DNA from: Wenzhouxiangella sp. XN24
GTDB lineage: Bacteria > Pseudomonadota > Gammaproteobacteria > Steroidobacterales > XN24
Assembly (NCBI RefSeq): GCF_011064545.1
Contig: NZ_JAAMFG010000028.1
Coordinates: forward strand, 186,001 to 250,000
Direction: 5' to 3'
Length of the DNA stretch: 64,000 bases
Shown here in pieces: positions 1 to 64,000 of this stretch. The notes beneath the pieces are model-generated. The model made no database searches. It was not told the DNA's origin and was given only the letters and a program-made list of their open reading frames with translations. Position 1 is the first letter of the stretch. Every line of letters begins with the position of its first letter. A program made the position numbers and the translations under genes.

Positions 1-1038
1 TACGCCGCGCCGGTGCTGGGGCGCGCCGTCGAGCGCGGGCGAGGCAGGAAAGACTACGGTGTCTTCGTCGAACCACGGGGTGCCGAAGCCGGGCAACAAC
101 TCGAGACGGCCGCCATCACCGAGCCGGGCCAGGGCGGCCGCCCCCGCCGCCTCGGGCGCCGGCCAGCGCGCCATGATCTCGTGGAGACTGTTGACGGTGT
201 TGGTGGCATCCTGCAACAGCATGAGCAGGAAAAACTGTTGTGCGCCAGGGACGCCCGCATCGGCAGTGGCCGCGGTGAACGCCATGTGCAGCCCGGCGCC
301 GTCCCCTTCGGTGTGGAAGAAGCCGCGGCTCTCGTCGCGCAGTCGCTTCACAGCCGCAGCGACAAGCGACTCGTCGATCCGGGCGCCCGCTGCCACGACA
401 GGCACCCCGGCGGTATCCGCGAGAACCAGCCCGTGCTGGCGAAAGCCGAGTTCCAGCCCGTCGGTCCCGATCCGCTCGGTGAGCGCGCCCAACTCGACCT
501 GCAGCTCGGCCAGGGCGGCCGGATCGCCGTCGCGCGCGGCCGGTGCGAGTGACGTCCAAGCACTATTCCGGGCGATGATCTCCACCATGCCCTGCTTGCG
601 ATCCAACCAGATCTCGACCTGTCCGGCCTTGAGGTTGGCGACCTGCCGGAGGGTCGCTTCGTGCCGCGCCTCGAGATTCCCGGTCGCCTCGCGCTGCACG
701 AAATAGCCGACCGCGAGGATCGTCGCCGCCAGCGCAATGAATACGGCCAGCAGGAGCCAGCCATGGGTACGTGGTGCCGCGCCCTCCTCGGGAGCCCGCG
801 GCGCCACCCTCAACAAGGCATACAGCAGGGAACTCGTGACCAGGATGAAGCCCAGGCCCTTGACGATGTTCATCCCGAGCATTTCTTCGGGCGTCGCCAC
901 GATGACCGGCAACAACCGGTCCGAGAACACGATCCAGACCCCGCCGAGCACCGCGTAGGATACGGCGATCGCCAGGGCGATGCGCTTCGGCACGGTGATG
1001 TTTCGTGGTCCCCGCGCGGGAGATCCGCCGCTGTTCAC
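1..1038 (-). CDS. Membrane-anchored sensor/signalling protein, N-terminal part (partial)
   Basis: The reading frame is open to the left edge, so the C-terminus is missing; 346 residues are visible. The N-terminus has two hydrophobic helices (about residues 19-38, with the motif YAVLGGVWIVFSDRLL, and about 50-66) and a third at about 82-101. An extracytoplasmic sensor-like segment with coiled-coil character follows. The VWIVFSDRLL-type start is common in membrane-bound PAS, GGDEF/EAL or histidine kinase proteins (family knowledge), but the output domain lies outside the window, so kinase versus c-di-GMP enzyme cannot be decided. The start is GTG at 1038, with GGAAGG about 12 bases upstream; no in-frame ATG lies nearby. 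tRNA-Met is 162 bases upstream on the same strand. Confidence 0.7.
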   Translation of the reverse strand, partial: MNSGGSPARGPRNITVPKRIALAIAVSYAVLGGVWIVFSDRLLPVIVATPEEMLGMNIVKGLGFILVTSSLLYALLRVAPRAPEEGAAPRTHGWLLLAVFIALAATILAVGYFVQREATGNLEARHEATLRQVANLKAGQVEIWLDRKQGMVEIIARNSAWTSLAPAARDGDPAALAELQVELGALTERIGTDGLELGFRQHGLVLADTAGVPVVAAGARIDESLVAAAVKRLRDESRGFFHTEGDGAGLHMAFTAATADAGVPGAQQFFLLMLLQDATNTVNSLHEIMARWPAPEAAGAAALARLGDGGRLELLPGFGTPWFDEDTVVFPASPALDGAPQHRRGV

Positions 1039-1200
1039 GGTTCTTGCTCGCCTTCCTTTCCGACAGATGAGTCGCCCGGCCCCTGAACGGCGCGGCCCCG
1101 GGTCATCCCGCCATTGTGCCGCCAAACGACCGCCTTGTGTGCAATCTATTGCCACGAGCGAGCTGCCTGGAATTTGGCGCGTGACGGACGGGACGGAGAA

Positions 1201-1277
1201 TGGTGGCTACGGGTGGGCTCGAACCACCGACCTCAGCATTATGAGTGCCGCGCTCTGACCAACTGAGCTACGTAGCC
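1201..1277 (-). tRNA. tRNA-Met (CAT), elongator type
   Basis: The reverse complement folds as a full 77-nt cloverleaf. The acceptor stem is GGCTACG/CGTAGCC with an encoded CCA (1201-1203 on the plus strand), the D arm is AGCTCAGTTGGTCAGAGC, the anticodon loop is CTCATAA with CAT at 1243-1241, and the T arm is GGTGGGTTCGAGCCCACC-like. The acceptor and D arm match the elongator tRNA-Met pattern (GGCTACGTAGCTCAG), not initiator tRNA-fMet, which begins CGCGGGG. Ile2 (k2C34-modified CAT) cannot be fully excluded, but the body resembles Met. Confidence 0.95.
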
Positions 1278-1361
1278 GACGACTAGCGCCAAGGCGGCGC
1301 ATGCAAGGGAGGGCCGGGAATTTTCCTCGCGCCCCGGGGGCCTGTCAAGGCGAATCCCGAC

Positions 1362-1395
1362 TTGTGCACGCAATTATGCCATGTAAGATGCATCA
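1362..1395 (+). promoter_or_regulatory. Candidate nsrR promoter with NsrR-like half-site
   Basis: A -35-like TTGTGC (1362-1367) is followed after 16 bases by a -10-like TAAGAT (1384-1389). The -10 overlaps AAGATGCATCA (1385-1395), which matches 9 of 11 positions of the AAGATGCATTT-type half-site known for NsrR in enterobacteria and pseudomonads. It lies 39 bases upstream of the Rrf2-type gene, so autoregulation is a reasonable inference. I see only one convincing half-site. Confidence 0.45.
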
Positions 1396-1433
1396 ATAGA
1401 GTTCCGCCGCTACCGGCGTGGGGATGCTCAAAT

Positions 1434-1868
1434 ATGCGACTGACGTATTTCACCGATTACGCTTTCCGGGTGCTCATCTATCTCGCCGTGCAACCTGGCC
1501 GGCGCTGCACCATCCGCGAGATCTCCGAAGCTTACGGCATCTCCCGGGCTCACCTCATGAAGGTGGTCAACCTGCTGACACGCGAGGGGCTCGTCATCGC
1601 GCAACGGGGCCCGCACGGCGGGCTCATGCTGGCGTTGCCACCGGAGGAACTGCGTCTCGGCGACGTGGTGCGCAAGACGGAGGACGATCTCGGCCTGGTG
1701 GAATGCTTCCGCCCCGAGAACCAGTGTCGGCTGACTCCGTCCTGTGCGTTGATCCCGGTTCTCGCACGGGCGCTGGACGCCTTCCTCGCAGAACTCGACA
1801 AGCACACACTCGCGGAGCTGGTGCGTGAACCCGTGTCGGTCATGAAACTGCTCGACCTGCGCAGCTAA
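1434..1868 (+). CDS. nsrR: Rrf2-family nitric-oxide-sensing repressor, NsrR-like
   Basis: This is a 144-residue Rrf2-family regulator starting MRLTYFTDYAFRVLIYLA, the usual NsrR opening. A winged helix-turn-helix spans about residues 26-65 (TIREISEAYGISRAHLMKVVNLL), and three cluster-ligand cysteines sit at 91, 98 and 104 (spacing close to the NsrR pattern). The family uses an iron-sulfur cluster to sense NO and represses NO-detoxification genes, which are not visible here. The ATG at 1434 is chosen over longer frames because the family begins there and GGGG lies upstream. An NsrR-like half-site overlaps its promoter. IscR is less likely: the protein is shorter and lacks the IscR-type C-terminal tail. 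Confidence 0.85.
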   Translation: MRLTYFTDYAFRVLIYLAVQPGRRCTIREISEAYGISRAHLMKVVNLLTREGLVIAQRGPHGGLMLALPPEELRLGDVVRKTEDDLGLVECFRPENQCRLTPSCALIPVLARALDAFLAELDKHTLAELVREPVSVMKLLDLRS

Positions 1869-1904
1869 GGGAGGAGCCATCGCGCGACCCAGCCGCCACC
1901 CGGC

Positions 1905-2996
1905 TCAGACGTTGAAGCGGAAGTGCATCACATCGCCGTCCTTGACGATGTATTCCTTGCCTTCCAGGCGCAGCTTGCCCGCTTCCTTCGCCCGCGCCTC
2001 GCCGCCGAGGCCGACGAAGTCGTCGTAGGCCGTGACCTCGGCGCGAATGAAGCCGCGCTGGAAGTCGGTGTGGATCTCGCCGGCCGCCTCGGGGGCGGTG
2101 GCGCCGACCGGAACGGTCCAGGCGCGCACCTCTTTAGGCCCGACGGTGAAAAAAGTCTGCAGCCCGAGCAAGTGATAACCGGCGCGGATCACGCGGTCGA
2201 GCCCCGGCTCGGCGAGCCCGAGCTCGACCAGGAACTCCTCCTTGTCAGCCTCGTCGAGCTGGGAAATTTCCGCCTCGATCGCGGCGCACACGGGAACCAC
2301 CTGGGCGCCTTCCGCGGCCGCGATCGTTCGCACGGTATCGAGATGCGGGTTGTCGGCGAAGCCGTCCTCGGCCACGTTGGCGACGTACAGGGTCGGCTTG
2401 GCTGTGAGCAGGTGCAGGTCGCGGATGACGGCCTGCTGGGCGGCATCCAGTCCCATGGAACGCACCGGGTGGCCCGCATCGAGGTGATCGGCCACCCGCG
2501 CGAGCAGGTCGCGCCGTGCGAGGTCTTCCTTGCGCCCCGTCTTCGCAGCCTTCACGGCCCGCTCGAGGTTGCGGGTCACCGTATCGAAATCGGCGAGCGC
2601 CAGCTCGAGGTGTATGACCTCGATATCGCTGGCCGGATCGATGCGTCCCTCGACGTGCACGACGTCGGAGTCCTCGAAGCACCGCACCACGTGGCCGATG
2701 GCGTCCGTTTCCCGGATATTGGCAAGGAACTGGTTGCCGAGGCCCTCCCCCTTCGACGCACCCCGCACCAGGCCCGCGATATCGACGAACTCGATCGTCG
2801 TGGGGAGGACTTTCTGCGGCCTGGCGATTTCCGCCAGCGCCTGCAGCCGGGGATCGGGCACGGGCACCACGCCCACGTTCGGGTCGATCGTGCAGAAGGG
2901 ATAGTTCTCCGCAGCGATCTTCGCGCGGGTGAGCGCGTTGAACAAGGTTGACTTGCCGACATTCGGCAGGCCGACGATCCCGATCCGGATTCCCAT
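1905..2996 (-). CDS. ychF: Redox-regulated ribosome-binding ATPase YchF (OLA1 family)
   Basis: This is a 363-residue TRAFAC-class P-loop protein. Walker A is GLPNVGKST near residues 9-17. The usual GTP-specificity NKxD is replaced by NVAE (ANVAEDGF), the hallmark of the ATP-preferring YchF/OLA1 subfamily. A central coiled-coil insertion and a C-terminal TGS domain ending DVMHFRFNV complete the expected architecture at normal length. It starts 3 bases after pth stops, and its GGAG Shine-Dalgarno lies in the end of pth. The pth-ychF pairing is conserved in gammaproteobacteria. It acts in the cytoplasm and associates with ribosomes. Confidence 0.97.
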
Positions 2997-2999
2997 GTG

Positions 3000-3632
3000 T
3001 TACTCCGCGAGCCCTGGCTCGTCGTCTTTCGGTTTCTGCCGCGGGGAGGTCCCGCGACTGTGCAGCTTGTGCATCGCCGGCTGTTCGCCTCTGCCAAGCA
3101 TCAGCGGAATGACATCCGCGGCCGCGACGACCGCGCCTTCGATCAGTTCGGCGTCCTCGCGCGAGGGTCGCTTGAGCACGTAGTCGATCACCTCGGCCCG
3201 GTTCCCCGGGTGGCCGATGCCGAGGCGCAGTCGCCAGAAACCTGCCCCGAGATGCGAAATGAGGCTGCGCAATCCGTTGTGTCCGCCGTGACCGCCACCC
3301 AGCTTCAGGCGGGCGTCGCCGGGCGCGAGATCGAGTTCATCATGGGCGACCAGGATCTGCTCGGCCGGGATCTTCAGATACGCGGACGCGGCCTGCACCG
3401 GGGTACCGCTGCGGTTCATGTAGCTCTGCGGCTTCAGCAGCAGGATATCCGCACCATCGATGCGCGCCGTCGCGATTTCCGCGCCGTACTTGCGCTCGTT
3501 GCGGAACGAGCCGCCATGACGCGCGGCCAGCAGGTCGGCGAACCAGAAGCCCGCGTTGTGCCGGGTATCGGCGTACTCGGCGCCCGGATTGCCCAGCCCC
3601 ACGATCATGCGAACGAGCGATCGCTCTGTCAT
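3000..3632 (-). CDS. pth: Peptidyl-tRNA hydrolase
   Basis: This is a 210-residue enzyme that releases tRNA from prematurely dropped peptidyl-tRNA. The family signature GLGNPGAEYADTRHNAGFW lies at residues 12-30 and includes the catalytic His25. The substrate-binding SYMNRSG and the AHDELDL motif are also present. The C-terminal tail is slightly extended and rich in charged residues. The ATG at 3632 gives eight residues before the usual MIVGLGNPG start; the internal ATG at 3608 is an alternative. It sits between rplY and ychF on the same strand, a standard translation-linked operon. Confidence 0.96.
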   Translation of the reverse strand: MTERSLVRMIVGLGNPGAEYADTRHNAGFWFADLLAARHGGSFRNERKYGAEIATARIDGADILLLKPQSYMNRSGTPVQAASAYLKIPAEQILVAHDELDLAPGDARLKLGGGHGGHNGLRSLISHLGAGFWRLRLGIGHPGNRAEVIDYVLKRPSREDAELIEGAVVAAADVIPLMLGRGEQPAMHKLHSRGTSPRQKPKDDEPGLAE

Positions 3633-3662
3633 TTTTCAGCGCCTTGCTTTGGGACGGCGAAA

Positions 3663-3699
3663 CGCAACGGGGCCGCCCATGGCGGACAGCCCCGTCGCG
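3663..3699. terminator. Hairpin between rplY and pth (attenuator or weak terminator)
   Basis: CGCAACGGGGC (3663-3673) pairs with GCCCCGTCGCG (3689-3699) with a single mismatch across a 15-base loop. On the minus-strand transcript no proper U-run follows (GTTTCG), so it is a poor intrinsic terminator. It may instead modulate pth-ychF expression relative to rplY. Confidence 0.35.
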
Positions 3700-3715
3700 C
3701 AACCGAACGTCCGGC

Positions 3716-4360
3716 TCAGTCTTCCTTCGGTTCGGTGTCGATGCTCTCCTGGCCGCCCGCTTCGCCTTCTTCCTCCGGCTCGACCTCACGCCGCGGCCGG
3801 CTGATCATGACCACCGGCTGCTCCAGCATCTCGTCGCCGCCCACGAACGCCACGCCCTCGGGGAGCTTGACTTCCGAAAGCGGCACGATGCCGTCGAGCT
3901 CGAGCGTCGACACGTCGACCTCGATGTACTCCGGCAGGTGCTTCGGCAGGCAGCTGATGTCCAGTTCCGTCATGATGCGGGAAATCACGCCGCCCGCCTT
4001 CGCGCCCGGCGCCACGTCTTCGCCGAGGAAGTGGAACGGGACCGACACCCTGATTTCCTCGTCCTCGATGATCCGCTGCAGATCCACGTGTAACACCACG
4101 TTGCGGTACGGATGGCGCTGCACGTCCTTGATGATGCACGGCTGCGACTTGTTACCCACGGTCAAGGTGAGGATGCTGGAGAAAAAAGCCTCGTTCTCGA
4201 GGCTGTGCACCAGCTTGTCATGGTCAAGCGCGATCACGCGCGGGTCGCGGTGGCCGCCATACAGGATGGCGGGCACCTTGCCGGTCCGACGAAGGCGGCG
4301 GCTCGCACCCTTGCCCTGGTCAGGCCGGTCTTCGGCAAGAAGCTCGAATTTCTGGCTCAT
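3716..4360 (-). CDS. rplY: 50S ribosomal protein L25, long general-stress (Ctc) form
   Basis: This is a 214-residue protein of the L25/TL5/Ctc family, which binds 5S rRNA. The N-terminal 5S-binding beta-barrel domain (about residues 1-95) contains RRLRRTGKVPAILYGG. A C-terminal extension (about 100-185) marks the long Ctc form rather than the 94-residue E. coli form. The tail (about 185-214) is acidic. The start at 4360 is preceded by a good GGAG. It lies downstream of prs and upstream of pth, as in many gammaproteobacteria. Confidence 0.95.
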   Translation of the reverse strand: MSQKFELLAEDRPDQGKGASRRLRRTGKVPAILYGGHRDPRVIALDHDKLVHSLENEAFFSSILTLTVGNKSQPCIIKDVQRHPYRNVVLHVDLQRIIEDEEIRVSVPFHFLGEDVAPGAKAGGVISRIMTELDISCLPKHLPEYIEVDVSTLELDGIVPLSEVKLPEGVAFVGGDEMLEQPVVMISRPRREVEPEEEGEAGGQESIDTEPKED

Positions 4361-4428
4361 TGTTCATCTCCGTTAATGTCATGTTCCGGCATGGCGGGCC
4401 CGCGACCAGGCTTGCGCACATGCCGACC

Positions 4429-4451
4429 CGGCGCCCGGCATCCGGGCGCCG
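4429..4451. repeat. Perfect inverted repeat between prs and rplY
   Basis: Ten base pairs (CGGCGCCCGG / CCGGGCGCCG) enclose a 3-base CAT loop. The T-run (GTTTTCC) follows on the plus strand, so it reads as an intrinsic terminator only for plus-strand RNA, although prs and rplY are on the minus strand. On the minus strand the A-run precedes the stem and no U-run follows. It may be a bidirectional stem that punctuates prs and rplY, or may stop antisense transcription. Confidence 0.5.
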
Positions 4452-4464
4452 TTTTCCTGTCGGC

Positions 4465-5424
4465 TCAGTCTACGTAGAGCGAGCTGACGGATTCCTCGTC
4501 GCTGATCCGGCGCATGGTCTCGGCCAGCATTTCCGCCACGCTGAGCTGGCGGATCTTCGGGCTGGCGCGCGCGGCGTCGGACAGCGGGATGGTGTCGGTC
4601 ACCACCAGCTCGTCCAGCAGCGAATCGTTGATTCTTTGCACAGCCGGTCCCGAAAGGACCGGGTGGGTAATGTAAGCGTAAACCTTCTCGGCGCCCTGCT
4701 CCTTGAGCGCCGCGACGCCCTGGCACATCGTGCCGGCCGTATCGATCATGTCATCCACCAGCACGCAGGTGCGCCCGCGCACGTCGCCGATGATGTGCAT
4801 GACCTGCGCCTCGTTGGCCCTTGGCCGCCGCTTGTCGATGATGGCCAGGTCGGCGTCGTCGAGCCGCTTCGCCAGGGCCCGGGCGCGCACGACGCCACCG
4901 ACGTCCGGCGACACGACGACCATGTTCTGGTAGCGCTGTTTCCACGCGTCATGCAGCAACACCGGCGAGGCATAGACATTGTCCACGGGGATGTCGAAGA
5001 AGCCCTGGATCTGGTCGGCATGCAGGTCAATGGTCAGCACACGGTCCACGCCGGCGTGGGTGATCATGTTGGCCACCAGCTTGGCCGAGATTGCCACCCG
5101 CTGCGCGCGCGGCCGCCGGTCCTGCCTGGCATAGCCGTAGTAAGGGATGACCGCGGTGATCCGCGCGGCGGATGCACGCCGCAGCGCATCGACCATGATC
5201 AAAAGCTCGAGCAGGTTGTCGTTCACCGGCGGACAGGTCGACTGCACGATGAACACGTCGCGGCCGCGCACGTTCTCGAGCACCTCCGCCGTCACTTCGC
5301 CGTCACTGAACCGGCCCGCCTGGAGCTTGCCCAGCGGAAAACCGAGGTGGCGCGCAATGCTTTCGGCCAGCTCCCGGTTGGCGTTACCGGAGAACACCGC
5401 CATCTGCCCTGCTTCGTGAGTCAC
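4465..5424 (-). CDS. prs: Ribose-phosphate pyrophosphokinase (PRPP synthetase)
   Basis: This is a 319-residue class I PRPP synthetase making PRPP from ribose 5-phosphate and ATP for purine, pyrimidine, His, Trp and NAD synthesis. Visible motifs are FSDGEV and [14 protein letters not shown] near the N-terminus, [10 protein letters not shown], the cation/ribose-phosphate region [13 protein letters not shown], and the PRPP-binding loop [13 protein letters not shown]. The GTG at 5424 has a strong GGGGGAG six bases upstream and gives seven residues more than the ATG at 5403, which aligns with the E. coli internal MKLFAGN. The tRNA-Gln 3' end is 62 bases upstream. Confidence 0.96.
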
Positions 5425-5486
5425 GCCCGCTCCCCCTGGACCCCTGGTCCGTTGCCGATCTGCCGCCGCCCCGATGCCTGCGAAAA

Positions 5487-5561
5487 TGGCTGGGGTGGGA
5501 GGATTCGAACCTCCGCATGACGGGATCAAAACCCGTTGCCTTACCACTTGGCTACACCCCA
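5487..5561 (-). tRNA. tRNA-Gln (TTG)
   Basis: The reverse complement forms a 75-nt cloverleaf starting TGGGGTG and ending CACCCCAGCCA, with an encoded CCA tail. The anticodon loop TTTTGAT carries TTG at 5529-5527. The T arm GGAGGTTCGAATCCTCC is perfect. It lies 13 bases after the ispE stop and 62 bases before prs; the ispE-tRNA(Gln)-prs order is a conserved gammaproteobacterial arrangement. Confidence 0.96.
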
Positions 5562-5574
5562 GCGGTCAACCTGG

Positions 5575-6435
5575 TCACGCGACTGGCGCCACCTGCCCGC
5601 CGGCCCGCGCCAGCAGGGGGCTCTCATCCAGCCCGCGAGCCACGAAACCCGTCCACTCCCGCGGCAGGTCCGCGAGCGCCTCCCGTGCGTCCGCCAGTGC
5701 GGCGAATTGCGCGAAGACGCAGCCCCCGGTTCCCGTCAGCCGCGCGCGCGCGCCGCTCCGCGCCCCGAGCCAGTCGAGGGCGGCGGCCACCGCAGGGTAG
5801 CGCCGCCTGACCACGGGCTCGCAATCATTGCGCCCGCCGGACGAAAGAAAGCCGTGAATTGTCGTTTCCGCCGAATCCCGTGTCAATTCGGGGTCGGCAA
5901 AGACCGCAGCCGTGGACACGAAACAGTCCGGACAGATCACGGCGAAGCAGGCCGGCGGCAGCGTCACGGGGATGAGTCGCTCACCGACCCCCTCCGCCCA
6001 GGCCGAGCGTCCATGGATGAACACGGGCACATCTGCGCCGAGTTCCAGGCCGAGGGCCGCGAGCCGCTCGACCGGCCAGCCCAGCCCCCAGAGATGGTTC
6101 AGCCCGACCAGCACCGTGGCGGCGTCGGAACTGCCGCCGCCGAGCCCGCCGCCGGCGGGAATGCGTTTGCGGATCCTGATCTCGGCCCCCTGGCGCGTAC
6201 CGCATGCCGCCTGCAGCCGGCGGGCGGCCCGTACGGCGAGGTCGTCTTCCGGCGCCACGGCGGCGAGCCCCTCGGGCCGGCTGATCACCCCGTCGGAGGT
6301 CGTCTCGAGGAAGATATCGTCGCCGAAGTCGAGCAGCTGGAAGACGGTCTGCAGGTCGTGGTATCCGTCGGGACGGCGGCCTGTCACCTGCAGGAACAGG
6401 TTGAGCTTCGCCGGCGCGGGCCAGCAGCGACTCAT
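5575..6435 (-). CDS. ispE: 4-diphosphocytidyl-2-C-methyl-D-erythritol kinase
   Basis: This is a 286-residue GHMP kinase that phosphorylates CDP-ME in the MEP isoprenoid pathway. The ATP-binding glycine loop PAGGGLGGGSSDAA lies at residues 93-106. The N-terminal PAPAKLNLFLQVTGRRPDGYHDLQTVF and the C-terminal LTGTGGCVFA loop are characteristic. It overlaps the end of lolB by 4 bases, so the two are probably translationally coupled. Length and motifs are complete. Confidence 0.96.
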   Translation of the reverse strand: MSRCWPAPAKLNLFLQVTGRRPDGYHDLQTVFQLLDFGDDIFLETTSDGVISRPEGLAAVAPEDDLAVRAARRLQAACGTRQGAEIRIRKRIPAGGGLGGGSSDAATVLVGLNHLWGLGWPVERLAALGLELGADVPVFIHGRSAWAEGVGERLIPVTLPPACFAVICPDCFVSTAAVFADPELTRDSAETTIHGFLSSGGRNDCEPVVRRRYPAVAAALDWLGARSGARARLTGTGGCVFAQFAALADAREALADLPREWTGFVARGLDESPLLARAGGQVAPVA

Positions 6436-7088
6436 CGGCGGGCGCGCGGCGAGGCGCCCGGGATCTCCCAGCGATCGGTCATGACGCGGATACGGACATC
6501 CCCACGTTCCATGTCGAGCCGGCGCGGCAACACCAGGCCCTCGGCTTCGCCGTAGCTGTCGTAATAAACGGCCCAGCCGGCCTGCTCGACGCTCTCCAGC
6601 AGGCCCACCTCGTCCGGCACCTCGGTGGCGGGCAGGCCGGGATCGGAGACGCCGAGAATCCAGTAGCGCATGCTGTGCACCGGCAGGCTCCAGCCGAAGC
6701 GGTCGTTCATTTCTTTCTCGGGATCAGTCAGCAGGAATTCATCGCCGGCCGTCGTCTTGACACGCAACTGCTCGGGATCGCCGTGGATCCGGAACCCACC
6801 GAAACCGAACGGCCCCCGGAAACGGAAATCCACGATGTCGTCGTTCTGTTCCCAGGACACCGTGCCGCTGTAGCCGCGCCGCCCGGTATTCAGCGCGAGC
6901 CGACCCTCCATCCGGAATTCCTCGATATCGCGCAATGTTTCCCGCCTTTCCAACCAGTCGATCCCCGGTGCCACCGGTCGCTCAACGGGTGCAGCACAGC
7001 CGCCGCCCAGAACGCCAATGAGAACGATTATAGAGAACCTCGATGCCCGTTCGGCAATGAGCCGCCGCAAGACCGTCGCGCAGGGCAT
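6432..7088 (-). CDS. lolB: Outer-membrane lipoprotein insertion factor LolB
   Basis: This is a 218-residue lipoprotein with lipobox VLGGGC and lipidated Cys31 after a hydrophobic segment. The mature part shows the LolB pattern: an early RMEGRLALN strand, SGTVSWEQ, then a concave lipoprotein-binding barrel. LolB takes lipoproteins from LolA and inserts them into the outer membrane. It sits between a TPR lipoprotein gene (2 bases upstream) and ispE (4-base overlap), the standard lolB-ispE order. Confidence 0.93.
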   Translation of the reverse strand: MPCATVLRRLIAERASRFSIIVLIGVLGGGCAAPVERPVAPGIDWLERRETLRDIEEFRMEGRLALNTGRRGYSGTVSWEQNDDIVDFRFRGPFGFGGFRIHGDPEQLRVKTTAGDEFLLTDPEKEMNDRFGWSLPVHSMRYWILGVSDPGLPATEVPDEVGLLESVEQAGWAVYYDSYGEAEGLVLPRRLDMERGDVRIRVMTDRWEIPGASPRARR

Positions 7089-7090
7089 GG

Positions 7091-8767
7091 TCAGGGGTCA
7101 AGCCGGCCCATCGTATCGAGCAGCACCGGGCTTCCCGGCCACTCGACGATGGCCTCGAGCCAGATGTCGCGCGCCTCGTCCACACGTCCCAGCGCCCAGA
7201 GGACCTCCCCGAGGTGCGCAGCGATCTCGGGATCTCGCTGCAGCCCCCAGGCGCGGGACAGGTAGGGCAACCCCTCGGCCGGACGCCCCAGCTTGAAGAG
7301 CACCCAGCCCATGCTGTCGAGAATCGCCGGGCTGTCGGGATCGAGGACGAAGGCGCGGCGGATCAGCTCGTAGGCCTCGGCATGTCGCTCGGTCATGTCG
7401 GCAAGCGTGTAGCCGTAGGCATTGAGCGCTGCCGGATCGTCCGGATACAGCGTGGCGATGTGCCCGAAGTCCTCCAGCGCCGCCGCAACATCGTCCCGTT
7501 CCACGTGCATCAATCCGCGCGCATAACGCAGGTCGATCGCGTCGGGATGCCGTTTGAGCAGCTCATCGTAGACGGCCAGGGCCTCCTCGGACTCGCCCAT
7601 GCGGGCCAGCAGCTCGGCGCGGGCTGCTCCGAGTTCGACATCCGCACCCGGATTCTGGCGCGCAAAAATCTCCAGGTGATTCACGGCCAGCTCGGGCCGG
7701 CCCAGCCGGAACATCAGCAGCGCGAGCCGCACCTGGGCGGTGACCAGGTGTTCGCCACCATCGATGCGCGAATAAAGCCGCGCCGCCTCTTCGACCTCAC
7801 CTTGCTGCTCGGCGATGCCTCCGAGGTAGAACAGGGCGTCGTTGGTGTAACGTCCCGTGACCAGGAGGCTGTGGAAAATCTCGCGCGCCACCTCGATCCG
7901 GCCCTCGAAATACTCGAGGTAACCGAGCGCCCTGAGAGCCTCGGAATCCCCGGGATCGCTCTCGAGCAGGCCCTCCAGCACGGCCCGGGCCTCGCCATTC
8001 CGCTCGCCGGCGATCAAGGTGACGGCCCGTTCCAGCGCCATCCGCCGTTCGCCTGCCTCGGGTCGCGCGTCCAGCCACTCGAGCGCCTCGTCGACGCGCC
8101 CCGCAGCGACGAGTGCGCGACCGTAGAGGATCGCCGCCTCGGTCCATTCGGGCGCCAGGTCGACGGCTCGCCGGGCTTCGGCAAGCGCGAGATCGACCTC
8201 GCCGGCGCGCAGTCCCAGGTAGGCCTGCGCGTAGGCGCCGCTCGGATCCTGCGGATAATCCGCCACCACCGGGGTCATCGCCGCGATTGCGGCTTGCCGA
8301 TCGTCCGCGCCTGTCACCAGCGGCAACATCCCGAGGAAAGGCCGCGGATCGGCGGCTTCGCCCGCGGCGACACGCAGCACGCGCAGTTCCCGGGTCGCAC
8401 CCTTCACATCACCGGCGGCAAGCCGGAAGCGGGCCAGGAAGCGCCTCGCATCGAGTTCGTCGGGCGCCAGCTCGGCCCAGCGCTCCGCGGCCTCGAGCCC
8501 CTCCGCCTCGGTGCCGAAACTGCTGATCACCCGGGTCGCCCGGGCTGCAACCGCCGGGTCGTCGCTCGCGCGCGCCGCCCGCAGGTACTCGGTGGCGGCC
8601 AGCGCGGGAAGTTCGCGCTGCAATGCGATCTCGGCCATGAACAGGTGGTAACTGGCCTCGCCGGGCTCGCCGAAGTCGGGCGCGGAGTCGGCCGGATCGC
8701 CGTGTTCGGGTCCGGGGGCCGCGCAGGCCCCCAGCAGCAGCAGGACAAAGAGTATAAAGGGCTTCAT
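7091..8767 (-). CDS. Tetratricopeptide-repeat lipoprotein
   Basis: This is a 558-residue protein with an N-terminal lipobox (LLLLGAC, lipid Cys15), followed by about 12-14 TPR-like helical hairpins covering most of its length. Recognisable repeat signatures include EAILYGRALVAAGRVDEAL, EALRALGYLEYFEGRIEVA and AILDSMGWVLFKLGRPAEG. A TPR protein in this position, between hemA and lolB, is common in gammaproteobacteria and presumably scaffolds envelope complexes; its partner is unknown. The gene is divergent from hemA and ends 2 bases before lolB. Asp follows the lipid cysteine only at a distance (CAAPGPE), so outer-membrane targeting is likely. Confidence 0.88.
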   Translation of the reverse strand: MKPFILFVLLLLGACAAPGPEHGDPADSAPDFGEPGEASYHLFMAEIALQRELPALAATEYLRAARASDDPAVAARATRVISSFGTEAEGLEAAERWAELAPDELDARRFLARFRLAAGDVKGATRELRVLRVAAGEAADPRPFLGMLPLVTGADDRQAAIAAMTPVVADYPQDPSGAYAQAYLGLRAGEVDLALAEARRAVDLAPEWTEAAILYGRALVAAGRVDEALEWLDARPEAGERRMALERAVTLIAGERNGEARAVLEGLLESDPGDSEALRALGYLEYFEGRIEVAREIFHSLLVTGRYTNDALFYLGGIAEQQGEVEEAARLYSRIDGGEHLVTAQVRLALLMFRLGRPELAVNHLEIFARQNPGADVELGAARAELLARMGESEEALAVYDELLKRHPDAIDLRYARGLMHVERDDVAAALEDFGHIATLYPDDPAALNAYGYTLADMTERHAEAYELIRRAFVLDPDSPAILDSMGWVLFKLGRPAEGLPYLSRAWGLQRDPEIAAHLGEVLWALGRVDEARDIWLEAIVEWPGSPVLLDTMGRLDP

Positions 8768-8834
8768 GATTCCGGCTTCGCTCGTGGAAAGCCACTATAC
8801 CCCATGAAAACAAGGCCCCGTGAGCGACTGCCGC

Positions 8835-8876
8835 TTGTCACCACGTGCCCGGTTGCCGGACAATTGAGCAATTGTC
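8835..8876 (+). promoter_or_regulatory. Candidate hemA promoter with palindrome over the -10
   Basis: A -35-like TTGTCA (8835-8840, 5/6 to consensus) is followed after 18 bases by GACAAT (8859-8864, 4/6). That -10 is the left arm of the perfect inverted repeat GACAATTGAGCAATTGTC (8859-8876, two 8-base arms and a 2-base centre). Its position from the -10 to about the transcription start, 28 bases before the hemA ATG, suits a repressor operator. The regulator is unknown. Confidence 0.5.
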
Positions 8877-8903
8877 TTGCCGGGCGGTCGCGCCAGTAAC
8901 CTG

Positions 8904-10160
8904 ATGTCCCTGAAAGTACTCGGTGTCAATCATCGCTCCGCCCCGGTCGAGATCCGGGAGAAGCTCGCCTTCAACCAGGACCGCCTGCCGGTGGCCCTCG
9001 GCGAACTCGTGCGGCTGCCGCAAGTCGACGAGATGCTCATTGTCTCCACCTGCAATCGCACCGAGTTCTACAGCCGCTGCGCGGACAAGGGCCTCGTCTC
9101 GCTGCGTGACTGGCTGAACGATCACCACAGCCTGGGGGATCGCGCCAACGGCTGCCTCTACCAGCTCGACAACCAGCTCGCTGTCAGCCACACCTTTACG
9201 GTCGCTTGCGGACTCGACTCGGCGGTCCTCGGCGAGCCGCAGATCCTCGGCCAGATGAAAGAGGCCTACCGCATCGCCACGGAAGTGGGCAGCGCCGGGC
9301 CCGTGCTGCACTCGCTGTTCCAGCAGGCGTTCTCGGTGGCCAAGCAGGTTCGAACGGACACCGAGATCGGCGCGAGCGCGGTGTCCGTCGCGTATGCGGC
9401 AGTCAATCTCGCGCGCCAGATCTTCGCGGATTTCGGCCAGCACTCGGCGTTGCTGGTAGGCGCGGGCGAAACCATCGAGCTGGTCGCGCAGCATCTCGCC
9501 GGGCGCGGCATCGGCAAGATCGTGATCGCCAACCGCAGCATCGCCCGGGCGCGGAATCTCGCGCAGGAACACAAGGGTTTCGCCATCGAGCTCGATGAAA
9601 TACCGAACCACCTCGCGGCGGCAGACATGGTGATCTGCTCGACGGCCAGCCCGGACGCGCTGATCACCAAGCCGATGGTGCAGGCGGCGCTGAAGGCCCG
9701 GCGGCGCAAGCCGATGTTCATGGTCGACCTGGCCGTGCCGCGCGACGTGGAAGCGGCGGTCGGGGAACTGGACGATGTCTATCTCTACACGGTGGACGAC
9801 CTGCAGGGCGTGGTGGACGACAACCTCAAGGCGCGGGAAGAAGCCGCGGCGCAGGCCCGGCGCATCATCGACGTGGAGGTCATCCGCTTCGCGCAGACCC
9901 TCAAGACGCGTGATGCGGCGCCGACCATCCGCTCGGTGAGAACCCGGGCGGAGGCGATTCGCAGCGCCGTGGATGAGCAGGCCCGGCGCATGCTGGAAGC
10001 CGGCCGCACGCCCGAAGAGGTGATGAATTTCCTTTCCCACACCCTGACCAACAAGCTGCTCCACCTGCCGAGCGTAGGCATGCGCCGGGCCGGCGAGGAA
10101 GGCGACCAGGAACTCCTGACCGCGGCGCGCCGGCTGTTCGGCCTCGAAGCCGAGGACTGA
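8904..10160 (+). CDS. hemA: Glutamyl-tRNA reductase
   Basis: This 418-residue enzyme reduces Glu-tRNA(Glu) to glutamate-1-semialdehyde, the first committed step of C5 heme synthesis. The catalytic Cys50 lies in LIVSTCNRTEFY, the N-terminal VNHRSAPVEIREKLAF is typical, and the NADPH domain carries LLVGAGETIELVA. The C-terminal dimerisation helix (NKLLHLP) is complete. The ATG at 8904 is chosen because the family begins MxLxxLGVNH; a TTG nine codons upstream would add an unconserved stretch lying on the palindrome. prfA follows with no gap, as in E. coli. Confidence 0.97.
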   Translation: MSLKVLGVNHRSAPVEIREKLAFNQDRLPVALGELVRLPQVDEMLIVSTCNRTEFYSRCADKGLVSLRDWLNDHHSLGDRANGCLYQLDNQLAVSHTFTVACGLDSAVLGEPQILGQMKEAYRIATEVGSAGPVLHSLFQQAFSVAKQVRTDTEIGASAVSVAYAAVNLARQIFADFGQHSALLVGAGETIELVAQHLAGRGIGKIVIANRSIARARNLAQEHKGFAIELDEIPNHLAAADMVICSTASPDALITKPMVQAALKARRRKPMFMVDLAVPRDVEAAVGELDDVYLYTVDDLQGVVDDNLKAREEAAAQARRIIDVEVIRFAQTLKTRDAAPTIRSVRTRAEAIRSAVDEQARRMLEAGRTPEEVMNFLSHTLTNKLLHLPSVGMRRAGEEGDQELLTAARRLFGLEAED

Positions 10161-11249
10161 TTGAAAGATTCCATTGTCACCAAGCTGGCGAACCTGGTGG
10201 AACGCCACGAGGAGGTCAGCGCACTGCTCTCCGATCCGGCGATCATCGGTGATCAGCAGCAGTTCCGTGAACTGTCGCGGGAGTACGCCAGGCTCGAGCC
10301 GTTGGTGCGGGATTACCAGGCCTGGACGCAGGCCCGCCGGGACCTGGCCGCCGCCGAGGACATGGCCGCGGACAAGGACCCCGACCTGCGCGCGCTGGCG
10401 GCCGAAGAGCGCGAGGGCGTCATGCTGCGCATCGAGCAGCTCGAGGACGTGCTCAAGAGCCACCTCGTGCCGCACGACCCGATGGACGAGGCGAACATCT
10501 TCCTCGAAATCCGTGCCGGCACGGGTGGTGACGAGGCCGCCATTTTCGCCGGCGACCTGTTCCGCATGTACTGCCGCTACGCGGAACGCGTGGGATGGAG
10601 CATCGAGATCCTGTCGGCCAGCGAGGGGGAGCACGGCGGCTACAAGGAAATCATCTCGCGCGTGAGCGGCCAGCGGGTCTACTCGCGCCTCAAGTTCGAA
10701 TCCGGCACGCACCGGGTGCAGCGGGTCCCCGAGACCGAGTCGCAGGGCCGCATACATACCTCGGCCTGCACGGTCGCCGTGCTCCCCGAACCCGAGGAGA
10801 TGGAAGCGATCGAGATCAACCCTGCCGACCTTCGCGTGGACACTTACCGCGCGTCGGGGGCCGGCGGGCAGCACGTCAACAAGACGGATTCCGCCGTGCG
10901 CCTGACGCATCTCCCCACCGGGATCGTCGTGGAATGCCAGGACGAGCGCTCCCAGCACAAGAACCGCGCCCGCGCCATGGCGCTGCTGAGCGCGAGGCTG
11001 GTCGATGCGGAACGTTCCCGGCGGGCCGCGGCGCAGGCGCAGAACCGCCGCCTGCAGGTCGGCTCCGGCGATCGTTCGGAGCGCATCCGGACCTACAATT
11101 TTCCCCAGGGCCGGATCACCGACCACCGCATCAATCTCACGCTTTACCGCCTTGAAGACACCCTCGCCGGCGACCTCGACGCCTTGCTCGAGCCGCTGGC
11201 CAGCGAGTACCAGGCGGACCAGCTCGCTGCACTCTCAGAGCAGGCCTGA
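10161..11249 (+). CDS. prfA: Peptide chain release factor 1
   Basis: This is a 362-residue class I release factor recognising UAA and UAG. The tripeptide anticodon region is PET (190-192, the RF1 PxT pattern) and the catalytic GGQ lies at 235-237 in [10 protein letters not shown]. The start is TTG at 10161, directly abutting the hemA TGA; the deduced N-terminus [19 protein letters not shown] aligns end-to-end with E. coli RF1, supporting this unusual start. prmC, which methylates the GGQ glutamine, lies apart at 15512 rather than next to prfA. Confidence 0.97.
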
Positions 11250-11261
11250 AGGAACCACCGC

Positions 11262-12266
11262 ATGCAAGCAGTCAACAGCGTCATCGAGGCGATCGGCAAC
11301 ACGCCCCTGATCCGGCTGCGCGGCCCGTCGGATGAGACCGGTTGCGAGATCCTCGGCAAGGCCGAGTTCATGAACCCCGGCGGTTCGGTGAAAGACCGCG
11401 CTGCGCTCGGTATCGTGCGCGACGCCGAAGCCCGGGGCAGCCTCAGGCCCGGCGGCGTGATCGTGGAAGGCACGGCAGGCAATACCGGCATCGGCCTGGC
11501 GATGGTCGGCAATGCGCTCGGCTATCGCACCGTGATCGTGATGCCGGAAACCCAGAGCCAGGAGAAGATCGACACCCTCAAGGCCTACGGCGCGGAAGTG
11601 CGCCTCGTGCCGGCCGTGCCATACAAGAACCCGGAGAACTACGTGCACGTCTCGGGACGGATCGCCACGGCATTGCGGGAGAGCGAGCCGAACGGCGCCC
11701 TGTGGGCCAACCAGTTCGACAACACGGCGAACTACGCATTCCATCTCGCCACCACCGGACCCGAGATATGGACCCAGACGGGGGGGCGGATCGACGGCTT
11801 CATCTGCGCCGTCGGCACCGGGGGCACGCTTGCGGGTGTCGGGCGGGCTCTCAAGGCCCGCAACGAAGGCGTACGTATCGGTCTCTCGGACCCCACCGGT
11901 TCGGCCCTGTACGCGCATTTCACGCGTGGCGAACTCAAGGCCGAAGGCAACTCCATCACCGAGGGCATCGGCAACGGCCGGATCACGAAGAACATCGCCG
12001 AGGCGGTCGTGGATCACGCCTTCCAGGTACCGGACTCGGAGTCCATCCCGCTCGTGTTCCGCCTGTTGCAGGAGGAAGGGCTTTTGCTCGGCGGCTCCAG
12101 CGGCGTGAACGTCGCCGGCGCGATGCGCCTGGCGCGCGAACTCGGGCCCGGCCACACCATCGTGACCATCCTGTGCGATTCCGGCCTGCGTTACCGCCAG
12201 CGGCTGTTCAACCCGGCCTTTCTCGCATCGAAAGGACTGCCGGTGCCGGCGTTCCTCGAAACCTGA
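11262..12266 (+). CDS. cysK: Cysteine synthase (O-acetylserine sulfhydrylase)
   Basis: This is a 334-residue fold-type II PLP enzyme. Lys44 in NPGGSVKDR binds [14 protein letters not shown] is the substrate loop, and [10 protein letters not shown] is the phosphate-binding loop. It would make cysteine from O-acetylserine and sulfide. It has no CBS domains, unlike the beta-synthase at 14031. The subtype is uncertain: sequence features such as the [16 protein letters not shown] insert resemble a CysK branch seen in alphaproteobacteria and fungi. It starts 12 bases after prfA with an AAGGA upstream. Confidence 0.88.
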
Positions 12267-12291
12267 GGAATCGCCGGCCGCCGGTCATGGC

Positions 12292-12684
12292 TCAGCTCGC
12301 CTTGTCGAGCAGGCTCCGGGCGCTGTCGGGGAGACGCACCTTCAACCAGTCGAAATTCAGCTTCGTCGGGTTGTCGATGTACTTCTGCGGCTCGTCCACA
12401 ACCGACTGCAGGTAGTCTTTCGAGACCTTCCACTCGGTGTCGTGCTCGGACTTGCCTCGCGCGTACAGCTCGATCTTGCCGTCGAGGTAACGCACCGTGA
12501 AGTAGTCGAAAGGCTTGTCCGGGTCCTCGGCGTAGATCTCGACACCCGCCTTGTGGCCGTTGAGCGTCTTGTCCGCCGCCGAGATCAGCGTGCCGATCAC
12601 CTTGCTGTCGCGGTTCTTCTCCAGCGCCTCGTTCGTGACGTCCAGGGTGCCCTTGAAGAGGTCGTAGATGTTCTTGTCGGCCAT
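12292..12684 (-). CDS. Conserved small protein of unknown function
   Basis: This is a 130-residue soluble protein with no signal peptide or membrane helix, convergent with cysK. The ATG at 12684 has an ideal AAGGAGG six bases upstream, so it is preferred over a longer frame starting at 12732. The sequence is charged, with a helix-rich N-terminal half (YDLFKGTLDVTNEALEKN) and a strand-rich centre (FDYFTVRYLDGKIELYARG). The centre vaguely recalls SCP2-like lipid-binding folds, but I do not recognise the family and assign no function. Confidence 0.7.
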   Translation of the reverse strand: MADKNIYDLFKGTLDVTNEALEKNRDSKVIGTLISAADKTLNGHKAGVEIYAEDPDKPFDYFTVRYLDGKIELYARGKSEHDTEWKVSKDYLQSVVDEPQKYIDNPTKLNFDWLKVRLPDSARSLLDKAS

Positions 12685-12812
12685 TGCTTGCCTCCTTGCC
12701 GGCGATGCGGCGTGTGGATCGTTAAGTCTCACCAGGAGAGGTGCAATCCGCGTGCCATGCGCCGCAGACCGTCGATGCTGGCGCCGGCGCCCCCCAATGC
12801 GACCTGCCGAGG

Positions 12813-12839
12813 AAAAAACTTCCTTTGCAGAGGAAGTTT
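12813..12839 (-). terminator. Intrinsic terminator of the cystathionine genes
   Basis: On the minus strand, AAACTTCCT and AGGAAGTTT form a perfect 9-bp stem around a 6-base loop, running straight into a six-T tract (AGGAAGTTTTTT). It lies about 30 bases past the stop of the cystathionine gamma-lyase/synthase gene, making it the clearest rho-independent terminator in the window. It is notably AT-rich against its surroundings. Confidence 0.88.
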
Positions 12840-12868
12840 CTGCTGTGAGAACCGGTGGTCGGCGGGGG

Positions 12869-14041
12869 TCAGGCGCCGGCGGCGGCGAGCGCCTGCTCGA
12901 GATCCGCCAGCAGGTCGTCGGACTCCTCGATGCCGACAGACAAGCGGATCAGGGTGTCGCTGATGCCGAGCCGCCCGCGCGTCTCCGCCGGCACGGAGGC
13001 GTGCGTCATGATCGCCGGGTGGTTGACCAGGCTCTCCACGCCACCGAGGCTCTCGGCGAGCGTGAACAGCCGGCAGTTCTCGAGGAATGTCCGAGCGGCC
13101 GGCAGCCCCCCCGAGATATCGAAACTGACGATCCCCCCGCCCCCGGCCATCTGTCGCCGCGCGAGCGCCTGTTGCGGATGGGATTCCAGCCATGGGTAGA
13201 GGACCCGCGTCACGCCACGACGACCCTCGAGCCAGCGGGCCACGGCCAGGCCGTTCTCGTTGTGCCGCGCCATGCGCAACTCGAGCGTCTTTACGCCGCG
13301 CAATGCCAGGAAGCTGTCGAACGGCCCGGCCACCGCGCCGATCGAGTTCTGCAGGAAGCCGAGCTGTTCAGCGAGCGCCTCATCGCGCACCACCACGACA
13401 CCACCGACGACGTCTGAATGGCCGTTGAGGTACTTGGTCGCGGAATGCATGACGATGTCGGCGCCGAGCGTCAACGGCCGCTGGCCCCAGGGGCTGGCAA
13501 AGGTGTTGTCCACCACCACGATGGCGCCATGCGCACGGGCGCGTGCGGCGACAGCCTCGATATCGACCAGCTTGAGCATCGGGTTGGTGGGTGTCTCGAT
13601 CCACACCATGCGCGTGTCCTCGCGCAACGCCTCTTCGAGAGCGTCCGGCGCGGAGAGATCCGCATAGCTCACCCGCAGGCCGGCGCTGCGCGCCCTGACG
13701 CGGTTGAACAGGCGACCCGTGCCGCCGTAGAGATCGTCCATGGCCACCACGTGACTGCCCGCGTCCAGCAACTCGAGCAGCGTGGCGATCGCCGCCATGC
13801 CCGAGGCGAAAGCGAAACCGTGAGTGCCGTCCTCGAGATCGGCGATGCACCGCTCCCACGCCATCCGGGTCGGATTCTGCGTGCGGGAGTACTCGTAGCC
13901 CTGGTGCACACCGGGACTCGACTGCGCATATGTCGAGGTGGCGTAGATGGGCTGCATGACGGCGCCCGTCGAGGGGTCCACCGACTGGCCGGCGTGGATC
14001 GCGCGTGTGCCGAAGGCGTCCCGGCCTGTCTTACTGGTCAT
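12869..14041 (-). CDS. Cystathionine gamma-lyase / gamma-synthase family PLP enzyme
   Basis: This 390-residue Cys/Met-metabolism PLP enzyme carries the PLP lysine at Lys203 in HSATKYLNGHSDVVGG. The YSRTQNPTR motif (51-59) contributes phosphate-binding residues from the neighbouring subunit, and SLGGVESL near the C-terminus is conserved. Gamma-lyase, gamma-synthase and some beta-lyases share these motifs. The directly coupled cystathionine beta-synthase (11-base overlap) argues for gamma-lyase, i.e. reverse transsulfuration from homocysteine to cysteine. A strong terminator follows. Confidence 0.88.
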   Translation of the reverse strand: MTSKTGRDAFGTRAIHAGQSVDPSTGAVMQPIYATSTYAQSSPGVHQGYEYSRTQNPTRMAWERCIADLEDGTHGFAFASGMAAIATLLELLDAGSHVVAMDDLYGGTGRLFNRVRARSAGLRVSYADLSAPDALEEALREDTRMVWIETPTNPMLKLVDIEAVAARARAHGAIVVVDNTFASPWGQRPLTLGADIVMHSATKYLNGHSDVVGGVVVVRDEALAEQLGFLQNSIGAVAGPFDSFLALRGVKTLELRMARHNENGLAVARWLEGRRGVTRVLYPWLESHPQQALARRQMAGGGGIVSFDISGGLPAARTFLENCRLFTLAESLGGVESLVNHPAIMTHASVPAETRGRLGISDTLIRLSVGIEESDDLLADLEQALAAAGA

Positions 14042-15419
14042 TGGGTTCCCTCTGGTGCAGCCGGCGCAGGTAATTCAATACGTCCGAGCGGGTGATAAGG
14101 CCGAGAAAGCGCGTGCCATCCTCCTCGGTGACCGCGGCGTAGGAGTCGCCGTGCAGCAAGGCCACGAGATTGTCGAGCGACGTCGACTTGTCCACTTTCA
14201 GAAAACGTGTCCGCATGGCGAAACTGACCGGCTTCGACATCAGCGCGGGATGGCCGAAAGCGACGCGAATGATGTCGTCCTCGGTGATCACGCCGACCAG
14301 CTGGTCTGCGTCCATGACCGGCAACTGAGAGAAACCGGCGTTCCGCAGACGATTGTGCGCAGTGGTGATCACGTCGTCGGCGCTCACCGTGATGGTGGCG
14401 CGATGCTCATGCGGCCGGCCGATGAGATCGCGCAGATCGCCGAATTCCTCGCGCTGGATGAAGCCCTGGTCTTCCATCCAGAAATCGTTGTACAGCTTCG
14501 ACAGGTACTTGTTGCCGGTATCGCAGGCGAACGCGACGACCCGCTTGGGCGTGGTCTGCTCGCGACAATAGCGCAGCGCGGCCGCCAGCAGCGTGCCGGA
14601 CGACGAGCCGGCGAGAATGCCCTCGCTGCGCAGCAATTCCCGCGCCATGGAAAACGATTCGGCGTCGCCGATCGTATAGGCGGCCCGCACCATCGAAAGG
14701 TCGGCGATGTCCGGAATGAAGTCTTCGCCGATTCCTTCCACCAGCCAGCTGCCGCCCTTCCCCATGGTCCCGCTGCGGATGTACTCCGCGAGAATCGAAC
14801 CCTCCGGGTCGGCCAGCACGAATTCCAGCTCCGGCGCCACGTCGCGGAAAAACCGGGTCATGCCGGAAATCGTCCCGCTGGAACCGACACCGACGACGAT
14901 GGCATCGACGTCCTGCTCCATCTGCTCCCATATTTCCGGTCCGGTCGTCTGTTCGTGGGCGGCCGGGTTGTCGGGATTGCCGAACTGGTTGACGTAGTAG
15001 CCGCCGCGTTCCTCCGCGATGCGCTGCGCGAGATCCTGGTAATACTCGGGGTGGCCCTTGCCGACATCGGAACGCGTCAGGACGATCTCGGCGCCCATCG
15101 CCCGCAGGTTGAAGATCTTTTCCTGGCTCATCTTGTCGGGCAGCACGAGCACCAGCCGGTAGCCCTTCTGCGATGCCGCCAGCGCCAGGCCGATGCCCGT
15201 GTTGCCGGCCGTCGCTTCCACCAGGAGGTCGCCCGGGCGGATGTCGCCGCGCCTCTCGGCTTCGGCAATCATCGAGATCCCGATGCGGTCCTTGATGGAG
15301 CCGCCGGGATTCATGAGCTCGAGCTTGAGGAACAGACGGCAGGGGCCCGTATCGATCCGGGTGACCTCGAGCATCGGCGTCGCGCCGACCATCTCGAGCA
15401 CGTTCTGGTAGATCCTCAT
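14031..15419 (-). CDS. Cystathionine beta-synthase
   Basis: This 462-residue enzyme joins serine and homocysteine to give cystathionine. The N-terminal fold-type II PLP domain (about 1-320) has Lys43 in NPGGSIKDR, the [12 protein letters not shown] loop and VGVGSSGTISGM. Two C-terminal CBS motifs (about 335-455, e.g. FSQLPVMDADQLVGVITEDDII) form a Bateman module that probably binds an adenosyl ligand. No heme-binding N-terminal extension is present. It is first in a two-gene operon and overlaps the lyase gene by 11 bases. It diverges from prmC. Confidence 0.93.
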   Translation of the reverse strand: MRIYQNVLEMVGATPMLEVTRIDTGPCRLFLKLELMNPGGSIKDRIGISMIAEAERRGDIRPGDLLVEATAGNTGIGLALAASQKGYRLVLVLPDKMSQEKIFNLRAMGAEIVLTRSDVGKGHPEYYQDLAQRIAEERGGYYVNQFGNPDNPAAHEQTTGPEIWEQMEQDVDAIVVGVGSSGTISGMTRFFRDVAPELEFVLADPEGSILAEYIRSGTMGKGGSWLVEGIGEDFIPDIADLSMVRAAYTIGDAESFSMARELLRSEGILAGSSSGTLLAAALRYCREQTTPKRVVAFACDTGNKYLSKLYNDFWMEDQGFIQREEFGDLRDLIGRPHEHRATITVSADDVITTAHNRLRNAGFSQLPVMDADQLVGVITEDDIIRVAFGHPALMSKPVSFAMRTRFLKVDKSTSLDNLVALLHGDSYAAVTEEDGTRFLGLITRSDVLNYLRRLHQREPNDQ

Positions 15420-15511
15420 CGTTCCTCCACGCCCGTCTTTGGGGGGCGCGGTATCGCGCGCCCGGCAGGCTGCGCGTATTCTACACCCCAGACTCCAGGA
15501 CCAGACCGGGC

Positions 15512-16372
15512 ATGGCCGACGAAGATTTCAACCACTCCATCAAGCAATACCTCGACGACGGCACCGCCATCCTGCGTGGCGTCAGCGAGAGCCCGCGGCT
15601 CGAAGCCGAATTGCTCATGGGCCTGGTATTCCGCAAGCCGCGCAGTTTTCTGCTGACCTGGCCGGAGCGCCTGCTGAGCGAAGCCGAGGCGCAGCACTAC
15701 GAGACTTTGCTGCGGCGACGCTTTTCCGGGGAACCGATCGCCTACATGACGGGGCTCAGGGAATTCTGGTCGATGCCGCTGAAGGTGACGCCGGAAGTCC
15801 TGATCCCGCGTCCCGAAACCGAGCTCCTCGTCGAGAAAGCCCTGTTGCGCCTGCCAAGCGACGAGGAAGTCCGCGTGCTCGATCTCGGCGCCGGCTCGGG
15901 GGCGGCCTCACTGGCCATCGCCCGCGAGCGCCCGCGCGCCACGGTCGTCGGAATCGATATTTCCGAGGCCGCGCTCAACGTGGCGCGCCTGAATGCAAAA
16001 CTGCAGAAGCTGGACAATGTCGAGTTCCGCGAGAGCGACTGGTTCGATGCGGTGCGCGGCGAGAAATTCCATGTCGTCATCGGCAACCCGCCCTACGTGG
16101 CCGAGGACGACCCGCACCTTGCGCGGGGCGACGCCCGCTTCGAGCCGCGCCTCGCGCTCGACGCCGGGCCGGCAGGGATGGACTGCCTGCGGGCCATCGT
16201 GGACCGCGCGCACAACTACATCGTCCGCCAGGGCTGGCTGTTGCTGGAACATGGCGGCAGCCAGCACCTGCCCCTGCGCCGGCTCCTCGAGGCCCAGCAC
16301 TACCATGACATCACCGTCCACAAGGACCTCGCGGGACACGACCGGGTGACCGAATGCCGTTTCGTCGAGTGA
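15512..16372 (+). CDS. prmC: Release factor glutamine methyltransferase
   Basis: This 286-residue enzyme methylates the GGQ glutamine of RF1 and RF2. The N-terminal helical substrate domain (about 1-85) precedes a Rossmann methyltransferase domain with DLGAGSG at 124-130 (AdoMet binding) and the catalytic NPPY at 192-195. IPRPETELLVEKAL is a PrmC signature. It is separated from prfA by about 4 kb, whereas many gammaproteobacteria keep hemA-prfA-prmC together; the intervening cysteine/cystathionine block may be an insertion into that order. Confidence 0.95.
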   Translation: MADEDFNHSIKQYLDDGTAILRGVSESPRLEAELLMGLVFRKPRSFLLTWPERLLSEAEAQHYETLLRRRFSGEPIAYMTGLREFWSMPLKVTPEVLIPRPETELLVEKALLRLPSDEEVRVLDLGAGSGAASLAIARERPRATVVGIDISEAALNVARLNAKLQKLDNVEFRESDWFDAVRGEKFHVVIGNPPYVAEDDPHLARGDARFEPRLALDAGPAGMDCLRAIVDRAHNYIVRQGWLLLEHGGSQHLPLRRLLEAQHYHDITVHKDLAGHDRVTECRFVE

Positions 16373-16382
16373 GGGTGAGGGC

Positions 16383-17132
16383 TTGAGCACGGATCGTTAT
16401 GCAAGGCACCTCGCGCTCGCCGGTTTCGGCCCCGCCGAGCAGGCCCGCCTCAGGGCGGCGACCGCGCTGGTGATCGGCGCCGGCGGGCTCGGTTCGCCGG
16501 TGTTGCTCTACCTCGCCGCCGCCGGCATCGGCCGCCTCGTGGTGAGCGACTTCGACACGGTGGACGTGACCAACCTGCAGCGCCAGGTGCTGTTCAACGC
16601 CGCGGACGTCGGGCGGCCCAAGGCCGAGGCCGCCGCAGCGCACCTGCGGGAACTCAACCCGGAAACGGCGGTCTCTGTGGTGGACCGCCGGCTGCTCGGC
16701 GACGAACTCCTGGCGGCGGTGGCGGCGGCGGACGTGGTGCTGGACTGTTGCGACAACTTCGGCACGCGCTTCGCCTTGAATCTCGCCTGCGTGCAGGCGC
16801 GCAAGCCGCTGGTGTCGGGCGCGGCGATTCGATTCGAGGGCCAGCTGGCGGTGTTCCGTCTCGACCGGCCCGGCGAGGCTTGTTACCGCTGCCTGTGGCA
16901 GGAAGAAGCTGAGGAACTCGAAAGCTGCCGCGGCAACGGCGTGCTCGGGCCTGTCCCCGGCGTGATCGGCAGCCTGATGGCCGTCGAGGCGCTCAAAATC
17001 GCGAGCGGCTGCGCGCCGTCCGCGGACGGCAAGCTGGTCTTGTACGACGCCATCGGGAACGACTGGCGCCAGTTGAAACTGGAACGCGATCCCGCGTGTG
17101 CGGCCTGTGGAACGGACGCATCGGAACAATGA
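16383..17132 (+). CDS. MoeB/ThiF-type ubiquitin-like activating (adenylyltransferase) enzyme
   Basis: This 249-residue E1-like enzyme adenylates the C-terminus of a small sulfur-carrier protein (MoaD or ThiS). The ATP loop GAGGLGSP lies at 32-39, the zinc ligands are Cys167/170 and Cys239/242, and a ThiF-like catalytic Cys182 sits in SCRGNGVLGP. MoeB and ThiF cannot be told apart without the partner; neither moaD nor thiS is in the window. The start is TTG at 16383 with GAGGGTGAGG upstream. It follows prmC by 10 bases, a common gammaproteobacterial neighbour pair. Confidence 0.88.
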   Translation: MSTDRYARHLALAGFGPAEQARLRAATALVIGAGGLGSPVLLYLAAAGIGRLVVSDFDTVDVTNLQRQVLFNAADVGRPKAEAAAAHLRELNPETAVSVVDRRLLGDELLAAVAAADVVLDCCDNFGTRFALNLACVQARKPLVSGAAIRFEGQLAVFRLDRPGEACYRCLWQEEAEELESCRGNGVLGPVPGVIGSLMAVEALKIASGCAPSADGKLVLYDAIGNDWRQLKLERDPACAACGTDASEQ

Positions 17133-19222
17133 CGAGAACAATACTCCTGGCGCTGGCGGGCGCACTGATCATCTCGGGAAATGTTATGGCTGCAGACGAC
17201 CCCTTCCTGTGGCTCGAGGACGTGGAGGGCGAAAAAGCGCTTGACTGGGCCCGGGCGCAGAACGAACGCGCGCTGGCGCGCCTCGAGGCGCATCCGGATT
17301 TCGCGGCGATTCACGCCCGCAACCTGGAGATCCTGACGTCGGACGAGCGCATCGCCATGCCCGCGCTGCGCGGCGGCCAGGTCTACAATTTCTGGCGCGA
17401 TGCCGAGCACGTGCGCGGCCTGTGGCGCCGCACCTCGCTGGAAAACTATCGCGCGGACCCGCCGGAGTGGCAGGTGCTGCTCGACCTGGACCGGCTCGCA
17501 GAGGCCGAGGACCGGAACTGGGTCTGGGCGGGATCGAGCTGCCGTTATCCGGATTACGATCGCTGCCTGGTGGGCCTTTCGGTCGGCGGCGCCGATGCGG
17601 CAGTGCGCAGGGAGTTCGACCTGGACAGGGGCGAGTTCGTGGCGGACGGCTTCTACCTGCCGGAGTCGAAGAGCAGCATCGGCTGGCGCGACCGGGATTC
17701 GGTATTCCTCGGCCCGGTCTTCGACGACACGCAGGTGACGGACTCCGGTTATCCGCGTCTCGTGCAGATCTGGGAGCGCGGCACGCCGAAAGAGGATGCG
17801 CGGACCATTTTCACCGGCGAGCGCGCCGACGTCGGCAGCTTCGGCGGACGTTACTGGGACGGTGACCGACACTACGACATCGTCATCCGGGTTCCCGACA
17901 CCTTCTCGCGCATCTACCATCTCCTGGTCGAGGGTGAAACCCGGCAGCTGAATATCCCGCGCGATGCTAACATCGCCGCGATTCAGGACGGCCAGTTGTT
18001 GCTGGAGCTGAAATCCGACTGGCAGCTGGGTGAGCGGACCTTCCCCCAGGGCGCGCTCGTCGCGGGACCGGTGGAGGGTTTCCTGGCGGAGCGCCCCGAG
18101 GTGTCCCTGATGTTCGCGCCGGACGCGCGTTCGTCCATCACGGCGGTGAGCAAGACCGAAAACGTCGTGCTGGTGTCGGTGCTGGAGAACGTGGTCGGCA
18201 AGCTGCTGCGCTTCGTTCATGACGACGCGGGCTGGCACCGCGAGGAGATCGAGGTGCCAGCGCTCGGCACGGTCAGCCTGGTCGCCACCGACGACCGCTC
18301 GGACGTGTTCTTCTACACCTATGCCGGCTTTCTCACGCCGACCTCGCTTTACCAGGCCGACGCCGCCACGGGCGCGAGCGCGCCGCTCCGCAACGAGCCG
18401 GCATGGTTCGATCCGGCCGGCATGAGTGTCCGGCAGCACGAAGCGATCTCCGCGGACGGCGAGCGCATTCCCTATTTCGTCGTCACGCCGCCCGGCTTCG
18501 AGGCCGACGGCAAGAATCCGACCATGATCTTCGCTTACGGCGGATTCGAGGTGCCGTACCTGCCCGGCTACTCGCCTGTCACGGGCTCGGCCTGGCTGGA
18601 ACGCGGCGGCGTGTACGTGCTGGCGAACATCCGCGGCGGCGGAGAGTTCGGGCCACGCTGGCACCAGGCGGCGCTGAAAGAAAACCGCCAGCGGGCCTTC
18701 GACGACCTGATCGCCGTGGCCGAGGACCTGATCGAGCGCAAGATCACCTCGCCGGAGCATCTCGGCATCCGCGGCGGCAGCAACGGCGGCCTGCTGGTGG
18801 GCGCCGTCATGGTGCAGCGCCCGGAACTCTTCAACGCGGTAGTGTCCCAGGTGCCGCTGCTAGACATGCGGCGCTACCATCGGCTGCTGGCCGGCGCGAG
18901 CTGGATGGCCGAGTACGGGGATCCCGATGATCCGGAGCAGTGGGCCTACATCAGCCGCTATTCGCCCTACCAGAACGTCTCAGCGGACGCCGACTACCCG
19001 GTGGCCTTCTTCGCCACGTCGACGCGCGACGACCGGGTGCACCCGGCGCATGCCCGGAAGATGGTCGCGAAGATGCTCGACCAGGGACACGAGGTGCTCT
19101 ACTACGAGAACATCGAAGGCGGCCATGGCGGCGCAGCCAACCTGGAGCAGAGCGCCTATCTCAACGCGCTGATCTTCGCGTATCTCTTCGAACGGCTGGC
19201 GCCGGCGGAGGCGGCTGACTAG
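17129..19222 (+). CDS. Secreted prolyl oligopeptidase (S9 serine peptidase)
   Basis: This is a 697-residue S9A-family peptidase. The start ATG at 17129 overlaps the previous stop (ATGA) and opens a signal peptide (MTRTILLALAGALIISGNVMA, cleavage before ADDPF). It therefore acts in the periplasm, unlike cytosolic POPs. A seven-bladed propeller (about 80-400) precedes the alpha/beta hydrolase domain with catalytic Ser551 (GGSNGGLL), Asp at 634/635 (TRDDRVHP) and His666 (EGGHGG). The DDPFLWLEDVEGEKALDWA opening is typical. It hydrolyses short peptides after proline. Confidence 0.95.
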   Translation: MTRTILLALAGALIISGNVMAADDPFLWLEDVEGEKALDWARAQNERALARLEAHPDFAAIHARNLEILTSDERIAMPALRGGQVYNFWRDAEHVRGLWRRTSLENYRADPPEWQVLLDLDRLAEAEDRNWVWAGSSCRYPDYDRCLVGLSVGGADAAVRREFDLDRGEFVADGFYLPESKSSIGWRDRDSVFLGPVFDDTQVTDSGYPRLVQIWERGTPKEDARTIFTGERADVGSFGGRYWDGDRHYDIVIRVPDTFSRIYHLLVEGETRQLNIPRDANIAAIQDGQLLLELKSDWQLGERTFPQGALVAGPVEGFLAERPEVSLMFAPDARSSITAVSKTENVVLVSVLENVVGKLLRFVHDDAGWHREEIEVPALGTVSLVATDDRSDVFFYTYAGFLTPTSLYQADAATGASAPLRNEPAWFDPAGMSVRQHEAISADGERIPYFVVTPPGFEADGKNPTMIFAYGGFEVPYLPGYSPVTGSAWLERGGVYVLANIRGGGEFGPRWHQAALKENRQRAFDDLIAVAEDLIERKITSPEHLGIRGGSNGGLLVGAVMVQRPELFNAVVSQVPLLDMRRYHRLLAGASWMAEYGDPDDPEQWAYISRYSPYQNVSADADYPVAFFATSTRDDRVHPAHARKMVAKMLDQGHEVLYYENIEGGHGGAANLEQSAYLNALIFAYLFERLAPAEAAD

Positions 19223-19232
19223 CCGTCCACAA

Positions 19233-19258
19233 CCCGCCCCCGGGGCGTCCGGGGTGGG
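19233..19258. terminator. GC hairpin between convergent genes
   Basis: CCCGCCCC (19233-19240) can pair with GGGGTGGG (19251-19258) through eight pairs including one G-U, in the 40 bases between the convergent peptidase and aminotransferase genes. No T-run follows on either strand, so it is at best a weak bidirectional terminator. Confidence 0.3.
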
Positions 19259-19262
19259 GGGT

Positions 19263-20525
19263 CTAGGCCCGCTCCGCCACGGCCCAGTCGTGCAACAGGT
19301 CATCGATCCGGCTGAAGACCTCGCCGATGACGGCCGGCTCGGGCAGCGTGGTGATGCGGAAATGATTGTTGTACGCGGTGTTGAAGCTCACGCCGGGCGC
19401 GACCAGCACATGCTTGTGCTCGAGCAGTTCGTAGGCGAAGCGCTCGTCATCGAAATCCGGCAATGCTTCCGTGCTCACGCGCGGAAAAGCGTACATGGCG
19501 CCGTCGGGCGTCACCAGGTCGATGAACCTGCTGCCCGCCGCACCGTCGATCACCGCCTGGCGTGACTCGTAGAGCCGTCCGCCCGGCGTGACCAGGTCGC
19601 GAATGCTCTGGTAGCCGCCGATGGCGGTCTGCACCGCCCATTGTCCCGGCACGTTGGCGCACAGTCGCAACGCGGAGAGCAACTCGACCGACTCGAGGTA
19701 GCGGTCCGCCGTGTCGCGGCTGCCCGAGAACACCACCCAGCCGACCCGGTAGCCGCAGGCGCGATAGACCTTCGACAGGCCGGAAAACGTGCCGCAGAGC
19801 GTGTCCTGGACGAGCGTGGCCATCGGGACGTGCTCGGCGTCGTCATAAGTCATGGAGTCGTAGATCTCGTCGCTGAACACCACCAGGCGGTGGCGCTCGG
19901 CAAGGCGCGCCAGCGACTCGAGCAGTTCCCGCGGGTACACGCGCCCCGTCGGATTGTTCGGATTGATCACCACGAGCGCCCGGGTTCGGGGCGTGATGAG
20001 GCGTTCGATCTCTTCCGGGTCCGGCAGGAAGCCGTTCTCGGGGCGGCAGGGATAATGGACCGCGCGTGCGCCGTTGAGCACGGTCGCCGCGGTCCAGAGC
20101 GGGTAGTCCGGGCTCGGGATAAGCACCTCGTCGCCGTCGTTGACGAGCGCCCGCAAAGTCAGGTCGATCAGCTCACTGACCCCGTTGCCGATGAACACGT
20201 CCTCGGCCGTGACGCCCGCCACGCCCCGGCTCTGCTGCTGCATCACGACTGCTTCACGCGCCGGGAAAATGCCCTTCTGGTGGCAGTAGGGCTCGCTGGC
20301 CTGCAGGTTCTCGATCATCGCCAGGCGCATGGTCTCCGGCGTGCGGAAACCGTAGAGGCCCGGGTTGCCTATGTTCAGGGCAATGATTTCGTAACCCATG
20401 CGCTCGAGTTCCAGCGCGCGCCTTGCGAGGCGGCCCCGGATCTCGTACTTGACGCCGGTCAGCGCGCGGCTCGGCGCGACGATCTCGGGGCTGGAGTCTG
20501 GTGATGCGTTCATGTTGCGGAGCAT
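19263..20525 (-). CDS. alaA: Class I aminotransferase, alanine aminotransferase AlaA type
   Basis: This is a 420-residue fold-type I PLP enzyme. The PLP lysine is Lys252 in SGLSKVYRACGYRVGW; LNIGNPGLYGF, GNGVSELIDL, SPDYPLWTAA and NPNNPTG follow the E. coli AlaA pattern closely over the full length. It probably interconverts glutamate/pyruvate and alanine/2-oxoglutarate. The ATG at 20525 is used; the ATG at 20513 is equally plausible because the first residues are unconserved. It is downstream of metH on the same strand. Confidence 0.88.
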   Translation of the reverse strand: MLRNMNASPDSSPEIVAPSRALTGVKYEIRGRLARRALELERMGYEIIALNIGNPGLYGFRTPETMRLAMIENLQASEPYCHQKGIFPAREAVVMQQQSRGVAGVTAEDVFIGNGVSELIDLTLRALVNDGDEVLIPSPDYPLWTAATVLNGARAVHYPCRPENGFLPDPEEIERLITPRTRALVVINPNNPTGRVYPRELLESLARLAERHRLVVFSDEIYDSMTYDDAEHVPMATLVQDTLCGTFSGLSKVYRACGYRVGWVVFSGSRDTADRYLESVELLSALRLCANVPGQWAVQTAIGGYQSIRDLVTPGGRLYESRQAVIDGAAGSRFIDLVTPDGAMYAFPRVSTEALPDFDDERFAYELLEHKHVLVAPGVSFNTAYNNHFRITTLPEPAVIGEVFSRIDDLLHDWAVAERA

Positions 20526-20554
20526 TAAATCATGCGCCGCGAAAAATGGGCAGA

Positions 20555-20571
20555 CCGGGGCGCTTCCCCGG
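20555..20571 (-). terminator. Possible weak terminator after metH
   Basis: On the minus strand CCGGGG and CCCCGG form a 6-bp stem over a 5-base loop just past the metH stop. A five-T run follows nine bases later (CATTTTTCG). The gap makes it imperfect, so read-through into alaA is likely. Confidence 0.3.
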
Positions 20572-20573
20572 GA

Positions 20574-26092
<5,519 letters not shown>

Positions 26093-26139
26093 GAAGAGAT
26101 CCGGCTCAATGGGGTCGGGGCAGGGAATGCAATTGCGCG

Positions 26140-26169
26140 GATATAAACATATCTTTATATCGGTGTAAA
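26140..26169 (-). promoter_or_regulatory. Promoter and palindromic operator of the arsR-metF-metH operon
   Basis: On the minus strand a -35-like TTTACA (26169-26164), a 17-base spacer and a -10-like TTATAT (26146-26141) lie about 50 bases before the regulator ATG. A perfect 8-base inverted repeat, GATATAAA (26140-26147) and TTTATATC (26154-26161) with a 6-base spacer, fills the space between -35 and -10 and covers the -10. An AT-only palindrome in a region of about two-thirds GC is very unlikely by chance. ArsR-family proteins typically bind such sites, so autorepression of the operon is the likely role. Confidence 0.75.
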
Positions 26170-26197
26170 TCGTCCCCGCCTGTGACGGCCGGAAACC

Positions 26198-27118
26198 CTA
26201 GTGGAGGCGATCGGACCCGGGCGGCGACGCCACGTCCACTGCCAGCAACTGCTCCATGTCGACGGCGTCGAGCGCATAGGCCTTGTTGCAGAACTCGCAA
26301 CGCACCTCGATCTGGCCCTCGGCCGACAGCAGGTCGGCGAGCTCCGCGCGGCCGAGGAGGCGCAGCGCCGACTCGACGCGTTCGCGCGTGCAACTGCAGC
26401 GGAAACGCACGGGGCGCGGGTCTGCGAGGCGCACTTTCTCCTCATGGAACAACCGTCGCAGCAGCTCCGTCGAGCCGACGGAGAGCAATTCCTCCGGGCT
26501 CAGCGTGTCGGCCAGCAATGCAGCGCGCCGCCAGGCTTCCGGGCCTGCGGCATCCGGGCCCTGCGGCTCCGCGGCGTGGTCGCCATCGTCAGCGCCGTCG
26601 CCGGGCATCTGTTGCAGCAGCATGCCTGCCGCCACATCCCCGTCGGCGGCCAGCCACAGCCGCGTCGGGAGCTGCTCGGACTGCGCGAAATAGGCCTCGA
26701 TGCAGGCCGCCAGGGTGCCGGTGTCGGCCAGGACGATCCCCTGGTAACGCTCGCGCCGCTTGCGCCGCTCGATGGTGATCGCCAGGCGACCGCCGCCCGT
26801 CAGTTCGGCCAGCGTGCCGCGGGGATCGTCGCCGCGCCATTTCGCCAGGCCGCGGACGGTGAGGTCGCTGGCACACTGGGCCACCAGCAGGTTGAGCGCT
26901 CCCTCGCCCTGGATCTGGAGTGTCAACAGGCCATCGAACTTCAGGGTGGACGCGAGCAGCGCCGATGCCGCCATCGCTTCTCCGAGCACGGCACGCACCG
27001 CCGGCGGATAGTCCTGCCGCGTCAGCAGCGCGCGCCAGCTCTCCTCGAGACGCACGATTTCGCCGCGTACGGGGGCATCCTCGAACATGAAGCGCCGCAG
27101 CGCATCGCCATCGTCCAT
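26198..27118 (-). CDS. hslO: Redox-regulated chaperone Hsp33
   Basis: This is a 306-residue holdase chaperone activated by oxidation. The C-terminal redox switch has the four zinc-binding cysteines as CSC (FRCSCTRER) and CEFC (CEFCNKAY). The N-terminal RRFMFEDAPVRGEIVRLEESW is the standard opening. The centre carries an Asp/Gly-rich insertion (about 190-205) somewhat longer than in E. coli. The ATG at 27118 overlaps the gatB stop by one base (TGATG). Placement after gatB is not a classic pairing, but the coupling is tight. Confidence 0.95.
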   Translation of the reverse strand: MDDGDALRRFMFEDAPVRGEIVRLEESWRALLTRQDYPPAVRAVLGEAMAASALLASTLKFDGLLTLQIQGEGALNLLVAQCASDLTVRGLAKWRGDDPRGTLAELTGGGRLAITIERRKRRERYQGIVLADTGTLAACIEAYFAQSEQLPTRLWLAADGDVAAGMLLQQMPGDGADDGDHAAEPQGPDAAGPEAWRRAALLADTLSPEELLSVGSTELLRRLFHEEKVRLADPRPVRFRCSCTRERVESALRLLGRAELADLLSAEGQIEVRCEFCNKAYALDAVDMEQLLAVDVASPPGSDRLH

Positions 27119-28551
27119 CAGCCCGCCAGCAACCGTTTCAACAGCTCGTTGACCAGCGCAGGATTGGCCTTGCCGCCGGTGGCCTTCATCACCTGGCCGA
27201 CGAAGAATCCGAACAACTTGTCCTTGCCCGAACGGTACTGCTCGAGTTGCTGCGGGTTCGCCGCGATCACTTCCATGACCACGGCCTCGACCGAAGCGGA
27301 GTCCGTGATCTGGCGCAGGCCGCGCGCCTCGATCACGGCATCGGCGTCGCCCTCGCCCGCCCACATGGCCTCGAAGACTTCCTTGGCGATCTTGCCGGAG
27401 ATGGTTTCATCCTCGATACGCCGCAGCAGTCCGAGCAACGCCTCCGGATCGAGCGGGCTCGCGGTGATCTCGAGTCCCGCCTTGTTGAGCGCGCCGGCCA
27501 GTTCGCCCATCACCCAGTTCGCGGCCAGCTTCTTGTCCGCGAGGCCCGCCGCCACCGTCTCGAAATAGTCCGCCGCCGTCCGACTGACGCTCAGCACGCC
27601 CGCGTCATACGCCGATAAGCCATACTCGGCGATGAAGCGTTCGCGCTTGCGCCACGGCAGCTCGGGCAGCCCTGCACGCACTTCCTCCACGAGTTCGGGA
27701 CCGATCTCCAGCGGCAACAGGTCCGGATCCGGGAAGTAGCGGTAATCGTTCGCCTCTTCCTTGCTGCGCATCGGGCGTGTCTCGTCGCGCTCCGGGTCGT
27801 AGAGGCGGGTCTCCTGGACCACCCGCCCGCCGGATTCCAGGATGTCGACCTGGCGCTCGACTTCGAACAGGATCGCGCGCTCCACGAAGCGGAAGGAGTT
27901 CAGGTTCTTGATTTCCGCCCGCGTGCCGAACTCGTGGCGCCCGACGGGACGCACGGAGATGTTCGCATCACAGCGGAACGAGCCTTCCTGCATGTTGCCG
28001 TCGCAGATGCCGAGATAGCGCACCAGCTGGTGGATCGCCTTCATGTAGGCCACGGCTTCCCTGGCGGAGCGCATGTCCGGTTCCGAGACGATCTCCAGCA
28101 ACGGCGTGCCGGCGCGGTTCAGGTCGATCCCCGACTGGCCCTGGAAGTCCTCGTGCAGCGACTTGCCGGCGTCCTCCTCGAGGTGCGCGCGGGTGATGCC
28201 GATCGTCTTGCGCGCACCGTCTTCCAGTTCCAGCTCGATCCGCCCGCCATGCACCACCGGCAGCTCGTACTGGCTGATCTGGTAACCCTTCGGCAGGTCG
28301 GGGTAAAAATAATTCTTGCGCGCGAACACGGACCTGGGGGCGATGGTGCAGTCGGTGGCGAGACCGAAGGCGACGGCCATGCGCACGACGCCCTCGTTGA
28401 GCACCGGCAGCACCCCCGGGTAACCGAGGTCCACGAGGCAGGCCTGCGAGTTCGGCTCAGCGCCGTAAGCGGTCGTGGCGCCGGAGAAAATCTTGCTCCG
28501 GGTGGCCAGTTGGGCGTGAATTTCCAGCCCGATGACGGTTTCCCATTCCAT
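27118..28551 (-). CDS. gatB: Asp-tRNA(Asn)/Glu-tRNA(Gln) amidotransferase subunit B
   Basis: This is a 477-residue subunit that binds misacylated tRNA and phosphorylates the acyl group. GLEIHAQL opens the catalytic domain, and [19 protein letters not shown] and [11 protein letters not shown] are the family motifs. The C-terminal GatB/YqeY helical tail (about 325-477) is complete. It is third in gatC-gatA-gatB. The presence of GatCAB suggests tRNA-dependent Asn or Gln formation; which one depends on asnS/glnS, not visible here. Confidence 0.97.
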
Positions 28552-28560
28552 GCGAGATCC

Positions 28561-30015
<1,455 letters not shown>

Positions 30016-30032
30016 GGGTCTGTGCTCCGTGC

Positions 30033-30320
30033 TTACTCGAGGACTCGCGGCACCAGGTAGAGACCTGATTCCACCGCCCCGGCGTTCTGCTGGTAAAGTT
30101 CGCGCTGGTCCGGCTCGCTGACGACGTCCGGGCGCAGCGGCTGGGTCATGTTCAGGGGGTGCGCCATCGGGGTCACGCCCTCGGTCGCGGCCTCGTCCAG
30201 GTGCTGGACGAAATCGATGATCCGCGACAGGTTGTCCACGTAAACGGGGATCTCGTCGGCGGAGATCTCCAGTCTCGCGAGGTGTGCGATTGACTCGACC
30301 TCGTGCCGGCTAAGCTTCAT
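30033..30320 (-). CDS. gatC: Asp-tRNA(Asn)/Glu-tRNA(Gln) amidotransferase subunit C
   Basis: This is a 95-residue subunit that stabilises GatA-GatB. The family pattern is evident: [13 protein letters not shown] at the start, [22 protein letters not shown] in the middle, and [10 protein letters not shown] with [12 protein letters not shown] at the end. It is first in the operon, with GGAG upstream of its ATG, and diverges from mreB across 170 bases. Confidence 0.95.
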
Positions 30321-30487
30321 GCAGGTCTCCGGGAGCTTGGCTAAAAGGCGCTTTCGACAAGCGTTAGATGATAACCTCGCGCTTGCCCGAAGTCGCCCCC
30401 GTTGCTAGATTTACGAGCTTGTCCGCCGTTTTCATCCGGTGCCCGCCGCGCCGCCCAGCAGCCTCTCTCCTGATTATCTCCCGGTAA

Positions 30488-31534
<1,047 letters not shown>

Positions 31535-31595
31535 GGGGCTGGCCTCCGTGTCGGCCCGGGGTACACAATAGGCGGCGGTTAAACATAACGCTGCC

Positions 31596-32459
31596 GTGAA
31601 CCCGATCAACCAGGCCGAAAACAAACCGTTGTTCGACCGCGGCCCTTCGCTGGGCACGCGCATGGTGCTGCTCGCGTTCCTGTCGGTGTGCCTGATCTAC
31701 CTCGATTACCAGCAGGGACACCTGCAGACGGTGCGACGCGCGCTCTCCGTCGCGGTCTATCCCATTCGGGTGCTGGTCGATATGCCGTCTGCCACGTTCG
31801 GCTGGGCGAGGGAACGGCTCGCAGAGCGCGACAGGCTGGTGACCGAGAACCGGGAACTGCGGCTCGAAAGCCTCCGTCAGCAGGCCCGCCTGCAGCAACT
31901 CATCGCGCTCGAAGTGGAGAACGCGCGGCTCAGGTCGCTGATGGAATCGCCGGCCCGGCTGGCCAACCGGGTGCAGGTCGCCGAGATCCTCGCCGTGGAC
32001 CTGGATCCCTACCGGCACCGGATCGCGCTGAATCGCGGCGAACAGGCCGGCGTGTACGAAGGTCAGGCGCTGCTCGACGCAGACGGCATCGTCGGGCAGG
32101 TCATTCGCGTCAACCCGCTTGGCGCCGAGGCGATTCTCATCAGCGATCCCAGCCACGCCACTCCCGTCGAACTCAGCCGGAACGGCCTGCGCACCGTCGC
32201 GCTCGGTGTGGGCGACGTGACGCGCATGGACCTGCCGTTCCTGCCCAACAGCGCCGACATCCAGGTCGGCGACCTGTTGACCTCCTCGGGACTCGGCGAC
32301 GCTTTCCCCGCGGGTTACCCGGTGGCACGCGTGACGCGCGTCGAGCGCCGCCCGGGAGAGCCGTTCGCGCACGTCGAGGCCGAGCCGACCGCAGCCCTGA
32401 ACAGGACTCGCCAGGTCCTGCTCGTCTGGAAAGGCGGCGAACAGGTGGCCTTGCCGTGA
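31596..32459 (+). CDS. mreC: Rod-shape-determining protein MreC
   Basis: This is a 287-residue bitopic protein: a short cytoplasmic N-terminus, one membrane helix (about 18-40), a periplasmic coiled coil (about 65-110, RLAERDRLVTENRELRLESLRQQ) and paired beta-barrel domains. It links the PBP2-RodA elongasome to MreB. The start is GTG at 31596, 61 bases after mreB. Its stop overlaps the mreD GTG by 4 bases (GTGA). Confidence 0.95.
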   Translation: MNPINQAENKPLFDRGPSLGTRMVLLAFLSVCLIYLDYQQGHLQTVRRALSVAVYPIRVLVDMPSATFGWARERLAERDRLVTENRELRLESLRQQARLQQLIALEVENARLRSLMESPARLANRVQVAEILAVDLDPYRHRIALNRGEQAGVYEGQALLDADGIVGQVIRVNPLGAEAILISDPSHATPVELSRNGLRTVALGVGDVTRMDLPFLPNSADIQVGDLLTSSGLGDAFPAGYPVARVTRVERRPGEPFAHVEAEPTAALNRTRQVLLVWKGGEQVALP

Positions 32460-32947
32460 GCGCTGCCGCAAGGCCGAGCGGCTGGCCCGTGATCCTGTCG
32501 CTGCTGGTGGCGTTGTCGCTCGAGGTCACCCCCTTGCCTGCGGACCTCGCGGCCTGGCGGCCGCCGTGGCTCGCATTGACCGCCATCTACTGGGCGCTGG
32601 CCTATCCGCGCCGCTACGGGCTTGCACTGGCCTGGTTCGCCGGGGTGGTGCTCGACGTGCTGAAAGGCGGCGTCCTCGGCCAGCATGCACTCGCCATGAC
32701 CCTGGCCACCTGGCTGACGCTGCGCTTTCACCTGCGCCTGCGCGTGTTTCCGATCTGGCAACAGACCGTCGCGATCGGCGCGGTGGTCGCCTGCCACCAG
32801 TTCATCGTGTTCTGGGTGGACGGCGTCGCCGGCGCCGCCGAGCTCAACTGGCAGCGGGCGGCGCCGACGCTTGCGGCCGTGATCGCCTGGCCCGTGGTCG
32901 TTGCGCTGCTCGACGGGCTGCGACTGCGACTGCGGATGCTGGCGTGA
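32456..32947 (+). CDS. mreD: Rod-shape-determining protein MreD
   Basis: This is a 163-residue, five- to six-helix inner-membrane protein. The helices are seen at about 9-27, 34-50, 56-75, 80-98, 104-124 and 138-155. It is identified by membrane profile, size and position between mreC and mrdA, plus YWALAYPRRYGLALAWFAGVVLDVLKGGVLGQ, which fits the family. The GTG start at 32456 overlaps the mreC stop, and its own stop overlaps the mrdA GTG. Confidence 0.93.
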   Translation: MSAAARPSGWPVILSLLVALSLEVTPLPADLAAWRPPWLALTAIYWALAYPRRYGLALAWFAGVVLDVLKGGVLGQHALAMTLATWLTLRFHLRLRVFPIWQQTVAIGAVVACHQFIVFWVDGVAGAAELNWQRAAPTLAAVIAWPVVVALLDGLRLRLRMLA

Positions 32948-34800
32948 GCATCAACCGGCTCAAGGACCACTGGCACGAACAACACATGTTCTTCGGCCGG
33001 CTGGTCGCTGCCGCACTGATCACCGTGCTGCTGAGCGGCCTGCTCATGTATCGCCTGGTCGACCTCCAGGTCGTGAATTTCGAGCATTTCAGCCGCCTCT
33101 CGCACGGCAACCGCGTCAGGATCGAACCCGTGCCTCCGGTGCGGGGCCTGTTGCTGGACCGCGAAGGCCGCCTGCTCGCCGAGAACCGGCCGGTCTACCA
33201 GCTGGAACTGGTGCCGGAGCAGGTATCCGACATCGACGGCACCCTCGACGAACTCGTATCCCTCGGCCTGCTCGACGCCGAGGACCTGCCGCGCATTCGC
33301 AACCAGCTGCGCAGCCAGCGGCGTTTCGAGCCGACCGTGCTGCGGCAGCGGCTCGACGAGCAGGAGGCCGCTCTCTTCGCGGTGAAGCGGCCGCAATTCC
33401 CCGGGGTGGACATTCGCGCACGCCTTGCACGGCAATACCCGCTCGGCGAGATCGGTGCGCACGCCATCGGTTACGTCGGCGCCGTGAGCGAAGCCGACCT
33501 GCAACGCCTGGACACGGCCAACTACGCAGGCACGGCACAGACCGGGCGGACCGGCGCAGAACGGGCCTGGGAGCACCTGCTCCACGGCACCACGGGCTAT
33601 CGACAGGTGCTCGTCAACGCCCAGGGCCGCACGTTGCAGGAACTGGAACGCAATGACGCAGTGCCCGGACACAACGTCTACCTGACCATCGACATGGAGC
33701 TGCAGGCCGTGGCGCGGGAAGCGCTCGCGGGGCGCCGCGGTTCGATCGTGGCGCTCGATCCGCGCAATGGCGAGGTACTCGCACTGGTCAGCACCCCCGC
33801 CTTCGACCCGAACCTGTTCAGCACCGGCATCTCGGGCGCGCAATACAACGCCTTGCAGAACAGCCCGGACCAGCCCCTCTTCAACCGCGCCTTGAGGGGG
33901 CAATACCCGCCCGGCTCGACCATCAAGCCGCTGCTCGCCCTGGCCGGCCTGCACTACGGCGTGATGGATGCGGCGGACTCGATCTTCTGCCCCGGCTGGT
34001 TCAGCCTCCCGAATCATTCCCATCGTTATCGCGACTGGAAACGGACCGGCCACGGCACGGTCGACCTGGAGGAATCGGTCGCGCAATCCTGCGACGTCTA
34101 CTACTACCAGCTGGCAATGACACTGGGCATCGAGCGGATGCACGAGTTCCTCGAATGGTTCGGGCTCGGCGAACGGACCGGGATCGATATTCCCGGCGAG
34201 CAGCCGGGGCTGCTGCCCTCGCGCGAATGGAAGCGCACGGCATTCCGCGAGCGCCAGGACCAGGTCTGGTTCCCCGGCGAAACCGTGATCACGGGCATCG
34301 GCCAGGGCTACATGCTCGCCACCCCGCTCCAACTGGCGCAGAGCGCGGCCATTCTCGGTAATCGCGGGCGCGGGTTCCGGCCCACGCTGCTCGCTGCAGT
34401 AGAGAACCCGGCGAGCGGGGAACGCGTCGCAGTGACGCCTGAGCCGCTGCCGCCGCTGCGCCTGCAGCCGGACCACGTCGAGGAAGCCGTGGACTCGATG
34501 ATCGCGGTCGTCCACGGTCCGCGCGGCACGGCACGCGCTACCTGGATCGACTCGAGCTGGACAGTGGCGGGGAAGACCGGCACGGCCCAAGTGGTCGGCA
34601 TCGCGCAAGGCGAGGAGTACGACGAGGAAGCGACGGCCGAACGCGAACGTCCGCACGCGTTGTTCGTCGCGTTCGCGCCCGCCGAGAATCCGCGGATCGC
34701 CATCGGCGTGCTCGTGGAGAACGGTTCCAGCGGCAGCACCACAGCAGCGCCGATCGCCCGGGTGGTCATGGACCACTGGCTGCAACGGGAGGCCGACTGA
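32944..34800 (+). CDS. mrdA: Penicillin-binding protein 2, elongation transpeptidase
   Basis: This 618-residue class B PBP crosslinks peptidoglycan for cell elongation. One N-terminal membrane helix (about 19-41) is followed by the pedestal/dimerisation domain (PVRGLLLDREGRLLAEN) and the transpeptidase domain. Catalytic Ser325 lies in PPGSTIKPL (SxxK), the second motif is SCD in SVAQSCDVYYY, and KTG is in VAGKTGTAQV. The GTG start at 32944 overlaps the mreD stop. rodA, its glycosyltransferase partner, follows after 1 base. Confidence 0.97.
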   Translation: MSINRLKDHWHEQHMFFGRLVAAALITVLLSGLLMYRLVDLQVVNFEHFSRLSHGNRVRIEPVPPVRGLLLDREGRLLAENRPVYQLELVPEQVSDIDGTLDELVSLGLLDAEDLPRIRNQLRSQRRFEPTVLRQRLDEQEAALFAVKRPQFPGVDIRARLARQYPLGEIGAHAIGYVGAVSEADLQRLDTANYAGTAQTGRTGAERAWEHLLHGTTGYRQVLVNAQGRTLQELERNDAVPGHNVYLTIDMELQAVAREALAGRRGSIVALDPRNGEVLALVSTPAFDPNLFSTGISGAQYNALQNSPDQPLFNRALRGQYPPGSTIKPLLALAGLHYGVMDAADSIFCPGWFSLPNHSHRYRDWKRTGHGTVDLEESVAQSCDVYYYQLAMTLGIERMHEFLEWFGLGERTGIDIPGEQPGLLPSREWKRTAFRERQDQVWFPGETVITGIGQGYMLATPLQLAQSAAILGNRGRGFRPTLLAAVENPASGERVAVTPEPLPPLRLQPDHVEEAVDSMIAVVHGPRGTARATWIDSSWTVAGKTGTAQVVGIAQGEEYDEEATAERERPHALFVAFAPAENPRIAIGVLVENGSSGSTTAAPIARVVMDHWLQREAD

Positions 34801-34801
34801 C

Positions 34802-35935
34802 ATGGCCGTGTCGCAATCCGTATTCGGGGAACGTCACGCCATCGGCCTGGGCCGGCGCATCATGCTCGGGCTGCGGCTCGACGGTCCGCTGCTCGCCGGC
34901 CTGCTGTTGATCGCCGCTTTCGGCCTGGTCGTGTTGTGGAGCGCCGGAGGGCAGGACCCGGGGCTCATGGTGCGCCAGCTCATCCGCCTCGGCGTGGCGT
35001 TCGCCGTCATGCTCGCCGTGGCACAGGTGCCGCCGAAGATGCTGCGCATGTGGTCGCCATGGTTGTTCACCGTCGGCCTGCTGCTGCTGGCGGCCGTACT
35101 GATCGCGGGCGACCTGGGCAAGGGCGCGCAACGCTGGCTCGATCTTGGTTTCATACGTTTCCAGCCCTCGGAGATCATGAAGCTGGCCGTGCCCATGATG
35201 GCCGCCTGGTATCTCCACGACCGGCCCCTGCCGCCGCGCTTCCGGGAGCTCCTCATCGTGCTGCTGCTCGTCGCCCTGCCGGCCGTGCTGATCGCACGAC
35301 AGCCGGACCTCGGCACGGCCCTGATGGTCGGCAGTGCCGGCATGCTGGTGGTCCTGCTGGGCGGCCTGCGCCTGCGCCTGATCATCCTGCTGGGGGTCAC
35401 CGCGGCCGCGCTCGCCCCCGTGTTGTGGCACTTCATGCACGATTACCAGCGCCGCCGCGTGCTGACTTTCTTCAATCCGGAGACCGACCCTCTCGGCGCC
35501 GGCTACCACATCATCCAGTCCAAGATCGCCATCGGTTCCGGCGGTCTGTTCGGCAAGGGCTGGGGCAACGGCTCGCAGGCGCAGCTGGAATTCCTGCCCG
35601 AGCGCTCGACGGATTTCATCTTTGCCGTGCTGGGCGAGGAATTCGGTTTCCTGGGCCTCGCGCTGCTGATCGCCCTGTACCTCTTCGTCGTCGGCCGCGG
35701 CATGGTGATCGCCCTGCAGGCCCAGGACACCTATACGCGCCTGCTGGCGGGCAGCATCAGCCTGACGTTCTTCGTCTACGTGTTCGTCAACACCGGGATG
35801 GTCACTGGCCTCCTGCCGGTGGTCGGGGTGCCGCTCCCGCTGGTCAGTTACGGTGGAACCTCGATGGTGACCCTGATGGCGGGTTTCGGTATGCTCATGG
35901 CCATCAACGGTCACCGAAACCTGCTCGCCAGATGA
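34802..35935 (+). CDS. rodA: SEDS peptidoglycan glycosyltransferase RodA
   Basis: This is a 377-residue polytopic SEDS protein (about ten helices) that polymerises lipid II in the elongasome. Typical stretches are GKGAQRWLDLGFIRFQPSEIMK, RQPDLGTALMVG, SKIAIGSGGLFGKGWGNGSQ, LPERSTDFIFAVLGEEFGF and the C-terminal PLVSYGGTSMV. It is in the canonical place after mrdA. Its stop overlaps the mltB ATG (ATGA). Confidence 0.97.
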   Translation: MAVSQSVFGERHAIGLGRRIMLGLRLDGPLLAGLLLIAAFGLVVLWSAGGQDPGLMVRQLIRLGVAFAVMLAVAQVPPKMLRMWSPWLFTVGLLLLAAVLIAGDLGKGAQRWLDLGFIRFQPSEIMKLAVPMMAAWYLHDRPLPPRFRELLIVLLLVALPAVLIARQPDLGTALMVGSAGMLVVLLGGLRLRLIILLGVTAAALAPVLWHFMHDYQRRRVLTFFNPETDPLGAGYHIIQSKIAIGSGGLFGKGWGNGSQAQLEFLPERSTDFIFAVLGEEFGFLGLALLIALYLFVVGRGMVIALQAQDTYTRLLAGSISLTFFVYVFVNTGMVTGLLPVVGVPLPLVSYGGTSMVTLMAGFGMLMAINGHRNLLAR

Positions 35936-36954
35936 AGCCCTGCATCCTTTTCGTTTGCTGCGCTGTGCTGGTCGCCGGGTTGGCGGCGCCGCAGCCGGTC
36001 GTCGCGTCGCTGCCGCTCGATCCGGACCGCGAAGACGTGCGCGCCTTCGTCGCGGCAGCCGAGCGGGAACACGGGCTGGATCCGGAGACCGTGCGCGCGG
36101 TGCTCGGACTGGCCCGCATCCAGCCGCCGATCATCGACGCCATCAGCCGGCCGGCGGAGCGCGTGCGCCCCTGGCACGAATACCGCGGCATCTTCATGAC
36201 CGAGGAGCGGATCGCGGCGGGGACCGAATTCTGGCAGACGCATCGGGAACGGCTCGACCGGATCGCAGCCGAGACCGGCGTCCCGCCCGAGATGATCGTC
36301 GGCATCATCGGGGTGGAAACTTTTTACGGGCGCATCCTCGGGCGTTACCGCGTGCTCGACGCACTGGCGACCCTGGCCTTCGAATATCCGCCGCGCAGCG
36401 CCTTCTTCTCGCGCGAACTCGCGCAGTTCCTGTTGCTGGTCGATGAGCAGGGACTGGAGATCGAGACACCGGTGGGCTCCTATGCCGGCGCGATGGGACT
36501 GCCGCAATTCATCCCCTCCAGCTATCGAGCCTATGCGGTCGATGGCGATGGCGACGGGCGAATCGACCTGTGGAACAGCAGCGACGACATCCTGGCCAGC
36601 GTCGCGGGCTATTTCAGTGACCATGGCTGGCGACGGGGTGAACCCGTGGTGGTCCCCGCGGTCGCGGGCGAACGCGATCCGGCGGATCTCGCGGCCCAGG
36701 CTTTGAAGCCGGGCACCACGGTCGGCGCATTGCGGGCGGCCGGCGTCTCGCTTGACGGGCCTGCTCCGAGCGATCCGTCAGCAGCGGCCGGCCTGTTCGT
36801 CCTCGAGCACGAGGAGGGCCCACGCTACTGGGCCGGCTTCCACAACTTCTATGTCATCACGCGCTACAACCGCAGCCTGATGTATGCGCTTGCGGTCCAC
36901 CAGCTCGGCGAGGCCATCCGGGCGCGCGTCGAAGGGGATGCGAATGCGGGCTGA
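35932..36954 (+). CDS. mltB: Membrane-bound lytic transglycosylase B family
   Basis: This is a 340-residue lytic transglycosylase cleaving peptidoglycan to 1,6-anhydroMurNAc ends. A signal peptide (about 1-25, ending PVVA) precedes the SLT-fold domain. The catalytic Glu129 lies in IIGVETFYGR; AGAMGLPQFIPSSYRAYAVDGDGDGRIDLW is the MltB signature. No clear lipobox is seen at the signal-peptide end, so it may be soluble in the periplasm despite the family name. The ATG overlaps the rodA stop by 4 bases. Confidence 0.94.
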   Translation: MKPCILFVCCAVLVAGLAAPQPVVASLPLDPDREDVRAFVAAAEREHGLDPETVRAVLGLARIQPPIIDAISRPAERVRPWHEYRGIFMTEERIAAGTEFWQTHRERLDRIAAETGVPPEMIVGIIGVETFYGRILGRYRVLDALATLAFEYPPRSAFFSRELAQFLLLVDEQGLEIETPVGSYAGAMGLPQFIPSSYRAYAVDGDGDGRIDLWNSSDDILASVAGYFSDHGWRRGEPVVVPAVAGERDPADLAAQALKPGTTVGALRAAGVSLDGPAPSDPSAAAGLFVLEHEEGPRYWAGFHNFYVITRYNRSLMYALAVHQLGEAIRARVEGDANAG

Positions 36955-37777
36955 GGGCGGCCTCCGGAAGGCCGCCACGGCCGGCACCATCGCGGCGCTG
37001 TTGCTGCTCGGCGGTTGCTTCGCGCCGCGCGATCCCGGTTTCGGCCTCGGTGACGGCCCGCCTGCCCGCCCGCTGGATGCTGCCGGGATTCCGGATGCCG
37101 TCCCGCGCGCGGAGCCGCGCAGCAAAAGCGGCAACCCGCCCTTCTACGAGGTCAGGGGGCGGCGCTACTACGTCATGAACGATGCCGCCGGTTACCGCGA
37201 GAGCGGCATCGCGAGCTGGTACGGGACGAAGTTCCACGGCCGGCGTACCTCGAGCGGTGAGCCCTACGACATGTACGCGATGACGGCGGCGCACAAGACC
37301 CTGCCCTTGCCCAGCTACGTGCGGGTAACGCATCGGGGGAACGGACGCAGCGTCGTGGTGCGGGTCAACGACCGCGGGCCCTTCATCGGCGACCGGGTGA
37401 TCGACTTGTCCTACGCCGCGGCCGTGCGCCTCGGCATGCACAACGAGGGCACCGCAGCCGTGGACGTGGAAATCATCACGCCTCGCCAGGCGCTGGCCAC
37501 GTCCGACCACACGCAGGTTGCGGGTGGTGCAGGGTCGTCCCCGGAGCCCAGCTGGTTACAGGTCGGCGCGTTCTCCAGCGAGGAGAACGCCGCACGCCTG
37601 CAGGCCCGGCTGGTGGAAAGCGGTATCGACGGCGTCGTGCTGTCGCCGCAGGAGCATCCGCGGCAACGCGTTTACCGGGTCCGGATCGGGCCTTTGACCG
37701 CGATCGACGAAATCGAACGCACCCTCGAACGGGTGCGGGGCCTGGGAATCCGGGACGCGCACCTCTCGACGGACTGA
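36944..37777 (+). CDS. rlpA: Septal-ring lipoprotein RlpA with DPBB and SPOR domains
   Basis: This is a 277-residue lipoprotein with lipobox LLLGGC (about residue 25). The double-psi beta-barrel domain (about 80-170) contains ESGIASWYGTKFHGRRTSSG, the catalytic-type YDMYAMTAAHKTLP and VNDRGPF seen in RlpA lytic transglycosylases that cut denuded glycans. A C-terminal SPOR domain (about 200-275, WLQVGAFSSEENAARL) targets denuded septal glycan. The ATG at 36944 is preferred because GAAGGGG sits six bases away; the ATG at 36938 abuts it. It overlaps the mltB end by 11 bases. Confidence 0.93.
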   Translation: MRAEGGLRKAATAGTIAALLLLGGCFAPRDPGFGLGDGPPARPLDAAGIPDAVPRAEPRSKSGNPPFYEVRGRRYYVMNDAAGYRESGIASWYGTKFHGRRTSSGEPYDMYAMTAAHKTLPLPSYVRVTHRGNGRSVVVRVNDRGPFIGDRVIDLSYAAAVRLGMHNEGTAAVDVEIITPRQALATSDHTQVAGGAGSSPEPSWLQVGAFSSEENAARLQARLVESGIDGVVLSPQEHPRQRVYRVRIGPLTAIDEIERTLERVRGLGIRDAHLSTD

Positions 37778-37784
37778 GCCCGCC

Positions 37785-37809
37785 TACACGCTCCGCGACC
37801 GAGCGTGTA
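37785..37809. repeat. Perfect 9-bp inverted repeat between rlpA and dacA
   Basis: TACACGCTC (37785-37793) and GAGCGTGTA (37801-37809) form a perfect stem with a 7-base loop in the 89-base rlpA-dacA gap. No T-run follows on the plus strand, so this could be an attenuator, an mRNA-processing stem or an operator for dacA. Confidence 0.45.
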
Positions 37810-37866
37810 ACATTCCTGACTGGTTCCACCCCTCACAACGACGGCCATGCGCCGCCCCCGGGAGTC

Positions 37867-39024
37867 ATGCGCTCAATATCCGTTCTCTGTCTCGTGCTGG
37901 TCCTGTTCTCCCCGCCGCTTGCCGCGATCGCCCAGCAACCGGCGTCCCTGCTGCCCCCCGTTCCGGCAGCACCGGCGGTGGCCGCCCGCGGCTATATCCT
38001 GCTGGACTTCAATTCCGGCGAAGTGCTGGCGGAAAAAGATGCCGACGCGAGCATGGATCCGGCCAGCATCACCAAGCTGATGACCGCCTACGTGGTGTTC
38101 AGCGAGCTCAGCAAGGGCCAGATGCGCCTCGACGACCTGGTCACCGTGAGCGAGCGCGCCTGGCGCACCGGCGGTTCACGAACCTTTATCGAGGTCGGCT
38201 CGCGCGTCAGTGTCGAGGACCTGCTGCGCGGCATGATCATCCAGTCCGGCAACGACGCCTCCGTGGCCCTCGCGGAGCATACGGCCGGCTCCGAGGCGGC
38301 GTTCGCCGAACTGATGAACGAGTATGCGCGGCGCCTCGGGATGGTGAACAGCAACTTCCTCAACGCCAACGGCCTCCCTGCAGAGGGCCACTACAGTTCG
38401 GCACGCGACATCGCCCTGCTGGCCAGCGCGATCATTCGCGAGTTCCCGGAGTTCTACCAGTTCTATTCCGAGCGCGAGTTCACTTTCAACAACATCACGC
38501 AGCGCAACAGGAACCAGATGCTGTGGCGCGACCCCAGCGTGGACGGCATGAAGACCGGCATGACGGATGCCGCGGGTTACTGCCTGGTGGCGTCGGCAGA
38601 GCGCGAAGGCATGCGCCTGATCTCCGTGCTGCTCGGCACCAGCAGCGCCAAGGCCCGGGCCGATGCCACGCAGAGCCTGATGAACTGGGGTTTCCGCTTC
38701 TACGAAAGCCACCGGCTTTATGCGGCAGGCGAAGCCGTGACCAGCGCGCGGATCTGGAAAGGCGAGCAGGACACCCTCGACCTCGGCCTGACCGAGGATC
38801 TCTGGGTGACCGTGCCGCGGGGCCGCTACGATGCCATGCAGGCCTCGCTCGAACTGCAGTCGCCCCTGGTCGCCCCGCTGGCGCCGGAGGATGCGGTCGG
38901 CCGGATCAAGGTCAGCCTGGAGGACGAGCCGCTCGCGGAGCGGCCACTGCATCCCCTGGGCAGATCGACGGAGGGGGGGCTCGCGCGGCGTGCGCTGCAC
39001 TCCGTCCTGCTGTGGTTCGAATGA
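37867..39024 (+). CDS. dacA: D-alanyl-D-alanine carboxypeptidase (PBP5 family)
   Basis: This 385-residue penicillin-binding protein trims pentapeptide side chains. A signal peptide (about 1-23, ending AIA before QQPA) precedes the catalytic domain with SxxK at Ser67-Lys70 (PASITKLMT), SGN at 127-129 and KTG at 229-231. A C-terminal beta domain (about 270-360) and a terminal amphipathic helix (RRALHSVLLWFE) anchor it to the inner membrane. ybeD overlaps its stop by 4 bases. Confidence 0.96.
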   Translation: MRSISVLCLVLVLFSPPLAAIAQQPASLLPPVPAAPAVAARGYILLDFNSGEVLAEKDADASMDPASITKLMTAYVVFSELSKGQMRLDDLVTVSERAWRTGGSRTFIEVGSRVSVEDLLRGMIIQSGNDASVALAEHTAGSEAAFAELMNEYARRLGMVNSNFLNANGLPAEGHYSSARDIALLASAIIREFPEFYQFYSEREFTFNNITQRNRNQMLWRDPSVDGMKTGMTDAAGYCLVASAEREGMRLISVLLGTSSAKARADATQSLMNWGFRFYESHRLYAAGEAVTSARIWKGEQDTLDLGLTEDLWVTVPRGRYDAMQASLELQSPLVAPLAPEDAVGRIKVSLEDEPLAERPLHPLGRSTEGGLARRALHSVLLWFE

Positions 39025-39281
39025 GCGAGACCCTGCTCGAATTTCCATGTGATTTTCCGCTCAAGGTCATGGGCCGGAAAGATCCGGGGTTCCGCGAACT
39101 CGTGGTCGCCATGGTCGAGGCGCATGCCGGCCCCGTGCCGGAGAATCATGTGCGGCTGCGCGACAGTCGCGACGGTAATTTCGTCGCGTTGACCGTGATC
39201 GTCCACGCCCGGACCCAGGCGCAGCTCGATGCGATCTATACCGACCTGTCGGCGCATGATCGAGTGCTGATGGTGCTTTGA
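39021..39281 (+). CDS. ybeD: DUF493 family protein YbeD
   Basis: This is an 86-residue small cytoplasmic protein with a ferredoxin-like alpha/beta fold. LLEFPCDFPLKVMGRKDPGFRELVVAMVEAHAG and the ending SAHDRVLMVL are typical of YbeD. It is found between dacA and lipB in gammaproteobacteria; a regulatory role in lipoate synthesis or allosteric control has been suggested but not proven. It is joined to both neighbours: ATGA with dacA and TGATG with lipB. Confidence 0.93.
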   Translation: MSETLLEFPCDFPLKVMGRKDPGFRELVVAMVEAHAGPVPENHVRLRDSRDGNFVALTVIVHARTQAQLDAIYTDLSAHDRVLMVL

Positions 39282-39919
39282 TGACTTTTCCCGTGGTGCA
39301 TCGGCTCGGCCGCGTCGACTACGAGCCCACCTGGCGCCGTATGCAATCGTTTGCCCAGACGCGCGGTCCCGAGCAGCCCGACGAGCTGTGGTTCCTGGAA
39401 CACCCGCCGGTTTTCACCCTGGGGCTCAACGGCCGGCGCGAGCACTTGCTGGCGCCCGGGGACATCCCCGTCGTGCAGGTCGATCGAGGCGGCCAGGTCA
39501 CTTACCACGGGCCCGGCCAGCTGGTCGTCTACCCCTTGCTCGACCTGGGACGCGCGGGGCTGGGCGCCCGGGCCCTGGTCTGCGTCCTGGAACGGGCGGT
39601 GATCCGTTGCGTGGCAGGCTACGGCATCGACGCTCAAGGCGATCGCAAGGCGCCCGGGGTCTACGTCGATGGCTGCAAGCTCGCCAGCATCGGGCTGCGC
39701 ATCCGGCGCAACTGCAGTTACCACGGGCTGGCGCTGAACGTCGCCATGGACCTGCAGCCGTTCAACCGCATCAACCCCTGCGGCTACGAGGGGCTGCAGG
39801 TCACCCAACTGGCCGCCCTGGGCGTGGACCGGGATATCGATTCGGTAGCCGACGACCTCGAGGCCGCCCTGCTGGACGAACTGGCTCAGGCTGCCCCCAG
39901 CCTCGCGCGCAGCGCGTAG
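39281..39919 (+). CDS. lipB: Lipoyl(octanoyl) transferase
   Basis: This 212-residue enzyme moves octanoate from ACP to lipoyl domains. Conserved features are [12 protein letters not shown] (69-80), Lys133 in DGCKLASIG and the catalytic Cys167 in [13 protein letters not shown]. The ATG at 39281 overlaps the ybeD stop by one base; a TTG one codon earlier is possible. Its last 34 bases overlap the end of convergent murU. lipA is not in the window. Confidence 0.96.
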
Positions 39920-40551
39920 AGCCGGTCCGGCGTACCGACGTCAGTCCAGAATCCATCGTGCAACACTCCGCTGAGCCTGCCCTCGCCCGCCGCTTTTCGC
40001 AGCAACGGGGCGAGGGGAAACCGCCCCGGAGTACAGCCGTCGAACAGCTCCGGCGCAAGAACGGCCAAGCCACTGTAGGTGTAGCGCGAATCGGCATCCG
40101 GCAGTACCCGGCCATCTTCCAGACCGAAGTCCCCATCCGGATTGTGCGGCGGATTCGGCACGAGCACGAGGTGGCCCAGCATGTCGCGCGGCAGCGCGAG
40201 CCCCGCGAGCGCCAGGTCGCACCAGGTGTCGCCGTTGACCAGCAGGAAGGGGCCGGGACCGAGCAGCGGGAGGGCCTGGAAGATGCCGCCGCCGGTATCG
40301 AGCGCCGGCCAAGGCTCAGGGGAATACGCGATGCTGACGCCCCACTCCCGTCCGTCTCCGAGGGTCGCGCGAAGCTGTTCACCGAGCCAGGCGCAGTTCA
40401 TGACGACCTCGCGGTAGCCGGCCGCCGCCAACGCCACGAGATGATGCGCCACCAGCGGTCGTCCGCCGACCGGAAGGAGGGGTTTCGGCATCTGGTCCGT
40501 GAGCGGACGCATCCGTTCGCCCCGACCTGCCGCCAGCACCATGGCTTTCAC
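39886..40551 (-). CDS. murU: N-acetylmuramate-1-phosphate uridylyltransferase (MurU-like nucleotidyltransferase)
   Basis: This is a 221-residue sugar-nucleotidyltransferase. The pyrophosphorylase signature is [28 protein letters not shown] holds a metal-binding Asp, and [10 protein letters not shown] ends the fold. Position beside lptD and sequence style match MurU, which makes UDP-MurNAc in the MurA-independent recycling route of pseudomonads. Its usual partner kinase amgK is not adjacent: 89 bases separate it from the divergent lptD. Another sugar-1-phosphate uridylyltransferase role is possible. Confidence 0.82.
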
Positions 40552-40640
40552 AGGGATCTCCTCGCCGGATCCGCGCCGGGTGGCGATTGATGACTCGCGT
40601 CGAAGTATGCCATGTTAGCGTCCGGTCGCCGGGGCGCTTG

Positions 40641-42815
40641 ATGTATCGACTGCTGGTCCTTTCATTTTTCCTCAGCTTCCCGTGGGCGGGCGCTGCCGCG
40701 CAAGAGGGATCCATCTGTCCCCTGCCCGAGACGATCGACCTGGGCCCGATCGACGACAGCGGCCGGCTCGAGGTATCCGCCAACCGGGCCGAGGTCGAGG
40801 CGGAAGGAAACGCCGAGTTTTCCGGCGGTGTCGTGCTGCAACGCGGGGCCCAGCGCCTCGAGACCGAAAGCGCCACCTGGGATCGCGCCGCGGGGCGCGT
40901 GGTGGCCGTCAAGGGGGCGCGCTACCTGCAGCCCGGCTTCGAAGTCGAAGCCGACTCCCTGGAGTTCCTCCCGGCCGAGGGCATGGCCATCCTGAGCGGC
41001 AATCGATACCGGATTCCCTCGCAACCCGCGAGCGGCGGCGCCGAACGGATCCGGGCCGACCAGGACGGCCGGATCGAAATGGACGGGGTGACCTACACCA
41101 CGTGTCCCGGCGACGACCCGGACTGGTGGCTGCGCATCGACCATCTCGATCTCGATATCGACGATGAGACCGGCGTCGCGGAGCACGTGACGCTGCGCCT
41201 GTTCGATACGCCGGTCATCTATTGGCCCTACCTCTCGTTTCCGCTGTCCGACCGGCGCAAATCGGGGTTCCTGGTGCCGGAATTCGGCCAGTCGACCCGC
41301 AGCGGTTTCGAGTTTGCCGCGCCCTACTATTTCAACCTGGCGCCCAATTATGATTACCTGCTTACCCCCGCGCTGTTGTCCAGGCGGGGCCTGCAGTTGC
41401 AGAACGAGTTCCGCTACCTGACCGAGCAGAGCCGCGGCAGCGTCCAATTCGACTACCTCTACCGGGACAGTGCGCTGGCCACCAACGACGCCCGCGCCTG
41501 GGTGAATGTCGGGCACGTCACCCGCTTCGACAACGGCTGGCGCTTCACCGCGGCCCTCGAGGATGTCTCCGACACGGATTATTTCCAGGACCTCGGGCGC
41601 GGCACCCAGGTCACCAGCCGGACCCACCTCGAGCGCCTGCTGCAGGCGGACTATATCGGTGACACCTGGCGCATCGTGGCGCGCATGCAGAACTTCCGCA
41701 CGCTCGACCTCGGGATTCCGGACGACGAGCGCCCCTACGCGCGGCTGCCGCAGATCAGCGCCAACGGGCTGTGGCGAGACGGACCGCTCGGACTGGACTG
41801 GCAGGTGACCACCGAGGCGGCGGGATTCGTTCGCGATGTAGGACCGGAGGGCGGGCGCGCGGTCCTCGAGCCGGGCGTCAGTCTCCCGATCGCCGCTCCG
41901 GGATTTTTCTTCACGCCGAGCGCCAGGCTGCGCATGGTGCAATACACCTTGACCGACCAGCCGCCGGGCGCGGAGGACAATCCGGGCTACGTGGCGCCCA
42001 TCCTGAGCATCGATTCCGGCCTGGTCTTCGAGCGCGCGCTTTCGCGGGGCCGCTTCGTGCAGACCATCGAGCCGCGGGCGCTCTACGCCTTCATCCCGCA
42101 ACGGGACCAGGATGACCTGCCCTTGTTCGACAGCGGCCGGCCGGATTTCAACTATGTCCAGCTGTTTCGCCCGAACCGCTTTCTCGGCTTCGACCGGCTT
42201 GGCGACACCAACCAGGTGAGCGTCGGCGTGACCACCCGCCTGCTCGAGTCCGAGTCCGGGCGCGAATTCCTCACCGCATCGCTCGGCAAGGCATGGTACC
42301 TGTCGGACCCGGAAGTGGCCCTGCCCGGTGAGAGCCTGGACACCGCCGAAGGTTCGCCCATCGTGCTCGAACTCGGCCTGGGCCTGTTCAACAACTGGAA
42401 CGCCGACATCGGTTACCAGTGGGAAACCGGCACCGCCGAAACCCGCCTTGCACAGTTCCGGGTGCAGTACCAGCCGGCGCCGAACCGCGTCGTGAACCTG
42501 TCTTATCGTTACCGCCCGGAGCTGCTGGAAGACCTGGCGTTCTCCGTCGGCTGGCCGATCGCGCGCCGCTGGAGCTTCGTCAGCGGCATCGAATACTCGC
42601 TGCGCGACGAAACGGCCGTCGATCGCCTCTTCGGGCTGCAATACGAAAGCTGCTGCTGGGCCGTCCGCTTCTCGGCCAGCGACCAGGTCAGCCGCCGCGA
42701 CGGCAGCACCGATGCGGCGATACGGCTGCAGGTGGAATTCAAGGGGCTCGGTGGCGCCGGGGCGAGGAAGCGCTTCGAGAGTGATATCCTAGGCTACTCC
42801 GCTTATGACCAATAG
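40641..42815 (+). CDS. lptD: LPS-assembly outer-membrane protein LptD
   Basis: This is a 724-residue outer-membrane barrel that inserts LPS, with a signal peptide about 1-20 (ending AAA before QEGSI). An N-terminal OstA/LptA-like jellyroll (about 40-190) precedes a 26-strand barrel. The four disulfide cysteines are present: Cys26, Cys155 and the CC pair at 671-672 (YESCCWAVRF), so the LptE-dependent 1-3/2-4 rearrangement should work as in E. coli. The ATG at 40641 has GGGG six bases upstream and starts the signal peptide cleanly. surA follows. Confidence 0.96.
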   Translation: MYRLLVLSFFLSFPWAGAAAQEGSICPLPETIDLGPIDDSGRLEVSANRAEVEAEGNAEFSGGVVLQRGAQRLETESATWDRAAGRVVAVKGARYLQPGFEVEADSLEFLPAEGMAILSGNRYRIPSQPASGGAERIRADQDGRIEMDGVTYTTCPGDDPDWWLRIDHLDLDIDDETGVAEHVTLRLFDTPVIYWPYLSFPLSDRRKSGFLVPEFGQSTRSGFEFAAPYYFNLAPNYDYLLTPALLSRRGLQLQNEFRYLTEQSRGSVQFDYLYRDSALATNDARAWVNVGHVTRFDNGWRFTAALEDVSDTDYFQDLGRGTQVTSRTHLERLLQADYIGDTWRIVARMQNFRTLDLGIPDDERPYARLPQISANGLWRDGPLGLDWQVTTEAAGFVRDVGPEGGRAVLEPGVSLPIAAPGFFFTPSARLRMVQYTLTDQPPGAEDNPGYVAPILSIDSGLVFERALSRGRFVQTIEPRALYAFIPQRDQDDLPLFDSGRPDFNYVQLFRPNRFLGFDRLGDTNQVSVGVTTRLLESESGREFLTASLGKAWYLSDPEVALPGESLDTAEGSPIVLELGLGLFNNWNADIGYQWETGTAETRLAQFRVQYQPAPNRVVNLSYRYRPELLEDLAFSVGWPIARRWSFVSGIEYSLRDETAVDRLFGLQYESCCWAVRFSASDQVSRRDGSTDAAIRLQVEFKGLGGAGARKRFESDILGYSAYDQ

Positions 42816-42822
42816 AGATCCT

Positions 42823-44151
42823 ATGCGACTGTTTTCGAAGATTTTTTTATCGACCACCCTGCTCTCGTCCGGGCTGCTGGGGAGCTTCGGCGCGCCGCTC
42901 CATGCACAGTCGGGCTCGCTCAGCGATTCCGGCGTGCTGCTGGACCGCATCGTGGCGGTGGTCGACGACGGCGTGGTGTTGCAATCCGAACTCGAGGACC
43001 GCGTCGCGCGGGTCACGGAACAGCTGCGCGCCCAGGGCACCCGCATGCCGCCGGCCGAGCTGCTGCGAGACCAGATCCTGGAGAGCCTCGTGGTCCAGCA
43101 GGTGCAGATGCAACGCGCCGCGCGACTCGGCATCCGGATCAGCGACGAACAGCTGAACCTCGCACTCGAGCGCGTCGCCGCACGCAACGAAATCCCCTTT
43201 GCGAACCTGCCCGCCACCCTGGCGTCCGAGGGCATCGACTACACGGCGTTCCGCGAAGATCTGCGGCGGGAGATGACCATCGAGGCCCTGCGGCAACGTG
43301 ACGTGAACGCCCGGATCCAGGTCTCCGAGAGCGAGATCGAGCGCTGGCTGGAGCAGAACGAGGCGAACGTCGGCAACCAGCTCGATTACGACGTGTCCCA
43401 GATCCTCATCGCCCTGCCGGCGAATCCGAACCAGGAGCAGCTTTCGAGCGCCCGAAAACGCGCGGATGAGGTCTATGCGCGATTGCAGGCGGGGGACGAT
43501 TTCGCCGAACTCGCGGTGGCCGAATCCGCAGGACAACAGGCGCTGTCAGGCGGCCGGCTCGGCTGGCGCCGCGGCTCACGATTGCCGCAGCAATTCGCCG
43601 GAGCCATCCAGTCGTTGTCCGCGGGCGAGGTCAGCGCCCCCATCCAGAGCAGCAGCGGCTTTCACATCTTCCGCGTCAACGAGATTCGTGGCGGCGACGA
43701 GCGTGTCGTGCAGATGCAGACCCGGGCGCGCCACATCCTGCTGACCACCAACGAAGTGGTCGACGACGAGACCGTCCGCGGCCGCCTCGAAGAATTCCGG
43801 GCCCGCATCGAGGCCGGCGAAGCCTTCGCCGACATCGCCACTCTGGAGTCGGAAGATCCGGGTTCGGCCGTCCGTGGCGGCGATCTCGGCTGGAATCCGC
43901 CGGGCACCTTCGTGCCGCAGTTCGACGCGGCTCTTGCGCAACTCGAACCGGGCGAGATCAGCGAACCTTTTCGCTCGCCGTTCGGCTGGCACATCATCCT
44001 GCTCGAGGATCGGCAGGAGCGTGACACCACGGACGAAGTGAAGCGCCGGCAGGCCATCGAAGCCATCCGCGCCAGCAAGCAGGAACAGGAAACCGAGCTC
44101 TGGCTGCGTAGCATGCGCGACGAAGCCTGGGTCGAGATCCGCGGCGGCTGA
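42823..44151 (+). CDS. surA: Periplasmic chaperone / peptidyl-prolyl isomerase SurA
   Basis: This is a 442-residue outer-membrane-protein chaperone. The signal peptide is about 1-28 (ending PLHA before QSGS). The N-terminal chaperone domain (LLDRIVAVVDDGVVLQSELEDRV) is followed by two parvulin domains (about 175-275 and 285-390, GGRLGWRRGSRLP and GGDLGWNPPGTF) and a C-terminal helix. The ATG at 42823 starts the signal peptide; the ATG at 42805, overlapping lptD, adds six residues and is possible. lptD-surA-pdxA-rsmA is a classic operon. Confidence 0.95.
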   Translation: MRLFSKIFLSTTLLSSGLLGSFGAPLHAQSGSLSDSGVLLDRIVAVVDDGVVLQSELEDRVARVTEQLRAQGTRMPPAELLRDQILESLVVQQVQMQRAARLGIRISDEQLNLALERVAARNEIPFANLPATLASEGIDYTAFREDLRREMTIEALRQRDVNARIQVSESEIERWLEQNEANVGNQLDYDVSQILIALPANPNQEQLSSARKRADEVYARLQAGDDFAELAVAESAGQQALSGGRLGWRRGSRLPQQFAGAIQSLSAGEVSAPIQSSSGFHIFRVNEIRGGDERVVQMQTRARHILLTTNEVVDDETVRGRLEEFRARIEAGEAFADIATLESEDPGSAVRGGDLGWNPPGTFVPQFDAALAQLEPGEISEPFRSPFGWHIILLEDRQERDTTDEVKRRQAIEAIRASKQEQETELWLRSMRDEAWVEIRGG

Positions 44152-44163
44152 GCCGCGCCTCGC

Positions 44164-45150
44164 ATGGGGGCCCTGCCCGCTATTGCGTTGACGACCGGCG
44201 AGCCCGCCGGCATCGGTCCCGAGTTGTGCCTGGCGGTCGCCGCGCGACCCTGGGCGGCGCGCCTGGTGGCCGTCGGTCCGCTGGAGCACCTGCGGGAGAC
44301 GGCCGCACGCCTCGGTTCCCAGGTGAAACCCGTCTCCGTCTCCACGGCCCGGCCTCATCGCGCCGGCGAATTGCAGGTCCTCGACATCCCGCTCGCCGTG
44401 CCAACCGTCCCCGGCCGTCTCGACCCGCGGAATGCAGAAGCCGTGCTCTCCACGCTGCGGCGCGCCGCGCGGGGCTGCCTGGAAGGCGAGTTCGACGGCA
44501 TGGTCACGGCTCCCGTGCACAAGGGTGTCATGAACGATGCCGGCTACGCCTTCTCCGGTCATACCGAGTTTCTCGGCGAGCTCGCGGGCGGCCGCCCCGT
44601 CATGCTGCTGGTCTCCGGCGAGCTGCGCGTCGCCCTGGCGACCACGCATCTGCCATTGCGGGACGTCCCCGCCGCGATCACCCCGGAAGGCCTCGATGTC
44701 GTGCTGCGCGGCTTGCATGCCGGGCTGCGCGAACGCTTCGGCATCACCGAGCCGAGAATCCTCGTGGCCGGCCTGAATCCCCATGCGGGGGAGAGCGGCC
44801 ACCTGGGTGACGAGGAGATCCGCGTCATCGCACCGACGCTGCAACGATTGCGTGCAGCAGGCCTCTCGCTCGAGGGGCCACTGCCGGCCGACACCCTGTT
44901 CACCCCGGAACGCCTCGCCGGGGCGGACGCCGTGCTGGCGATGTATCACGACCAGGGCCTGCCGGTCCTGAAGTACGCAGGCTTCGGCCGCGCGGTGAAC
45001 ATCACGATGGGCATCCCGCTGCTGCGCACCTCCGTGGACCACGGCACGGCACTCGACATCGCGGGTCGCGGGCGCGCCGACCCGGGCAGCATGGCGGCGG
45101 CACTCGAACTGGCGATCGAGATCGCGGCACGCACAGCAGCGTCCGCATGA
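44164..45150 (+). CDS. pdxA: 4-hydroxythreonine-4-phosphate dehydrogenase
   Basis: This 328-residue enzyme oxidises 4-phosphohydroxy-L-threonine for pyridoxal phosphate synthesis. [11 protein letters not shown] opens the protein; [36 protein letters not shown] and the C-terminal [14 protein letters not shown] are the metal and substrate motifs. Length is normal. It overlaps rsmA by 4 bases. Confidence 0.96.
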
Positions 45151-45926
45151 GCCACGCGCCACGCAAGCGTTTCGGACAACATTTCCTGCATGATGCAACC
45201 GTCATCGAGCGCATCGTGGCTGCGGTCGATCCCGTGCCGGGCGAACGTCTCGTGGAGATCGGCCCGGGAGAAGGCGCCCTGACCATGCCGCTGCTGCGCC
45301 GGGGCGCCCGCCTCACCGTCATCGAACTCGATCGCGACCTCGCCGCGCGCCTCGCCGCCCGGCCGGAAGCCGGGGATTCGTTGACCGTCATCCAGGGCGA
45401 TGCGTTGCGCATGGACCTCGCGGCCCTGGCCGGCGACGGGCCGCCGCTACGGCTGGTCGGCAACCTGCCCTACAACATCTCCACGCCGCTGCTGTTCCGC
45501 TTCATCCAGCAGGCCGCCGTGATCGAGGACATGCACTTCATGCTCCAGCGCGAGGTCGTCGAGCGGATGACGGCCGGGCCCGGCTCGAAGACCTACGGTC
45601 GGCTCAGCGTGATGATCGCCGTCGCATGCCGGGTCGAGGCGCTGTTCGACATCGGCCCCGGCGCCTTCCGTCCGCCGCCGAAAGTGTGGTCTTCCATCGT
45701 TCGCCTGGCGCCGTGGCGGGACCCGCCCTTCCCGGTGGTCGATCCCCAGCGCTTCGCGGAGGTCGTACGGCGGGCCTTCGGCCAGCGGCGCAAGACTTTG
45801 CGCAATGCGCTGGCCGGCCTGGTCGACGCCGATACGATACGCATGGTCGGCTGCGATCCCGGCGCACGCGCGGAAACCCTGTCACCGGGTGACTTCGCGC
45901 GCCTCGCGGCCGCCACGCGCCTATAA
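45147..45926 (+). CDS. rsmA: 16S rRNA (adenine1518/1519-N6)-dimethyltransferase
   Basis: This 259-residue KsgA-type enzyme dimethylates two adenines in helix 45. [11 protein letters not shown] opens the protein, [10 protein letters not shown] binds AdoMet and NLPYNIS is the catalytic NLPY motif. Coupling to pdxA and linkage to apaG-apaH are conserved, but here a universal-stress gene sits between rsmA and apaG. The stop codon overlaps a perfect TATAAT. Confidence 0.96.
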
Positions 45927-45927
45927 T
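45922..45927 (+). promoter_or_regulatory. Candidate -10 box for the uspA gene
   Basis: A perfect TATAAT overlaps the rsmA stop codon, 32 bases before the uspA ATG. No good -35 lies 16-18 bases upstream (GCGCCT), so if real it would depend on an activator or be weak. Confidence 0.35.
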
Positions 45928-45958
45928 CATGGTGAGCACGCCAGCGGGGAGAGCGGGA

Positions 45959-46390
45959 ATGGATTACCAGCGAATCATTGTGGCCGTGGACCTGGACACC
46001 GAGAGCGAACGGGTCCTCGCCCGCGCAAAGTGGCTTGCGGATTTCACCGGCGCGAAGCTGCGTGTCCTGCACGTCGTCGAGTACGTGCCGGTCGAACCCA
46101 TGGGGGAAGCCTTGCTGCCCGCGGTGAACATCGAGCGGGAACTCGTCGCAGGAGCCCGCAACCGGCTTGCGGAACTCACGGCCGCCGCCGGCCTGCCGGA
46201 TGTCGAGCAGGAGGTCGTCGCCGGCACCATCAAGGCCGACCTGCTGCGCGCCGTGCGGGACTGGCCCGCGGACCTGCTGGTGATCGGCAGTCGAGAACGC
46301 CATGGACTGGCGCTGATCGTCAACCTCACAGAGGACGCCGTGCTGCACGCCGCTGCCTGCGACGTGCTCGCCGTGCGTCTCAGCGACTAG
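45959..46390 (+). CDS. Universal stress protein (UspA family)
   Basis: This is a 143-residue single-domain Usp: YQRIIVAVDLDTESERVLARAKWLA at the start, LRVLHVVEYVP, and LLVIGSRERHGLALIVNLTEDAVLHAAACDVLAVRL at the end. The ATP-binding G-2x-G-9x-G(S/T) motif is degenerate (GSRERHGLALIVNLTEDAV), suggesting an E. coli UspA-like, possibly non-ATP-binding form. The ATG at 45959 has GGGGAG upstream; an ATG at 45929 is possible but less conserved. It is inserted between rsmA and apaG and probably has its own promoter. Confidence 0.9.
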   Translation: MDYQRIIVAVDLDTESERVLARAKWLADFTGAKLRVLHVVEYVPVEPMGEALLPAVNIERELVAGARNRLAELTAAAGLPDVEQEVVAGTIKADLLRAVRDWPADLLVIGSRERHGLALIVNLTEDAVLHAAACDVLAVRLSD

Positions 46391-46404
46391 GCCCGCACGG
46401 GCCT
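46389..46404. repeat. Palindrome after uspA
   Basis: AGGCCCG CA CGGGCCT is a perfect inverted repeat beginning at the uspA stop. It is too short in loop and lacks a T-run for a standard terminator. A -10-like TAGAAT preceded by TG (46407-46414) lies just after it, so it may belong to an apaG promoter region. Confidence 0.35.
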
Positions 46405-46452
46405 CGTGTAGAATCGGGGTTTACGCGATACGCCTGCCGACGGAGCATTCTC

Positions 46453-46827
46453 ATGGCTGAATCCCGGATCTGCATCGAGGTCGAAACCGCGTACCTGGAC
46501 CACCAGTCCGACCCCGCGCATGACCGCTATGCCTTCGCGTACAGCATCACCATACGCAACGAGGGGCCGACGGCCGCCCGGCTGTTGTCGCGCCACTGGA
46601 TCATCACGGATGCCGATGGAGGGGTCCAGGAAGTTCAGGGGGAAGGCGTGGTCGGTGAACAGCCGCTGATCCAGCCCGGCGAGGGCTACCGCTATTCCAG
46701 CGGCGCAATCATCCCCACCCCGGTCGGCTCGATGCGCGGCGCCTACCAGATGGTCGATGAGGCCGGACGGCATTTCGAGGCGCCGATCAGCGCTTTCACG
46801 CTGGCGAGGCCGGGCGCGCTGCACTGA
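46453..46827 (+). CDS. apaG: Co2+/Mg2+ efflux-associated protein ApaG
   Basis: This is a 124-residue single-domain fibronectin-type-III-like protein. The family pattern is clear: YAFAYSITIRNEGPTAARLLSRHWIITDADG, VQGEGVVGEQPLIQPGEGYRYSSG and MRGAYQMVDEAG. The biochemical role is uncertain; the name comes from cobalt-resistance phenotypes. It starts at the ATG at 46453 with GGAG upstream and lies 21 bases before apaH. Confidence 0.95.
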   Translation: MAESRICIEVETAYLDHQSDPAHDRYAFAYSITIRNEGPTAARLLSRHWIITDADGGVQEVQGEGVVGEQPLIQPGEGYRYSSGAIIPTPVGSMRGAYQMVDEAGRHFEAPISAFTLARPGALH

Positions 46828-46848
46828 CGTGGCGTTCACTGCACTGAC

Positions 46849-47682
46849 ATGACGGTTTACGCCATCGGTGACCTGCAGGGCTGCCTGGATCCGCTCCAGC
46901 GCCTGCTGGAGCGCATCGATTTCGATCCCGCCCGCGACCGGCTCTGGTTCTGCGGGGACCTGGTCAACCGCGGTCCCGCCTCGCTCGCGACGCTGCGCTT
47001 CGTGCACGCGCTGGGTAACGCCGCCGTGAGCGTGCTGGGCAACCACGACCTGCACCTGCTCGCCACCGCGTGGGCCAACAATCGGCCGCAGAAACCGCGC
47101 GATACGCTCCACGAGATCCTCGACGCCCCCGACCGCATGGAACTGCTCGAGTGGCTGCGACGGCGCCCCCTGCTGCATCACGACGCGGGGATCGGGTTTA
47201 CCATGGTGCACGCGGGTATTCCCCCGCAGTGGGATCTCGAGGAAGCGCGCAGCGCAGCACGCGAACTCGAGGCGGCCCTCGGCGGCGACAGCTTCATCGG
47301 CGTGCTGCGCCAGATGTACGGGGAACGCCCGGACCGATGGTCGCCGGACCTCGAAGGCATCGACCGGTTACGCTTCATCGTCAACGCCTTCACGCGCATG
47401 CGCTACGTGCGACCCGATGGCAGCCTGGAATTCGAACACAAGGGGCCGGAGATCCCGGGAGATGAATCCCTGACGCCGTGGTTCCGTTTTCCGGGGCGCC
47501 GCAGCGCCGGGCAGCGCATCGTCTTTGGTCACTGGTCCACGCTCGGCGAAATGACGCACGAGGGTGTTTTCAGCCTGGACACGGGATGCGTGTGGGGTGG
47601 TCGGCTCACCGCGCTGCGACTGGACGACCGTACGCGCCACAGCGTGGAGTGCGGGCCGGGCCTTGCGCCGCAGGCTCGCTAG
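46849..47682 (+). CDS. apaH: Diadenosine tetraphosphatase (symmetrical)
   Basis: This 277-residue PPP-family metallophosphatase cleaves Ap4A to two ADP and removes Np4 caps from RNA. The metal-binding motifs GDLQGC (7-12), GDLVNRGP, GNHDLH and HAGIPP are intact. It ends the apaG-apaH pair, and the kynurenine operon starts 32 bases later behind its own strong ribosome-binding site. Confidence 0.96.
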   Translation: MTVYAIGDLQGCLDPLQRLLERIDFDPARDRLWFCGDLVNRGPASLATLRFVHALGNAAVSVLGNHDLHLLATAWANNRPQKPRDTLHEILDAPDRMELLEWLRRRPLLHHDAGIGFTMVHAGIPPQWDLEEARSAARELEAALGGDSFIGVLRQMYGERPDRWSPDLEGIDRLRFIVNAFTRMRYVRPDGSLEFEHKGPEIPGDESLTPWFRFPGRRSAGQRIVFGHWSTLGEMTHEGVFSLDTGCVWGGRLTALRLDDRTRHSVECGPGLAPQAR

Positions 47683-47714
47683 AACATCGGCTCTACAACA
47701 AGGAGAAAAACACG

Positions 47715-48497
47715 ATGCAACTGAAGCTCGAGGGACGCAGGGCCGTCGTATGCGGCGCCAGCCGCGGCATCGGCCGGGCCATTGCCGGGGTGCTGGCAGA
47801 CATGGGCGCGAGCCTGACGCTCGTGGCGCGCGACGAGTCGGCGCTGGCTGCCGTCGCCGCCAGGCTGCCCGGCGGTGCGGCGCAACACGGCATCCGGGCG
47901 GTCGATTTCCTGGACACGGCGGCGGTCTCGCGCGCATTCGCCGACATCGCCGGCGAAGGACCTGTCCACGTGCTGGTCAACAACACGGGCGGGCCCGCGG
48001 CGGGACCGGTATTCGAGGCCCGGCCCGAAGAATTCGCCGACGCCTTCCGCCAGCATGTCCTGGCGGCCCAGCTGGCCGCGCAGGCCCTGGTGCCGGGGAT
48101 GAGAAAATCCAAGTACGGCCGGATCATCAACATCATCTCGACCTCGGTGAAGGAGCCCATCCCGGGCCTCGGCGTCTCGAACACCATCCGGGCCGCGATG
48201 GCGAGCTGGGCGAAGACGCTGTCGCGCGAGCTCGCGCCGGCCGGGATCACGGTGAACAACGTGCTGCCGGGCTTCACCAGCACCGAACGTCTCGATTACC
48301 TGTTTCGCCAGCGTGCGGAGAAATCCGGCGGCGACATCGAGGAGATCGAGCGGGCGGCGCTGGCCCAGGTGCCGACCGGGCGCTTCGCGCGGCCCGAGGA
48401 AATCGCCTGGGCGGTGGGCTTTCTCGCCTCCCCCCAGGCGGCGTATATCAACGGCATCAACGTTCCCGTGGACGGCGGGCGCATGGCGAGCCTTTGA
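47715..48497 (+). CDS. Atypical short-chain dehydrogenase/reductase lacking the catalytic Tyr and Lys
   Basis: This is a 260-residue Rossmann protein with GASRGIG (14-20) and NNTGG (89-93) typical of SDRs. Aligned to FabG (Ser-13-Tyr-4-Lys), Ser142 is followed by Ser155 where Tyr is expected and Arg159 where Lys is expected (GLGVSNTIRAAM). A subset of SDRs with the SNxxR signature is widespread, so this is a subfamily trait rather than a random mutation. It begins the kynurenine operon with an ideal AAGGAG. Its role there is unknown: possibly a binding or non-standard reductase on the muconate branch. Confidence 0.85.
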   Translation: MQLKLEGRRAVVCGASRGIGRAIAGVLADMGASLTLVARDESALAAVAARLPGGAAQHGIRAVDFLDTAAVSRAFADIAGEGPVHVLVNNTGGPAAGPVFEARPEEFADAFRQHVLAAQLAAQALVPGMRKSKYGRIINIISTSVKEPIPGLGVSNTIRAAMASWAKTLSRELAPAGITVNNVLPGFTSTERLDYLFRQRAEKSGGDIEEIERAALAQVPTGRFARPEEIAWAVGFLASPQAAYINGINVPVDGGRMASL

Positions 48498-49951
48498 GCG
48501 GCTTGCCCGAAATCCGCAACTACATCGACGGGCGCCTGCAGGCGCCCGCGGGCGACCAATGGCTCGATGTATATGAACCAGCCACCGGCCACGTCTACGG
48601 GCGCGTCGCGGACAGCAATGAAGTCGATCTCGAGCAGGCCGTCGCTGCGGCCCGACAGGCACAACCGGCGTGGCGCACGGCCGGCGCCGAGGCCCGGGCC
48701 GGCTGGCTGAATGCACTCGCGACCGAGGTCGAGAACCGCATCGAGACGCTCGCCCAGGCGGAATCCCGCGACACGGGCAAGCCGCTGGCGCTCGCGCGCA
48801 GCATGGACATCCCGCGGGTCGCGGCGAACCTGCGTTTCTTCGCCGCGGCGGCCACGCAATTCGCCAGCGAAGCCCATCCCATGGGCGACGCCGGCGTCAA
48901 TTTCACGCTGCGCGAACCGCACGGCGTCGTCGGCTGCATCTCGCCCTGGAACCTGCCTCTTTACCTGATGACATGGAAGATCGCGCCCGCGCTGGCAGCC
49001 GGCAATTGCGTGATCGCCAAGCCGTCGGAGCTGGCGCCTGCCTCGGCAAGCCTGTTCGCCGAGATCTGCATCGCGGCCGGCCTGCCTCCCGGGGTGCTCA
49101 ATATCCTGCACGGCCATGGCCCCGGCATCGGCCAGGCCATCGTCGAGGCGCCGGCGATCCGTGCGCTGTCGTTCACCGGCGGCACGCGCACCGGCGCCCG
49201 GATCGCGACGACGGTGGCGCCGTCCTTCAAGAAACTGTCCCTGGAACTCGGCGGCAAGAATCCCTCCATCGTGTTTGCCGACTGCGATTTCGAGCGCACG
49301 ATCGAGGGCGTCCTGCGCGCCGCCTTCGCCAACCAGGGGCAGGTCTGCATGTGCGGCTCGCGGATCCTGGTGGAGCGATCGCTCTACGCACGCTTTCGTG
49401 ACGCGCTGGTCGCCCGCACCGGGGCACTCGAGGTCGGCGATCCGCTGGCGCCGCAGACCGACCAGGGCGCACTGATCTCGGCGGCACACCGCGACAAGGT
49501 CCTGGGCTACCTGGACCTCGCGCGACAGGAGGGGGGCCGCGTCCTTTGCGGCGGGGAAGCCGTTCGCCCGGACGCGGCGCGTTGCCGCGATGGCTGGTTC
49601 GTCTCCCCGGCCCTGATCGAGGACCTGGCGCCGGCCTGCCGCAGCAACCAGGAAGAGATCTTCGGCCCGGTGGCCACGCTGCTGCCCTTCGACGACGAGG
49701 ACGACGCCGTGGCGCTCGCCAACGACGTGCCCTATGGCCTGGCCGCCTCCGTGTGGGGCCGGGATATCGGGCGCTGTCACCGCGTGGCGGCGCGCGTCGA
49801 GGCCGGGATGGTCTGGGTGAACTGCTGGATGGTGCGCGATTTGCGCACGCCTCTCGGCGGCACCAAGCACTCCGGGGTCGGTCGCGAAGGCGGCTTCGAG
49901 GCGATGCGCTTTTTTACCGAACCGAAAAACGTCTGCGTGAGTTACGAGTGA
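48494..49951 (+). CDS. 2-aminomuconic-6-semialdehyde dehydrogenase
   Basis: This is a 485-residue NAD-dependent aldehyde dehydrogenase. Catalytic Cys285 lies in NQGQVCMCGSR, Glu251 in LELGGKNPS and Asn153 in ISPWNLPLYLMTWK. The DIPRVAANLRFFA region resembles the arginine-containing substrate loop of the AMSDH/HMSDH branch. Context (ACMSD, RidA, HAO downstream) points to oxidation of 2-aminomuconate semialdehyde. The TTG start at 48494 overlaps the SDR stop by 4 bases; a second TTG lies three codons on. Confidence 0.9.
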   Translation: MSGLPEIRNYIDGRLQAPAGDQWLDVYEPATGHVYGRVADSNEVDLEQAVAAARQAQPAWRTAGAEARAGWLNALATEVENRIETLAQAESRDTGKPLALARSMDIPRVAANLRFFAAAATQFASEAHPMGDAGVNFTLREPHGVVGCISPWNLPLYLMTWKIAPALAAGNCVIAKPSELAPASASLFAEICIAAGLPPGVLNILHGHGPGIGQAIVEAPAIRALSFTGGTRTGARIATTVAPSFKKLSLELGGKNPSIVFADCDFERTIEGVLRAAFANQGQVCMCGSRILVERSLYARFRDALVARTGALEVGDPLAPQTDQGALISAAHRDKVLGYLDLARQEGGRVLCGGEAVRPDAARCRDGWFVSPALIEDLAPACRSNQEEIFGPVATLLPFDDEDDAVALANDVPYGLAASVWGRDIGRCHRVAARVEAGMVWVNCWMVRDLRTPLGGTKHSGVGREGGFEAMRFFTEPKNVCVSYE

Positions 49952-49952
49952 T

Positions 49953-50369
49953 ATGAGCAGCACCACGACGAGTACCGCACCGCCCCCCGTGGGTCACTAC
50001 CCGCATGCGCGGCGGGTCGGCAACTTGTTGTTCCTGTCCGGCCTCGGCCCCCGCGCGCCGGGCGGCGGACCCATCCCCGGCGTGACGCTGGACGAGGCCG
50101 GCAACATCCTGGCGCACGACATCGAGCGCCAATGCCATGCAGTCTTCGCCAACGTGCGCAGCGTCCTCGAAGCCGCGGGATCCCGCTGGGAACGACTGGT
50201 CGACGTGACGGTGTTCCTGACGAATATCCAGCGGGACTTCGTCGTCTTCAACCGCGTGTGGAAAGAATATTTCCCCTCCGATCCGCCCTGTCGCACCACC
50301 GTCGAGGTTACCCGGTTGCCGACGCCCATCGCCATCGAACTGAAGTGCATTGCCACCGTGGAGGACTGA
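49953..50369 (+). CDS. RidA-family 2-aminomuconate deaminase
   Basis: This is a 138-residue YjgF/YER057c/UK114-family protein. The core pattern (GNLLFLSGLGPRAPGGG, VFANVRSVLEAAGSRWERLVDVTVFLTNIQRDF) and the conserved carboxylate-binding Arg in CRTTVEVTRLP are present. RidA paralogues in kynurenine and 2-nitrobenzoate clusters act as 2-aminomuconate deaminases, giving 2-oxo-3-hexenedioate and ammonia. The position between the dehydrogenase and HAO supports this role over general imine hydrolysis. Confidence 0.9.
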   Translation: MSSTTTSTAPPPVGHYPHARRVGNLLFLSGLGPRAPGGGPIPGVTLDEAGNILAHDIERQCHAVFANVRSVLEAAGSRWERLVDVTVFLTNIQRDFVVFNRVWKEYFPSDPPCRTTVEVTRLPTPIAIELKCIATVED

Positions 50370-50370
50370 G

Positions 50371-50895
50371 ATGCGCCCGCTACGAGCATTCGATTTCCGG
50401 CAATGGATCGAGACGCATCGCGACCGGCTGAAGCCGCCGGTGTGCAACCAGGTGGTGTTCGAGGACGCCGAGTTCGTCGTCATGGTCGTGGGGGGTCCCA
50501 ACAGCCGCACCGACTACCACTGGGATCCCGGCGAGGAGCTCTTCTACCAGCTGGAGGGCGACATGCTGCTGAAGACCGTGCAGGACGGCGCGATCGTCGA
50601 CGTGCCGGTGCGGGAGGGCGAGATGATGCTGTTACCGCCGGGCGTGCCGCATTCTCCGCAACGTTACGCCGACACCGTCGGGCTGGTGATCGAGCGTCGC
50701 CGCCGGCCGGATGAGCAGGACGGCTTCATGTGGTTCTGCGATCGCTGCGGCCACAAGCTCTACGAGGAGTTCCTGCACGTCGACGATATCGTGGCCCAGC
50801 TGCCGCCGATATTCGATCGCTTTCACGCCGACCCGGCCAACCGTGTATGCGATTCCTGCGGTCACGAGTCCGCGCGCGAGGCCCCGGCGACGTGA
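50371..50895 (+). CDS. 3-hydroxyanthranilate 3,4-dioxygenase
   Basis: This is a 174-residue cupin cleaving 3-hydroxyanthranilate to 2-amino-3-carboxymuconate semialdehyde. The catalytic iron ligands His50, Glu56 and His94 are in DYHWDPGEELFYQ and GVPHSPQR. A second rubredoxin-like iron site, Cys123/126 and Cys160/163, marks the bacterial/fungal form. GAGG precedes the ATG at 50371. The stop overlaps the GTG of the decarboxylase gene. Confidence 0.96.
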   Translation: MRPLRAFDFRQWIETHRDRLKPPVCNQVVFEDAEFVVMVVGGPNSRTDYHWDPGEELFYQLEGDMLLKTVQDGAIVDVPVREGEMMLLPPGVPHSPQRYADTVGLVIERRRRPDEQDGFMWFCDRCGHKLYEEFLHVDDIVAQLPPIFDRFHADPANRVCDSCGHESAREAPAT

Positions 50896-51920
50896 ACACG
50901 GGACTTTTGACCATCGACACCCACACCCACGTCCTGCCGCCCGGCTGGCCCGACCTGCAGGCACGCTACGGCTACGGCGGCTGGGTGCAGCTCGCGGAGC
51001 ACGGCCCGGGCTGCGCGCACATGCTCAAGGACGGCAAGCTGTTCCGCGAGGTGCAGTCCAATCTCTGGGACCCGGACCGGCGCCTGGCCGAATGCCATGA
51101 CAGCGGCGTCCACGTCCAGGTGCTGTCCACGGTGCCAATCATGTTCAGCTACTGGGCGAAGCCGACAGATGCACTGGACCTCTCGGGGCTCCTCAACGAC
51201 CACGTCGCGAGCCTCGTGGCCGCACATCCGCAGCGTTTCGTGGGACTCGGCACCGTGCCCATGCAGGACGCGGATCTCGCGATTCGCGAGCTGGAGCGCT
51301 GCATGCAGGAGCTCGGACTCGCCGGCATCGAGATCGGCACCCATGTCAACGGCATGAATCTCGACCATCCCGACCTTTTCCCGGTTTTCGAGGCCGCGCG
51401 CGACCTCGGCGCCGCGGTGTTCGTCCACCCGTGGGAGATGCTCGGCCGGGACCGGATGTCCAAGTACTGGCTGCCATGGCTGGTCGGCATGCCCGCGGAA
51501 ACCTCGCTGTCGATCTGCTCGATGATCTTCGGTGGCGTGTTCGAGCGCTTGCCCGGACTGCGGGTCCTGTTCGCCCACGGCGGCGGCGCCTTTCCCGCGA
51601 CCCTCGGACGCATCGAACACGGCTTTCGCGTGCGCCCCGACCTGGTCGCGGTGGATAACGAGCGCAACCCGCGCGACTATGTGGGCAGGTTCTACGTCGA
51701 TTCGCTGGTGCACGATCCGGACATGCTGCGTTTCATGATCCGCCTGCTGGGCGCCGAGCGAATCGCCCTCGGCAGCGACTACCCGTTTCCGCTCGGGGAA
51801 ACGGTGCCCGGGGAGATGATCGCGCGGATGGACGACCTGTCGGCCGAGACCCGCGCCCGCCTGCTGGCCGGCACGGCACTGGAGTGGCTGGGCCTCGATG
51901 CGGCCCGGTTCCGCGCATGA
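50892..51920 (+). CDS. 2-amino-3-carboxymuconate-6-semialdehyde decarboxylase (ACMSD)
   Basis: This is a 342-residue amidohydrolase-superfamily decarboxylase. The zinc ligands are visible as the HTH pair (His11, His13 in TIDTHTHVLPPG), a third His in FVHPWEMLG and Asp in GSDYPFPLGE; the catalytic His is in FAHGGGAFP. It diverts ACMS away from quinolinate/NAD synthesis into 2-aminomuconate semialdehyde, so this operon is catabolic. The start is GTG at 50892, overlapping the dioxygenase stop by 4 bases. Confidence 0.95.
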   Translation: MNTGLLTIDTHTHVLPPGWPDLQARYGYGGWVQLAEHGPGCAHMLKDGKLFREVQSNLWDPDRRLAECHDSGVHVQVLSTVPIMFSYWAKPTDALDLSGLLNDHVASLVAAHPQRFVGLGTVPMQDADLAIRELERCMQELGLAGIEIGTHVNGMNLDHPDLFPVFEAARDLGAAVFVHPWEMLGRDRMSKYWLPWLVGMPAETSLSICSMIFGGVFERLPGLRVLFAHGGGAFPATLGRIEHGFRVRPDLVAVDNERNPRDYVGRFYVDSLVHDPDMLRFMIRLLGAERIALGSDYPFPLGETVPGEMIARMDDLSAETRARLLAGTALEWLGLDAARFRA

Positions 51921-53167
51921 ACGCCGCACGACTCGATGCGCTCGATCCACTGGCCGCCTTCCGCGACCAGTTCCATATCCCCCGCCACGAAGGCGAGGAC
52001 TGCATCTACCTGTGCGGCAATTCACTCGGCCTCCAGCCCAAGAACGCGGCGCGCTACGTTGAAGAAGAGTTGCAGGCCTGGCGTGAGCTCGGCGTCGAGG
52101 GCCATTTCCGGGGACGCCGGCCCTGGAAGGACTACACCGATCACTTCGCGGCGCCGCTCGCGCAGCTCACGGGCGCGCACGAAAGCGAGGTCGTCTGCAT
52201 GAACAGCCTGACCGTCAACCTGCACCTGTTGATGGCCAGCTTCTTCCGCCCCTCCGCAGGGCGTTACAAGCTCCTGATCGAGCGCTCGGCCTTCCCGTCC
52301 GATCGCTATGCGGCGGTATCGCAGCTGCGCTTTCACGGGCTCGATCCCGAGGACGCCCTGGTCGAGGTCGGGCCGGCCCCCGGCGAGCCCCATGTCCGAA
52401 CCGAGGAACTCGTGGCGGCGATCCGCACCGCCGGAGATTCGCTGGCCCTGGCGCTGCTGCCCGGCGTGCAGTATCTCTCGGGCGAGGCATTCGATATCGG
52501 CGCATTGACCGAGGAGGCGCATGCGGTGGGCGCGCTCGCCGGCTGGGACCTCGCCCATGCCATCGGCAACGTGCCCCTGGACCTGCACGACGCGAACGCC
52601 GATTTCGCGGCCTGGTGCAGCTACAAGTACCTCAACGGGGGTCCCGGCACGGTGGCGGGCGCTTTCGTCCATGCGCGCTACGGCGACGACCCCACCCTGA
52701 ATCGCCTGGCGGGCTGGTGGGGACACGACAAGGCGACGCGCTTTCGCATGGATCCGGACTTCGTGCCGATCCCGGGCGCGGAAGGATGGCAGCTGTCCAA
52801 CCCCCCTGTGATCGCGATGGCGCCGCTCCTCGCGTCCCTGGAACTGTTCACGGCCGCCGGCCCGTCCCTGCTGCGAGAGAAGTCACTGGCGCTGACGGTG
52901 CTGCTGGAAGACCGCCTCGACGAGCACCTCGGCTCCGCCGTCGAGATCATCACGCCCCGTGAACCGGCGCGCCGCGGCGCCCAGCTCTCCCTCCGCCTGC
53001 GTGCGGGCACGGCCGCCGGGCGCAAGGCATTCGCTCGCCTCGGCGCAGCGGGCATCGTCTGCGACTGGCGGGAACCGGACGTGATCCGCGTGGCGCCTGT
53101 ACCGCTCTACAACCGCTACAGCGACGTCGAACGTTTCGTCGCGGTGCTGGCGGACGCATTGCGGTGA
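51917..53167 (+). CDS. kynU: Kynureninase
   Basis: This is a 416-residue fold-type I PLP enzyme hydrolysing (3-hydroxy)kynurenine to (3-hydroxy)anthranilate and alanine. The PLP lysine is Lys237 in AWCSYKYLNGGPG; YLCGNSLGLQP and GWDLAHAIGNVPL are family hallmarks. The ATG overlaps the ACMSD stop (ATGA) and its stop overlaps the GTG of the monooxygenase gene. The alanine released could link to the AlaA aminotransferase made elsewhere in the window. Confidence 0.96.
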   Translation: MNAARLDALDPLAAFRDQFHIPRHEGEDCIYLCGNSLGLQPKNAARYVEEELQAWRELGVEGHFRGRRPWKDYTDHFAAPLAQLTGAHESEVVCMNSLTVNLHLLMASFFRPSAGRYKLLIERSAFPSDRYAAVSQLRFHGLDPEDALVEVGPAPGEPHVRTEELVAAIRTAGDSLALALLPGVQYLSGEAFDIGALTEEAHAVGALAGWDLAHAIGNVPLDLHDANADFAAWCSYKYLNGGPGTVAGAFVHARYGDDPTLNRLAGWWGHDKATRFRMDPDFVPIPGAEGWQLSNPPVIAMAPLLASLELFTAAGPSLLREKSLALTVLLEDRLDEHLGSAVEIITPREPARRGAQLSLRLRAGTAAGRKAFARLGAAGIVCDWREPDVIRVAPVPLYNRYSDVERFVAVLADALR

Positions 53168-54552
53168 GCCGGGCCGTCACGCTCATCGGCGCGGGACTCG
53201 GCGGCGCACTGGCCGCCATCTTCCTGGCACGTCGCGGCCGTGAAGTGACGATCTACGAGCAGCGTCCCGACCTGCGGCGGGTGGCGCTGCCTGCCGGTCG
53301 CTCCATCAACCTGGCGCTGGCGAACCGGGGCCTGAAGGCCCTCCGGGCGGCCGGCCTCGAGACCGCCGTCGCGGAACTGTTGACCGAGATGCGCGGCCGC
53401 ATGGTGCACCCGGTCGAAGGAGCGCTCGACTTCCAGCCCTACGGTCAACGGGCGCACGAGGTCATCTACTCCGTCTCGCGGCCGGGACTCAACGCCCTGC
53501 TGCTGGAGGCGGCGGAACGCGCCGGCGTGCGCATCCGTTTCGGCATGCGCTGCATGGCGGTGGATTTCGACACGGACACGCTCGAGTTCGAAGACGAAAC
53601 GAGCGGCACCCGGGAGCAGGTCAGGCTGACGCCGTGCATCGGCGCCGACGGCGCCGGCTCGATGTTGCGCAAGGCCCTGGCGAACCGGCCCGGCTACGAA
53701 AGCCGCGAAGACATGCTCTCGCACGGCTACAAGGAGCTCAGCATCCTGGCCGATGCGCGGGGCGCCCCGCGCATGGATCCGGGCGCACTGCATATCTGGC
53801 CGCGCGGGGGACACATGCTGATCGCCCTGCCGAACCGGGACAACACCTTCACGGTCACCCTGTTCCTCGCGCAGAGCGGCGAACCGTCGTTCGCCAGCCT
53901 CGGCACCAAGGAGGCCGTGCGCCGCTTCTTCTCCGACGAGTTCCCGGATGCCGCAGCGCTGATCGACGAGCTGGAGGACAGCTTCCTGGCCAACCCGACC
54001 GGCACGCTCGGCACCGTGCGCTGCTCCCCGTGGCACCTCGAGGACCGGGCGCTGCTGCTCGGCGACGCCGCCCATGCCATCGTGCCCTTCCATGGCCAGG
54101 GCATGAACTGCGCCTTCGAGGACGCGCTGGAACTCGATCGCTGTTTCGGCTCCGTTGAAGACGCAGGCTCCGCAGACGATGCTCGCGCCGCGGCCTTCCG
54201 CATGTTCTATGCGCGACGTAAACCCAATGCGGACGCCATCGCGGACATGGCGCTGGAGAACTACGTCGAGATGCGGGACTCGGTCCGGGATCCCGGGTTC
54301 CTGTTACGGCAGGCGGTCGCCTTCGAACTGGAACGACGCCATCCGGATCGCTTTGCCCGGCGCTACGGCCTCGTCATGTTTCGCGACGATGTGCCCTATG
54401 CCGAAGCGCAGCGGCGGGGACGGATCCAGGAGACGCTGCTCGTCGAGTTGACCGCGGGTCTCGATAATGCCGCGGCCGTCGACTATGATCGGGCCGGAAA
54501 ACTGATTGCTGCGCGCCTCGATCCCTTGCCGGAACTCGACAAACCAGGCTGA
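53164..54552 (+). CDS. kmo: Kynurenine 3-monooxygenase
   Basis: This 462-residue FAD aromatic hydroxylase converts kynurenine to 3-hydroxykynurenine with NADPH. GAGLGGALAAIFLARRG is the FAD dinucleotide fold, IGADGAGS the DG motif, and LLLGDAAHAIVPFHGQGMNCAFED the GD motif. RSINLALANRGLKAL is a KMO signature. The C-terminal helix is shorter and less hydrophobic than in eukaryotic outer-mitochondrial forms, so the enzyme is likely soluble. It ends the coupled run that began at 47715. Confidence 0.96.
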   Translation: MSRAVTLIGAGLGGALAAIFLARRGREVTIYEQRPDLRRVALPAGRSINLALANRGLKALRAAGLETAVAELLTEMRGRMVHPVEGALDFQPYGQRAHEVIYSVSRPGLNALLLEAAERAGVRIRFGMRCMAVDFDTDTLEFEDETSGTREQVRLTPCIGADGAGSMLRKALANRPGYESREDMLSHGYKELSILADARGAPRMDPGALHIWPRGGHMLIALPNRDNTFTVTLFLAQSGEPSFASLGTKEAVRRFFSDEFPDAAALIDELEDSFLANPTGTLGTVRCSPWHLEDRALLLGDAAHAIVPFHGQGMNCAFEDALELDRCFGSVEDAGSADDARAAAFRMFYARRKPNADAIADMALENYVEMRDSVRDPGFLLRQAVAFELERRHPDRFARRYGLVMFRDDVPYAEAQRRGRIQETLLVELTAGLDNAAAVDYDRAGKLIAARLDPLPELDKPG

Positions 54553-54575
54553 GCGCGGCACTGGAGATCCCGCCG

Positions 54576-56339
54576 ATGCCAGCGCCGACATTCTCCCGCC
54601 TGACCCTCTTCGAGCGCTTTTTGCAGCTGTTCACCTCGCTGCGCCCCGGCGAGGGACGCACCGTGTTTCTCATGCTGGCGCAGGTCTTTCTCCTGCTGCA
54701 CGGCTATTACCTCATCAAGCTCGTGCGCGATACGCTGATCCTCGTCGAAGGTTCGGCCGAGGTGCGCTCCTACGCCAACGGCGCAATTGCCGTGACGCTG
54801 ATTTTCCTGGTCCCGCTGTACAAGCTGTTATTCGATTACCTCAGGCGCGGCGGCGACAAGTCGGTCGTCTTGCGCTGGGTCGGGGGATTCTTCGCGTCCA
54901 ACCTGCTGATCTTCGCCTTCCTCTTCTGGCTGGGCATCCCGGTGGCGGTACCGTTTTTCATCTGGGTGGGGGTATACAGCGTCATGGTGGTCGCGCAGTT
55001 CTGGGCGTTTGCCGCCGACCTGCTGAACATCAAGACCGGGCAGCGGCTGTTCGCCCTCATCATGGTCGGCGCGGCGCTCGGGGCGTTGACGGGCAGCCAG
55101 GTGGCGGGCCGGCTCTACGAGGTGGTCGGCGTGACGAACCTCATGCTGCTTTCGGCCGCCATGCTGGTCTGCGTGCTGCTGCTCAGCCGGGTCGCCGAGC
55201 GTGCCGTCCCCGAAGGCTCGCGTGCAGCCGCAGCAGAGGAAGCGCCCGAGGCCGGGAGCTCGTTTGCCAGGGTGCTCGGCGGTTTCAGCACCGTGTTGCA
55301 AAGCAGCTACCTGTTCCGGATCGCGATATTCGTGCTGCTGCTCAACCTCGTGAACAGCAACGGCACGTATATTCTCGCGGCCTTCCTCAGCGATCATGCA
55401 GCGCAGCTGGTCGCCGCGAGCACGGCCGGCTTGACGACAGGCACCGTCATCTCGAAATTCTATGGCAATTTCTACGCCACCCTGACCGCGCTGCAGATCC
55501 TCGTCCAGCTGTTCCTGGTGTCACGCATTTTTCGCTGGTTCGGCGTGCGCGGCGCCATCCTGATCCTGCCGGCCGTCATGCTGCTGAACTACGGCCTCAT
55601 CCTGTTTTTCCCGGTCTTCGCGCTCGTGCGGGTATTGATGATCATCGAGATGACCACCAACTACTCGATCCAGAACACGACCAATCACACTCTTTACCTG
55701 CCGGTGACGCGCGAAGAGAAGTACGTCGGCAAGACCACCATCGACACGTTCTTCGTGCGCTTCGGCGACCTGCTGCAGGCGATGATGGTGTTTCTCGTGG
55801 CGCAGGTGCTCGGACTGGAGATCGGCTGGATCATCGGCATCAACCTCTGCCTGGCGGCGGTGCTTTTCGCCCTGGGCAATGCCATCGGGCGCCGTCATCA
55901 CGGCGAGATCCGGCACAACCTGGCCAACATGCCACCGGTCATCCAGGCGCCCCTGCCCGACGTCTACGTGCCCGCGGGGCAGATGCTGGTGTTCAGCGTC
56001 CCGGACAGGGCCTTCATGGACCCTGATCCGGGCGACACGCTGCGTTACGAAGCGAAATCGGCCGACGGCAGTCCGCTGCCGGCCTGGATCCGTTTCGACC
56101 GGCACAACCAGACGTTCACGCTGCAGCCGCCGCAGGATACGGCGGGAGAGCGGCGCGTGGTCCTGACGGCCACGGACTTCGAGGGGCTCAGCGTGCACGC
56201 CGAATTCGGCATCGAGTATGGGCCCGACCCGGTCCCCCGCTTCAGCGCAATCTCTGCAGCTGCGTCGCCCGGGTCACCAGTGCCTCCAGTTGGCGCGGAT
56301 GGAGATACGCCGATAACGGCGCCACATTCTGGGCAGTAA
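54576..56339 (+). CDS. ATP/ADP-translocase-like (Npt/MFS) transporter with C-terminal cadherin/Ig-like domain
   Basis: This is a 587-residue protein. Residues about 28-440 form some 11-12 membrane helices, with the NPT-like stretch HGYYLIKLVRDTLILVEG and NTTNHTLYLPVTREEKYVGK, seen in Npt1/Npt2-related proteins outside obligate parasites. Residues about 460-548 have the pattern of a cadherin-like/putative Ig (CADG) domain: DPDPGDTLRYEAKSADG, LPAWIRFDRHNQTF, VVLTATDFEGLS. A Pro/Ser-rich tail of about 35 residues follows. The substrate is unknown. It lies 23 bases after kmo, so co-transcription is likely, and its last 98 bases overlap the convergent phosphatase gene. Confidence 0.8.
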   Translation: MPAPTFSRLTLFERFLQLFTSLRPGEGRTVFLMLAQVFLLLHGYYLIKLVRDTLILVEGSAEVRSYANGAIAVTLIFLVPLYKLLFDYLRRGGDKSVVLRWVGGFFASNLLIFAFLFWLGIPVAVPFFIWVGVYSVMVVAQFWAFAADLLNIKTGQRLFALIMVGAALGALTGSQVAGRLYEVVGVTNLMLLSAAMLVCVLLLSRVAERAVPEGSRAAAAEEAPEAGSSFARVLGGFSTVLQSSYLFRIAIFVLLLNLVNSNGTYILAAFLSDHAAQLVAASTAGLTTGTVISKFYGNFYATLTALQILVQLFLVSRIFRWFGVRGAILILPAVMLLNYGLILFFPVFALVRVLMIIEMTTNYSIQNTTNHTLYLPVTREEKYVGKTTIDTFFVRFGDLLQAMMVFLVAQVLGLEIGWIIGINLCLAAVLFALGNAIGRRHHGEIRHNLANMPPVIQAPLPDVYVPAGQMLVFSVPDRAFMDPDPGDTLRYEAKSADGSPLPAWIRFDRHNQTFTLQPPQDTAGERRVVLTATDFEGLSVHAEFGIEYGPDPVPRFSAISAAASPGSPVPPVGADGDTPITAPHSGQ

Positions 56340-58023
56340 TCGTCTCGAGCGCCGCGCCCATCTGCGGCGTCAGCGTCAGCTCGGAATTACGCAACATCGC
56401 CCGGACATCGCTCGCCACGCCGAAGGCCTCCGACTGGTCGGTCAGCCAGAGTCGCCAGTCTTCATCGTAGCGCAGGGTGCCCAGGTCATGGACCGCATTC
56501 AGGATAAGCACGTCGAAGGCACTCATCAGCTGATACTGCCCGGCCAGGTCGCACGCGCCGGTGAAGGGAATCTGCTGCGCCTGGCGCTGCCGTTCGGAGA
56601 ACGATCCCGGAATCCACAAACGCAGTGAGCCACGCGCATCGCCGATCTCTCGCTCCACGGTCACGGGCACCATGCCCAGTTCCAGCAGGCGATCGACCCG
56701 GTAAGCAGCGATCTCGTAGCCGAAACGTTCGGCCTGCTCGTCGCCCCGTCGCCACCTGCGCGATTCCAGCCCCGGGGCGGTATCGACCGTGTTGAACACC
56801 GCGTCGAGGCGGCGCCCGTCATGCTCCAGCACGACGCGCTGCACCTCCGCGTCGCCAGCCGCGTCGACCTCGGTCACGTCCGCCGTAAGCAGGAAAGCCT
56901 CGATCTCTGCGTCGCTCATGCCGTAAGGACGATCCCATTCACGGGGCGGAGCCGTCTCTACCTCGGCGTAGCCCTCGCCCGCGTACCAGGCGCGCACCGT
57001 GCCGTCCTCGAGCACCAGGGCCGAGGGGCGGCCTTGATAGGCCGAGACGTTCATGCCGGTATCGACGCGCAGCACGTGACCGTCCAGTCGGCTTGTGATC
57101 CTGCGGCCGCGGGTCGGCGTATGGCCGACCGCAACCCGGGCGGCGCCGAATTGTTCGAGCACGCGCTTGGTGGGCTCGGTCTCCACATAGGCGTGGCAAA
57201 GCGAATTGCCGCGGTACCAGAGCGGTCCATCCGGGATGAAAGGCAGGCCTTCCGTGGCCGCGGTGATGGCATCGCCCGCCGCCCGCACTTCCGGCGCAGC
57301 GTCCTCGCCGAGTGCGGCGGCGCGCGCAATGATCATCCTCTGGCCGTCGTCATCACTCACGATGCCCGCGTCGAGCAGGGTGTGCCAGCCCTGTGCGAAT
57401 CGGCGGATATCGCTGCGCGCACGTTCATTGAGCGTGTCCAGCGTAAGCCGGTCCAGCAGCGGCGAGACGCCGCCGTGGATGAACAGGGTGTCGTTGACGA
57501 CGATGGCGACCGGCAGGTCCAGCAGCCAGGCGCCGTACTCGCCGTCCGGCGCCAGCGCCGCGCGCCGCTCGAAAAAGCCGGGCGGAAACTCGCCCGCCTG
57601 CTCCGCGCCGAACTGGGCATAATCGCCCAGGCTGACGTAGCGCAGGTCCCCGGCGAGATTCATCGCCTCGTGATTGCCGTGAATGACATGCACATCGCCG
57701 CCGGCGGCCGCGGCTTCCTCGTCCAGGCGCATCAGCAGGTCCATCACCTGCTTGCCGTAGTCGCCGCGATCCAGCAGGTCCCCGAGCGACACGAGATGCG
57801 CTTCCCCGCCGCTCCAGCGCAGCTCGGCATCCACCAGGCCCGTGCCCTGCAACAGGGTGACCAGCTCGTCATAGGCGCCATGAACATCGCCGACGACGAC
57901 CACCCGGTCGACGCCCTCGAAGCGGTAGTCTGCGGCCGAGAGCGCTTGTGCGCCCGGCAACAGGAACAGCAGGAGCAGCCAGGAGGCCTGGCGTATCTTC
58001 TCTTGGATGACGTGCAACATCAT
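56242..58023 (-). CDS. Secreted metallophosphoesterase fused to a kinase-like (probably inactive) C-terminal domain
   Basis: This is a 593-residue protein with a signal peptide (about 1-30, ending ALSA before ADYRF). Residues about 38-350 are a calcineurin-type phosphoesterase: GDVHG 45-49, GDLLDRG 81-87, GNHE 116-119, His183 in FIHGG, and GHTP 300-303. Residues about 372-560 look like the Fam20/HipA/PI-kinase fold: the conserved YEIAAYRVDRLLELGMVPVT (Glu437), GSLRLWI, and WRLWLTDQSEAF with Asp529. The ATP-lysine position reads VFN and the catalytic DRxxxN position reads VHDLGT, so this half looks like a pseudokinase. It overlaps the upstream gene by 4 bases. Confidence 0.75.
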   Translation of the reverse strand: MMLHVIQEKIRQASWLLLLFLLPGAQALSAADYRFEGVDRVVVVGDVHGAYDELVTLLQGTGLVDAELRWSGGEAHLVSLGDLLDRGDYGKQVMDLLMRLDEEAAAAGGDVHVIHGNHEAMNLAGDLRYVSLGDYAQFGAEQAGEFPPGFFERRAALAPDGEYGAWLLDLPVAIVVNDTLFIHGGVSPLLDRLTLDTLNERARSDIRRFAQGWHTLLDAGIVSDDDGQRMIIARAAALGEDAAPEVRAAGDAITAATEGLPFIPDGPLWYRGNSLCHAYVETEPTKRVLEQFGAARVAVGHTPTRGRRITSRLDGHVLRVDTGMNVSAYQGRPSALVLEDGTVRAWYAGEGYAEVETAPPREWDRPYGMSDAEIEAFLLTADVTEVDAAGDAEVQRVVLEHDGRRLDAVFNTVDTAPGLESRRWRRGDEQAERFGYEIAAYRVDRLLELGMVPVTVEREIGDARGSLRLWIPGSFSERQRQAQQIPFTGACDLAGQYQLMSAFDVLILNAVHDLGTLRYDEDWRLWLTDQSEAFGVASDVRAMLRNSELTLTPQMGAALETITAQNVAPLSAYLHPRQLEALVTRATQLQRLR

Positions 58024-58964
58024 TGCCCTCCCACGGCTTGATCCTCCGCCACGACGGTGGTGAACAGGCCGAGGCTGATGTATCTCTCGCAGACGAACTC
58101 GGCATAGCGCGCGGAAAAGAAGCTGCCGACGGAAAACACCCGTCCCCCGCGCACGAATTTTTCCTCCCGCCCGGGCAGCAGGGTGCGGACTGCTTCCACC
58201 TGCGCGTCGCTCTGCGGCACGATCAGGACTTCATGCATCGCCACCCCCGCATCGTCGCCCGCTGTGTACCTGGCCAGCATGCCGTCCACCTCTTCCAGCG
58301 CCACGGATTCCTGCCATGCAACCTGCGCGTCGGACTCCACCAGCGCCTGCAGCACGTCACGCAAATCAGCCACCTGCTTCGCAGGCGGATTGAGGTTCAA
58401 GTAGTCCGTAATGGCCTTGCGCAGGCCGATCATGCCGCGCTGCGCGCCGTCACCGGCTACGTCGGGCATCTCCAGGCGCCACTCGCGCGCAAAGTGGCGG
58501 ATGATCTCCGTCTCGCGCTCGTCCACGTGGCCGTCCACCGAGGCGAGTTCTTGCAGCACGCGCAGGATCTGCGTGGCGCCCCTGGGCTGGACAAGGCGCT
58601 TGATCAGGTCGGCCGACTCCTTGCGCTCCAGGTTGAGCGCGCGCAGGAACAGGCTGCGAAAACCGCGCTGGCGGAACTCCGCCACCCACAGCCCGCTACC
58701 GATGAGCACGAATATCACCGCCGTGACGATGCCGATCGTGGTCTTGGTCGCGGCCGCCGGGTTGGGATTGATCAGCAGGAACATGATCAGGAACGGGATA
58801 CCGTTGAAAAGGCCCAGCAGTGCGGCGGCGATGGACACGCTCTCCGCGACTTCCCGGACCATGCGCCGTTTCCACAACTTGTTGATGATCAGGTAGTTGG
58901 TGACCAGGGTCACGACGATCCCGATCGCCACCAGGAACTCGACGAAGGTCAGGAAGAAATTCAC
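58020..58964 (-). CDS. Three-helix inner-membrane protein with TerB-like domain
   Basis: This is a 314-residue protein with three predicted membrane helices at about 5-27, 43-66 and 75-95. A soluble region with a TerB/DjlA-N-like pattern follows at about 132-210 (ILRVLQELASVDGHVDERETEIIRHFA), a helical domain that can bind metal at its acidic DGHVDERE turn. The last 70 residues (SVGSFFSARYAEFVCERYISLG) weakly recall a SPOR-like alpha/beta repeat. I do not recognise the full-length family. Its ATG overlaps the stop of the upstream kinase-like gene and its stop overlaps the phosphatase start, so the three are translated as a unit. Confidence 0.75.
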   Translation of the reverse strand: MNFFLTFVEFLVAIGIVVTLVTNYLIINKLWKRRMVREVAESVSIAAALLGLFNGIPFLIMFLLINPNPAAATKTTIGIVTAVIFVLIGSGLWVAEFRQRGFRSLFLRALNLERKESADLIKRLVQPRGATQILRVLQELASVDGHVDERETEIIRHFAREWRLEMPDVAGDGAQRGMIGLRKAITDYLNLNPPAKQVADLRDVLQALVESDAQVAWQESVALEEVDGMLARYTAGDDAGVAMHEVLIVPQSDAQVEAVRTLLPGREEKFVRGGRVFSVGSFFSARYAEFVCERYISLGLFTTVVAEDQAVGGQ

Positions 58965-59995
58965 TGCCGGGCGACCGCCAGGCAGGCGAGTCCGAGCGCC
59001 TCTGCGGAATCTTCGAACGTCCCGATCCGCCCCTCGTCCACGGCCTCCAGCAAGTCATCGATGCGCCGTTGCACCTGGCGGATTTCCGCCCTGGTGAGAC
59101 CGAACTGTATGCGTCCCCGCCGGCTACGCACGCCGCGGGTGTTCGCGAGATTCTTGCCGAACGTGGCGACGGGCGTCAGTACGCCGTCCTCGAGATGAAA
59201 CTCCGCGACCACCCCAAGGGCCTGTTCAAGGTCGTCGCGAGTGATGCTGCGCAACCGGTCGATCGTTTTCTGCGGCAGCCTGTCCACCAGCAAGGGGCTC
59301 CACGTATCGCCCCGGTCGCTGATGCGGCTATCGAAGGCGACGTCGTTATCGACGGCGAACAGGCGCGGGTCGTCCGGGTGAGTCGAGACCAGCAGGTTGC
59401 CGTAGTTGGCGTCCTTGTGGTCGATCAGGTGAGTCAGGATATTCAGGTTGCCCCAGTGGCGTGCATAACGCGGGTCCGTCGCGAAGCGCGCCGCATCCCA
59501 TGGGTCATTGGGGGACACCTCGGAAAGCCAGTAGGACAGCAGGAACAGCACCGAGTCGGTGGTCAGGATGGTCGCCGGGGCCTCGTTGCGTAAGCTCCGG
59601 TATTCATCTCGCGTGAGTGCGCGCATCACCACGGGCGGCACCACGTATTCACACTCGTCGAGGAACAGCGACTGCAGGCGGTACGTCGCCAGCGCATAGC
59701 GCGGCTCGTTGTTGAAGCCGTCCCCCGGCGGACTCACGGGCTTCCACAACACTTCCATGCCGGGTTCGCCGTCCGGCCCGGCGAGCACGACGCGCGCCGA
59801 GCGATCGCCTTCCACGCTGGGCCTGGCCTGCTTGGCGTCGAGAATTTCCAGCGGCCCGTGCAGGCGGTTCTCTATGTACGCCACCGGGAACAGGATATTC
59901 GGCCCGGTCTGCGCCTGGACCGCCTGCGGCGCAAACGCCTGGAGCAGCGCCGCGAAGACCAGGACGAAAACCGATCGGCTGATTATTGATCGCAT
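58961..59995 (-). CDS. Secreted Fam20/HipA-like kinase candidate
   Basis: This is a 344-residue protein with a Sec signal peptide (about 1-28, cleavage AVQA before QTG). Motifs in order suggest an atypical kinase: Lys85 in EVLWKPV, Glu97 in NNEPRYALATYRLQSLFL, the catalytic-loop-like LIDHKDANYGNLL (191-202, Asp192, Asp195, Asn200) and the metal-binding-like FAVDNDVAF (213-221, Asp216). This order parallels Fam20C (K, E, DRH, LDNG) and HipA/PI-kinase enzymes. That it phosphorylates a periplasmic protein or envelope sugar is inference. GAGGAACACGG precedes the ATG. No database confirmation was possible. Confidence 0.65.
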   Translation of the reverse strand: MRSIISRSVFVLVFAALLQAFAPQAVQAQTGPNILFPVAYIENRLHGPLEILDAKQARPSVEGDRSARVVLAGPDGEPGMEVLWKPVSPPGDGFNNEPRYALATYRLQSLFLDECEYVVPPVVMRALTRDEYRSLRNEAPATILTTDSVLFLLSYWLSEVSPNDPWDAARFATDPRYARHWGNLNILTHLIDHKDANYGNLLVSTHPDDPRLFAVDNDVAFDSRISDRGDTWSPLLVDRLPQKTIDRLRSITRDDLEQALGVVAEFHLEDGVLTPVATFGKNLANTRGVRSRRGRIQFGLTRAEIRQVQRRIDDLLEAVDEGRIGTFEDSAEALGLACLAVARQ

Positions 59996-60035
59996 TTTTC
60001 CGTGTTCCTCAACCTATTGCCCGCCCGGACGACGA

Positions 60036-61550
60036 TCAGCGCAGCTTGTTCATCCAGATGCTGTGGCGCTTGAAGCGCCGCACCGTGCCGTCCTCGCCAG
60101 GCTCGAAATAGACCGTCTCGCCCAGTGAGTCATCGTCGTTGCGCACGCGCCGGAAAGTGTGCTCGCCGACATGCCGTAAGCGCACCATGTCCTTGGCCGG
60201 ATCTCGGCTCCCCAGGTAGAGCAGCGCCAGGCCATCCTGCCATGGCACGATGGCCACCTGGCCCCAGATGTTGTCGTAAACCCCGGTATAGCGCAGCCAT
60301 TCCGCGTTGCGTGCGGGCGCCTCGTCCGGTGCGTCCAGCGCGCTTTCGATCGCGGGAGCGATAAGGTCGAAAGCCTTGGCGGCATAGAAGCCGGGCTCGG
60401 AGCCGATGGTGTTGGTCAGCACGATGGCGCCGAGCTTCGTTTTCGGCTCGAGCCGGAACTCGGTGTAGTACCCGGGACACCCGCCGCCATGGCGCGCGAA
60501 GGTGCGCTCCCCTTCGCGCCGGACGCTGAAACCGAGCCCCCAGGTCGTTTCCCAGTCGGGATCGACCCAGTGCACGCGTTGCATCTCGCGCAGGGTGGAG
60601 GCGCGCAACAACTCGTCCCCGCCGTCGCCCAACAGGCGGAACTGCCACATGGCGAACTTCGCCATGTCGTTGACGCTGGAGGCGAACCCCGCGGCGGGGG
60701 CGATGCCCCGGGTCTGGAACGGCGCGACGACTTCCCGCATCCCGTCCCGCTTCAGCGCGGTGTGGCCGACGGCCATGCGCCCGCCACGCAGTTCGATCGG
60801 GATGTCGGTATACGTGTCGCTCATTCCGAGCGGATCGAGCAGGTGTTCGCGTATGTAGGGATCGAAAGCCTGGCCGGACGTGGCCACCACGATCTCGCCG
60901 ACCAGGCTCAGGCCCAGGTTGGAGTACTGGAAGTAGCGCGCAGACGGATAAAGCGTCTGCTGCGCGCCGAGCCGGGCGCGAATCTCGTCGCTTGTCGGGA
61001 ACGGATAGTCCGGATCGGTCCAGTAGGGGAAGTCGGACTCGCGGGGCAGCCCGGCGGAATGCGTCAGCAGGCCGCGAATGGTGACCGGCTCATCCGCCGG
61101 GTGCGCATCCTCGATGTTGAACCAGTCCAGGTGCTGCGCGACCGGATCGTCCAGGCGCAGCAGGCCGGCGTCACGTTGCTGCATCAGCGCCACGCTGGTG
61201 AACAGCTTCGAAATCGAGCAGATGCTGTAGAGCGTATCGGGCGTCGCGGGGGCGCCGGTCGCCGGATTGGCCTCGCCGAAGGCGCCGCTGGCCACCAGTT
61301 CCTGGTCGTGAACGATGCCGTAGGAGACGCCGGGCACCCGACTGGTGCTGGCCTGGTACTCGACCCATTCGGCCCACAGCTGGACTGCACCAGAGACACG
61401 GGGATCATCCGCGAGCCGGAGCGACGGGGCCGAGGCGGCCGCCACGCCGGCCAGCCCCATGGTGGCGAGCATCAATGCACACCGCACGGCATGATGGGTG
61501 AGGCGCTTACCGTGATTCATGTTCGTCCCAGAAATCCCGGCGGTCCCCAT
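60036..61550 (-). CDS. Secreted serine hydrolase of the beta-lactamase/PBP4-like family
   Basis: This is a 504-residue class C beta-lactamase-fold protein. A signal peptide ends near residue 40 (VAAASA before PSLRL). The active site shows SxxK in CSISKLF, YxN in QYSNLGLSL and an HGGG third motif in ARHGGGCPGY in place of KTG. A C-terminal lipocalin-like tail (about 400-504) ends the protein. Enzymes of this type include D-aminopeptidases and esterases, and substrate cannot be predicted. The ATG at 61550 has GAGGAGC upstream; the ATG at 61520 would give a shorter signal peptide. It lies only 40 bases upstream of the kinase-like gene on the same strand. Confidence 0.88.
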   Translation of the reverse strand: MGTAGISGTNMNHGKRLTHHAVRCALMLATMGLAGVAAASAPSLRLADDPRVSGAVQLWAEWVEYQASTSRVPGVSYGIVHDQELVASGAFGEANPATGAPATPDTLYSICSISKLFTSVALMQQRDAGLLRLDDPVAQHLDWFNIEDAHPADEPVTIRGLLTHSAGLPRESDFPYWTDPDYPFPTSDEIRARLGAQQTLYPSARYFQYSNLGLSLVGEIVVATSGQAFDPYIREHLLDPLGMSDTYTDIPIELRGGRMAVGHTALKRDGMREVVAPFQTRGIAPAAGFASSVNDMAKFAMWQFRLLGDGGDELLRASTLREMQRVHWVDPDWETTWGLGFSVRREGERTFARHGGGCPGYYTEFRLEPKTKLGAIVLTNTIGSEPGFYAAKAFDLIAPAIESALDAPDEAPARNAEWLRYTGVYDNIWGQVAIVPWQDGLALLYLGSRDPAKDMVRLRHVGEHTFRRVRNDDDSLGETVYFEPGEDGTVRRFKRHSIWMNKLR

Positions 61551-61667
61551 GATGCTGCTCCTCGGTCACGGTCGATGGCGTCCTGATGCGCCGATTATGG
61601 CGCGGATTCCACGGGGAGAACCACCTCGTTACCGTCGCTAGGCACGGGAGCGCAAGACGCGCCGGGT

Positions 61668-62429
61668 TCAGCGTATGGCCCTGGACTGACCGCCGTCCAC
61701 GACCAGTGCCGCGCCATTGACCCAACCCGCCCGCGGCGAAACCAGCCACACTGCGGCTTCAGCCACCTCCTGCGGCGTTCCGAGCCGCCCGGCCGGCACG
61801 CTCTGGCGAACCATTTCGTAAATCGCGGGTTCATTCTGGCGCATCATCTCCCAGCCGCCACCGGGAAACTCGATCGAACCGGGCAACAGGGCGTTCGTCC
61901 TGATGCCGTGGGCTCCCTCGACCACCGCCAGCTTCTTGGCAAAAGCATTCAGGGCAGCTTTCGCCGCGGTGTAGCCAAAGTCCTGCATGGGCGCGGCCTC
62001 GATCGCCGAGATGGACGACACAAGGAGGATGACGCCCTCGCGCGCGGCGCGCATCATGGGCAACACGGCCTCCACCAGCCGGACCGCGCCCATGACGTCC
62101 ACACGGAGGCTTGCGTCCCAGCTCGCCCGATCCCCCGTGACCGCCAGCGCCGACGCGTTGCTGATCAGGATGTCGATTCTTCCGAAGCGCGCGCGGGCGG
62201 CCTCCACAAGTGCTGCCACACTGGCGTCATCCCCGACATCCGCCGCCACGGCCAGCACCTCGGCGCCGGTACTCTCGAGAGCGCGCCGCGCCTCATCCAG
62301 CCCTTCCGCGCCCCGGGCCGCGATGACCAGGCGCGCGCCTTCGGCGGCCAGTCCTGCCGCGATGGCCCGCCCGATCCCCCGACTCGCTCCCGTCACCAGC
62401 GCGACCTTGCCGGCAAGTCCCAGGTCCAT
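61668..62429 (-). CDS. Short-chain dehydrogenase/reductase, canonical
   Basis: This is a 253-residue classical SDR with TGASRGIG (13-20), the NAS motif (91-93), catalytic Ser139 and YTAAK (Tyr153, Lys157), and a C-terminal NGAALVVDGG. The acid at D64 after the second strand hints at cofactor discrimination, but NAD versus NADP and the substrate are not predictable. It lies 117 bases upstream of the serine hydrolase gene, same strand. It differs clearly from the Tyr-less SDR at 47715. Confidence 0.9.
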   Translation of the reverse strand: MDLGLAGKVALVTGASRGIGRAIAAGLAAEGARLVIAARGAEGLDEARRALESTGAEVLAVAADVGDDASVAALVEAARARFGRIDILISNASALAVTGDRASWDASLRVDVMGAVRLVEAVLPMMRAAREGVILLVSSISAIEAAPMQDFGYTAAKAALNAFAKKLAVVEGAHGIRTNALLPGSIEFPGGGWEMMRQNEPAIYEMVRQSVPAGRLGTPQEVAEAAVWLVSPRAGWVNGAALVVDGGQSRAIR

Positions 62430-62488
62430 GACTGCTACTCCGAAATCGTTGCTAGTTAAAAGAGTTCACGCCTCGCATTGCATCCGGG

Positions 62489-64000
62489 TCACTCGCAGCG
62501 GTAGTCGCCGCTGGCTTCCTTGCGGCAGTGCGCCGGCACCCCGAAGCGATCCCAGTAGTCGGCAATGCCGGTCTTGCGCAGGAATGCGGGGAAGGCCGGT
62601 GAGGTCCAGACGTCCGGGTACCAGCGAGTGCCCAAGACTTCACCGAGGAACAGCGGATCGTTGGTCGTGGGGTTATCTGCGAACACGCCGAGTCCCCGCT
62701 CGATATCGCCCATGGCCACGAGCGTCATCGGAACCAACGCGTTGATGCGTCCCGTTGTCCCCTCGAGATAGTCATCGATGATCGTGCGGGCCTGTTCCTG
62801 CGCCTGCACGTCGCCGGTACGCGCCGCCGCGAAGACTGCGGTGGCCTCCGGCGCGAGGTCGCCACCAAAAATCCTGTGGACTTCTTCCATGTGCGCCTGC
62901 GCCGCCGCTCGGTCACCACGTTGAAGTGCAATCCGCGACATTGCCATTCCCGTCCAGCGCAGCCCCGCTTCACGGGCCCGCTCGGTCATCCGTTCCGCAG
63001 TCGCCAGGTCGCCGGCAGAGGCATAGAGCCGGGCACGCCAGCCCAACGCGTTCGGCAACAGCGGATCGAGCATCAGGACATGGTCGAGCTCGCGTTCGCA
63101 AAGCTCGATGGCGCCGAGTGGGCAATGGAACAATGCACCCCAGAAGAGCGTAGTGGAATCGTTCGGATCGATCGCGCGCGCCTTCTGCAGCGCGGCCGCA
63201 GAGTCCGCATAGCGTCGGTCTCCCCAGTGCAGTATCCCCAGCACGGCATGCGGTTCGGCCAGTCCGGGATCCAGGTCCAGCGCCGCTTGCACCTGCCTGG
63301 CCGCCTCGCCAGTCAACGCGTCGTGACGATCCGGTGCGGCCACGTTGGACCACAGGTAGTACAGCGTCGCGAGGCGCGAATGTGCGCGGGCATAGCCGGG
63401 ATCGAGACGCAGCGCCTGCTGCGCAGCAGCGATGGCGTCTTCGTAGCGTTCGGCCTGGCGACGGTTGAACACCTCGGTGGCGCGCAGGTAGAGCGCGTAG
63501 GCCTCGGGATTCGTGGTTCCCGCGTTGACCAGCCGTTCGTCCTGGCCGGTATTGAGGGCCACCTTCAGCTCGCGAGTGACCTCGCGGGCGATGCGCTCCT
63601 GCAACGCGAAGATATCGGCGTCGGTGCCGTCGTAGGTTTCCGACCACAGGTGGAAGCCGTCCTCGCTGCGGATCAGCTGCGCGGTGACGCGCAGCCGCTC
63701 GCCCTGCTTGCGCACCGAACCCTCCAGGATATGGGCGACGCCCAGCGTCGCGCCGATGTTGCGCAGGTCCTCGTTGCGACCCTTGAAATAAAACGCCGAG
63801 GTGCGGCCCGCCACGCGCAGGCCCGGCACGCGCACCAGCGCATTCAGGATCTCCTCGGCGATGCCGTCGCCGAAGTATTCCTGGTCTCCATCCGGACTCA
63901 GGTCGGCGAATGCCAGCACGGCAATCGACTGCGGGGAAGCGGCGGATGCGGACGCGTGCTCGGGCTCCGGCGCGGGCGCGAGCACGCCATCACCAGGGAC
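62489..64000 (-). CDS. FlgO-like/TPR protein, C-terminal part (partial)
   Basis: The frame is open to the right edge, so the N-terminus is missing; about 503 residues are visible. The first complete domain (about residues 25-150) is FlgO/adenylate-cyclase-N-like: SIAVLAFADLSPDGDQEYFGDGIAEEI and VRKQGERLRVTAQLIRSEDG, a wedge-fold found after a transmembrane helix. TPR-like repeats follow to about 430, and the C-terminus ends with SGDYRCE. Such proteins usually begin with an OmpR-type winged helix (CadC-like regulators) or a cyclase domain; which applies here lies beyond the window. An internal GTG at 63985 is not a likely start. Confidence 0.82.
   Translation of the reverse strand, partial: VPGDGVLAPAPEPEHASASAASPQSIAVLAFADLSPDGDQEYFGDGIAEEILNALVRVPGLRVAGRTSAFYFKGRNEDLRNIGATLGVAHILEGSVRKQGERLRVTAQLIRSEDGFHLWSETYDGTDADIFALQERIAREVTRELKVALNTGQDERLVNAGTTNPEAYALYLRATEVFNRRQAERYEDAIAAAQQALRLDPGYARAHSRLATLYYLWSNVAAPDRHDALTGEAARQVQAALDLDPGLAEPHAVLGILHWGDRRYADSAAALQKARAIDPNDSTTLFWGALFHCPLGAIELCERELDHVLMLDPLLPNALGWRARLYASAGDLATAERMTERAREAGLRWTGMAMSRIALQRGDRAAAQAHMEEVHRIFGGDLAPEATAVFAAARTGDVQAQEQARTIIDDYLEGTTGRINALVPMTLVAMGDIERGLGVFADNPTTNDPLFLGEVLGTRWYPDVWTSPAFPAFLRKTGIADYWDRFGVPAHCRKEASGDYRCE

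Follow-up and report, generated by a model that had tools for sequence, protein, structure and literature searches.

The bacterial periplasm is usually considered free of ATP, and a close parallel for the gene set described here is presumably the eukaryotic endoplasmic reticulum, where an ATP/ADP exchanger feeds lumenal kinases; we take the logic to be the same and the carrier family to be unrelated, the present set being placed in the bacterial envelope instead. PMC9758233 names FAM20 among the kinase clusters that are specific to eukaryotes or to Metazoa. For the NTT (TLC) family, which includes the ATP/ADP carriers of Chlamydia and plastids, four charged residues of AtNTT1 are essential for ATP/ADP transport; PMC4256464 ties K527 to the transport of tri- rather than diphosphates and states that NTT substrates are not predictable from sequence. 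According to PMC5381601, the parasite NTTs characterised so far take up nucleotides, little of the diversity of the family has been tested, and the functions of NTT proteins of free-living bacteria are called unknown or untested.

In a 64,000-nt stretch of the Wenzhouxiangella sp. XN24 genome (the window, by which we mean this whole stretch), a secreted kinase-fold protein (A), a secreted phosphatase (C) and an NTT-family membrane protein (E) are encoded at one locus. Computation gives us their folds, the conservation of their motifs, signal peptides read from the sequence and repeated co-localisation of the genes in two phyla. We propose that the three may form an extracytoplasmic phosphorylation module of kinase A and phosphatase C, with a phosphoryl donor supplied by the module's own nucleotide exchanger E, and give this reading a probability of about 0.45. 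Our search of the open-access literature, with subscription papers and preprints outside its scope, found no description of the E-A-C gene set.

Layout of the locus

Four minus-strand ORFs, D, A, B and C, lie where the initial annotation had placed them (Table 1), and the ORF calls bear out its coordinates, the 4-base overlaps of A with B (GTGA, 58961-58964) and of B with C (ATGA, 58020-58023), and the gap of 40 bases between D and A. All four appear to be genuine: Pfam matches support D and C, and relatives in other genomes support A and B. The Sec signal peptides that had been assigned to A and C agree with the Sec-type N-termini that we see on inspection of both. However, the conserved unit reaches past the annotated positions and takes in E, an NTT-family gene that converges on C and shares 98 bases with it where their 3' ends overlap.

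Table 1. Positions in the window of the genes, domains and residues discussed in the text
Feature	Positions	Strand	Remarks
A, secreted kinase-fold protein, 344 aa	58961..59995	-	signal peptide to ~residue 29, kinase domain ~33-330
A Asp195, putative catalytic Asp, motif HKDANYGN	59411..59413	-	D in 48/48 A proteins
A Asn200, putative metal-binding Asn	59396..59398	-	N in 48/48 A proteins
A Asp216, putative metal-binding Asp (DFG-Asp equivalent, DNDVAF)	59348..59350	-	D in 48/48 A proteins
A Lys85, candidate beta3 lysine	59741..59743	-	Lys at position 83 in most relatives
B, three-segment membrane protein with weak TerB-like region, 314 aa	58020..58964	-	TerB 22.2 bits, cut-off 24.4
C, secreted PPP-type metallophosphatase with C-terminal pseudokinase-like domain, 593 aa	56242..58023	-	PF00149 1e-14; Z 34.0 to 1v73
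C phosphatase domain, ~residues 36-355	56959..57918	-	11 checked PPP positions identical in 14/14
C pseudokinase-like domain, ~residues 360-593, related to A	56245..56946	-	TIGR03843 in 12/14 members; hhalign to A
D, secreted beta-lactamase-fold serine hydrolase, 504 aa	60036..61550	-	PF00144 3.6e-66
E, NTT-family (TLC, ADP/ATP carrier) membrane protein with C-terminal Ig-like He_PIG domain, 587 aa	54576..56339	+	PF03219 42.5 bits
E He_PIG Ig-like domain, residues 453-547	55932..56216	+	PF05345 6.3e-11

Kinase-fold protein, phosphatase and carrier-family protein

The AF2 model of A (mean pLDDT 87.7) has its best VIA-align match in Hydra Fam20 (5xoo; Z 17.6, rmsd 3.2, 246 aligned residues, 19% identity); the Fam20 and PI4KII chains together span Z 17.6 to 15.4, with PI4KII at 16.3 and below, and PI4KIIalpha is the top Foldseek match (E 2.8e-7). 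The PI3_PI4_kinase model PF00454 weakly matches 22 of the 27 members of the A alignment at E<=0.1 (best 5.7e-5), window A not being among them. Unlike PI4KII, A is secreted, and a sequence search against solved structures returned no significant match for it, PI kinases included. The Pfam Fam20C model PF06702 matched only one of the 27 members (E 0.064); by this model A does not belong to the Fam20 family proper. Of the folds that the initial annotation had put forward for comparison, Fam20 and the PI kinases are recovered, and the HipA-like fold ranks lower: CtkA, which we take to be HipA-like, aligns with the model at Z 12.7, below Fam20. SelO does not appear among the fold matches listed for the model, a list that does not exclude it.

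The putative catalytic and metal-binding residues of A, assigned by motif and not by coordinates, are invariant (Table 1), and we take the spacing of its catalytic Asp, metal ligand and DN-x-x-F motif to be similar to that of Fam20C; the residue five positions after the catalytic Asp, Asn in A, is presumably Glu in Fam20C. A candidate beta3 lysine is found at position 83 in 41 of the 47 proteins read there and at position 85 in six of 47, window A having Leu83 with Lys85, and the residue at position 97, where the alphaC Glu is expected, is E in 19, V in 12, R in 11 and Q in 6 of the 48 proteins. By a crude script rule (a hydrophobic stretch followed by an A-x-A-type site), which is indicative only since some A and C rows begin at a contig edge, a signal peptide is present in 24 of the 27 A rows (the misses are L029, which is cut by a contig end, L034 and L035) and in 13 of the 14 C rows. 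Judged from the model, A is a protein of the Fam20/PI4KII-type kinase fold that keeps the C-lobe motif residues, with a predicted kinase activity, in agreement with its earlier designation as a kinase candidate. It resembles the animal Fam20 kinases in being secreted, in its fold and in its association with a pseudokinase relative; it differs from them in being bacterial, in that the pseudokinase-like domain is fused to a phosphatase, and in its gene linkage to an NTT-family protein.

That domain is found in C, which had been described as a phosphatase joined to a pseudokinase; we find the description supported for the phosphatase and, in the form of a pseudokinase-like domain, for the other half. 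The AF2 model of C (mean pLDDT 88.0) aligns with the Shewanella protein-tyrosine phosphatase 1v73 over 271 residues at 32% identity, and the 11 conserved PPP positions come from the motifs GDVHG, GDLLDRG and GNHE and two further His residues. The fold matches shown for full-length C cover the phosphatase half only, and the pseudokinase half rests on sequence profiles: the best TIGR03843 match to the C-terminal half of a C member has an E-value of 1.1e-8 (window C scores 24.8 bits against a cut-off of 172.4), and hhalign pairs the alignment of A with that of C at E 1.6e-5 and probability 79. In this half the catalytic Asp position holds D in none of the 14 proteins, the Asn position N in four, and the DFG-Asp position D in seven. 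By motif and fold C is a PPP phosphatase, and from the profiles its C-terminal half is a pseudokinase-like domain that is probably related to A; unlike phosphatases of the 1v73 type, which its phosphatase half resembles, Proteobacterial C carries this additional domain and has A and E as partners.

E scores above the PF03219 cut-off of 21 bits, 10 of the 12 members of its alignment match this model at E<=0.01, and its profile matches the ADP,ATP carrier 9j3n (E 3.5e-14). Unlike the NTT carriers of Chlamydia and plastids and the NTT-HEAT and NTT-HEAT-cNBD fusions of free-living bacteria, window E has a C-terminal He_PIG Ig-like domain, shared by 11 of the 12 aligned members, which hydropathy places on the cytoplasmic side, an unusual location for such a domain. 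The E of one Gemmatimonadota locus (L018) has by Pfam the NTT-HEAT-cNBD architecture described for free-living bacteria in PMC5381601; the term He_PIG was not found in that article. In AtNTT1 numbering (K155, E245, E385 and K527, of which K155 falls in an unaligned stretch), all 12 He_PIG-type, that is Proteobacterial, sequences read have S, G or A at the E245 position and D at the K527 position, and 11 of the 12 have D or E at the E385 position, where window E has T. The 24 long, Gemmatimonadota-type sequences, a set defined by a length rule that also admitted one He_PIG form whose ORF start was placed too far out (L032), have K at the K527 position in 23 of 24, D at the E385 position in all 23 read and D at the E245 position in 21 of 22 read. 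Window-type E thus departs, with two of the four residues replaced, from the charged pattern of NTT carriers with shown ATP/ADP exchange. E is the conserved membrane partner of A and C, one that the initial annotation had missed, and as an NTT-family protein it may transport ATP. The supply of ATP in the periplasm had been raised as an objection to a secreted kinase, and the membership of E in this family could answer it; the replacement of two AtNTT1-essential residues in Proteobacterial E weighs against that answer.

Gene neighbourhoods and their history

Four duplicates (L097, L099, L119 and L120) and, in G478, an edge fragment of 102 bases were set aside, which left 48 distinct A loci. E is present in 37 of them and C in 38, both in 32 and neither in five within the stretch examined; one of the five (L101) is on a 3.04-Mb contig with more than 9 kb on each side. 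In two other loci (L022 and L106), which extend for some 9 kb or more to either side, C is present and E is absent. The suggested association of A and C is therefore upheld. Since NTT relatives occur nearly everywhere in the order (249 of 296 genomes at 1e-5, and all eight A genomes tried, one with only a short piece), their presence in a genome is uninformative, and we used adjacency alone; the contrast for these adjacency counts is eight B neighbourhoods only, not random genes. Among the matches listed, C occurs without E, and E-C pairs occur without A, two of them in genomes of the same genus; the pair can thus do without A, and its two members need not occur together. The 20 regions inspected were hand-picked, some of them for holding C or E alone, and are not a random sample. 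In 21 of the 27 Gemmatimonadota loci A is accompanied by a response regulator (RR) and a histidine kinase (HK), the domains being confirmed by Pfam in one locus, and the same-strand order E-RR-HK-A-C is complete in 14 of the 27, 11 of the 14 being close relatives.

On the other hand, neither B nor D is a conserved partner of A; B is a local operon member and D a local neighbour. In B there are three hydrophobic segments, its TerB match falls slightly short of the Pfam cut-off, and its relatives occur in 11 of the 296 genomes, the own genome included. No A, C or E was found in eight neighbourhoods of B relatives (4.3 to 12 kb each; from the 10 other genomes) and no B relative in 26 A loci, and A abuts C without B in other genomes. 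The TerB-like protein, proposed as a membrane partner bridging A and C, hence drops out of the conserved unit, and of the predicted gene order only the A-C association survives. The hydrolase D, likewise included in the unit, belongs to a very large family and has a relative in only one of the 26 A loci. A role in anti-phage defence was also considered and rejected, as none of A, B, C, D and E has a PADLOC match at 0.01.

In the phylogenetic tree, window A groups with four Gemmatimonadota proteins (support 100/100), and a tree joining all 20 Proteobacterial A proteins is rejected (p-AU 0.002, for a group named after the tree was seen). Window A adjoins an E-C pair that two same-genus genomes have without A. 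Taken together, the tree and the congeners indicate that the kinase and the E-C pair probably came together at least twice.

Possible roles of the gene set

In the module that we propose, the NTT-family protein E would sit in the inner membrane and exchange a cytoplasmic phosphoryl donor with the periplasm, and we infer as the simplest direction ATP out and ADP in. The secreted Fam20/PI4KII-like A would use the donor to phosphorylate an extracytoplasmic substrate, which may be a protein, a glycan or a lipid, and the secreted PPP phosphatase C would take the phosphate off; in Proteobacteria, the pseudokinase-like domain of C could contact A, docking or regulating it as Fam20A does for Fam20C. 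In Gemmatimonadota, where an RR and an HK lie nearby and E has HEAT and cNMP-binding domains, control of the export step may come from within the cell. It counts against the proposal that Proteobacterial E no longer has the charged residues equivalent to E245 and K527, and that only 19 of 48 A proteins have the alphaC Glu.

The former observation bears on what E transports. Proteobacterial E may not be an ATP carrier, and may move another phosphorylated metabolite (a diphosphate, NAD or a nucleotide sugar) or act as a membrane sensor, with A and C as its secreted modifying or sensing partners and the linkage real. Such a role would suit the C-terminal HEAT/cNMP or Ig-like domains as well as the lost residues, and the poor predictability of NTT substrates (PMC4256464) and the little NTT diversity tested so far (PMC5381601) leave room for it; however, three of the four positions are still acidic or Lys in the Gemmatimonadota E beside the same kinase, and an active A would depend on a phosphoryl donor on its own side of the membrane, and we regard a non-ATP role as unlikely. 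A different question, compatible with the layout of the module, is whether the target of A is not a protein but a small molecule, a glycan or a lipid, the last being what PI4KII phosphorylates, or whether a group other than phosphate, for instance AMP, is transferred. This seems rather doubtful to us. C is nearest to PPP protein phosphatases, with a protein-tyrosine phosphatase as its best match, which slightly favours a protein substrate; even so, PI4KIIalpha ranks first in Foldseek, Fam20 and PI4KII chains lie within one range of Z in VIA-align, the alphaC Glu is not conserved, and, according to PMC7948968, Fam20B phosphorylates xylose and proteins with a kinase fold may transfer groups of other kinds.

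It is considerably less probable that the set serves nutrient scavenging, with C and A processing extracellular nucleotides or phosphate esters and E importing the product. Nucleotide import by characterised parasite NTTs (PMC5381601) sets a precedent, and C weakly matches dinucleotide hydrolase models (best member 6.6e-10, window C far below the cut-off); but A would then spend phosphoryl donor outside the cell, and the best alignments of C are with protein phosphatases. The arrangement first suggested, a three-part complex of A, B and C bridged by the TerB-like B, is very improbable: the 4-base overlaps of this genome, which argue for it, are set against the B neighbourhoods that contain no A, C or E and the genomes in which A adjoins C directly.

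Returning to the module of E, A and C, its fullest form would be a dedicated extracytoplasmic phosphorylation system in at least two phyla, in which an ATP-exporting NTT exchanger and a Fam20-like kinase act opposite a secreted PPP phosphatase, to which Proteobacteria would add a regulatory pseudokinase; such a system would give a role to a class of unexplained NTTs of free-living bacteria; we advance this form tentatively. A gene cluster that recurs in two distant groups of bacteria and ties a secreted kinase-like protein and a secreted phosphatase to a protein of the ATP/ADP-exchanger family suggests that phosphorylation outside the cytoplasm may take place in some bacteria. The E-A-C gene set makes it testable whether bacteria phosphorylate envelope components there, and with which donor, and it offers a gene-context lead for the NTT proteins of free-living bacteria.

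Organization of the locus

The initial annotation described a four-gene unit in which a secreted kinase candidate and a secreted phosphatase would share one compartment, with a TerB-like membrane protein between them. The four minus-strand genes, encoding a beta-lactamase-fold hydrolase (D), a secreted kinase-fold protein (A, 344 aa), a TerB-like membrane protein (B) and a PPP phosphatase with a pseudokinase-like domain (C, 593 aa), were confirmed in their positions, as were the overlaps GTGA (A/B) and ATGA (B/C) and the gap of 40 bases between the end of D and the start of A. A fifth gene on the plus strand had been left out, namely E (587 aa), which encodes an NTT (TLC, ADP/ATP carrier) family membrane protein and is convergent with C, their 3' ends overlapping by 98 bases. 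The Sec-type signal peptides proposed for A and C were likewise seen on inspection, and 24 of the 27 A rows and 13 of the 14 C rows passed a crude rule for them, some rows beginning at contig edges. B has three hydrophobic segments, and its TerB match (22.2 bits) falls just under the Pfam cut-off of 24.4.

Genes of the locus in the window
Gene	Position	Strand	Observation
D	60036-61550	minus	ORF
A	58961-59995	minus	ORF
B	58020-58964	minus	ORF; TerB match below cut-off
C	56242-58023	minus	ORF
E	54576-56339	plus	PF03219 match; C-terminal He_PIG Ig-like domain

Directly upstream of E (51884-54552) lie genes that, by look, resemble those of a kynureninase and a kynurenine monooxygenase. Of five related TPR-type proteins encoded in about 12 kb, one lies inside the window (62489-63985) and the other four just past its end (L012:398-10598; blastp).

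Folds and motifs of A, C and E

Searched alone against Pfam and NCBIfam, A gave no significant match; at E≤0.1, 22 of the 27 A alignment members, not including the window protein, match PF00454 (PI3/PI4 kinase), with 5.7e-5 as the best value. The AlphaFold2 model of A (input 27 sequences) has a mean pLDDT of 87.7, and PI4KII kinases come first in a Foldseek search of the PDB (E 2.8e-7). When the candidates supplied by Foldseek were re-examined with VIA-align, Hydra Fam20 ranked at the top (Z 17.6, rmsd 3.2, 246 residues, 19% identity), followed by further Fam20 and PI4KII chains (Z 16.9 to 15.4) and by CtkA (Z 12.7). The putative catalytic Asp195, Asn200 and Asp216 are kept in all 48 A proteins. 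Two features call for caution: of the 47 proteins read at position 83, 41 have the beta3 lysine there, the window protein having Leu83 and a lysine at 85, and the expected alphaC Glu position is E in just 19 of 48.

The phosphatase half of C aligns with a Shewanella cold-active protein-tyrosine phosphatase over 271 residues (Z 34.0), and none of the 11 PPP positions checked varies among the 14 alignment members. In their C-terminal half, 12 of these 14 match the PI3/4-kinase-like family TIGR03843 with a best value of 1.1e-8, under the TIGR03843 cut-off, and the half also aligns to the profile of A with a probability of 79 (hhalign E 1.6e-5). Because the catalytic Asp position is D in none of the 14, the Asn position N in four and the DFG-Asp position D in seven, this half is by motif a pseudokinase. 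The Gemmatimonadota C proteins examined (from loci L013, L014, L018 and L023) match the phosphatase part only.

E matches PF03219 (ATP/ADP carrier family) with 42.5 bits against a cut-off of 21, and a profile of it picks up two ADP,ATP carriers, 9j3n (E 3.5e-14) and the chloroplastic 9j3j (5.2e-10). The protein ends in the He_PIG Ig-like domain, and its C-terminal part matches alpha-dystroglycan chains in the profile search. A rough reading of the hydropathy scan gives about 12 membrane segments with both ends cytoplasmic. According to two papers, K155, E245, E385 and K527 of the Arabidopsis carrier AtNTT1 are important for transport (PMC10654386, PMC4256464), K527 being thought to matter for triphosphates, not diphosphates (PMC4256464). 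We placed these residues through the profile alignment, with a constant offset of 84 on the solved chain that fits all four. In He_PIG-type E proteins (Proteobacteria, including the window) S, G or A stands in place of E245; at E385, 11 of 12 read have D or E and the window has Thr; and at K527 all 12 read have D. In the long Gemmatimonadota type the corresponding residues are Asp (21/22 read), Asp (23/23) and Lys (23/24; the exception, L032, was misfiled by length). Judged by these residues, the long form is a plausible candidate for ATP/ADP exchange, and the window type is a divergent NTT member whose substrate may differ from ATP/ADP. NTT and NTT-HEAT-cNBD proteins have been reported in free-living bacteria, with function unknown, in a paper whose main text contains, by term search, no word starting 'kinase', 'periplasm' or 'export' (PMC5381601).

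Conservation and assembly of the gene set

A six-sequence A profile matched 94 stretches in a one-genome-per-species collection (84,980 species by its description). A relative is encoded in 26 of them, which come from Proteobacteria, Gemmatimonadota and a single Caldithrix bin. When whole genomes were searched, A turned up in 6 of 296 from the window's order, its own included, and in 24 of 298 from the phylum of a Gemmatimonadota genome. The 48 distinct loci compared are the window, one order relative, the 26 scan loci and 20 further loci from the phylum search; a 102-base edge fragment and four duplicates that had been fetched again were left out. E lies near A in 37 of the 48, C in 38, both in 32 and neither in five (L015, L025, L101, L102, L104), counts that tend to be low because contig ends cut many stretches; yet with about 9 kb or more on each side, L101 has neither partner, and L106 and L022 have C only. 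The Proteobacterial loci (n=20) have E in 14 and C in 18, the Gemmatimonadota loci (n=27) E in 23 and C in 20, and the Caldithrix locus neither; counting 11 close-relative Gemmatimonadota loci (L108-L118) once gives E 27/38 and C 28/38. The sole contrast for these counts comes from eight neighbourhoods of B relatives (4.3 to 12 kb), in which none of A, C or E occurs.

A response regulator (RR) and histidine kinase (HK) accompany A in 21 of the 27 Gemmatimonadota loci, and 14 of the 27, 11 of them close relatives, have the one-strand order E, RR, HK, A, C; L013, L014, L103 and L105 have the same set, but with A convergent to C. The domains of L018 were confirmed by Pfam, its E having an NTT-HEAT-cNMP architecture. 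In Proteobacteria A usually either stands in tandem with C, with E convergent, or is itself convergent with E, in which case C lies about 8 kb off.

Several other arrangements were seen nearby. One Gemmatimonadota genome (G422) has two A genes (L102, L104), with neither C nor E in either stretch. In L008, L010, L011 and L030 (Steroidobacteraceae-type; e.g. L030:3497-8591) two large genes lie between C and A, one starting with FRIFLSSPGDVAEERLIARRVIDRL or a close variant and the next containing GVTGHRDLVEDE, or near it, in L008, L011 and L030. In two other families (L045:12787-17268, L055:1958-6605) C has, within a few kb, a putative hydrolase marked by an HGRGRKP/HGRGFKP stretch and also a small membrane protein; by look, these are possibly another partner set for it. 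In three genomes of the window's family (L065, L067, L068) a B relative directly follows what, by look, resembles a polyamine-type ABC transporter set.

E and C also occur together without A. Both same-genus genomes examined lack A but have an E-C pair that is convergent and overlapping as in the window (identity 64-65% for E, 54-56% for C). Among the 21 E loci of the order with E-value <1e-80, in 20 genomes, at least 14 share a contig with a C no more than about 10 kb away; for six, no C is among the listed matches at that distance, and for one, the place of C is absent from the listing. C is also seen apart from E: among the regions examined, those around C in G003, G059, G009, G074, G067, G217, G194, G108, G016 and G087 lack a confident E. 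In G032 two convergent C-E pairs stand in tandem (L043:5884-12947), which suggests that the pair was copied as one block.

In a maximum-likelihood tree of the 48 A proteins, the window protein shares a group (100/100) with four proteins from Gemmatimonadota, the nearest at 56% identity, and a branch with support 97/92 separates the remaining 19 Proteobacterial proteins from all others. A constrained tree holding all 20 Proteobacterial proteins together was rejected (p-AU 0.002), the group having been named after the tree was seen and other rows having long branches. On the simplest reading, a Gemmatimonadota-like donor supplied A, a direction of transfer that we infer, and A settled beside a resident NTT-phosphatase pair, so that kinase and pair would have joined at least twice.

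A candidate extracytoplasmic phosphorylation cycle

The most economical account is a phosphorylation cycle outside the cytoplasm that has a donor supply of its own: E, in the inner membrane, would swap donor for product, A would phosphorylate and C would dephosphorylate. The pseudokinase half of C could act like Fam20A, which activates Fam20C in animals (PMC7948968). The donor identity, transport direction, kinase activity, substrate and A-C contact are all inferred here. What speaks most strongly against the ATP version is that Proteobacterial E has lost two key residues; against a strict three-part machine, it is the occurrence of E-C pairs without A and of C without E. A, C and E belong to known superfamilies, and searches of an open-access library listed no description of the gene set; nor can we name a bacterial counterpart of the system. 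If this account is right, the system would work like the eukaryotic secretory-pathway kinases.
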